Positions 1 through 36,902 are shown, counted from the first letter of the stretch. The stretch is 36,902 nucleotides of DNA from Fidelibacterota bacterium (GCA_004124475.1 SCKK01000019.1:20001-56902), one strand, 5' to 3'. The notes: generated by a model from the sequence alone, not told the origin. Made by a program: numbers and translations.

Positions 1-1577
<1,577 letters not shown>

Positions 1578-1648
1578 CAACTTTTCTATTCTTTGATGTC
1601 GATTTCCTGTTGACCAATTGTTCAAGATTTATTTGAAAATAATTTCTC

Positions 1649-1764
1649 TCGGCGACTATGGCGCAGGGGACACACCCGATCCCATTCCGCACTCGGAAGT
1701 TAAGCCCTGCAGCGCTGATGGTACTGCCTTGGAGACGGGGTGGGAGAGTAAGTCGTCGTCGGGG
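1649..1764 (+). rRNA. rrf: 5S ribosomal RNA
   Basis: About 116 nt with the classic 5S pattern: ggcgactatggcg at the 5' end, the conserved cccattccgcactcggaagt (1681-1700) and taagccc, then ggtactgccttggagacggg and gggagagtaagtcgtcgtcg at the 3' end. The 5' ggcgact pairs with the 3' agtcgtc to form helix I. It follows the 23S gene by about 70 nt with no tRNA between them. Exact ends are estimated. Confidence 0.95.
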
Positions 1765-1771
1765 AATCTTT

Positions 1772-1806
1772 AAAGGCTCATAGTCCAGAGATTGTGGGCT
1801 TTTTTC
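1772..1806 (+). terminator. Rho-independent terminator of the rRNA operon
   Basis: Directly after the 5S gene, aaggctcatagt can pair with attgtgggctt (eleven pairs including G-U, one bulged G) around a 6-nt loop, followed by a run of six T. This is a standard intrinsic terminator and marks the end of the rRNA operon. Confidence 0.75.
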
Positions 1807-2101
1807 TTTATTTACATAAATAACGCATTTTTAACCCGGATAATTTTCAATTTAGGTGTAAGTAGGAATACCGTATATCGAATATATAAATCTATATAGT
1901 TATTGAAGGATTCAGGAATAGAACTCTATCCATAAGCGAAAAATATATTGTAAAATAATATCCAATTTTCTTTTATTTGACTTATGTTCTCACTTGATAT
2001 AAATTCCAATTGTAACCTTTTGAAAATCACATCAATAGAGTTGATATATGTCACAACTGTTAAATTAATTATGTCTTAATTTCAAAAAGAGATTTCGAAA
2101 C
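1807..2101. other. Gene-free AT-rich spacer after the rRNA operon
   Basis: No ORF, RNA gene or palindromic repeat was recognised. The spacer should hold the promoter of the operon starting at 2102. Two weak sigma-70-like candidates can be written: TTGACT at 1977-1982 with TATAAA at 1998-2003 (15-nt gap), and TTGATA at 2041-2046 with ATTAAT at 2064-2069 (17-nt gap). Neither is convincing, and FCB bacteria often use divergent promoter elements. Confidence 0.4.
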
Positions 2102-3304
2102 ATGAAAAAAATAATTGCACAATTCATTCTTTCTACATTTCTCCTTTCAATAGTTTCCTCACAAAATGTAAAGCTTTTTCCTGAACCTGGATTTGTACCC
2201 TATGTTTCATATTATGTAAGTAGTATTGATCTTGCCACCGGAGCAACGGATGTTCTTCTTTTCAGTTTTAGATTAGCCGAAGAAAATGGAGATTATGAGT
2301 CACAGGAAGTATGGGTTAAAGTAGAATTTAAAATGGAAGTAATTTCTCCTGCTCTGGGAATTGAATCACCAACGACTGTAATTAAAGTTGTGACGGATCC
2401 ATTTCAGATGTTTGCGGATATACGGATAGATAATAGAGATTTAACGACGGAGAACCTCGCCATTTATGATCTTGATAGTCCTCCAAACGAAATTCCATTA
2501 CGTGTTCACATTTTGGATCAATTGGACATCTCAGAATATGAAAATATGTTGAGTTCTGTTTTATCCACAGGAAAACTTCCAGATGGTGAATACACGTTTT
2601 ATTTGGCGATTAGATCCGGATCTTCTTCAAGTATCGGTAGTCTATCTTTGACTGATGAGGTTACCGAGAAAATCATTGTAACATCCCCAACCTCACTGAA
2701 TCTGATCGCACCTGGGGGAGAATTGGCAGATACCAGTCAGAACACCGTTTTTTCAACTTATCCTGTTTTTCAGTGGGAAACAGAACCTTGTTCAAATTGT
2801 GAGTCATTCATCCGGGTTGCCCGGTTTGATCCTTCCTTGCATGGATCACCTGAAGACGCTGTAGAGGATGTAACGGTATACCCCATGAATCAGACGGAAG
2901 GGTGGGCTTCTGTCGGTGTGAGTACCACACTTCAGTACCCTTTCTTCGATGCAGTAGAACTTGTGCCTGGATATGTTTATGTATGGCAAATCAAAAAAAA
3001 TCTACCTACCACTGTAGGAATAGAATCATATTTAAGCCCTATTTGGTCCTTAAAAATTGGAGATTTAACGCAACCTCCTGAAATGGGAATCGAAAACTTA
3101 CATCCTCTTTTACAACAATTGATGGATGTTCTTGGTGAGGATCAATTCTTTGCTTACTTTGGTCCTGATGGTGTATTATATGGGTACTCGCCTGACGGAA
3201 CATATGAAATTAATGGTATACAAGTTTCCATCGATGCTGTCTATACGTTAATTCAACAATTCCAAAATCAATCTTCACTGATTATTAATATTTCGGTAGA
3301 GTAA
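2102..3304 (+). CDS. Exported protein of unknown function (400 aa)
   Basis: I do not recognise the family. Residues 1-20 form a clear signal peptide (Lys-Lys start, hydrophobic core, cleavage probably after SIVSS). The mature part has two beta-rich regions: about residues 25-195, and about 200-325 with a fibronectin/Ig-like look (pairs such as FQWE and YVWQIK, and a Cys-x2-Cys at CSNC). A short acidic-hydrophobic C-terminal segment (about 335-400) follows. It is the first gene of a co-directional run with a FecR-domain protein, an outer-membrane barrel protein and a CHASE2 cyclase; only 2 nt separate it from the next gene. I infer a periplasmic or cell-surface partner of that system. There is no T9SS sorting domain at its C-terminus and no lipobox. 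Function remains unknown. Confidence 0.85.
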   Translation: MKKIIAQFILSTFLLSIVSSQNVKLFPEPGFVPYVSYYVSSIDLATGATDVLLFSFRLAEENGDYESQEVWVKVEFKMEVISPALGIESPTTVIKVVTDPFQMFADIRIDNRDLTTENLAIYDLDSPPNEIPLRVHILDQLDISEYENMLSSVLSTGKLPDGEYTFYLAIRSGSSSSIGSLSLTDEVTEKIIVTSPTSLNLIAPGGELADTSQNTVFSTYPVFQWETEPCSNCESFIRVARFDPSLHGSPEDAVEDVTVYPMNQTEGWASVGVSTTLQYPFFDAVELVPGYVYVWQIKKNLPTTVGIESYLSPIWSLKIGDLTQPPEMGIENLHPLLQQLMDVLGEDQFFAYFGPDGVLYGYSPDGTYEINGIQVSIDAVYTLIQQFQNQSSLIINISVE

Positions 3305-3306
3305 GA

Positions 3307-4005
3307 GTGAAACAAAAAATGGGAAAAGTAAGAAAGTTGACTACTTTAGGATTGACCACATTTTTTTTATCGACTATTTCGTTGTATGGCGCTGAAAGAA
3401 TTGCGGTAGTAACTAAAGTAAAGGGAACCGTGGAATTACGGAAAAGTGGCAGTAATTTTAAATCAGTAACTCCAGGAATCGTGTTGTTTGATCAGGATTT
3501 TATTAAAACAGGGTCCGATGGATCCATGGTAATGGTTTATCTGGATGATAAAAGTATGTTAAAAATCAAACAAAATACAAACCTCCAGATCTCTGGTACA
3601 AGAAAAGGCAAGGGTATATCTAAAAAAATAGACATGATCGCAGGGATCCTAAAAGCAGAAATATCTAAGGAGAGACGGGGTGATTTTATGATATCCACAC
3701 CGACTACGGTTGCATCGGTGAAAGGGACTATTTTCTGGTTTATTTCTAATCCTCTATTGGGGGATCAAGTTATCGGATTGGAAGGGTTGATAGAGCTGCA
3801 AAATTTAATTTCGGGCGAAGTAATTATTGTAGGTGCAGGAATGACCGGAATATCAACGCCAACAGGTGATTTAGAATTACAAGAAACAATAGACTCGGAC
3901 ATACCTGAAGATGAGGATGAGGCCGAAGAGGAAATAAATGAACTGAAAGTCCGATTAAAAGACGCATTCGGTGAGGAAAAAGTTTTCATCATAAAATACC
4001 GGTGA
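3307..4005 (+). CDS. FecR-domain exported protein
   Basis: Signal peptide at the N-terminus (hydrophobic TTLGLTTFFLSTISL, cleavage near LYGA), then a FecR domain at about residues 30-150: VKGTVELRKSG, a conserved GIVLFDQDFIKTGSDGS segment, LDDKSMLKIKQNT and STPTTVASVKGTIF. FecR domains in this arrangement are periplasmic beta-sandwich modules found in sensor or scaffold proteins; iron-citrate signalling is only one case. The C-terminal part is very acidic (about residues 200-212, DEDEAEEE). The GTG start at 3307 is 2 nt after the preceding stop; an ATG at 3319 would give a protein four residues shorter and is equally possible. Translational coupling in the four-gene run is likely. There is no transmembrane segment apart from the signal, so this is not a classical FecR anti-sigma factor. 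Confidence 0.85.
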   Translation: MKQKMGKVRKLTTLGLTTFFLSTISLYGAERIAVVTKVKGTVELRKSGSNFKSVTPGIVLFDQDFIKTGSDGSMVMVYLDDKSMLKIKQNTNLQISGTRKGKGISKKIDMIAGILKAEISKERRGDFMISTPTTVASVKGTIFWFISNPLLGDQVIGLEGLIELQNLISGEVIIVGAGMTGISTPTGDLELQETIDSDIPEDEDEAEEEINELKVRLKDAFGEEKVFIIKYR

Positions 4006-4084
4006 TAAATCGCTGGTTTTGTAAAAGAAATAGTTTTATTTATACTTCCATCGTTTACTTATAACCACTTTTTGTACTTATAAA

Positions 4085-6820
4085 ATGGTTCATAAAAAAA
4101 CTATTTTAATCCTATTCTTGCTATTGCTAACAAGATTTCTTTTAGGAGCTTCAACACTTATCCACACACCACCAGTGAATTCTGTTGCTGGCAAGCCAAT
4201 GATTATCAAAACTGTTGTGTTTAGTGATGTTATGATTATTGATGTCAGAGTAATTCATAGAAGCCCTGGACAGACAAGCTTCCATGAAATAAATATGATA
4301 CCAGAAGGGGAAGGATGGAAAGCTTCGATTCCACCAATATTTGTTACTGAAAATGGGTTAGAATATTCAATCTTAGTCAGATTAGCGGATGGTAGCGCCC
4401 TCGGTTTCCCCCGTGAAAATCCATTAAACTCTCCATACTTTCTACCCGTGATGCCTGAAGAAACCGGTGCGAGATCGTTTATAGGAGAAGAGGAAGAGAT
4501 TTCATATTTGGAAGCAGATATTCTCATCGTCAGTCCGGAAGAAGACAGGTTAATATCATCTATAGAAGCATTAATTGTTGCTTCCCTTTATAATATTCAA
4601 GGAGTTGCTCTTAACACTGTAAAGATTATATTTGATGGAATAGATGTGACATCTCTCGCAGTAGTTACACCGGAAATACTTATTTATACTCCCGAAAATA
4701 TTGAACCTGGTTTTCATACTGTTAGAATAGAATTAAAAAATTTATACGGTATTTCGATTGAGCCCAAAACATGGTCATTTACGGTAAGTGGTGGGGAAAA
4801 ACGGATTATTACAGCATCAGAGGAGTTTTCATATAAAGGGAAAGTACGATCGGACTATTCCCTGGATAAAATAGAGAGTGGAGTATTATCAATCGGACAG
4901 ACAAGGTTTGAATTTGAAGGTGGTTGGAACTGGTTAAATTTTGTGACAGATTTAAGATTAACCAGTAATGAAAGTGAATATTTACAACCGAGAAACAGAT
5001 ATTCTTTAGGGATAAAATCCGGCGAAAATATTTTAATTAATTTGGGTGATTTTACCCCTGTTCTTTCTCCCTATACAATTAATGGTAAACGAGTACGCGG
5101 ATTTGGAGTTGATGTAAATCTGAATTGGATAAGGTTTCAACTGGTACAAGGAGAATTAGAAAGAGCTGTTCAGGGACTTCCCAGTGCTGATGACTCATAT
5201 ATAGTCACAAATATTTCCAGTGACGGGAGTGGAAAGCCAATTTACGAATTGGATAGAAGAGGTTTTACATTTTCACGACAGTACCAGGCATATCGGTTAA
5301 GTTTAAACCTGTTTAATCGAGCTCGATTGGGTTTGAATTTACAAAAAGCAAGGGATGATCCAGGAAGTGTGAGTAAAGAAATAGGAAATGCAAAGTTTAC
5401 CGTTCCTGATTGGACAGATTTCGTATCGGATCCGGGTTTAGATTCCGGAGTTTATTCACTAAATGAATTCAAGGATGCTATTTCAGATATTGCCTCTTTT
5501 AAACTGGCGAACGCGCACTGGGGAGGAGATTTACCTCAGGATAACATTGTTTTAGGGTTTGATGCAGGGCTTTCTTTTGATGAAAGAAGATTGAATTTTG
5601 ATCTTGATTGGGCAGTCAGTTTTGTCAACAAAAATATCTGGGATGGGGCTCTGACAAAAGCCGAAATGGACACAACATTAGACGACTCATTGGATGGATT
5701 CATATTTAGGACATATGATGAGTATGGTTTGGTGACAAGTCTGGGATTTTCTCTCGAACAGATTGTGGATCCTTCTACCTTTAAAGATTTTTTCATTGTT
5801 AATGCGAATATGATTCCTTTAGTTCCTGTTGATATTGAATTATATACAGAATCGCCTATATCAGCGATATTGAATATGCCGTCCGCTGCATACAAAATAA
5901 GGATGCAGGCATATTATTATGAAAATACATTTCAGATGCAATATTCACAGGTTGGTCCTGAGTTTATTTCTCTTGCCAATCCATATTTTTCAAGAAACTT
6001 AAGGGAATTTTTTATATCTGATAGGATTCGTCTATTTGACAATAAACTGTCAATCAGAATGACATACAAACATAGAGATAATAAAATTTTGAGCGCTGTT
6101 GTTGACCCATATTCACAGAATACTGTTTCTTCAAATTTTGCATTAGCGCCCGGGTTAGGACTGCCAACATTTACTTTTGATTTACAAAGTGTGCGTAGGA
6201 GTAATGGAAGTACTGAGTTGGACAGTCTTTTTTATACATCTTCAACCGGACGGGATTCTTTAGTTATTCGGGATTTTAGGGAAGACACCAAAACTACTGC
6301 TACAAATCTGATGATATCAATTCCAATTCGTTCCGGTAGAGTCAGTTATAATTTTCTTGGCACTTTTAATATCATAGATGTAGAAGATCAACTAATGGAT
6401 TTAAGAAGGAGTGATTTTATTTCCCCCAATTCCGGATCCCAGTCATTTTCACTTGCAGTTTCAACCCGGTATACCTCACCGTTAAAGACTTCCTTTAATA
6501 TTACTAGATACAATCTTGAGTTACCTGGCAGAACTGTTGGATCGAAAGAAAAGCCGAAAGAGTCCCGGATATTAAAGTTTGCGTTTAATGGATCCTATGG
6601 ATTCCGAGATAATAAACTGAGAATCCTGGGCGGATTAAGTTATATGAAGACGACGGGTATTTCTGAATTTTCGTATATTGGAGCGAATACCGGGATTGAT
6701 CTTTCAATCTGGAAGAATTTTACAGGTCGAGGTACTGTTTCCGGAAACATCAAACAAGCTAAGAATGAATTTAGATTTGGAACATTGGCTGTGAAAATAT
6801 CTATGAATTATTTATTTTAG
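4085..6820 (+). CDS. Large outer-membrane beta-barrel protein with N-terminal Ig-like domain (911 aa)
   Basis: A hydrophobic signal peptide (residues 5-21) is followed by about 120 residues of beta-sandwich, then an Ig-like domain near 150-235 (ADILIVSPEEDRLISSIEAL to TWSFTVSG). The rest, about 245-911, alternates short amphipathic strands with polar loops, and the protein ends in ISMNYLF, an aromatic-terminated strand typical of Bam-assembled outer-membrane barrels. It is not a TonB-dependent receptor: no plug domain or TonB box is visible. It sits between the FecR protein (79-nt gap) and the CHASE2 cyclase (22-nt gap), suggesting that it anchors or feeds the envelope signal. The family is unknown to me; the barrel assignment is from composition, length and C-terminus. 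Confidence 0.8.
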   Translation: MVHKKTILILFLLLLTRFLLGASTLIHTPPVNSVAGKPMIIKTVVFSDVMIIDVRVIHRSPGQTSFHEINMIPEGEGWKASIPPIFVTENGLEYSILVRLADGSALGFPRENPLNSPYFLPVMPEETGARSFIGEEEEISYLEADILIVSPEEDRLISSIEALIVASLYNIQGVALNTVKIIFDGIDVTSLAVVTPEILIYTPENIEPGFHTVRIELKNLYGISIEPKTWSFTVSGGEKRIITASEEFSYKGKVRSDYSLDKIESGVLSIGQTRFEFEGGWNWLNFVTDLRLTSNESEYLQPRNRYSLGIKSGENILINLGDFTPVLSPYTINGKRVRGFGVDVNLNWIRFQLVQGELERAVQGLPSADDSYIVTNISSDGSGKPIYELDRRGFTFSRQYQAYRLSLNLFNRARLGLNLQKARDDPGSVSKEIGNAKFTVPDWTDFVSDPGLDSGVYSLNEFKDAISDIASFKLANAHWGGDLPQDNIVLGFDAGLSFDERRLNFDLDWAVSFVNKNIWDGALTKAEMDTTLDDSLDGFIFRTYDEYGLVTSLGFSLEQIVDPSTFKDFFIVNANMIPLVPVDIELYTESPISAILNMPSAAYKIRMQAYYYENTFQMQYSQVGPEFISLANPYFSRNLREFFISDRIRLFDNKLSIRMTYKHRDNKILSAVVDPYSQNTVSSNFALAPGLGLPTFTFDLQSVRRSNGSTELDSLFYTSSTGRDSLVIRDFREDTKTTATNLMISIPIRSGRVSYNFLGTFNIIDVEDQLMDLRRSDFISPNSGSQSFSLAVSTRYTSPLKTSFNITRYNLELPGRTVGSKEKPKESRILKFAFNGSYGFRDNKLRILGGLSYMKTTGISEFSYIGANTGIDLSIWKNFTGRGTVSGNIKQAKNEFRFGTLAVKISMNYLF

Positions 6821-6842
6821 GGAGATCAAAGGAAGTTAAATT

Positions 6843-9323
6843 ATGTCTGCTATTCTAAAATTTTGTAAAAAACATGCAATTGGTTTTGGATTGACACTTG
6901 GTACAATTATTATTGTATTATTTTTTCATCGCGTTCATTTATTCGATAATTTTGAATTAAAGGTTATTGATCTGGCATTTAAAGTAAGAGGACCTTTGTC
7001 CGGATGGGCAGCAAGGAAAGAGATTCCCAAAGATAGTCTGGATATTGTGATTATTGATATTGATGATGAGAGTTATCGTCTTGTTCCCTGGACATGGCCC
7101 TATCCAAGGGAAGTATGGGCTATTACGGTTGAAAACCTGACGAGAGCCGGTGCAAAAGTAATCGTTTTTGATATTCAGCTTGATTCACCAGATCGTCGTG
7201 CGGAATACTTGAAAGGGATTTCTCGAGACCTTAAGAAACTTGGGATGGAAGATTTGATACCTGCTCATGGAGACAGTGTACTCGCTGATGCCATTAGGGA
7301 AGCACAAGCTAAAGGTACCTCGGTAATTTTGGCGACCAAACTTGTACAGGAGCCGACGAGAATCCCACCTCAATACATACAATTTCCTGTAGAGGTATTG
7401 CGATCTGCTGATCCGGATTATGGTTTGGTAAATGAGGAACCCGACACAGACGGATTTTCCAGGCAATATTTTACATTTCTAAAAATTGAGCAGGAGCGAG
7501 ATACTTGGTATTCAACTCTTGGGATAAAAGCAGTACAGAAGTACCTCAACCTGCCAGACACAACGCTACCCCATATTAATTTAGAAGATAATATTTTGAA
7601 CTATGGACCTTTGAAAATCCCACTTAGTAGTAAGAATGGAAAATTCCTTATTAATTTTTACGGACCCCCTTCAGGGATCAATATCGGCGAGTATGAAGCG
7701 TGGAAAACGTTCAATCGGTACCCGCTGTCGAATGTTGTTGATATCGCAGATGTTGATCTGAAGGACCCAGATGAGGATATTGACTGGATGAGCCAATTCC
7801 TGCCTGGTGAGATCCCAGCGTGGTTAGATGAAATCGAAGATCCCGATACAAAAGCTGAACTGATGGTGCAACTTGGTATTGGTGATCATTTTGATATTAC
7901 ACAGTCACCCTTTTACAATAAAATCGTGATGATTGGCGTTTCGGTTGAGGTTTTCCATGATACAAAAAGTACACCCTTCTATACATTTGCTGGGCAACAA
8001 CAATTAATGCCAGGGATGGAAGTACACGCAAATGCTATTCAAACCCTTTTGGATCAAAATTTTATTCATGTTTTTGGAGGTAATATCACCTGGAATAGTA
8101 AATCATGGGTATCTCATGCTCTCCTGATCAGTGGTTTATCAATTCTTACCTATCTATTCATTACATTTTTAAATCCTCTGTTTGCTGGTCTAAGTATTGT
8201 TCTGGGGTTAGCAATATTTTTTAGTGTTGCTATTGGAGCATTCACAAATGATTCTTTGTGGCTGGTAAAACAGATTTTAGGAAATTGGAGTAAAATTAAT
8301 GTTCCGGAATTCGGGCAATCTACAATTATCCTTACAATTGCGCCTATTTTCGGCGTTGTGTTCACGTATATCAGTAACATTCTTTACAAGTTTATTATGG
8401 AACAGAAGGACAAGCGATTCTTAAAAAATACGTTTGGTGCATATTTAGCTCCAGAATTAATTGACCAAATGTATGAAGAAAAAAGAGAACCCAAACTCGG
8501 TGGAGATATTGGATACCACACAGCTTTCTTTTCGGATATTCAAAGTTTTTCAGCATTTTCTGAGGTTCTTGATCCGGAGAAAATCGTATCCCTTATGAAT
8601 GAATATTTAACCGCCATGACTGATATATTACTTCATCGTCGTGGTACTCTGGATAAATATATTGGAGATGCCATAGTAGCTTTTTGGGGGGCTCCTGTTC
8701 CGGTGGATGATCAGGAATACCAGGCTTGTATGACTGCTTTGGAGATGGAGAAACAGTTGGTAGTTTTCCGGGAAAAATGGAGTACTGACGGAGACTGGCC
8801 TGAAATTGTTCAAAATATCCGACATAGAGTCGGTTTAAATTCCGGTGAATTGGTAACAGGGAACATGGGTTCAAAGATGCGTATGAACTATACCATGATG
8901 GGGGATATGGTTAATATTGCTGCCCGGCTGGAGTCCTCGGCAAAACAGTACGGCATTTATATTCAGGTTGGGGAAAATGCCTATAATGCCGTGAAAGATC
9001 AATTCGAATGGAGAATATTAGATCATGTTCGTGTGAAAGGGAAAAAAATGCCGGTAAAAGTATTTGAACTCCTGTCCGAAAAAGGAAAATTAGATGATAT
9101 TCATTCCAAGGTACTTCCAATTTTCCATGAGGGTTTGGAATATTATAATTCGCAAAAGTGGGATAAAGCAAATAAAGCATTCGCAGAATCAGATCAGCTG
9201 GAAGATATGTTCCCGACCCGACCTACGAATCCAAGCCGAGTGTATATTGAAAGGTGTCAATTTTTCAAAGAGAATCCACCTGGGGACGATTGGGATGGCG
9301 TCTGGACGTTAACGGCGAAATAG
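6843..9323 (+). CDS. CHASE2-domain class III adenylate/guanylate cyclase
   Basis: Architecture: one transmembrane helix (about 13-30), an extracytoplasmic CHASE2 sensor domain (about 38-415, with DSLDIVIIDIDDESYRLVPW and PGMEVHANAIQTLL), three transmembrane helices (about 420-520), then a class III nucleotide cyclase domain (about 550-740). Catalytic features are intact: first metal Asp in FFSDIQSF (Asp565), second in KYIGDAIVAFW (Asp609), substrate-contacting Lys605, and YTMMGDMVNIAARLE with the Thr expected for ATP-preferring bacterial cyclases. A tail of about 70 residues with a TPR-like helix pair follows. It therefore probably makes cAMP in response to an envelope signal. A good Shine-Dalgarno (aaaggaag) precedes the ATG. 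It is the last gene of the run with the FecR and barrel proteins. Substrate preference is inferred from motifs only. Confidence 0.93.
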   Translation: MSAILKFCKKHAIGFGLTLGTIIIVLFFHRVHLFDNFELKVIDLAFKVRGPLSGWAARKEIPKDSLDIVIIDIDDESYRLVPWTWPYPREVWAITVENLTRAGAKVIVFDIQLDSPDRRAEYLKGISRDLKKLGMEDLIPAHGDSVLADAIREAQAKGTSVILATKLVQEPTRIPPQYIQFPVEVLRSADPDYGLVNEEPDTDGFSRQYFTFLKIEQERDTWYSTLGIKAVQKYLNLPDTTLPHINLEDNILNYGPLKIPLSSKNGKFLINFYGPPSGINIGEYEAWKTFNRYPLSNVVDIADVDLKDPDEDIDWMSQFLPGEIPAWLDEIEDPDTKAELMVQLGIGDHFDITQSPFYNKIVMIGVSVEVFHDTKSTPFYTFAGQQQLMPGMEVHANAIQTLLDQNFIHVFGGNITWNSKSWVSHALLISGLSILTYLFITFLNPLFAGLSIVLGLAIFFSVAIGAFTNDSLWLVKQILGNWSKINVPEFGQSTIILTIAPIFGVVFTYISNILYKFIMEQKDKRFLKNTFGAYLAPELIDQMYEEKREPKLGGDIGYHTAFFSDIQSFSAFSEVLDPEKIVSLMNEYLTAMTDILLHRRGTLDKYIGDAIVAFWGAPVPVDDQEYQACMTALEMEKQLVVFREKWSTDGDWPEIVQNIRHRVGLNSGELVTGNMGSKMRMNYTMMGDMVNIAARLESSAKQYGIYIQVGENAYNAVKDQFEWRILDHVRVKGKKMPVKVFELLSEKGKLDDIHSKVLPIFHEGLEYYNSQKWDKANKAFAESDQLEDMFPTRPTNPSRVYIERCQFFKENPPGDDWDGVWTLTAK

Positions 9324-9467
9324 TATTAGATTGGCGAAAGAAATTGAATAAATCACCTATGATCAATCTTTATTTTATTTTGATATGTGGATTATATCAC
9401 AACTCAAATCGGAATTGAGGTGTATACTTGGTATATCCGTAGCGTAAATTAAGATTAATTTGAAATT

Positions 9468-10343
9468 ATGAGATCCGTTAGATTTAAGTTTACAAAGCAG
9501 TTCATATTTAATATTCTATTCAGCTTGTTATTTTGGGCATGTGGTCTGGAACAACCCCTTCCTGAAAATCCCTATGATCCCTTAAATCCGGATTATTCTG
9601 TCCCAAGAACGCAGATTATCTCAAGTCCTTCCAATATAGTTCCAGAAAAATCAGTCACATTTGCCTGGCAGCAAAAAGATTCCTTTTACAATAGTGATAG
9701 TCTTGATTCGGAAACATATGGAAAAATATGGTATCGGTATCGACTTAATGCAGATTTGTGGTCTATATGGTCCACGAATACTTCTATTACCTTTGACTTT
9801 TTGGATGACCGGGACTACCTGTTTGAAGTGATGTCTAAATATCCTACGAACATAATGGAAGATGTACCCTATCCAAAAAAGAGTTTTACTATGGACGCTT
9901 ACCGGTCTTCATTAGTCTTTTCACCCCGAATGACTATATTGAGATCTGACCTTGGTGAAAATACTTTTGCTGTGTCTGTCAAAGCTGAAGATGTGTCTGA
10001 TATGATGGGTGTTCATATTGTTGTGGATTACGATCCTGATTTTCTGAAGCTTAATGCAATATCCCTGTTTACTAATGAGAGTGATTTTCTGTTACATAAT
10101 GGTGGTGATATTATCCATTTTTTAGATCCTGACTCACTTTTCGGGGAATTGACTGCTGATCTGGTTGTGGTTATGGGCAGCGGTGGTGTAGATGGAAGTG
10201 GTGATTTAATGGAACTTCAGTTTGAACAAATTGCCGAGAGTGACACGATGTACATAAGCTTTGGTGCGGAATCATCCATCAGGAATTCCGTGAATGAAGA
10301 AATGCTTGAAGATCGAGGCGATGGGGTGGTGTATGTGTGGTGA
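9468..10343 (+). CDS. Lipoprotein with cohesin-like domain
   Basis: The N-terminus has positive residues, a hydrophobic stretch and a lipobox-like LLFWAC, then GLEQPLPENPYDPLNPDY, a leader often seen after the lipidated Cys in FCB surface lipoproteins. Residues about 45-140 form a beta-rich region with many Trp/Tyr (FN3-like). Residues about 160-285 resemble a cohesin domain: FAVSVKAEDVSDMMGVHIVV, DYDPDFLKLNAI, and a final strand GDGVVYVW. Cohesins bind dockerins in cellulosomes, but similar domains are common in unrelated surface proteins. It is separated from the cyclase gene by 144 nt and followed by a repeat-bearing spacer, so it may be a single transcription unit. Lipobox residue -3 is Phe, which is unusual, so lipidation is likely but not certain. 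Confidence 0.75.
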   Translation: MRSVRFKFTKQFIFNILFSLLFWACGLEQPLPENPYDPLNPDYSVPRTQIISSPSNIVPEKSVTFAWQQKDSFYNSDSLDSETYGKIWYRYRLNADLWSIWSTNTSITFDFLDDRDYLFEVMSKYPTNIMEDVPYPKKSFTMDAYRSSLVFSPRMTILRSDLGENTFAVSVKAEDVSDMMGVHIVVDYDPDFLKLNAISLFTNESDFLLHNGGDIIHFLDPDSLFGELTADLVVVMGSGGVDGSGDLMELQFEQIAESDTMYISFGAESSIRNSVNEEMLEDRGDGVVYVW

Positions 10344-10406
10344 GTATAGTGATGTAAGCATCCTTGCTTGCGCTTGGCTTATTGTTCACAAAGATACTGC
10401 GAATCC

Positions 10407-10424
10407 ATCCCGAAGGATCGGGAT
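10407..10424. repeat. Palindrome atcccga/tcgggat
   Basis: Perfect 7-bp inverted arms around a 4-nt loop. The arm tcccga recurs in palindromes at 21961, 26790 and 26835, so it belongs to the dispersed family described in the findings. There is no T-run after it, so it is not a normal terminator. Confidence 0.7.
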
Positions 10425-10441
10425 ACTAAATCAAATAAAGA

Positions 10442-10453
10442 CTCCTGAAGGAG
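10442..10453. repeat. Short palindrome ctcctgaaggag
   Basis: Perfect 5-bp arms around a 2-nt loop, 17 nt after the preceding palindrome. Similar ctcc/ggag arms occur at 16978-17006 and 17090-17098. Confidence 0.5.
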
Positions 10454-10546
10454 CCTGTGAAAGTAATACTGTACGTTTTAGAGGGGTTTCTTTGCCTGCC
10501 ACGATGGTGAGGGAACGACAGTATCGTGGACTAAATGTGCTAATTC

Positions 10547-10562
10547 GTACAGCATCCTGCGG
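10547..10562. repeat. 16-bp direct repeat, copy 1
   Basis: gtacagcatcctgcgg is identical to 21933-21948. Both copies lie in spacers next to palindromes. Confidence 0.7.
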
Positions 10563-10638
10563 GTATTCGCATGATCGAAGGATATCATATCCAGGTTTTT
10601 TAGGAGTAATATTTCATATTTTTAAGAAGGAATAAGTT

Positions 10639-10970
10639 ATGAGAAAATTTAACTTAATCATTTTTGCGATAATTTTCGGAATAACAGTTGGATTCTCTCA
10701 AGCAGCATCGGTAACCAACGTGACAGCTACACAACGTACCGATGGATCTAAAATGGTGTATATCACCTATGATCTGGCTGAGGAAACCCATTTAATATCC
10801 TTGGACAAAAGGTCTTTACGCTTGTAACTCAAATGGAGGAAGCCGGTTATCATCAAATTGTCTGGAATGGCAAGGATCAATCGGGAAGGTCAGTATTCAC
10901 AGGTATTTATTTTCTCTATTACCACACCGCAGGATTTTCTTTAAACAGAAAAATTATTCTTATTAAATAG
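10639..10970 (+). pseudogene. Broken mini-gene: signal peptide plus T9SS type A sorting domain, frameshifted
   Basis: The first frame (from ATG 10639) encodes a signal peptide (MRKFNLIIFAIIFGITVGFS) and a conserved-looking segment VTNVTATQRTDGSKMVYITY, then DLAEETHL, and stops at 10825-10827. Another frame, readable from about 10794 to the stop at 10968-10970, encodes NILGQKVFTLV, EEAGYHQIVWNGKDQSGR and TGIYFLYYH, ending KIILIK. That is the typical C-terminal FlgD-like/T9SS type A sorting domain of FCB exported proteins. Joining both would give only about 110 residues, so the passenger domain seems deleted and a frameshift added near 10790-10800. It has a usable Shine-Dalgarno (aagaagga). It may be a decaying gene or carry a sequencing error, but the missing passenger argues for real decay. 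Confidence 0.75.
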
Positions 10971-11104
10971 TCTTCTATTTGTCAATTATCGGTCGTTCTT
11001 TATTACGGATACGATTTTTCTTTGGGAACCGATGGGAAAGTTTGTGCTACTGTTATAGGTAGACTAAATTATAGTAGATTATTTATAATCAAAATGACCG
11101 GGAA

Positions 11105-12664
11105 ATGAGTAAACGAGGTAAAATTCTTTGGATTGATGACGAGATCGATCTCCTAAAACCTCATCTTTTATATTTGGAAGAGAGGGGATATGAGGTAGTA
11201 AAAGTGACCAATGGGAGGGATGCAATTGTTGCGGTGGGAGAAACCCAATATCACCTCGTCCTTTTAGATCAGGTAATGCCTGGGATGGACGGCATTTCAA
11301 CACTTAGAAAAATAAAAGATATTCGTCCGGCACTTCCTGTGATTATGATAACAAAAAATGAAGAAGAGTGGCTAATGGACGAAGCTATTTCCGAAAAAAT
11401 TTCATATTACCTTACCAAACCTGTTAATCCAAGCCAGATATTCCTCGCCTGTAAGAAAGTTCTTGAGGAAGAGAAACTTATAGAAGAAAAAACTGCCTCA
11501 GCTTATTTAAAAGATTTTCAAACAATCGAGTCCTCTCTTTCTTCTGAGATGGATATCGACGCCTGGTGGCGGCTTCATGTTAAGTTGACGGATTGGCAAC
11601 TTGAGATGGATAACCAACCAGACCTTGGTCTGGGGTCAATTCTCGAAGGACAAATTAAAACGTGTAATGGACAATTTGTCCAATTTTTATTGGATCATTA
11701 TGTTGACTGGCTTCATAGTTCAAAATATGATCGTCCAACCCTGTCGGTAGATGTTTTAAAAACACACGTAATTCCTCATTTAGCATCGGGTGAAAAGGTA
11801 TTTTTTCTGTTAGTAGATTGTTTTCGGCTAGACCAGGTGATGGCAATTCTACCTTTGATACGGAGGTATTTCGAAGTATCGATTGATTACCATGTCTCAC
11901 TGCTACCTTCCGCTACTCCATTTTGTAGAAATGCTATATTCAGTGGAGAATACCTCTCTGAGATTCAAAATAAATACCCTGAGTTGTGGAACAACATGAA
12001 TCGTGGTGACAGAAGTATGAATAGTCTTGAAAAAGAGTTACTCGGGAAATTTTTGAGGAAAAATGGTTTTAAAAATCTTCCGTTTATCTATCAGAAAGTT
12101 AATGTAGCCAGAGAAGGTATAAATTATTTAAACCAGTTTAATGATTTTATGGATGTACCTTTTGTTTCTCTGGTGGTCAATTTCATTGATATATTAACAC
12201 ACCGTCGATCCGAATCAGAAATATTGAGAGAGATGATGCCAAATGAGTCCGGATATCGTTCAACCGTACGAGCATGGTTTCAAAATTCATGGTTATACGA
12301 CATTATTAAAAAAGTAAGCGATGCTTCTTATAAATTGATTTTGACCAGTGACCATGGGAGTACTCAGGTTCATAGAGGTGTGCAGGTGCCGGGCGATCGT
12401 GAAACATCTTCAGGTGTACGTTATAAATATGGGAAAAATTTAAGGTGTCCGGAAAAATTCGGTTTGGAGATAAAAAGACCTCAGGATTACTTTTTGCCTG
12501 AGATGGTTACGGGAACAAACTATATCATTGCAAAAGAAGATACTTATTTTGTATTCCCGACCCAATATCATAAGTTCCGTTCTCTTTTCCAGGGCAGCTT
12601 TCAACATGGCGGCATCACCATGGAGGAAATACTTGTTCCCACTTTCACATTTACTCCGAAATAG
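11105..12664 (+). CDS. porX: PorX-type response regulator with PglZ phosphatase-fold domain
   Basis: Residues 1-125 are a CheY-like receiver with acidic pocket Asp11-Asp12, phosphoacceptor Asp55 (LLDQVMPGMDG) and the conserved Lys in YLTKPVN. A helical linker (about 125-215) leads to a PglZ/alkaline-phosphatase-superfamily domain (about 220-519) with metal and catalytic residues visible: Asp238 (LLVDCFRLD), Thr271 in PSATPFCRNA, Asp416-His417 in TSDHGSTQVH. The start (GKILWIDDEIDLLKPHLLYL) and 519-residue length match PorX, the regulator of type IX secretion in Bacteroidota, which in Porphyromonas works with sensor PorY and sigma factor SigP. PorY is not in this window. Close PorX relatives occur widely in FCB bacteria, where the role may be broader than secretion. 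The receiver and catalytic residues are intact. The next gene starts 1 nt after its stop. Confidence 0.9.
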   Translation: MSKRGKILWIDDEIDLLKPHLLYLEERGYEVVKVTNGRDAIVAVGETQYHLVLLDQVMPGMDGISTLRKIKDIRPALPVIMITKNEEEWLMDEAISEKISYYLTKPVNPSQIFLACKKVLEEEKLIEEKTASAYLKDFQTIESSLSSEMDIDAWWRLHVKLTDWQLEMDNQPDLGLGSILEGQIKTCNGQFVQFLLDHYVDWLHSSKYDRPTLSVDVLKTHVIPHLASGEKVFFLLVDCFRLDQVMAILPLIRRYFEVSIDYHVSLLPSATPFCRNAIFSGEYLSEIQNKYPELWNNMNRGDRSMNSLEKELLGKFLRKNGFKNLPFIYQKVNVAREGINYLNQFNDFMDVPFVSLVVNFIDILTHRRSESEILREMMPNESGYRSTVRAWFQNSWLYDIIKKVSDASYKLILTSDHGSTQVHRGVQVPGDRETSSGVRYKYGKNLRCPEKFGLEIKRPQDYFLPEMVTGTNYIIAKEDTYFVFPTQYHKFRSLFQGSFQHGGITMEEILVPTFTFTPK

Positions 12665-12665
12665 T

Positions 12666-13091
12666 GTGTCCGAAAGCTTTTTATCTCACTCACCGGAAGA
12701 TACGAGAACAATCGCTGCTGATTTCGCAGTATCATTGAAATCTGGTGATATTGTTGCTCTTCAAGGGAATCTTGGGGGTGGTAAAACGACATTTGTTCAA
12801 GGGATTGCTTCAGGTTTAGGAATTGTGGATGTGGTTAATTCTCCAACCTTTAAAATCGTTGGAGAATATATGGGCAGAATTCCTCTGTACCACATAGATT
12901 TCTACAGAATAGAATCGGCAAACGAGCTTATTCAACTTGGTTTGGATCATTACCTGTATGGAGACGGGGTAACGGTTATAGAATGGGCGGATCGATTCAA
13001 AGACTCTGTTCCCAGTAATATTGACATCATTTTCAAATTTGTGGATGGGATGGAGACAGGTAGAAACATTGTAATTAACACAATTTATTGA
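12666..13091 (+). CDS. tsaE: tRNA t6A biosynthesis ATPase TsaE
   Basis: TsaE is the ATPase that, with TsaB and TsaD, transfers the threonylcarbamoyl group to A37 of ANN-decoding tRNAs. Visible motifs: Walker A GNLGGGKTT (residues 34-42), SPTFKIVGEY, the Walker-B-like HIDFYRIE and EWADRF. I chose GTG at 12666 because the frame remains open upstream only inside porX; this start gives 141 residues, the normal size, and directly follows the porX stop. No clear Shine-Dalgarno is present, so translation is probably coupled to porX. The stop overlaps the region just before the tsaB start. The family assignment is firm; the start is probable. Confidence 0.93.
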   Translation: MSESFLSHSPEDTRTIAADFAVSLKSGDIVALQGNLGGGKTTFVQGIASGLGIVDVVNSPTFKIVGEYMGRIPLYHIDFYRIESANELIQLGLDHYLYGDGVTVIEWADRFKDSVPSNIDIIFKFVDGMETGRNIVINTIY

Positions 13092-13092
13092 T

Positions 13093-13755
13093 GTGAATCT
13101 TCTTGCTATCGAAACAGCAACTTCGGTGTGTGGAATTGCAATTTTTATTAATGACACTTTGATTGCTATTGTAGAAGAAGAATTAGATCGGCAACATGCC
13201 AAGAAACTACCGGAATTCTTTGATAAGCTCTTGACAGAAACAAATATTAAATTCTCAGATATTGATGGAATTGCCGTGTCAATTGGACCTGGTTCATTTA
13301 CTGGATTAAGAATTGGTTTGAGTTATGGGAAAGGTCTTGCCTTCAGTTCCGGACTACCTGTGATTCCTGTTCCAACACTTCAAACTTTGGTGGAAGGAAG
13401 CCGATACCAGTATGAAAACATAAGATGTATCATTCATTCCCACAGAGATTTTGTGTACTATCAGGATTTTTCATTTTACCACGATATTTATGATATTAAA
13501 TCACAACCAAAATCCGGTTTGTGGAAAGATGTAGTTCACTCTATAGAGGAGAATCAAGTTGTTTATCAATATGGTTGTCAGCAGTTGATTGACCAGTTAG
13601 ATACAAAAACGGGAACATTCGAGGTAAAACCGTCTGCTCTTTCGGTTGGTAAAATTGCATTGAGGGTATTTGAAAGAGATAAAATTATTGAATATCACAA
13701 AATCGAACCGGAATATGTGTCGGATTTTATTATATCGAAGAAAATTGGTGCATAA
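13093..13755 (+). CDS. tsaB: tRNA t6A biosynthesis protein TsaB
   Basis: ASKHA-fold partner of TsaD in tRNA threonylcarbamoyladenosine synthesis. The N-terminus NLLAIETATSVCGIAI and the segment AVSIGPGSFTGLRIGLSYGK are diagnostic, as is the HAKKLPEFFDKLL helix. Length (220 aa) is normal. The GTG start lies one base after the tsaE stop, giving coupled expression of two subunits of the same complex. The second half is divergent, as is usual for TsaB. TsaD is not in this window. Confidence 0.94.
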   Translation: MNLLAIETATSVCGIAIFINDTLIAIVEEELDRQHAKKLPEFFDKLLTETNIKFSDIDGIAVSIGPGSFTGLRIGLSYGKGLAFSSGLPVIPVPTLQTLVEGSRYQYENIRCIIHSHRDFVYYQDFSFYHDIYDIKSQPKSGLWKDVVHSIEENQVVYQYGCQQLIDQLDTKTGTFEVKPSALSVGKIALRVFERDKIIEYHKIEPEYVSDFIISKKIGA

Positions 13756-13811
13756 AAACTATTTTTGTCTAATGTTGGAATAATTGGTTAAAATCATCAA
13801 ATTAACTTTCT

Positions 13812-14654
13812 ATGGTTGCATGGTTTAAAAGGGAAAAGCAAAAGTTATTCACTACCCGGAAAAAATCAATACCTGATGGATTATGGGAAAAGTGTCCGGG
13901 TTGTGATAAGATATTGTACAAACGTGAACTGGCAAAGATCCATTGGGTATGCCACAAATGTCAGCACCATTTTAGAATTAAACCGCAAGAATATCTTGAA
14001 TTATTAATTGATGATGGAAAGTATGAAGAGTTTAACGCTCATTTGAAATCAAGCGACCCTTTAAAGTTTAAAGCAAGTAAGAAATACGTTGACCAATTGA
14101 AAACCGCTAAAGCAAAGACCGGATACAATGATGTATTACGTACGGTTAAAGGTAAGATCAATGGCAGGGATGCAGTTGTGGCAATTATGGATTTTTCCTT
14201 TATAGGGGGCAGCATGGGTTCTGTTGTCGGAGAGAAATTGGCACGCTCAATAGATTATGCAATGGAACAATCATTACCCCTTATCACTATCACTGCCTCA
14301 GGGGGTGCGAGAATGCAGGAGGGGATTTATTCCCTTATGCAAATGGCGAAAACATCAGCAAAATTGAGTCGATACTCTCAGTCGGGTGGTGTCCATATTT
14401 CCATTTTAACAGACCCGACGACAGGTGGAGTAACTGCCAGTTATGCCATGCTTGGCGATTTCATTCTTGCTGAGCCAGGCGCCTTGATCGGATTTGCCGG
14501 ACCTCGAGTGATAAAACAGACCATTGGAGAAGACCTTCCTGAAGGATTTCAGAGTGCTGAGTTTCTACTCGAAAAAGGATTTGTAGATCACATTGTGCCT
14601 CGCAAAGACCTGAAAAAAACTATCACCCGTCTTATAGAGTTTGCAAATGCCTAA
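13812..14654 (+). CDS. accD: Acetyl-CoA carboxylase carboxyltransferase subunit beta
   Basis: Catalyses, with AccA, transfer of the carboxyl group from biotin to acetyl-CoA, the first committed step of fatty acid synthesis. The N-terminal zinc ribbon is intact (Cys28-x2-Cys31 and Cys47-x2-Cys50). The crotonase-fold core has TASGGARMQEG, SILTDPTTGGVTASYA and the GFAGPRVIKQTIGEDLPEGF segment typical of AccD. Length 280 aa is normal. A 56-nt gap separates it from tsaB, and surE overlaps its 3' end by 8 nt. The alpha subunit gene is not nearby in this window. Confidence 0.97.
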   Translation: MVAWFKREKQKLFTTRKKSIPDGLWEKCPGCDKILYKRELAKIHWVCHKCQHHFRIKPQEYLELLIDDGKYEEFNAHLKSSDPLKFKASKKYVDQLKTAKAKTGYNDVLRTVKGKINGRDAVVAIMDFSFIGGSMGSVVGEKLARSIDYAMEQSLPLITITASGGARMQEGIYSLMQMAKTSAKLSRYSQSGGVHISILTDPTTGGVTASYAMLGDFILAEPGALIGFAGPRVIKQTIGEDLPEGFQSAEFLLEKGFVDHIVPRKDLKKTITRLIEFANA

Positions 14655-15423
14655 GCCATTGATTTTGGTAACAAACGATGATGGAATATATTCTCCTGGT
14701 ATATATTTTCTGCAACAAGAGGTTGCAAAAATCGGACGGACTATTGTTTTTGCACCGGAGTCGGAAAAAAGTGCGGTAGGACATGCGATCACAATCTCTG
14801 ACCCCATACGGATACGAGAATTATCGAGGCGAAACGGTTTTTCCGGATATGCCGTCGGGGGGACTCCTGCTGATTGTGTGAAATTAGGCGTAAAAGCGAT
14901 TTTGGACATACCTCCTGATATCATCGTTTCTGGAGTTAACTTAGGTTCAAATATGGGGATGAATATTCTCTATTCCGGTACCGTCTCCGCTGCAACTGAG
15001 GGTGTAATCCTTGGAATTCCATCTATTGCCGTTTCCGTGGATTCTCATAAAGATCCGGATTATACCGTGGCAGCAAAAATTTGCGCCCAGTTTGTAAAAA
15101 TTGTATTAGAAAATGGAATTCCAAAAGGTACTGCGTTAAATATTAACGTGCCGAATGTGAAAGAAGATGAAATAAAAGGAGTTCGTCTAACCAGACAGGG
15201 ACATAGTTATTACGAAGAGGATTTTGATAGAAGAGTTGACCCGAGAGAACGTATCTATTACTGGATGGATGGAAGATTAATTCCATCAGAGAATGATCCG
15301 GAATTGGACGATATTGCCGTCCAGGAAAATTGGATTTCTGTCACTCCATTGCACTATAATCTGACTGATTTACAAAGTTTTAATGAACTGAGGAACTGGG
15401 AAATATTTATTAATGAAGAATAG
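14647..15423 (+). CDS. surE: 5'-nucleotidase SurE
   Basis: Metal-dependent survival-protein phosphatase acting on nucleoside monophosphates. Metal-site motif VTNDDG (Asn10-Asp11-Asp12), ESEKSAVGHAIT and SGVNLGSNMG are all present. I chose ATG at 14647 over the TTG at 14641: it gives the usual MPKPLILVTNDDG start and overlaps the accD stop by 8 nt. Length 258 aa is normal. The 3' end overlaps guaA by 11 nt, so accD-surE-guaA are probably one transcript. Confidence 0.96.
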   Translation: MPKPLILVTNDDGIYSPGIYFLQQEVAKIGRTIVFAPESEKSAVGHAITISDPIRIRELSRRNGFSGYAVGGTPADCVKLGVKAILDIPPDIIVSGVNLGSNMGMNILYSGTVSAATEGVILGIPSIAVSVDSHKDPDYTVAAKICAQFVKIVLENGIPKGTALNINVPNVKEDEIKGVRLTRQGHSYYEEDFDRRVDPRERIYYWMDGRLIPSENDPELDDIAVQENWISVTPLHYNLTDLQSFNELRNWEIFINEE

Positions 15424-16954
15424 GCAGACAGTATTAATTCTTGATTTTGGATCTCAATATACCCAGTTGATCGCTCGACGAGTAAGAGAGCAAAATGTTT
15501 ATTCAGAGATTGTTCCCCATTCTATATCGGTAGAACAGGTAAAAAAAACCGCACCGACTGCTATTATTCTATCAGGAGGACCTTCAAGTGTTTATGGTGA
15601 AAACATTCCTGAATTTTCAGAAGATATCTTGGATTTGAATATACCGGTTCTTGGGATTTGTTACGGGTTGCAGTTGCTAATTAACCATTACGGAGGAAAG
15701 ATACATTCGAATGGTGTAGGAGAATACGGTTTCGCTACTATTTTTCTTCAGGATAAAAGTACCATACTGGACGGAATCCCGGACGAAACTCAAGTATGGA
15801 TGAGTCATGGTGATTATGTGGATACAGTTCCCGAAGGTTGGATGGTTGCAGCCAAGTCAACAAGTGGTACCGTTGCGGCTATCGAACACAAAGTAAAACC
15901 AATTTACGGTACACAGTTTCATCCTGAGGTTATTCATACCCAAGAAGGTAAGAAAATATTATCCAATTTTCTGTTTACCTCCGCAAACTGTAAGGCGGAT
16001 TGGACTTCCGGATCGTTTATTGAGGAAACGATACAAAACATTCAAAGCCAAGTGAAAGATGAAATCGTGCTATGTGGTGTGAGTGGTGGAGTAGATTCCG
16101 CTGTCATGGCAAAATTGGTTCATCTTGCTATTGGTGAAAGAATGAGAGCGGTCTTTATAGATCACGGATTGCTCAGGAAAAATGAAACCAGGTTTATTGC
16201 TGAAATACTTCCCAAATGTTTAGGATTTCCTATCGAGTGTCATGATTTTTCTGATAATTTTTTGTCCAGACTGAAAGGTGTAACCGTTCCTGAGAAAAAA
16301 AGAACAATCATTGGTGAACAATTTATTCGAGCATTTGAAAAAATCGTTGATGGCGATAGCGATGTTAAATTTCTTGCTCAAGGCACTTTATATCCTGACA
16401 TAATTGAGAGTGGCGGGAAAACCGGAAGTGCAGATATTATCAAATCACATCATAATGTAGGGGGACTACCTAAGGATATTAAATTCAAATTGATAGAACC
16501 TTTAAGGGAACTTTTTAAGGATGAAGTTCGTGAAGTTGGGAAAAAGATTGGAATTCCTGGGGAAATATTAAAGAGACATCCTTTTCCTGGTCCCGGATTG
16601 GCTGTAAGGATAATCGGGGAGATTACGGCAGAGCGGATAAACAGTCTCAAGGTAGCGGACGACATTTACATTCGACTGTTAAAAGAACACGGTATTTATG
16701 ATGATATTTGGCAAGCTTTTTGTGTATTGTTACCTATCAGAACGGTAGGCGTGATGGGGGATAAAAGAACTTATGGTAATCTCCTGGCGTTAAGGGCTGT
16801 GACAAGTGTAGACGGGATGACAGCAGATTGGTATAAAATGCCTTATGATCTGCTGGGGAAAATATCAAATGAAATTGTGAATTCTGTGGAAGGTATCAAT
16901 AGAGTGGTTTATGATGTCAGTTCAAAACCCCCCAGTACAATCGAGTGGGAATAA
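15413..16954 (+). CDS. guaA: GMP synthase (glutamine-hydrolysing)
   Basis: Converts XMP to GMP using ATP and glutamine ammonia. The N-terminal class I amidotransferase domain has nucleophile Cys83 in GICYGLQ and the His in GTQFHPEV. The ATP-pyrophosphatase domain starts with P-loop CGVSGGVDSAV, followed by FIDHGLLRKNE. The C-terminal dimerisation domain ends in the standard KPPSTIEWE. Length 513 aa is typical. The start overlaps surE by 11 nt. It ends a compact operon; a repeat-rich spacer of 371 nt follows. Confidence 0.98.
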   Translation: MKNRQTVLILDFGSQYTQLIARRVREQNVYSEIVPHSISVEQVKKTAPTAIILSGGPSSVYGENIPEFSEDILDLNIPVLGICYGLQLLINHYGGKIHSNGVGEYGFATIFLQDKSTILDGIPDETQVWMSHGDYVDTVPEGWMVAAKSTSGTVAAIEHKVKPIYGTQFHPEVIHTQEGKKILSNFLFTSANCKADWTSGSFIEETIQNIQSQVKDEIVLCGVSGGVDSAVMAKLVHLAIGERMRAVFIDHGLLRKNETRFIAEILPKCLGFPIECHDFSDNFLSRLKGVTVPEKKRTIIGEQFIRAFEKIVDGDSDVKFLAQGTLYPDIIESGGKTGSADIIKSHHNVGGLPKDIKFKLIEPLRELFKDEVREVGKKIGIPGEILKRHPFPGPGLAVRIIGEITAERINSLKVADDIYIRLLKEHGIYDDIWQAFCVLLPIRTVGVMGDKRTYGNLLALRAVTSVDGMTADWYKMPYDLLGKISNEIVNSVEGINRVVYDVSSKPPSTIEWE

Positions 16955-16977
16955 GAAATGAGTGTGAGTATTGGTGA

Positions 16978-17006
16978 TGCTCCGTAGGAGCTCCTTCGGA
17001 GGAGCA
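16978..17006. repeat. Hairpin tgctcc ... ggagca
   Basis: Outer 6-bp arms (16978-16983 and 17001-17006) enclose a nested ctcc-ttc-ggag stem-loop. No T-run follows. A related ctcctc-tac-ggaggag hairpin lies at about 17091. Confidence 0.55.
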
Positions 17007-17024
17007 GTAGTGAGTTGTCACAGA

Positions 17025-17054
17025 GGGACTCTCCGTGGGAGTCCTTCGTGACCT
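17025..17054. repeat. Repeat module A, locus 17 kb (hairpin ggactc/gagtcc)
   Basis: This 30-bp module contains inverted arms ggactc and gagtcc. About 24 of its 30 bases match the reverse complement of 26809-26838, including both ends (gggactctc and gtgacct). Confidence 0.65.
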
Positions 17055-17140
17055 GCGGAGGGAGGTATGCTCAATAGGAGCTCCTCTACGGAGGAGTGGT
17101 GACTGCTCCTCACAGAGTGGGGCTGGAAGGTAGAGAGGAA

Positions 17141-17157
17141 TCCCGAAGTTTCTGGAT
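17141..17157. repeat. 17-bp repeat tcccgaagtttctggat
   Basis: It matches 26835-26851 in direct orientation with one difference (t/a). Its tcccgaa core is half of the palindromes at 21961 and 26835-26879. Confidence 0.6.
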
Positions 17158-17171
17158 CATCAATAAAAATT

Positions 17172-17184
17172 GTCCCAAAGGGAC
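17172..17184. repeat. Short palindrome gtccc-aaa-gggac
   Basis: Perfect 5-bp arms with a 3-nt loop, 6 nt before repeat module B. Confidence 0.5.
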
Positions 17185-17190
17185 TACTAT

Positions 17191-17232
17191 GGAGAAATTC
17201 CCTGATTGACCCCGATTTAATCGGGGCAGGCG
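17191..17232. repeat. Repeat module B, locus 17 kb (palindrome ccccgatt/aatcgggg)
   Basis: A 42-bp element with a palindrome of perfect 8-bp arms (17210-17217 and 17219-17226). The same element occurs as its reverse complement at 26727-26788, where an extra palindrome interrupts it. Confidence 0.75.
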
Positions 17233-17325
17233 ATATAGTTAATTAAATTTGCTGGGCTTTTTATCTACTGGATCAGTACGACTTATCTTTGTGATGAACT
17301 TAAGAACCAAATAAGAGAAGAAATC

Positions 17326-19164
17326 ATGTGTGGAATTGTTGGATATTTGGGTGATAAAGACGCTATCCCGATACTCATTAATGGCTTAAAACGGTTGGAG
17401 TACCGAGGATATGATTCTGCAGGTGTGGCGATTGTCAATTCTGATGGTCTTCATGTTGTAAAGCGAAAAGGGAAAGTAAAGGAATTAAAAAGCGAATTGG
17501 AGGATACGGTTCTTCGTGGGAGCACGGGCATGGGGCATACAAGATGGGCTACCCATGGAATCCCCAGTGATTTGAATGCCCATCCCCATATGGATATGGC
17601 TGGGAGAATATCGATTGTTCATAATGGAATCATCGAGAATTATGATTTACTGAAAACAATACTCGAAAAAGATGGGATCATTTTTCAGAGCGACACAGAT
17701 ACTGAAGTTCTTGTTCAGTTAATTTCAAAAATTTATTCGTCTTCTAAAATGACAGTCGCGGAAGCAGTTCAGGAGGCTCTTCGAGAAGTAGTGGGTACTT
17801 ATGGCATTGTAGTTGCTTCTGCAGATGAACCTGACACATTAGTAGTCGCTCGAATGGGTAGTCCACTGTTACTCGGAATTGGAGAAGATGAATATTTTGT
17901 AGCATCGGATGCTTCACCTATAATTGAGCACACCAGAAATGTGGTTTACCTTGATGATGGAGAAATGGCTATTATCACAAGAAAAGGGTACAAGATAATC
18001 CGAATTCGTGAGAACCACGTAATCCACAAAGTAGTGGAAAGAATCGAGTTTAATCTTGAGGAAATTGAAAAAGGGGGATTTCCTCACTTCATGCTGAAGG
18101 AGATTCACGATCAAACCCATTCCATCACAGATACGTTTAGAGGTAGGTTACTTTTGGATACGTGTCGAGCACACCTGGGCGGTATCCGGGATTATTTAGA
18201 TCATATTCTCAATGCCAAACAATGTTATATCACAGCATGTGGCACATCTTGGCATGCCAGTTTGATCGGTGGGTATTTATTGGAAGAATATGCTCGAATA
18301 AAAACAAGGGTTGAATATGCTTCAGAGTTTCGTTATCGAAATGCAGTGGTTGATCCTGACACCGTACTTATTGCAGTCAGCCAATCCGGGGAGACAGCCG
18401 ATACCCTGGCGGCTATCCGTAAAGGTAAGGAATACGGGGCGTTAACCGTTGGAATTTGTAATGTGGTGGGAAGTACAATTGCACGGGAAACTGACTGTGG
18501 AATTTATACACATGCAGGTCCGGAAATAGGCGTTGCATCAACCAAGGCATTTACATCACAAGTTGCTGTTTTCCTATTGTTGACATTACAGATAGGACGA
18601 GAACATGCCCTAAAAGAAAAGGAGGCAGAGAAAATATGTTCTGCCATGGCAAACATCAGTGATCACGTAAAAACAGTGATGGATATGTCTGATGAAATTC
18701 TTGAAGTGGCATATGCTTACAAAGATAAACATAATTTCCTTTATCTGGGAAGGGGGCTCAACTTTCCTGTTGCACTTGAAGGAGCATTGAAATTGAAAGA
18801 AATATCTTACATCCATGCTGAAGGGTACCCGGCAGCAGAAATGAAACACGGACCTATTGCACTAATCGATGAAAATATGCCCGTTGTCGTTCTGGCGCCC
18901 AGGGACAGAACATACAATAAGGTTCTTTCGAATATTCAGGAAATCAAGGCGCGGAAAGGAAAAGTTATATCGGTCACCGATGCGCCTACAAAACAACTCA
19001 TATCTCTATCCGACCATGTTATCACAGTGCCAAAAGTGCATCGAGTTGTATTTCCTATTCTGGCGACAATACCACTCCAGCTACTCGCCTATCATATAGC
19101 GGTTCTGCGCGGATGTGATGTTGATCAACCAAGGAACCTGGCAAAGAGTGTAACGGTCGAATAG
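17326..19164 (+). CDS. glmS: Glutamine-fructose-6-phosphate aminotransferase (isomerising)
   Basis: Makes glucosamine-6-phosphate for peptidoglycan and surface glycans. The N-terminal Ntn-hydrolase amidotransferase domain begins with catalytic Cys2 (MCGIVGYLGD) and has RLEYRGYDSAGVA and GHTRWATHG. Two SIS isomerase domains follow, with ACGTSWHAS, VSQSGETADTL and AEGYPAAEMKHGP, ending DQPRNLAKSVTVE as in all GlmS. Length 612 aa is normal. A purine-rich aagagaagaa lies just before the ATG. The 5' spacer shows no recognisable ribozyme, so product-dependent mRNA cleavage is not supported. Confidence 0.98.
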   Translation: MCGIVGYLGDKDAIPILINGLKRLEYRGYDSAGVAIVNSDGLHVVKRKGKVKELKSELEDTVLRGSTGMGHTRWATHGIPSDLNAHPHMDMAGRISIVHNGIIENYDLLKTILEKDGIIFQSDTDTEVLVQLISKIYSSSKMTVAEAVQEALREVVGTYGIVVASADEPDTLVVARMGSPLLLGIGEDEYFVASDASPIIEHTRNVVYLDDGEMAIITRKGYKIIRIRENHVIHKVVERIEFNLEEIEKGGFPHFMLKEIHDQTHSITDTFRGRLLLDTCRAHLGGIRDYLDHILNAKQCYITACGTSWHASLIGGYLLEEYARIKTRVEYASEFRYRNAVVDPDTVLIAVSQSGETADTLAAIRKGKEYGALTVGICNVVGSTIARETDCGIYTHAGPEIGVASTKAFTSQVAVFLLLTLQIGREHALKEKEAEKICSAMANISDHVKTVMDMSDEILEVAYAYKDKHNFLYLGRGLNFPVALEGALKLKEISYIHAEGYPAAEMKHGPIALIDENMPVVVLAPRDRTYNKVLSNIQEIKARKGKVISVTDAPTKQLISLSDHVITVPKVHRVVFPILATIPLQLLAYHIAVLRGCDVDQPRNLAKSVTVE

Positions 19165-19220
19165 ACTGGAAGGGTAGATAAAAGAGGGCAGCAGACATTT
19201 CATTCCTAATAAATAAATTA

Positions 19221-21173
19221 ATGGTAAATCGAAATCTCAACATGAGTTTCTCATCCAAACTTGCTTCATTTATTATAATAATGTTCTGTTTGAACAATAT
19301 TTCTTTTGCACTACCTCAGCGAATACGCTACGGTGAAGTGAAAGCACGTAAACTTTTTCAAAAAGGGCTTGAGCATTATAATGAAGGAAGATTTTATAGC
19401 GCCTTGGATATGTTCAGGGGATTGAAAGATTATCTTGAAGGTCAGAATCCTCAATTGACAGCGAGTTATTTAATGGAAATGAGATCCTATTTTCATATTA
19501 AAAAGTTTGAGGATGCGAAGTTAATTGGACGTTCATTCCTCTCAAAATATCCCCAAAGCAGGTACAGGTTTTACATACTGGAATGTTTTGGAGATGTGTT
19601 CGTAATGGAGGGGAATTACAGATTAGCTGTTGACAACTACATAAAATCCCGTAATAAAACTGACAACAGTGTTCACAAATCGATTATTGACAGTAAACTT
19701 ATCCGGTTGTTGAATGGATATCTGACAAACAGTGAGATAGATGAATTACTTTCCACAGAAATCGATCCAGTAAACAGATCAATTCTCTCACTTATTCTGG
19801 CAAACAACTTTATATACCAGGGAGAAATGGATAAGGCTGCTTTAACACTGTTTCGTCTGGATGTTCAGAAACTTCCGGCAATATATCAAGAAGTCTACGA
19901 TCTAGCGAGAAGACACACGTATAAGGAACCTCGAAAAAGTGTTATGGTGGGATTAGTCCTTCCATTATCGGGATTCAATGCTGATTTTGGCCGGGATTTT
20001 CTTGAGGGGATACAAAATGCTGTAAGCTATATACGCAAGTATAATAATCTTGATATTGTACTTGAGGTCATGGATAATGGAGGGGATAACCTTAGAACAG
20101 TAACTTGTGTTGAGATATTATCTAAAAACCCTAACGTCCTGGCAATTATCGGACCTCTTTCGACAAATAATTCTGCTATTGCAGGAGCATCCGCTCAAGA
20201 AAGGGATATTCCAATACTTATTCCTTTTTCTGCTCAGGTTGGCTTGAGTGATTTGGGTGAAAACATTTTCCAGCTAAAAACGGATTTATACAAACAGGGT
20301 AGGTTTGCTGCAGAATATGCCATTATTTCCTTACAAAAAGATACCTTAGCAATAGTGGCGCCGGCAGATAGATTAGGAAAGGAATTAACAGATGGGTTTG
20401 TGAAGAGAGCTGATGAATTGGGGGCTCAAATAGTGGCGATTGAATGGTATTCCGGGATTCCTACTGATCTTAGTGTACAGTTTAAAAATATTAGAAAAGT
20501 AGGGTTTGATCTAATGTCCAAGAAGAGTGTGCAGAGCCTTTCAGATCTTGAATTTAATGAGATAGATAATATATTTGATATTTCTGTAACGGATTTTTTC
20601 CCCGAAGAAATTTATATGGAGGAATTCAAAGAAATTGATTCGAGCCGGATAGATGTTACCACCATACAAGGAATTTATTTACCTATTCACTCAGGAGATA
20701 TTAATTACATTGGTTCGCAATTTTCTTCATACCATCTGAATACAGTGGTTATTGGTAATTCAGGTTGGTACGATATAGAAGTTTTGAACCAAGAGATGAT
20801 TGGTCCTCACCTGAGCGGTATGATTATGCTGACAGATTATCTCGAGCCAAGAGATCAACTGATTGAAAAACCGTTGTCCCAATTGAATGAACAAGACAGT
20901 TTTATTGAAAAGAACAGATGGGCGTCGGTCGGTCGAGATGTCATGGAATATTTTATTGCTCAAATAGGTGATGATTATGATAGGATTTCTATCATGAACA
21001 ATCTAAAAAGGGGTGTAACCTACCGGGGGTCCGGGAAAATAATTTCTTTTTCGAGCACATCACCTCGGGTCAATTCTTCTATGCATGTTTTACAATATAA
21101 AAATGGACGGTTCCTGAAAATTGGTGAGTTCCTTTCTGACATGTTACAAGTATCGGATACGCAATCGCCCTAA
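19221..21173 (+). CDS. Exported TPR plus periplasmic-binding-protein-like protein (LpoA-like)
   Basis: An N-terminal hydrophobic signal (FIIIMFCLNNISFA) is followed by TPR-like helical repeats (about residues 40-230; FQKGLEHYNEGRFYSALDMF is the first). A type 1 periplasmic-binding (Leu/Ile/Val-receptor) fold then covers about 236-630: VMVGLVLPLSGFNADFGRD, then AIIGPLSTNNSAIAGASAQE and FQLKTDLYKQGRFAAEYA. This TPR-plus-binding-fold layout resembles LpoA, the outer-membrane activator of PBP1A, but no lipobox Cys is visible, so it is more likely a soluble periplasmic protein. An insertion near 425-475 is unusual for the fold. It follows glmS by 56 nt and precedes pgeF by 14 nt. ATG 19242 is an alternative start. 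A role in cell-wall synthesis is inference. Confidence 0.8.
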   Translation: MVNRNLNMSFSSKLASFIIIMFCLNNISFALPQRIRYGEVKARKLFQKGLEHYNEGRFYSALDMFRGLKDYLEGQNPQLTASYLMEMRSYFHIKKFEDAKLIGRSFLSKYPQSRYRFYILECFGDVFVMEGNYRLAVDNYIKSRNKTDNSVHKSIIDSKLIRLLNGYLTNSEIDELLSTEIDPVNRSILSLILANNFIYQGEMDKAALTLFRLDVQKLPAIYQEVYDLARRHTYKEPRKSVMVGLVLPLSGFNADFGRDFLEGIQNAVSYIRKYNNLDIVLEVMDNGGDNLRTVTCVEILSKNPNVLAIIGPLSTNNSAIAGASAQERDIPILIPFSAQVGLSDLGENIFQLKTDLYKQGRFAAEYAIISLQKDTLAIVAPADRLGKELTDGFVKRADELGAQIVAIEWYSGIPTDLSVQFKNIRKVGFDLMSKKSVQSLSDLEFNEIDNIFDISVTDFFPEEIYMEEFKEIDSSRIDVTTIQGIYLPIHSGDINYIGSQFSSYHLNTVVIGNSGWYDIEVLNQEMIGPHLSGMIMLTDYLEPRDQLIEKPLSQLNEQDSFIEKNRWASVGRDVMEYFIAQIGDDYDRISIMNNLKRGVTYRGSGKIISFSSTSPRVNSSMHVLQYKNGRFLKIGEFLSDMLQVSDTQSP

Positions 21174-21187
21174 AGTTAGAGTAGCTA

Positions 21188-21889
21188 TTGAATCCAATTC
21201 GATCAATAAATATCTCCGATCATTTCACAAATGAGAAGGTGAATGCGTCTATGGTTTTTAGTATCCAGGGGAATACTGGATCTTACAAGGCAGAACGTGA
21301 TTCCCTTGCCCAAATTATGGATCTTAATCATGGGGATATTTCTTATGCAAAACAAGTTCACTCTGATGATGTGAGTCGAATCATTGATAGCGGATTTTCA
21401 GGAGAATATGATGGATTGATTACCAATATCCCCAATCGTATCCTTTCTATTCAGGTAGCAGACTGTGTCCCGATTTTTCTTTATGATGCAGAATTTCATG
21501 TAATAGGGCTTGTCCATGCCGGTTGGCGGGGAACATCAAAAAAAATAGTTAGGAGAGCAGTAAAATCTATGAATGACTGGTTCCAATCCAAACCGCAAAA
21601 CCTGGAAGCGTATTTGGGTCCTTCTATTCATGCCTGTTGCTATGAAGTTGGAGAGGAAGTTGCAGATTTGTTTAGTGGGAATTCAGTGATAAGGAGGGGT
21701 TCGGATAACTATTTTTTAGATCTTGTTTTAGCTAATAAGCATCAATTGCTGTATAGTGGGGTTAAATCCGAAAATATTAAGGAAGCAGATGAGTGTACTT
21801 GTTGCAGCAGTACAAATTTTCATTCATATCGTAGAGACGAGAAAAAGGTAGGAAGGATGATCTGTTTTTTTCATCTTAACAATTCATAA
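21188..21889 (+). CDS. pgeF: PgeF/YfiH family multicopper-oxidase-like purine nucleoside phosphorylase
   Basis: The family (formerly laccase-like polyphenol oxidase, DUF152) acts on purine nucleosides, and PgeF edits peptidoglycan precursors. The metal-site residues are present in KQVHSDDV (His), VADCVPIFLYD (Cys) and LVHAGWRGTS (His), together with GPSIHACCYEVGEEV and the C-terminal ECTCCSSTNFHSYRRD. The TTG start at 21188 is the first possible start after an in-frame stop at 21182 and gives 233 residues; a later ATG at 21251 would cut into the conserved fold. It lies 14 nt after the binding-protein gene, suggesting co-transcription. Confidence 0.93.
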   Translation: MNPIRSINISDHFTNEKVNASMVFSIQGNTGSYKAERDSLAQIMDLNHGDISYAKQVHSDDVSRIIDSGFSGEYDGLITNIPNRILSIQVADCVPIFLYDAEFHVIGLVHAGWRGTSKKIVRRAVKSMNDWFQSKPQNLEAYLGPSIHACCYEVGEEVADLFSGNSVIRRGSDNYFLDLVLANKHQLLYSGVKSENIKEADECTCCSSTNFHSYRRDEKKVGRMICFFHLNNS

Positions 21890-21932
21890 AATAATTTAAT
21901 CGTACAGGAATTTTCATTTTTGGACCGACTGT

Positions 21933-21948
21933 GTACAGCATCCTGCGG
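21933..21948. repeat. 16-bp direct repeat, copy 2
   Basis: gtacagcatcctgcgg is identical to 10547-10562 and lies 9 nt before the long hairpin at 21958. Confidence 0.7.
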
Positions 21949-21957
21949 AAAAGTAAA

Positions 21958-21989
21958 AAGGTTCATCCCGAAACTTCGGGATGAACCTT
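21958..21989. repeat. Perfect 15-bp-arm hairpin between pgeF and uppP
   Basis: Arms 21958-21972 and 21975-21989 pair perfectly over 15 bp with a 2-nt loop (ac); the core is tcccgaaacttcggga. It could act as a bidirectional terminator for pgeF (an a-rich tract precedes it, but no T-run follows on the plus strand). The same core motif in other spacers makes a repeat-family member more likely. The following 22000-22090 stretch is also GC-rich, with cctgccccg motifs and a tcccgatcgctatcaggat half-palindrome. Confidence 0.8.
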
Positions 21990-22105
21990 GTACCTTGAAA
22001 CTTACCTGCCCCGCCTGCCCCGTAGCAACGAAGGAGCGTATCTGGGTAAGGAGCTTGTCCCGATCGCTATCAGGATGCGGGGTAACTTGGAGTGGGTGAA
22101 GTATA

Positions 22106-22870
22106 TTGACAACATGGGAAGCAGCTCAGTTAGGGGTTATACAAGGAATTACAGAATTTTTACCTATTAGCAGTTCTGGACATCTGGTTATTGCACAGCA
22201 TTTCATGGACATTTCCCGAACCGGAATTTTATTTGAAGTAGTGGTTCACCTGGGGACATTATTCAGTATACTGGTTATCTTCTATAAAGATATAAAAGAG
22301 ATTGTTTTTTCCCTGTTTTCCCCAGCCTCGAAAAGTTTAATAAAAAACGTTGTGATCGGAACGGTGCCTATTATTATCTTAGGTCTACTTTTAAAGCCGT
22401 ACATTGAATCCCTTTTCCATAATACAATCGTTGTTGGTATAGGATTTTTATTTACAGGAATAATATTGATTTCAACACAAATTTTTAATCCGGTAAAACA
22501 ACATTTAGACAGAAAAAAATCCCTGTTAATAGGATTATGCCAATGTATTGCTTTACTTCCTGGAGTTTCTAGATCAGGAATAACCATTGGATCTGGTATG
22601 ATGCTGGGAATTTTACCATTTGAAGCGGCTCGGTTTTCATTTTTTCTTGCAATTCCAGCGTTAATCGGATCGGGGTTGATCATATTTGGAGATTACATTT
22701 CATCAGGTGCGCAGACGGAATCCATATCTGTAATCGTTGCAGGATTTTTCACATCGTTTGTGGTGGGAGTGGTTGCTCTTAAAGCTCTATTGACCGTATT
22801 ATCTAAGGGAAAGTTTCATTGGTTTGGTATGTATTGCGTCGTAATGGGAATCATCACTTTAGGGTTATAG
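22106..22870 (+). CDS. uppP: Undecaprenyl-diphosphatase UppP (BacA)
   Basis: Integral membrane enzyme that recycles undecaprenyl pyrophosphate to the monophosphate carrier used for peptidoglycan and glycan export; it confers bacitracin tolerance. Catalytic motif QGITE (residues 13-17) with EFLPISSSGHL, and the second conserved motif LLPGVSRSGITIGSGM, are intact. About eight hydrophobic helices; 254 aa. TTG at 22106 is the first usable start after an in-frame stop at 22097 and gives the normal N-terminus (WEAAQLGVIQGITEFLP). A repeat-rich spacer precedes it; the next gene starts one base after its stop. Confidence 0.96.
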   Translation: MTTWEAAQLGVIQGITEFLPISSSGHLVIAQHFMDISRTGILFEVVVHLGTLFSILVIFYKDIKEIVFSLFSPASKSLIKNVVIGTVPIIILGLLLKPYIESLFHNTIVVGIGFLFTGIILISTQIFNPVKQHLDRKKSLLIGLCQCIALLPGVSRSGITIGSGMMLGILPFEAARFSFFLAIPALIGSGLIIFGDYISSGAQTESISVIVAGFFTSFVVGVVALKALLTVLSKGKFHWFGMYCVVMGIITLGL

Positions 22871-22871
22871 A

Positions 22872-24347
22872 ATGAGTGCTGTATCCATAGGTTTTGGTGT
22901 ATATCTTATTGTCATCCTTATCGTCGGAATTATTTCATCAAGGTTAACTAAGACACTTCCTGACTTTCTACTCGCTGATCGTAAGCTCGGCCCCTGGGTA
23001 GTAGCATTTTCAGAGAGGGCCTCTGGTGAAAGTGGATGGATGTTATTGGGATTGACAGGTCTTGCTTACGCAACGGGATTGGGCGATCCATCTGGAACCA
23101 AACTCTGGCCTGCTTTTTGGACAGCCTTGGGGGGAGTAATGGGTATTACTGCTTCCTGGTTTTTAATTGCTAAAAAACTGAGGGTAGAAAGCGAGAGATT
23201 GGGAGCGCTAACACTTCCCAGGTTTTTTGAACTTAAATTCGGGGGTAACGATCCCCTCATTCGTTTTGTTGCTACAGGTATAATCACATTTTGTTTCACT
23301 TTTTATATTGCCGCTCAATTTGATGCTTCTGGGAAATTGCTGGAACAGACATTTGAATGGAATCATATGACGGGTGTCCTTGTAGGTGCAGCGATTATCG
23401 TGTTTTATACATTGATGGGTGGTTTTTTTGCAGTGGCTTGGACGGATTTTGTGCAAGGATGGATTATGTTATTTACACTTGTAACTCTTCCATTAGTAAC
23501 ATTGTCATTACTTGGCGGCTGGGAAGGGTTGGTTCAAAAGATTAGCAGTATAAACCCTGATTTATTACTTGGAGGCGATCCGAAGTTGCTTTTGTCGATC
23601 ACGGGGGGAAGACACGGTTGGAATTTAATCGCGGGAATTTTGGGAGGTTTTGGTGTTGGATTCGGATATTCTGGACAACCTCATTTACTTGCAAGATATA
23701 TGAGTATACGAAATCCTGATGATATTGGGACTGCCAGAAGTGTTGCCATTGTGTGGGCAATCCTCGCCTATAGTGGCGCAATTCTTATGGGATTGGTGGC
23801 ATTAGGATATTATGGATACGGCACGGACGCTTTTTCGGATTCTGAAATGATGATGCCTGCACTCGCTAAGGCAATTTTCCCTGCGTGGCTTGCAGGAATA
23901 GTTATCAGCGGCGCTTTGGCTGCAATGATGTCAACAGCAGATTCACAACTCTTAGTTACAACATCGGTGGTGTCGGAAGATATTTATCATCAATCCGTTA
24001 ATCCTGAAGCAAGTCAAAAACGGTTGGTTAATCTCTCAAGATTTGTAACGCTTATCATTGGAATTATTGCCATATTTCTATCTCAATTGCCGCAATCTAT
24101 TTTTGATAAAGTATTATTTGCCTGGGGTGGATTAGGCGCTGCATTTGGTCCATCATTAATTCTTTCCCTATGGTGGAATAAGACCAATCGAAATGGTGTG
24201 ATTGCAGGTATGGTGATAGGATTCCTTACCATTATAATTTGGGATAATTCTCCTTTAGGTAGTGTGCTTTATTCACTTGTACCTGGATTTATTTTTTCAT
24301 TTTTGGCAGTAATTATTGTGAGTATATTGACAAATAAAGACCAATGA
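22872..24347 (+). CDS. putP: Sodium/solute symporter, PutP (proline) type
   Basis: SSS-family transporter with about 13 transmembrane helices. Recognisable PutP features: FSERASGESGWMLLGLTGLA in helix 2, LGALTLPRFFELKF, GFGYSGQPHLLARYMSIRN, and the helix AAMMSTADSQLLVTTSVVSED carrying the Na+-site Ser/Thr residues. Sodium-coupled proline uptake is the best guess; other solutes are possible within this branch. Length 491 aa fits. It begins immediately after the uppP stop, and its last codons overlap the holA start (ATGA). Confidence 0.88.
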   Translation: MSAVSIGFGVYLIVILIVGIISSRLTKTLPDFLLADRKLGPWVVAFSERASGESGWMLLGLTGLAYATGLGDPSGTKLWPAFWTALGGVMGITASWFLIAKKLRVESERLGALTLPRFFELKFGGNDPLIRFVATGIITFCFTFYIAAQFDASGKLLEQTFEWNHMTGVLVGAAIIVFYTLMGGFFAVAWTDFVQGWIMLFTLVTLPLVTLSLLGGWEGLVQKISSINPDLLLGGDPKLLLSITGGRHGWNLIAGILGGFGVGFGYSGQPHLLARYMSIRNPDDIGTARSVAIVWAILAYSGAILMGLVALGYYGYGTDAFSDSEMMMPALAKAIFPAWLAGIVISGALAAMMSTADSQLLVTTSVVSEDIYHQSVNPEASQKRLVNLSRFVTLIIGIIAIFLSQLPQSIFDKVLFAWGGLGAAFGPSLILSLWWNKTNRNGVIAGMVIGFLTIIIWDNSPLGSVLYSLVPGFIFSFLAVIIVSILTNKDQ

Positions 24348-25354
24348 ATACGAAAGTAGTAAAGAGAGATTTTAAGGAAACCATAAGAAAAATACGGCAA
24401 ACGAACATTGAGCCTGTGTATTTCTTGAATGGTGATGACTATTATCTACAGATGTTTTTTATCCATGCGGTCGAAAAATATTTTTCTAAAAAACAGAAAG
24501 TGGAAAGGATTTTTCTTGTTCCTGAAATAACTGATTTCCCTCAAATCCTTGCTGAGTTGAATTCTGTGGGATTATTTCCTGAACCGAAACTATTCATTTT
24601 ACAAAACCCAACTCGGATTAAGGGACAATTGAGAAAAGAATTATTACAATACTGTAAATCACCTATTGAAAATAACTGTTTGATAATTGTTATAGATAAA
24701 TATGACCCAAAAATGAAGTTAATCTCGGACATAAGTGCTATTTTGGGCGTAATAAATACATCACCGCCTTATCCTAATAAGATAATTCAGTGGGTAAATT
24801 TTCTGTTGGACCACAATAACCTTAACGCAACATCTTCAGCAATAGAAAAACTGGCTGAATTGTGTGGAGATTCGGTCTACCATATTTCAAATGAAATAGA
24901 AAAAATGAAAATCGGTTTAGGGGATAAGGATTCTGTAAGCGAATCGGATGTACTAAGATTTGTCGGGTGGAAACGAAAATATTATCCCTGGCATTTTTTA
25001 GATGCTATTGGAAATAAAAATTATATTCATGCGGTTAATATTGGAAGAAATCTTCTTAGTGAAGGAACCGATATATCCATGCTAATCTCGAAAATGACTC
25101 TCTTATTTCAAGAAATTTTATTTCACCATTTGAAGAATGGAGAGGGGGGTAGGAAAGCAGGTCAAATTGGTTGGTTAGGAGGTAACATCACTCGAAATCT
25201 ATCAAAATATAAGAAACATTATACCAAAGAAGAATTGGGAGGAATTTTTCACTATTTGGCATTAGTCGATCAAAAAACGAAAACAAGTAGGTTAGATTCC
25301 CTAATGCTGCTCCAACCGCTTCTATATAAAATTTTGATGAATAATGATAGATAA
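24344..25354 (+). CDS. holA: DNA polymerase III delta subunit
   Basis: Clamp-loader subunit that opens the beta clamp. Length 336 aa and sequence pattern fit HolA: an N-terminal IEPVYFLNGDDYYLQMFFIH stretch, a middle AAA+-like part with NNCLIIVIDKYDP and CGDSVYHISNEIEKM, and a C-terminal all-helical collar region (FLDAIGNKNYIHAVNIGRNL, LVDQKTKTSRLDSLM). The family lacks a Walker A motif, as here. It overlaps the symporter stop by 4 nt and the sigma factor start by 11 nt. Confidence 0.9.
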   Translation: MNTKVVKRDFKETIRKIRQTNIEPVYFLNGDDYYLQMFFIHAVEKYFSKKQKVERIFLVPEITDFPQILAELNSVGLFPEPKLFILQNPTRIKGQLRKELLQYCKSPIENNCLIIVIDKYDPKMKLISDISAILGVINTSPPYPNKIIQWVNFLLDHNNLNATSSAIEKLAELCGDSVYHISNEIEKMKIGLGDKDSVSESDVLRFVGWKRKYYPWHFLDAIGNKNYIHAVNIGRNLLSEGTDISMLISKMTLLFQEILFHHLKNGEGGRKAGQIGWLGGNITRNLSKYKKHYTKEELGGIFHYLALVDQKTKTSRLDSLMLLQPLLYKILMNNDR

Positions 25355-25934
25355 ACATAAATATAGTGATGAAGAATTAATCTACCGGTTCCAGCAAGGA
25401 GATGAAGTCGCTTACATTGAACTTGTAAATCGGTATCGAAACAGATTGATAAATTTTGTTTATCGGTATATTGGTGATAGAAATGACGCCGAGGATATTG
25501 TACAAGATACTTTAGTAAAACTGTATACACACAAACATTTCTATAGAAATATAGCAAAGTTTTCAACCTGGATTTACACAATTGCTTCAAATCTTGCGAA
25601 GACCGAATTAAGGAAACGGAAACGGCGAAAAGTGACTGTATTAAGCAAAATGGGTGGCGAAGATAGGGAGTTTGATCCTGCGTCTGAAATTACTGCCGAT
25701 GAATTCGCGGAAGGAAGGCATACGGAAAGGGAAATCCAAAACGCCATTCAGAGTTTACCCCTTCATTTCAGGACTGCGGTTATCTTGAGAGATATTCAGG
25801 AACTTTCTTACGAAGAAATCAGTAATATACTCGATGTTCCCCTTGGAACAGTAAAATCGAGAATCAATAGAGCAAGGTTGCAGTTACAGGAAGAGCTAAA
25901 ACATGTTAAACAAAAAGGGAGGAAACGAATTTGA
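25344..25934 (+). CDS. ECF-type RNA polymerase sigma factor
   Basis: Region 2 (about residues 20-90) has YRNRLINFVYRYIGDRNDAE, DIVQDTLVKLY and FSTWIYTIASNLAKTELRKR. Region 4 (about 130-185) has LPLHFRTAVILRDIQELSYE and VPLGTVKSRINRAR, the helix-turn-helix recognising the -35 element. Length 196 aa is typical for ECF sigma factors of the RpoE-like group. Its start lies inside the end of holA and its stop overlaps the anti-sigma gene by one base, so the pair is translationally coupled. The target genes cannot be read from this window. Confidence 0.95.
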   Translation: MIDKHKYSDEELIYRFQQGDEVAYIELVNRYRNRLINFVYRYIGDRNDAEDIVQDTLVKLYTHKHFYRNIAKFSTWIYTIASNLAKTELRKRKRRKVTVLSKMGGEDREFDPASEITADEFAEGRHTEREIQNAIQSLPLHFRTAVILRDIQELSYEEISNILDVPLGTVKSRINRARLQLQEELKHVKQKGRKRI

Positions 25935-26500
25935 TGAATTGTTACGAGGTTCGAGATATCATATCTTCTTATATAGAAAATGAGTTATCCATTCAAAGTA
26001 TCAATCAATTTGATGAACACGTTAATAACTGTAAAAATTGTGATGGGACTTATTTAGGGGTATTATCCCTAATTACTACTTTACGTTCATCCCCACGAAT
26101 AACAGTTTCTAATAGGTTTAATTCAAAGCTTCAGGAAAGGATAAATAATGTATCCATCAAGACTATCAATCCGATAAGCCATTTATTCAGGGATAAATTG
26201 GTTTTTGGGTTTGAACCTAAGTATGCATTTGTTTCCATTATAGCAGTAGTAGCGATCATATTTCTGATGGTTGGTCTGTTACCCACCAATGAGAACCCAT
26301 CCTTAGAAACTTCGATTCCAACAGAAATTACCCCGGTATTTACAGGTTCGTCTTCTCCGAATGATAACCCTGGAATGTATAACCCTGACGTCAATTTGGT
26401 GTCGGAAACTGATGGAGATTCCGTAAAAACCACTGAAAATAAAAAGGGGACAGTCTCTGATTTCGAAGGTCGAATTAAATTAGTAAAAGACCGAAGATAA
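25934..26500 (+). CDS. Membrane anti-sigma factor with zinc-finger (ZAS) domain
   Basis: The N-terminal cytoplasmic part has a zf-HC2/ZAS motif: an N-terminal Cys followed by FDEHVNNCKNC (His-x3-Cys-x2-Cys). One transmembrane helix is centred on YAFVSIIAVVAIIFLMVGLL (about residues 100-120), and a C-terminal periplasmic tail of about 65 polar residues is rich in Ser, Thr, Asn and Asp. It should bind and silence the upstream ECF sigma factor until an envelope signal triggers its release. I chose the second of two adjacent start codons (ATG 25934, not TTG 25931) because it follows agggaggaa at good spacing and gives a TGATG overlap with the sigma stop. Confidence 0.9.
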   Translation: MNCYEVRDIISSYIENELSIQSINQFDEHVNNCKNCDGTYLGVLSLITTLRSSPRITVSNRFNSKLQERINNVSIKTINPISHLFRDKLVFGFEPKYAFVSIIAVVAIIFLMVGLLPTNENPSLETSIPTEITPVFTGSSSPNDNPGMYNPDVNLVSETDGDSVKTTENKKGTVSDFEGRIKLVKDRR

Positions 26501-26726
26501 CAAACTCCTTTCTTATTCTGTTATGCCGAATATTCTTTAATAAGAATTGGCGGTAAATACTTCAGCTTGGGGATAAACCACGTGATTCTTCAGAAATGCA
26601 ATCGAATAAATCTCTATTACTTCTCTCCTGTACAATATATCATCCATTCTTATAGATTGAACAGCGGAACATGAGTCATTAATAACTGGCTTTTTGTATG
26701 TAGAGGTATATTTTATTTTACTGTAA

Positions 26727-26788
26727 CGCCTGCCCCGATTAAATCGGGGTCAGGCAGGCCTGTCTACCGACAGGCAGGGAATTTCTCC
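26727..26788. repeat. Repeat module B, locus 26.7 kb (inverted, interrupted copy)
   Basis: Segments 26727-26752 and 26775-26788 are the reverse complement of the 17191-17232 element. Its main palindrome has 8-bp arms (26733-26740 and 26742-26749), extended by gcctg/caggc outside. Between the two matching segments sits an additional palindrome, gcctgtc-tacc-gacaggc (26758-26775), absent from the 17 kb copy. Confidence 0.75.
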
Positions 26789-26789
26789 A

Positions 26790-26805
26790 TCCCGACGCGT
26801 CGGGA
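26790..26805. repeat. Perfect 16-bp palindrome tcccgacgcgtcggga
   Basis: Fully self-complementary with no loop. It lies directly between repeat module B and module A at this locus. Its outer arms tcccga/tcggga are shared with other family members. Confidence 0.75.
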
Positions 26806-26808
26806 CGA

Positions 26809-26838
26809 AGGTCACAATAGACTCCCCTTGAGAGTCCC
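26809..26838. repeat. Repeat module A, locus 26.8 kb (inverted copy)
   Basis: The reverse complement matches 17025-17054 at about 24 of 30 positions. Inverted arms gactc (26820-26824) and gagtc (26832-26836) are conserved while the loop differs, which suggests that pairing is maintained. Confidence 0.65.
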
Positions 26839-26879
26839 GAAGTTTCAGGATAATGTTTGTTGTTCCCGCAACTTCGGGA
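26835..26879. repeat. Inverted repeat tcccgaagtt ... aacttcggga
   Basis: 10-bp perfect arms (26835-26844 and 26870-26879) separated by 25 nt. The right arm also forms a small hairpin with tcccg at 26864-26868. Confidence 0.6.
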
Positions 26880-26951
26880 TTATTCGTAATTCATATCCAC
26901 CCCTGCTCCCCTGCTCCTTGCCCTTTTCTCTCCCGCATTTTTAATTCCTCC

Positions 26952-26967
26952 CCCCGACAAGTCGGGG
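26952..26967. repeat. Palindrome ccccgac-aa-gtcgggg
   Basis: Perfect 7-bp arms with a 2-nt loop, flanked by C-rich and G-rich tracts that extend the pairing with mismatches. It lies about 70 nt before the diguanylate cyclase start. Confidence 0.65.
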
Positions 26968-27035
26968 TCTGGGGGACGTAGCTATGTTCGTTAACTTGAC
27001 TTTCTTTTAAGTTTTTCTATTATTAATTTTCGCTT

Positions 27036-28787
27036 GTGGTAAGCTATAATAGTTTTTCAATAAGTTTCGCGATTAAAAATGTTGGTATTCTAATTACCAC
27101 TATTTTTTCATTTATGTTGTTTATTTACCCGTATCCACAAGGAGAATTGTTTACTTTAATTCGAGTAATACTCTTACTATCAATAGTATTCATATTTATT
27201 AAGCTTCATTCAAACCATGAATCTTCAAGGAAAATATCTGATAGACGTTTTGTTTTGGATAGGAAGGACACAACATCGTCGCAAAAATCCAGTGCTCATT
27301 TGGGAACAAATGAAGAAGATCAATTTATGGATAGTATTGAGATAATATTGGATATGATCGTAGCATCAAATCCCAAACTTAATGTTGTTGTTTATTTTCA
27401 AAATAATCTTGAAGGGAGTTTATTTCTTAGAGGATTTCGTGGTGAAGAAAATTTGTTTAATCAGGAACTTCCACTAGACAATCCAATAGTTGAAAAGGTT
27501 ATTAATGATAAAAAAATAATGTTGGTTACTCCGGATAAAGATGAAGATGCAATTCGTTCGTTTTTTAGCGATTTTACTTCTTTACCTGCAAGTACATCTC
27601 TATTTGTGAGTCCTATTAATTATGATGATTTAAATATAGGAGTATTAATAACTCAGGTAGATCAATATAGAGATTTCGATGAAAAAGATGAAAAAACCAT
27701 TGACTTAGCAACTCAAGTGATTGGTGGTGAATTTATACATTTTAGAGAAATATCTGACCTTCGTTCAGATAATTTGTTCTATGCTCAATTACATGCTTTT
27801 CAAAATGGGTTAGATATATCTCATCCTAAGGAAGAGTTGCTTACATCTATTCTTCGATTTTGTGAAAGAAACTTCGTCTTTGATAAACTAACCATATCGA
27901 TGGTCACTGAGCGAAAAGATGAGGCTGTAATTAAGGCGGTTATTGGGTTTACAATGGATTTTGGAGAAGGGGATACTTTTCAATTAAAGGGAACAATTCA
28001 CGGAACCGTGATAAGGGATGGTGTTCCTATAAAATATGATAATATGACGATGGATTCCACCATCAAAAGTAGATTTAATAGTAGGGATATTGAAGAGTTC
28101 CGGTTTCTTTCATTTTTAGGCGTTCCAATCCGTAATAAGCATGGGACTATTGGATGTTTAGCGTTGGAGAGTTTCGGATCAAAAAAATATACAGATTCAG
28201 ATTATCGGGTATTAGGGGTAATTGCGGATCAGTTTGGAACATTATTAGATTGGTGGCAGGACTATGGTGCTGTAAGAAAATCCGCAAGGTATGATGGCCT
28301 AACAAAATTATTGAATCGTAGATCATTTTTGGAACGGTTTGAAGATGAGATTAGTCGTGCTGGTCGATACCAGGACAATTTGGTTTTAATGATTTTAGAT
28401 TTAGATAAGTTTAAACGAATAAATGATACTTATGGCCATCTTTATGGGGATTTTGTGTTGGCGGAAACAGCCTCCAGACTGAAGAACAGTGTTAGAAATA
28501 TTGATATTGTGGCACGATATGGGGGAGAAGAGTTTGCTATTATTTTAATTAATGCAACGAAAAAAGGAACGATTACTACAGCAAAACGAACAGTCGAAAG
28601 TATTGCTAATTCTAAATTTGAAAAAGATGATATTGCTGTGAATATGGCAATTAGTGCAGGGATTGCAGAATATCCTTCTGACGGAAGTACAGTTCACCAA
28701 CTGATAGCAATAGCCGATGAGGCGATGTACGATGTAAAACGTAAGGGTGGAAATGATGTTGGAATTCCGAGCAGAACTAATGCCTGA
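27036..28787 (+). CDS. Membrane GAF-GGDEF diguanylate cyclase
   Basis: Two N-terminal transmembrane helices (about residues 8-30 and 36-56) are followed by two GAF-like regions (about 100-235 and 265-400; the second contains GTIHGTVIRDGVPIKYDN and FLSFLGVPIRNKHGTIGCLA). A C-terminal GGDEF domain follows (about 415-575). The active-site motif is GGEEF (496-500), and the inhibitory RxxD site (Arg487-Asp490, RNID) five residues earlier is intact, so the protein should make c-di-GMP and be product-inhibited. No EAL domain. The GTG start at 27036 keeps both membrane helices; no Shine-Dalgarno is visible. Its 3' end overlaps the convergent peptidase gene by 11 nt. Confidence 0.92.
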   Translation: MVSYNSFSISFAIKNVGILITTIFSFMLFIYPYPQGELFTLIRVILLLSIVFIFIKLHSNHESSRKISDRRFVLDRKDTTSSQKSSAHLGTNEEDQFMDSIEIILDMIVASNPKLNVVVYFQNNLEGSLFLRGFRGEENLFNQELPLDNPIVEKVINDKKIMLVTPDKDEDAIRSFFSDFTSLPASTSLFVSPINYDDLNIGVLITQVDQYRDFDEKDEKTIDLATQVIGGEFIHFREISDLRSDNLFYAQLHAFQNGLDISHPKEELLTSILRFCERNFVFDKLTISMVTERKDEAVIKAVIGFTMDFGEGDTFQLKGTIHGTVIRDGVPIKYDNMTMDSTIKSRFNSRDIEEFRFLSFLGVPIRNKHGTIGCLALESFGSKKYTDSDYRVLGVIADQFGTLLDWWQDYGAVRKSARYDGLTKLLNRRSFLERFEDEISRAGRYQDNLVLMILDLDKFKRINDTYGHLYGDFVLAETASRLKNSVRNIDIVARYGGEEFAIILINATKKGTITTAKRTVESIANSKFEKDDIAVNMAISAGIAEYPSDGSTVHQLIAIADEAMYDVKRKGGNDVGIPSRTNA

Positions 28788-30102
28788 CTTTTCGTCTTCC
28801 TTGTCTCATAATAGTTTCTATTTCATCTATTTCTTTGGGTATATGAGCTGATAACCATTTTGGACCATTCTCGGTCATTATTACATCGTCTTCTATTCGT
28901 ATCCCGATGCCTCTATATTTTTCAAGTGCTGTTGTATCATCGATTGCAATGTAGATTCCTGGCTCAATTGTAAACACAGAACCAACTTCAATCTTTGCTT
29001 TTCGTCCGCCTACATCGTGAACATCCAGACCAAGCCAATGACCGATTCCATGAATGAAGTATTGTCCAACCCCTTTTTCATCTAAATAATTTTTTGCGAT
29101 TTTGTGTATATCTTTTAGGGTCATTCCGATTTCTACTGAATCAAACGCAATTTTTTGAGCTTCCAACACATAGGAATATATTTCCCTCTGTATATAGGAA
29201 AACCTTCCATTAACAGGAATTGTTCTGGTAATATCTGCTGTATACATATGGTATTCAGCTCCCACGTCCATGAGCAGTAGATCTCTAAATTTCATTTGTC
29301 TGTTGTTTGTCGTGTAATGTAGAGTTGTAGAGTTTTCGCCAGATCCAACTATGGAGGGGAATCCAAGCCTTTCACTACCAAGGTCACGGAAAACAAATTC
29401 AATGGTTGCTTCAATGTTGTTTTCATAGAGATTTGGTTTTACCCTCTGCATTGCAGAAATGATTCCTTCACCAGTGATATCAATAGCTTTTTGCAACAGT
29501 TCGATTTCGTCGGGTGATTTTATATGTCGAAGATGATGAATAATTGTACCAGCATTTAAAACAGTTACATCACTGAATTTATCTTTATCGAATAATTCTT
29601 CTGATGGATCGGGTAGATTTTGTGTGTGAATATTTCTTCCACTCATTGTGATGTATAAAGTATCAATAAAGGGCATTAGTTTTTCTATAGAGACCTTGAA
29701 TGAATCTGTTACTTCAACGAATTGAAACCCTAACTCCTGCTTCACGCCTTCAACACCTAACCGCTTGCCTGTCCACACTTCCAAGCTTGGATTTCTTGGT
29801 CTGGTAAAAATTATTTCATCTGAAAATGGAATCATTTCTTTACCCTTAAAATCTTTTCCGATGAGTAAAAGCTTTGTTTCCTGCTCGGGATTCCCAGTGA
29901 GGTACCAAAAATCGCTATCTGGACGGAATTCATGTTCTACATCACCATTCCTCAGGTATACTTTTGCTGTAGAGAGAATCATTACGGATGTAGGTCCTAA
30001 CTGTTTACGAACAGCTTCCCTTCGGTCTTTAAAAATTTTCGGAGTGGATGACAAAAGGGAACTTATACAAACAATAAAGCTTAAAATGATACTTTTATTC
30101 AT
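28777..30102 (-). CDS. pepP: Exported Xaa-Pro aminopeptidase (M24 family)
   Basis: Metallopeptidase removing N-terminal residues before proline. The N-terminal creatinase-like domain (RREAVRKQLGPTSVMILST, FRPDSDFWYLTGNPE) and the pita-bread catalytic domain carry the metal ligands: Asp in LLMDVGAEYHMYTADITRT (two Asp), His in HGIGHWLGLDVHDVG, Glu in FTIEPGIY and in GIRIEDDVI. I chose ATG at 30102 rather than the TTG at 30126 because aaaggag lies 6 nt before it. This start gives a signal peptide (MNKSIILSFIVCISSLLSS), so the enzyme is probably periplasmic, unlike cytoplasmic Escherichia coli PepP. It is the only minus-strand gene in the window. Confidence 0.94.
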   Translation of the reverse strand: MNKSIILSFIVCISSLLSSTPKIFKDRREAVRKQLGPTSVMILSTAKVYLRNGDVEHEFRPDSDFWYLTGNPEQETKLLLIGKDFKGKEMIPFSDEIIFTRPRNPSLEVWTGKRLGVEGVKQELGFQFVEVTDSFKVSIEKLMPFIDTLYITMSGRNIHTQNLPDPSEELFDKDKFSDVTVLNAGTIIHHLRHIKSPDEIELLQKAIDITGEGIISAMQRVKPNLYENNIEATIEFVFRDLGSERLGFPSIVGSGENSTTLHYTTNNRQMKFRDLLLMDVGAEYHMYTADITRTIPVNGRFSYIQREIYSYVLEAQKIAFDSVEIGMTLKDIHKIAKNYLDEKGVGQYFIHGIGHWLGLDVHDVGGRKAKIEVGSVFTIEPGIYIAIDDTTALEKYRGIGIRIEDDVIMTENGPKWLSAHIPKEIDEIETIMRQGRRKVRH

Positions 30103-30432
30103 GGTTGTCTCCTTTGGTAGTTGCAAAGAGTGATGTAATGTTGAAATTCGGAAAATAATCGTGATATCACAACATCAATTATAGCAATTCTCTAATGTTA
30201 ATATTATTGAGACTCTGCTAAGTTTATGAGTATTTGGTGGTTACTGAGCAAAACTATTGATTTGGATATTTTGTTGTTGGCTGAACAGCATCTTAATTTA
30301 TAGACCCATAGCGACACGATGCCCAATCAACATATTCTAGATAAAATGTACGGGAATCAGACGAATAATATAAGAGAATAAACTACTTGAAGAATCGCAC
30401 AAATTGGGAATAAATTTTTCGTCGAGAAAAAG
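30103..30432. other. Divergent promoter spacer
   Basis: 330 nt of AT-rich sequence between the minus-strand peptidase and the plus-strand TPR lipoprotein gene, which must hold both promoters. I see no ORF, hairpin or repeat-family element in it and no box good enough to call. Confidence 0.5.
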
Positions 30433-32064
30433 ATGAAAGACATAACTTTTAAAATCAGAATAATCACTGCAATTATATTCATAGCACTATTGTCTGCATG
30501 TGCTACTCGTCCAGTAATAGAACCCGATTCTAAACCTCTACCTGAGTCCGATTTTGAAACACCGCCTTCTCAAGTTAATACTGAGGCATTAAAGCACTTT
30601 ATGGATGGTGAAGTTTTCATGATGCAGGGGAATTTTGCTATGGCAATCCTGGAATATCAGGATGCACTGGAGTATGATCCCTCATCACCGTCTATCATCA
30701 CCTCACTTGCAGAGGCATATATGCGCTTAGGGAAATTTGAGAAGGGAGAGAAACATCTTCTTCAGGCTCTGGATTTTGATCCCAAAGACAGGAGTGCAAG
30801 AGAATTACTGGGTCATCATTATTTAGTCAGGAATAGAATTAATAAGGCTGAAGAACAGTATCGATTTTTACACGATTTTTATCCTGAGGAGTTAGAGTAT
30901 CAGTACATTCTCGCAGAGATTACTTTAAGAAGGGGAGATGTTGAAAATGCTCAGCGCCTATTTTGGAAAATATATGAAAATAATTCATCTGAGGAACGAG
31001 CTCTATTTCGTGCCGGTAAAATAGCGAGAGAAAGAAAGGACTTTCCTTTTGCAATGGAAGCCTATGAACACCTGATAAAATTAAATCCGGAGAAAGGTCA
31101 ATACTGGCGAATTTTCAGCGAGTTAGCGCTTATTCTTCAGGATATTCCCAAAGCGATTACAGGTCTTGAAAAACTGTTAGCACTTTCCGATCAAACACCT
31201 GAAATTTTAGAAAAACTGTCCATTCTATATTACGACCATGGTAACCGTAAGAAGGCTGATTCAATACTTATTCGCTTATATAACGATGATATTAAATCAC
31301 CGGGAATTCTCTATTATCTGGGTCGAATTGCGTTGGATAATGATGATTACGAATCTTTGGAGAGCTATTCAAAAGAATTGGTAGATGCTTACCCTGAAGT
31401 TAGAGAAGGATATACGAATTTAGCTTTGGCTTATATAAATCTTGATCGAAATCTTGATGCAATTTCCGTTTTATTGGAAGCCAGAGAACGATTCCCTGGT
31501 GATTATACGATAAATTTTCTATTGGGGAACAGTTACAATGTGCAGGAAAATTATATTCTTGCCAAAAGTAGTCTGTTGACTGCCCTGAAAGTAGTTCCGG
31601 ATTCAAGATCCGCTATGCACCTCTTGGCAACAGTTTACAACCAATTAGAGGAGTGGGATCATTCCGACGGATTGTACCAGAATCTACTGGATTCTGATAC
31701 AAATGATGGTCAAGCTCTCAACAATTATAGCTATACCCTGGCGTTAAGAGAAACCAGATTACAGGAAGCTCTTCAAATGGCTCAAAAAGCTATCGAACTG
31801 GAACCGGATAATGCAGCTTATTTTGATACGATTGGGTGGATTTACTTCAAAATAATGCAGTATACCAAGGCAGCAGAGTACATCAGAAAGTCGCTTGATA
31901 TTGAAAGTGGGAATGCTGTTGTGCTGGAACATATGGGAGATGTATTAATCAAATTGTCTCGCGATCATGAAGCAGTCAAATATTATAAAGAGGCATTGGA
32001 AATTGAGAGTGATAATGAGACATTGAAAAAGAAGTTGAGTCAGCAAGAGGGACATATTGAATAA
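30433..32064 (+). CDS. TPR-repeat lipoprotein
   Basis: A signal peptide ends in lipobox LLSAC, so Cys23 should be lipidated (MKDITFKIRIITAIIFIALL then SAC). After a Pro-rich linker, about 13 tetratricopeptide repeats fill residues 55-540; clear units include GNFAMAILEYQDALEYDPSS, LGKFEKGEKHLLQALDFDPK and HEAVKYYKEALEIESDN. TPR lipoproteins of this size act as scaffolds for outer-membrane assembly, secretion or polysaccharide export. Its stop overlaps the first glycosyltransferase gene by 8 nt, which ties it to the glycan locus; a role in glycan export or assembly is inferred. Confidence 0.88.
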   Translation: MKDITFKIRIITAIIFIALLSACATRPVIEPDSKPLPESDFETPPSQVNTEALKHFMDGEVFMMQGNFAMAILEYQDALEYDPSSPSIITSLAEAYMRLGKFEKGEKHLLQALDFDPKDRSARELLGHHYLVRNRINKAEEQYRFLHDFYPEELEYQYILAEITLRRGDVENAQRLFWKIYENNSSEERALFRAGKIARERKDFPFAMEAYEHLIKLNPEKGQYWRIFSELALILQDIPKAITGLEKLLALSDQTPEILEKLSILYYDHGNRKKADSILIRLYNDDIKSPGILYYLGRIALDNDDYESLESYSKELVDAYPEVREGYTNLALAYINLDRNLDAISVLLEARERFPGDYTINFLLGNSYNVQENYILAKSSLLTALKVVPDSRSAMHLLATVYNQLEEWDHSDGLYQNLLDSDTNDGQALNNYSYTLALRETRLQEALQMAQKAIELEPDNAAYFDTIGWIYFKIMQYTKAAEYIRKSLDIESGNAVVLEHMGDVLIKLSRDHEAVKYYKEALEIESDNETLKKKLSQQEGHIE

Positions 32065-33007
32065 AAAGATATCTGTAATTATTCCTGCCTATAACGAAAA
32101 GCAGTCTTTACCAATTCTTCTTGATGAAATTGAAGGAGCGTTATCAGGAAAGTTTGAATATGAGATAATTGTAATAGACGATGGAAGTACGGATGGTTCG
32201 TTTGAGTTGTTGCAGAAAAGGGCCAAATTGGATGGAAAAATTCGGGTCACCAGATTTTTAAGAAATTATGGAAAGTCTGCAGCATTATCTGAAGGATTTA
32301 AGAGAGCTCAAGGGGATTATATCATTACTCTCGATTCCGATTTACAAGATGACCCCAATGAGATACCCAGATTGATTGAAATCCTTGAATCCGGATATGA
32401 CCTTGTCTCCGGATGGAAAAAAAATCGCAGAGATCCTTTCTCCAAACGTATACCCTCTAAATTCTTCAACTTTATTACTCGTATTCTTACGGGTATTAAG
32501 TTACATGATTTTAACTGTGGGCTTAAAGCTTACCGTAAGTCTGTAGTCAAATCTCTCGATATCTATGGAGGAATGCACAGGTATATTCCTGTGTTAGTAG
32601 GTAAGAAAGGATATAAAGTAACCGAGACTGTAGTAAACCATAGACAGCGGAAATATGGTACGACAAAATTTGGCAGGGAACGTTACTTTCACGGTTTGTT
32701 TGACTTAATGACGGTTCTCTTTCTCAACCGGTATACGAGAAAACCTTTGCATTTTTTCGGGATTTTTGGGCTTATCAGTTTCATTTCCGGGCTTGGAATT
32801 GATGTTTGGGTTTTATTTTTGAAGTATGGTTTAGGAGAACCCTTTCAGAAACATATGGCACTCCTTGTCTTTGGCGTATTGTTACTGATTCTTGGGGTTC
32901 AATTCATATCAATTGGTCTCTTGGGAGAGATGATCGCTAAAGCAAATATACGATCTACAGAAATTATCTATGTGGAAACCGCCGATAGGGAATCCCCAAG
33001 TTCGTAA
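32057..33007 (+). CDS. Family 2 glycosyltransferase, polyprenyl-phosphate (DPM1/GtrB/ArnC) type
   Basis: N-terminal GT-A domain with VIIPAYNEKQSLPILLDEIE, the nucleotide-sugar motif VIDDGSTDGS, metal-binding TLDSDLQDDP and the acceptor-side CGLKAYRKSV. Two C-terminal transmembrane helices (about 229-255 and 264-290) are typical of enzymes that load a sugar onto undecaprenyl phosphate for use outside the membrane. The TTG start at 32057 overlaps the lipoprotein stop and is preceded by agaggga. Length 316 aa is normal. The sugar is unknown. Confidence 0.92.
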   Translation: MNKKISVIIPAYNEKQSLPILLDEIEGALSGKFEYEIIVIDDGSTDGSFELLQKRAKLDGKIRVTRFLRNYGKSAALSEGFKRAQGDYIITLDSDLQDDPNEIPRLIEILESGYDLVSGWKKNRRDPFSKRIPSKFFNFITRILTGIKLHDFNCGLKAYRKSVVKSLDIYGGMHRYIPVLVGKKGYKVTETVVNHRQRKYGTTKFGRERYFHGLFDLMTVLFLNRYTRKPLHFFGIFGLISFISGLGIDVWVLFLKYGLGEPFQKHMALLVFGVLLLILGVQFISIGLLGEMIAKANIRSTEIIYVETADRESPSS

Positions 33008-34064
33008 GGATTTAATAATCGATAATCATTCTACTTCTACAGAAACTCCCACAATTAGTATCATTACTCCCACGTTTAATAGGGCGGAGGAACTTGAACC
33101 ACTAATAAAATCCATTCAAAATCAATCTTTGGACCATCAGAAATTTGAAATGATAATTGTTGATGATGGTTCAATAGATACCACAGAAGAAATCATAAGA
33201 GAATGGAAGGATAAAGTTGATTTCAACCTTCGATATGTTTCTCAGGAAAATAAAGGTCCTGGAGCTGCTCGGAATTTAGGGATGAGTGTTGCGGGAGGGG
33301 ATTTATTCCTTTTTATTGATTCAGACTGCGAAGCAAAGGAAGATTGGATAGAACAGATATATGAAACATATCAAACCGATAAATTTGATGCTTGCGGGGG
33401 TCCTGATGCTTCCATGAATGACTTCACACCTTTACAGCGAGCCATTGATTTTTCAATGACATCTTTTTTTACAACGGGAGGGATGAGGGGTCATAGCAAC
33501 AAACCCTTCGCCAAGTTTTATCCTCGTAGTCATAATATGGGAATAACAAAATCCATTTATCAAAAAGTTGGTGGATTCGGCAAACTTCGTCATGGACAAG
33601 ATATTGAACTCAGTCATAGGATCATTAAAAGTGGGGCAAAAGTAAGCTACATTCCTGACGCAGTTGTATATCATCGCAGGCGTACAACAATTGTGAAATT
33701 CTTCCGACAAGTATTTAACTGGGGAGTAGCGAGGGTGAATTTAGGGAAGATAGATAAAAGAATGTTAGAGCCAATCCATTTTCTACCTGCTATCATTACC
33801 GTGATCTTTTTTCTTTTGATGATTGCTTTTTTTATTAATCCGACACAAAACGGTAAAATTTTCTCACTCGGATTTGGATTATTGTTGGCTCTGTCACTGT
33901 TGGGAGGTATTAAACAGCAGAGCGTGAAAGTGGGAATCCTATTAATAATCATTATCCCAATACAGGTTATAGGTTACGGTCTGGGATTTCTTATCTCACT
34001 TTTTAGAAGGTATGTCTTAAACCTTGATCCATGGACTGGTTTTTCCAGAAAGTATTACAATTAA
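32970..34064 (+). CDS. Membrane-associated family 2 glycosyltransferase
   Basis: GT-A domain: ISIITPTFNRAEELEPLIKS, IIVDDGSIDTTEE, NKGPGAARNLGMSVAGGD and the metal site LFIDSDCEA; then a GQDIELSHRI segment equivalent to the catalytic ED motif. C-terminal hydrophobic helices (about residues 268-290, 296-316 and 320-345) place it at the inner membrane. The ATG at 32970 lies 38 nt inside the previous gene; no start exists in between that leaves the GT-A fold intact. The first 25 residues are therefore probably an unstructured extension. Likely acts in assembly of the same surface glycan. Confidence 0.9.
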   Translation: MWKPPIGNPQVRKDLIIDNHSTSTETPTISIITPTFNRAEELEPLIKSIQNQSLDHQKFEMIIVDDGSIDTTEEIIREWKDKVDFNLRYVSQENKGPGAARNLGMSVAGGDLFLFIDSDCEAKEDWIEQIYETYQTDKFDACGGPDASMNDFTPLQRAIDFSMTSFFTTGGMRGHSNKPFAKFYPRSHNMGITKSIYQKVGGFGKLRHGQDIELSHRIIKSGAKVSYIPDAVVYHRRRTTIVKFFRQVFNWGVARVNLGKIDKRMLEPIHFLPAIITVIFFLLMIAFFINPTQNGKIFSLGFGLLLALSLLGGIKQQSVKVGILLIIIIPIQVIGYGLGFLISLFRRYVLNLDPWTGFSRKYYN

Positions 34065-34130
34065 GAGAATTGATTGAAAGATTTACAAGAAAGATAGATT
34101 ATAAATAGTAGTTATTAAAATCGGATTGAT

Positions 34131-35390
34131 TTGAAAAAAGTATTAGTTATCACATATTATTGGCCTCCAAGTGGAGGACCGGGTGTTCAACGGGTTCTTA
34201 AATTTTGTAAATACCTCCCCGAGTTTGGATGGGAACCGATCGTTTTAACAACAGAGGAGGGTGAGTATCCCGCTATTGACTACTCCTTTGATGGAGACAT
34301 TCCTCCGGAATGCATGGTTTACAGAACCAGAACATTCGAACCTTTTTCATTATACAAGAAATTTACAGCTCAAACTAAGATTCCAACTTATCAATTGGGT
34401 AGGGGTGAGAATGAATCTTGGTTCAGCCGGGTTAGTAAATGGACGCGCATGAATATTTTTCTGCCTGATCCACGAATTGGATGGTATCCATTTGCCTTGA
34501 AAAAAGCAAAATCAATCCTGAAAAATCATAATGTTGATGTTATCTTTTCTTCCAGTCCACCACAATCGGTCCATCTTATTGCACGTTCAATTTCATTTAA
34601 AGGGATTCCATGGGTAGCGGATTTTCGTGATCCTTGGAAGGCCCCTTTCTACTCCGAAGGTCAAAAGAGAAACCTGATATCAGATATTTGGGACCGGAGA
34701 TTAGAAAGAAAAACTTTTTCCAGTATAACCAGGATCACCACAGTTAGTCCCGGATATAGGATTCTACTTGGAACGAAGATCAGCCAGGATAAAATATACG
34801 TTATCTACAATGGTTTTGATGAGCCGGATTTTCAAGTTGAAGTTGATAATAAAAGAGGTGACGAGATTATAATCAGTTACATTGGTACTATGTCTGAATC
34901 GCGGAAACCCCTCGTTTTATTTCAAGCATTGAATAAATTATTGAAAGAAAACACAAAGACTTCTTATCAACTAAATATTGTTGGGGATACTCATCCTTCA
35001 GTTATAAGTGACCTTAAAAACTATGAAATTCTTAGGAAGTCAAAACTATTTGGCTATATTTCTCACACAGAAGCTTTAACAATTATGCGTCAATCTCATT
35101 TTCTAGTTGTTGTAGTTCCCAAAACAGAAAATAATAATGGAATCGTCCCTGCCAAGTTGTTTGAATACATCAGGTCAAAATTTCCTATTATTCTAATTGG
35201 TCCCCCAGATGGGGATGCTGCATCAATTATAAGAAAGACTCATTCTGGTTTTGTGTTTGATTATGATGATGTAGATTCTATTAAGAAAATATTAACATCT
35301 AATCCTACTATTCAACCAAAAGACTATCAAGTATTCAATAGGCGCAACCTCACTAAACAGCTAGTAGCAATTTTTAACACAATAACATAG
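34131..35390 (+). CDS. Family 4-type glycosyltransferase (GT-B fold)
   Basis: N-terminal half begins KKVLVITYYWPPSGGPGVQR, the donor/acceptor cleft Gly-rich loop of GT4 enzymes, with FSSSPPQSVHLIARSISFKG and WVADFRDPWKAP following. The C-terminal Rossmann half has VIYNGFDEPDF, ISYIGTMSESRKPL and a KLFEYIRSKFPIILIGPPDG segment holding the Glu of the E-x7-E motif region. No membrane helices. The TTG start at 34131 gives 419 aa; no Shine-Dalgarno is visible. It is followed after one base by the epimerase-like gene, so the two are probably co-translated. Donor and acceptor sugars are unknown. Confidence 0.88.
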   Translation: MKKVLVITYYWPPSGGPGVQRVLKFCKYLPEFGWEPIVLTTEEGEYPAIDYSFDGDIPPECMVYRTRTFEPFSLYKKFTAQTKIPTYQLGRGENESWFSRVSKWTRMNIFLPDPRIGWYPFALKKAKSILKNHNVDVIFSSSPPQSVHLIARSISFKGIPWVADFRDPWKAPFYSEGQKRNLISDIWDRRLERKTFSSITRITTVSPGYRILLGTKISQDKIYVIYNGFDEPDFQVEVDNKRGDEIIISYIGTMSESRKPLVLFQALNKLLKENTKTSYQLNIVGDTHPSVISDLKNYEILRKSKLFGYISHTEALTIMRQSHFLVVVVPKTENNNGIVPAKLFEYIRSKFPIILIGPPDGDAASIIRKTHSGFVFDYDDVDSIKKILTSNPTIQPKDYQVFNRRNLTKQLVAIFNTIT

Positions 35391-35391
35391 A

Positions 35392-36387
35392 ATGTCCATA
35401 AAGAAAAAAATCTTTATGCTTAACAAATTAATTTGGGATTTTAAGCGTGGAAAAATTTTTTATAGAATTGCTGATGTTGTTTCTTCCCAAAAATTAGGAG
35501 AATATTATTTTGTTTTTGATGAGGAACGTGTCCGAGCTGGAAAAGATCAAGCTCTCATTTCTAGTTATGATGAGAATGGAATTCCCCTCAACAAAACTTA
35601 TATTGATGTGTCGAAAGAAAAGCTTGTATATTTTCCGATAACCATTGGTCAAATGGGTCTGGCAGTTTATCAAACTTATCTCAAAACTCAAGATCAACGT
35701 GATTTGGATATGTTTTTGAAGTTTGCTGAATGGTTTTTGCAAAATGGTATGGATGATGATAAATTAGGCGTGCGTTGGCTGACGGACGTACCATTACCTG
35801 CTTACCGAAATCTTGGACCATGGCAATCTGCGTTTGCTCAAAGTCGAGCTATTTCCATCCTGCTCCGCGCCTACCAGGCTACAGAAAAGCAGGAATATGC
35901 TAAAGTTGCTGAAAAGGCTCTTGTTAGTTTTCAATATTCGGTTTCGGAAGGAGGTGTGGTATCTTATACAGAATGGGGTCCCTTTTATGAAGAATATACT
36001 GCTTCTGTTCCGGTTCTTGTTTTAAACGGGCATATCTTTTCTCTCTTTGGATTACTTGATTTCCATAGGGTTTTTCCCGAACAGAAAACAGCCAAAACTC
36101 TTTTTGAGGTTGGGGTTGAAACTGTGCTAAATTGTCTTCCAAGTTTCGACCTAGGATATTGGAGTCGATATAATTACTGTCAGGCAGACTTTTATCCAAC
36201 TATTGATCCGGCTACTTTAGGTTATCAACGACTTCATATATTATTGTTGAAAGTAATGAACAAAATTAGGACTTCAGAAATACTTGTGAAGTATATAAAT
36301 CGGTGGGAAAATCAGGTTCATCCTCTCAATTATATGAAATCATCTTGGCACAAATACTTAGCTCTGAAGAGCCTAAACCGAATATGA
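35392..36387 (+). CDS. D-glucuronyl C5-epimerase-like protein
   Basis: Resembles the C-terminal catalytic domain of D-glucuronyl C5-epimerase, which turns glucuronate into iduronate in heparan sulphate. Visible family features: the (alpha/alpha) toroid segment GPWQSAFAQSRAISILLRAY, then YTASVPVLVLNGHIFSLFGL, and the Tyr-rich LGYWSRYNYCQADFYP with a final HPLNYMKSSW. No signal peptide, so it would act in the cytoplasm or on a lipid-linked intermediate at the inner face. Length 331 aa is that of the bacterial stand-alone form. Start ATG is one base after the preceding glycosyltransferase. Epimerase activity is inferred; related folds act as lyases or hydrolases. Confidence 0.8.
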   Translation: MSIKKKIFMLNKLIWDFKRGKIFYRIADVVSSQKLGEYYFVFDEERVRAGKDQALISSYDENGIPLNKTYIDVSKEKLVYFPITIGQMGLAVYQTYLKTQDQRDLDMFLKFAEWFLQNGMDDDKLGVRWLTDVPLPAYRNLGPWQSAFAQSRAISILLRAYQATEKQEYAKVAEKALVSFQYSVSEGGVVSYTEWGPFYEEYTASVPVLVLNGHIFSLFGLLDFHRVFPEQKTAKTLFEVGVETVLNCLPSFDLGYWSRYNYCQADFYPTIDPATLGYQRLHILLLKVMNKIRTSEILVKYINRWENQVHPLNYMKSSWHKYLALKSLNRI

Positions 36388-36659
36388 AAAAAGCAGCAAA
36401 CTTCCAAAATACTTCCGCCAGCGGCGGTAGATTTAAGGTCGTTGTAGCAATGATTTATGTTTTCAATCAGATGGGCATAGTACCAGATTGGATCTCTTTT
36501 AGAAATATGTTGGCACAGGGTGACTTGCAATTAAAGTCTCTCGAAAAAGTGGACATTAAGAAAATCAATCAATTTAAACGTAAGGAAGTATTCAAATGGA
36601 AGATAAACAATCAAGAAGTCTTTACGGCAAAGATTATAAATTTGAAGCAGTTTGATTAG
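36384..36659 (+). CDS. Doubtful small ORF after the epimerase gene (91 aa)
   Basis: The ATG at 36384 overlaps the epimerase stop (ATGA), the typical geometry of a coupled gene, and the frame stays open for 91 codons. The protein matches no family I know. Against it, a GC-rich palindrome (36415-36427) of the dispersed type lies inside its first codons, no Shine-Dalgarno is clear, and composition is unconvincing. It may be a decayed gene fragment next to the insertion sequence. Confidence 0.25.
   Translation: MKKAANFQNTSASGGRFKVVVAMIYVFNQMGIVPDWISFRNMLAQGDLQLKSLEKVDIKKINQFKRKEVFKWKINNQEVFTAKIINLKQFD
36415..36427. repeat. Palindrome ccgcc-agc-ggcgg
   Basis: Perfect 5-bp arms around 3 nt (6 bp with one extra t/t mismatch outside). 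It stands out as GC-rich in AT-rich surroundings, like the palindromes of the dispersed family, but uses a different arm sequence. Confidence 0.45.
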
Positions 36660-36780
36660 TAAGGGAAAGGTATGAAAGGTTTGAGAAATAGTAATAAATT
36701 TAGGTATCCATCCCAAAACGCTATTTCTGTACCCTCTTTCACTAATATGGGAATTGATTTAGTTTGATTTTCAAGATCAG
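36660..36780. other. AT-rich gap before the insertion sequence
   Basis: No gene, palindrome or RNA is recognisable. It joins the small doubtful ORF to the insertion sequence end. Confidence 0.4.
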
Positions 36781-36805
36781 TAGTGTCCGGTTAAAATAAG
36801 TATAA

Positions 36806-36877
36806 GGTCTGGTAATCCTCATAAAGGAGAGTAATTTCTCCTTATGAAATCATAGAATAACAGAGGAGAACCAGACC
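36806..36877 (+). promoter_or_regulatory. Nested inverted repeats in the IS leader
   Basis: ggtctggt (36806-36813) and accagacc (36870-36877) are perfect 8-bp arms; the right arm ends directly at the transposase ATG. Inside, cataaaggaga pairs with tctccttatg (36820-36846, one bulge). In RNA this would bury the start codon and Shine-Dalgarno region, a known way for insertion sequences to limit translation from outside transcripts. The regulatory role is inferred. Confidence 0.5.
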
Positions 36878-36902
36878 ATGAGGCAAGTTAACACGATTAT
36901 GT
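36878..36902 (+). CDS. Transposase, first 8 codons only
   Basis: The ATG at 36878 is preceded by gaggag with 9-nt spacing and reads MRQVNTIM before the window ends. Transposases of DUF4372/IS4-type elements often start with a similar short motif. Too short for certain identification. Confidence 0.5.

Follow-up and report, generated by a model that had tools for sequence, protein, structure and literature searches.

Four conserved genes encoding an exported protein, a FecR protein, an outer-membrane barrel and a CHASE2 cyclase in Ca. Neomarinimicrobiota: a putative trans-envelope receptor operon

The sensory domain CHASE2 is widely distributed, yet few of its signals have been identified. In Sinorhizobium meliloti, an outer-membrane barrel, NsrA, is required together with the CHASE2 cyclases CyaK, CyaD1 and CyaD2 for cAMP signalling (PMC7529298, PMC13001267). 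A gene cluster of the Campylobacterota encodes a CHASE2 adenylate cyclase, a FecR-domain outer-membrane protein, a TPR protein and a cAMP phosphodiesterase (PMC9239204), and a LysM-FecR protein shares an operon with a CHASE2 histidine kinase in Burkholderia (PMC5192318). Both the action of an outer-membrane barrel with CHASE2 cyclases and the clustering of CHASE2 with FecR genes are already published in these reports. The initial annotation of the locus described here had presented it as a candidate undescribed pathway, which holds only in part. A search of the open-licence literature returned no report of the four-gene combination from Marinimicrobiota.

The window (i.e. the whole stretch of 36,902 nucleotides analysed) lies on contig C22 of a 3.15-Mb genome from the uncultured marine phylum Ca. 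Neomarinimicrobiota, also termed Marinimicrobiota. Four consecutive genes on the + strand encode an exported protein termed EXP (2102..3304; 400 aa), which is conserved beside FecR across the phylum, a FecR-domain protein with a GTG start (3307..4005; 232 aa), a barrel protein termed BAR (4085..6820; 911 aa, last residue Phe) and a CHASE2 cyclase (6843..9323; 826 aa). The open reading frames, shared direction and gaps of 2, 79 and 22 nt were exactly as initially annotated, and median gaps across quartet loci were -1, 37 and 9 nt. An rRNA operon ends in the first part of the window (23S to 1578; 5S 1648-1764). Read-through from this operon into the module was rejected because a terminator-like hairpin (1772..1803, +) lies 3' of the 5S rRNA gene, between the operon and the module. 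Downstream of the cyclase are COH, PorX, TsaE, TsaB, AccD, SurE and GuaA, in that order. COH (9468..10343, +) is lipoprotein-like with a weak cohesin-domain match and is optional, being found 3' of the cyclase in about one third of loci. PorX (11105..12664, +) is a type IX secretion system (T9SS) response regulator with a PglZ phosphodiesterase domain (NCBIfam equivalog, 612.9 bits, cut-off 300). An ECF sigma factor and an adjacent zf-HC2 anti-sigma candidate are encoded at 25344-26500.

Conservation of the quartet was examined in 34 loci around cyclase orthologues from the same taxonomic order as the window genome. The EXP-FecR-BAR-CHASE2 arrangement was complete in 27, cut at contig ends in five and rearranged in two (L068 and L070), where the cyclase stands alone and the EXP-FecR-BAR triad is on another contig, with a contig end cutting one of these triads. 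Among loci of other families and classes, 18/19 were complete and the remaining one was cut at a contig end; these locus counts are not independent trials because the sequences share ancestry. The FecR gene of L106 was counted as present though masked by an overlap filter in the neighbourhood listing. The co-occurrence check proposed in the initial annotation, run here within the phylum, thus came out in favour of more than a chance neighbourhood, the same gene order recurring across the phylum. BAR profile matches were obtained in 172/245 genomes and 73/84 genera. Identities of BAR, EXP and FecR to the window proteins drop to ~21-46%, indicating that the quartet is not a case of recent hitch-hiking. 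Presence of a triad-type cyclase and of BAR was scored by hand from search results for 61 relatives: 42 had both, 16 had neither and three were discordant (two of them of low completeness). As judged from these sequence comparisons, EXP, FecR, BAR and the CHASE2 cyclase are supported as one conserved unit.

EXP is predicted to have, besides its signal peptide, two beta domains of Ig/FnIII-like type and, at the C-terminus, a small alpha/beta part. Its structure model was weak (mean pLDDT 57.3), a fold search with it returned nothing at E<=0.001, the weaker matches being generic FnIII folds, and the sequence matches among solved structures were rejected as making no biological sense. A Pfam search gave no family match for EXP or BAR. 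The FecR protein matched the Pfam families FecR (4.3e-9) and DUF7354 (1.9e-10) and comprises a signal peptide, the FecR domain, an acidic linker and a conserved C-terminal strand pair; it is predicted to be periplasmic. The acidic tail reported initially is present as an acidic stretch (SDIPEDEDEAEEE) but forms a linker and not the end of the protein. In 16 sequences, the linker varied from ~15 to 300 residues and was followed by a conserved C-terminal tail, xLxIxLxxxxGxxKxxIIxY (3937..4002, +). The N-terminal half of the FecR protein (gene at 3307-4005) resembles the retention module of LapA and antifreeze proteins, with a match to NF033682 (LapA retention module) over the first half of 1.6e-5, which is below the model's cut-off, and a match of the N-terminal half to 5ix9 at E=0.011.

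BAR carries a signal peptide, amphipathic strands and an aromatic C-terminal beta-signal, and is very probably an outer-membrane barrel. The N-terminal part (residues 22-237; 4148..4795, +) contains two Ig-like domains, is the best-modelled part of the chain and is presumably periplasmic. The barrel part (residues 249-911; 4829..6817, +) has ~26 strands according to the model, Foldseek and hydrophobicity alternation (z=2.9). All of the best 50 Foldseek matches were outer-membrane barrels or pores, obtained with a model of low confidence (mean pLDDT 57.7, six sequences). The C-terminal beta-signal for outer-membrane insertion (...Y-x-F; 6788..6817, +) was recognized from orthologue C-termini, which have Phe as the last residue in 31/31 cases and Tyr at -3 in 30/31. 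No convincing sequence relatives of BAR were identified among solved structures. Outside the phylum, BAR was absent from three of four genomes having CHASE2 relatives; the fourth (Fibrobacteria) contained one short match of ~67 residues.

The fourth gene had been called a CHASE2 class III cyclase, and both domains scored above Pfam cut-offs (CHASE2, 2.2e-42, 145.8 bits vs 26.3; Guanylate_cyc, 1.2e-22, 80.9 bits vs 21.9). Hydropathy peaks at residues 10-34, 422-470 and 490-515 are consistent with an architecture of one transmembrane segment (TM1), ectodomain, TM block, catalytic domain and C-tail. All six class IIIb residues are present in the window cyclase, namely the two metal Asp (D565, D609), the Lys/Thr substrate pair (K605, T684) and the transition-state Asn and Arg (N691, R695), and no substitution was found at these positions in 33 sequences, with one undetermined X in two columns. 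The Lys/Thr pair is the ATP-type pair of class III cyclases. CyaB (3r5g) was the nearest solved chain. The protein is therefore a predicted adenylyl cyclase with a catalytic domain that is intact by sequence.

Triad-linked CHASE2 cyclases contain an enlarged ectodomain segment (residues 270-359; 7650..7919, +), within which lies an ED-I-DWM motif (residues 311-316; 7773..7790, +). The segment flanked by the conserved sequences INFYGPP and NKIVMIG spans 73-99 residues in the triad-linked cyclases compared, and 36-39 residues in this genome's FecR-only paralogue and in 3/4 outside relatives. A paralogue on contig C1 and the cyclase of a deltaproteobacterial locus (L043) also have long segments, but these are unrelated to the triad-type insert. 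The insert motif, ED-x-[DN]-[WY]-M (or L), was found in 46/49 barrel-adjacent cyclases vs 0/25 unlinked CHASE2 cyclases, counts that are not independent and a correlation that is not proof of contact, because the triad-linked cyclases form one orthologous lineage. One of the three exceptions (L051) reads DETDWM. The motif was also present without an adjacent barrel in the cyclases of L068 and L070, i.e. the two rearranged loci whose genomes hold EXP-FecR-BAR on another contig. Of the evidence tying the cyclase to the triad, this association, although a correlation only, is the strongest. The C1 paralogue (L080, 5608-9430) is the third CHASE2 cyclase of the genome; its ectodomain insert is very long and different, and a transposase-like gene lies directly upstream.

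Parts of the quartet also occur separately. The initial annotation missed both the EXP-FecR-barrel loci without a cyclase and the FecR-CHASE2 pairs without barrel or EXP in the same genomes, as well as the ectodomain insert. A second EXP-FecR-BAR triad without a CHASE2 cyclase (L091; contig C14, 4021-9572) is present in this genome, and six other genomes contain such loci, some of them incomplete. The FecR protein of L091 has 522 aa, with repeats separating the FecR domain from the conserved tail. In the BAR and FecR trees, a single branch (support 68 and 94) separates off the triad-only copies, and their placement in the EXP tree needs two changes, indicating that the three genes were duplicated more or less together. 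The existence of cyclase-less triads indicates that EXP-FecR-BAR serves some function even where no CHASE2 gene lies next to it. Neighbours of triad-only loci vary, and no constant alternative output was found beside them. Two of these loci (L122, 3198-7180; L120, 3184-7835) lie beside c-di-GMP/phosphorelay genes (REC, GAF-HD; Hpt, GGDEF), which are possibly other outputs. Conversely, a FecR gene without the triad directly precedes 13/21 other CHASE2 cyclases in the phylum. In the window genome this common two-gene form is represented by L079 (contig C45, 7225-10487), where a FecR protein of 278 aa is encoded directly before the cyclase, with no barrel and no EXP. On this basis FecR-CHASE2 is the core, with EXP and BAR as an outer-membrane extension.

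On balance, we favour by a little the interpretation that the quartet is a trans-envelope receptor operon converting outer-membrane state into cAMP, with contacts, direction, ligand and product that we infer. At the outer-membrane end, the receptor would be made up of EXP and of BAR, including the Ig-like periplasmic portion of BAR. FecR would act as a tether across the periplasm, the FecR domain holding one side and the conserved tail, on its flexible linker, the other. The receiver would be the periplasmic CHASE2 ectodomain, in which docking probably takes place at the triad-specific insert (ED-x-DWM). A signal arising at the outer membrane, or its mechanical state, could then pass through the TM helices to a dimeric class IIIb catalytic domain and change cAMP levels, and cAMP may act via CRP-family proteins; five matches to cNMP-binding proteins were found in the genome. 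The parts of this interpretation supported by sequence are the gene unit, the barrel type, the catalytic residues and the insert-triad correlation. Weighing against it are the cyclase-less triads, the low confidence of the BAR and EXP models and the single lineage behind the insert correlation. More tentatively, the system could be a phylum-specific two-membrane receptor, in which BAR and EXP control a CHASE2 adenylyl cyclase via a FecR tether and a purpose-built insert and the triad is re-used elsewhere without an adjacent cyclase; this fuller version is quite possible, though we lean somewhat against it.

The lone FecR genes before the 13/21 other cyclases would fit a scheme in which FecR-CHASE2 alone is the core. 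EXP and BAR would then be a machine for export or display instead of a ligand receptor, and FecR-CHASE2 would provide feedback by monitoring the substrate or state of this machine. The long repeat-bearing FecR of cyclase-less triads such as L091 would suit a displayed or exported protein, and no TonB plug or STN match was found with Pfam in BAR (the window protein and 18 members). However, triad-only loci have differing neighbours and share no conserved passenger gene, and FecR is small and possesses the conserved tail in most cyclase-linked loci; we regard such feedback as unlikely. The proximity of PorX, encoded next in most loci, raises a further scheme, control of the T9SS, with BAR, EXP and FecR monitoring the T9SS and the cyclase working with PorX, the PglZ domain of which may have the cyclase's nucleotide as a substrate. 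SprA is present in the genome, the P. gingivalis PorX is stated to hydrolyse oligoadenylates, both cyclic and linear (PMC11320123), and BAR and PorX are both present in 157 and both absent from 43 of 245 genomes, an agreement inflated by phylogeny and incomplete genomes. Nevertheless, cAMP is not among the PorX substrates reported in the literature found, the quartet of one genome (G185, L095) is far from PorX (L119), and streamlined genomes retain SprA but no PorX or BAR. SprA was detected in 226/245 genomes and BAR in 172, with SprA lacking BAR in 63. In L112-L119, PorX-TsaE-TsaB (and AccD in most) are in place without the quartet in front, leaving this block intact in several lineages and setting the quartet apart from PorX as a unit of its own. 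T9SS control is improbable, and membership of the quartet in the T9SS itself was rejected, since it does not track SprA across genomes and the genes around PorX persist where it is missing.

That the surrounding TsaE, TsaB, AccD block is functionally mixed yet conserved could also mean that the four are unrelated co-transcribed envelope genes kept upstream of PorX by long-lived synteny. Against this, in lineages that have the mixed block but not the quartet all four genes are absent together, duplication of the triad involves all three of its genes, both halves are kept where the cyclase stands apart from the triad, and the cyclase insert follows the triad; mere synteny is very improbable. For the trans-envelope receptor, natural variation provides a testable handle, as CHASE2 cyclases occur with FecR only or with FecR and barrel, and the insert is found only in the latter.

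Comparison with known systems separates the quartet from FecA-FecR-FecI iron-citrate signalling, which shares the FecR domain name and, in principle, an outer-membrane-to-periplasm relay. Membership was rejected given the lack of an STN domain, a plug, a FecR TM/anti-sigma region or an adjacent sigma factor: the window FecR had no STN match in Pfam and no TM segments over threshold beyond the signal-peptide region, and the one ECF factor detected in the window lies at 25344, not adjacent to the quartet, with a zf-HC2 partner of its own. The Burkholderia operon (PMC5192318) also pairs FecR with a CHASE2 receptor, but has a histidine kinase output and no barrel. The Campylobacterota cluster, the window quartet and L079 all have a FecR gene clustered with a CHASE2 class III cyclase; unlike that cluster, the window has no TPR protein or ordinary cAMP phosphodiesterase, and its BAR and EXP belong to no Pfam family. 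In the deltaproteobacterial L043, genes for an HD/GAF protein, a CHASE2 cyclase, a TPR-barrel protein and a FecR protein lie side by side, but the barrel-like protein ends in YRY and is unrelated to BAR (no profile match), and the cyclase lacks the ED-x-DWM motif of triad-linked cyclases. The S. meliloti NsrA-CyaK/CyaD1/CyaD2-Clr pathway resembles the quartet in that an outer-membrane beta-barrel acts ahead of CHASE2 adenylate cyclases and a CRP-family regulator senses the cAMP, as proposed here. As described, NsrA differs from BAR in that its barrel of 600 residues follows an N-terminal part of ~600 residues, and its signal perception is described without a FecR or EXP gene (PMC7529298, PMC13001267). 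If the insert is a docking site, the quartet would show how an outer-membrane protein drives an inner-membrane cyclase, the question left by the NsrA work.
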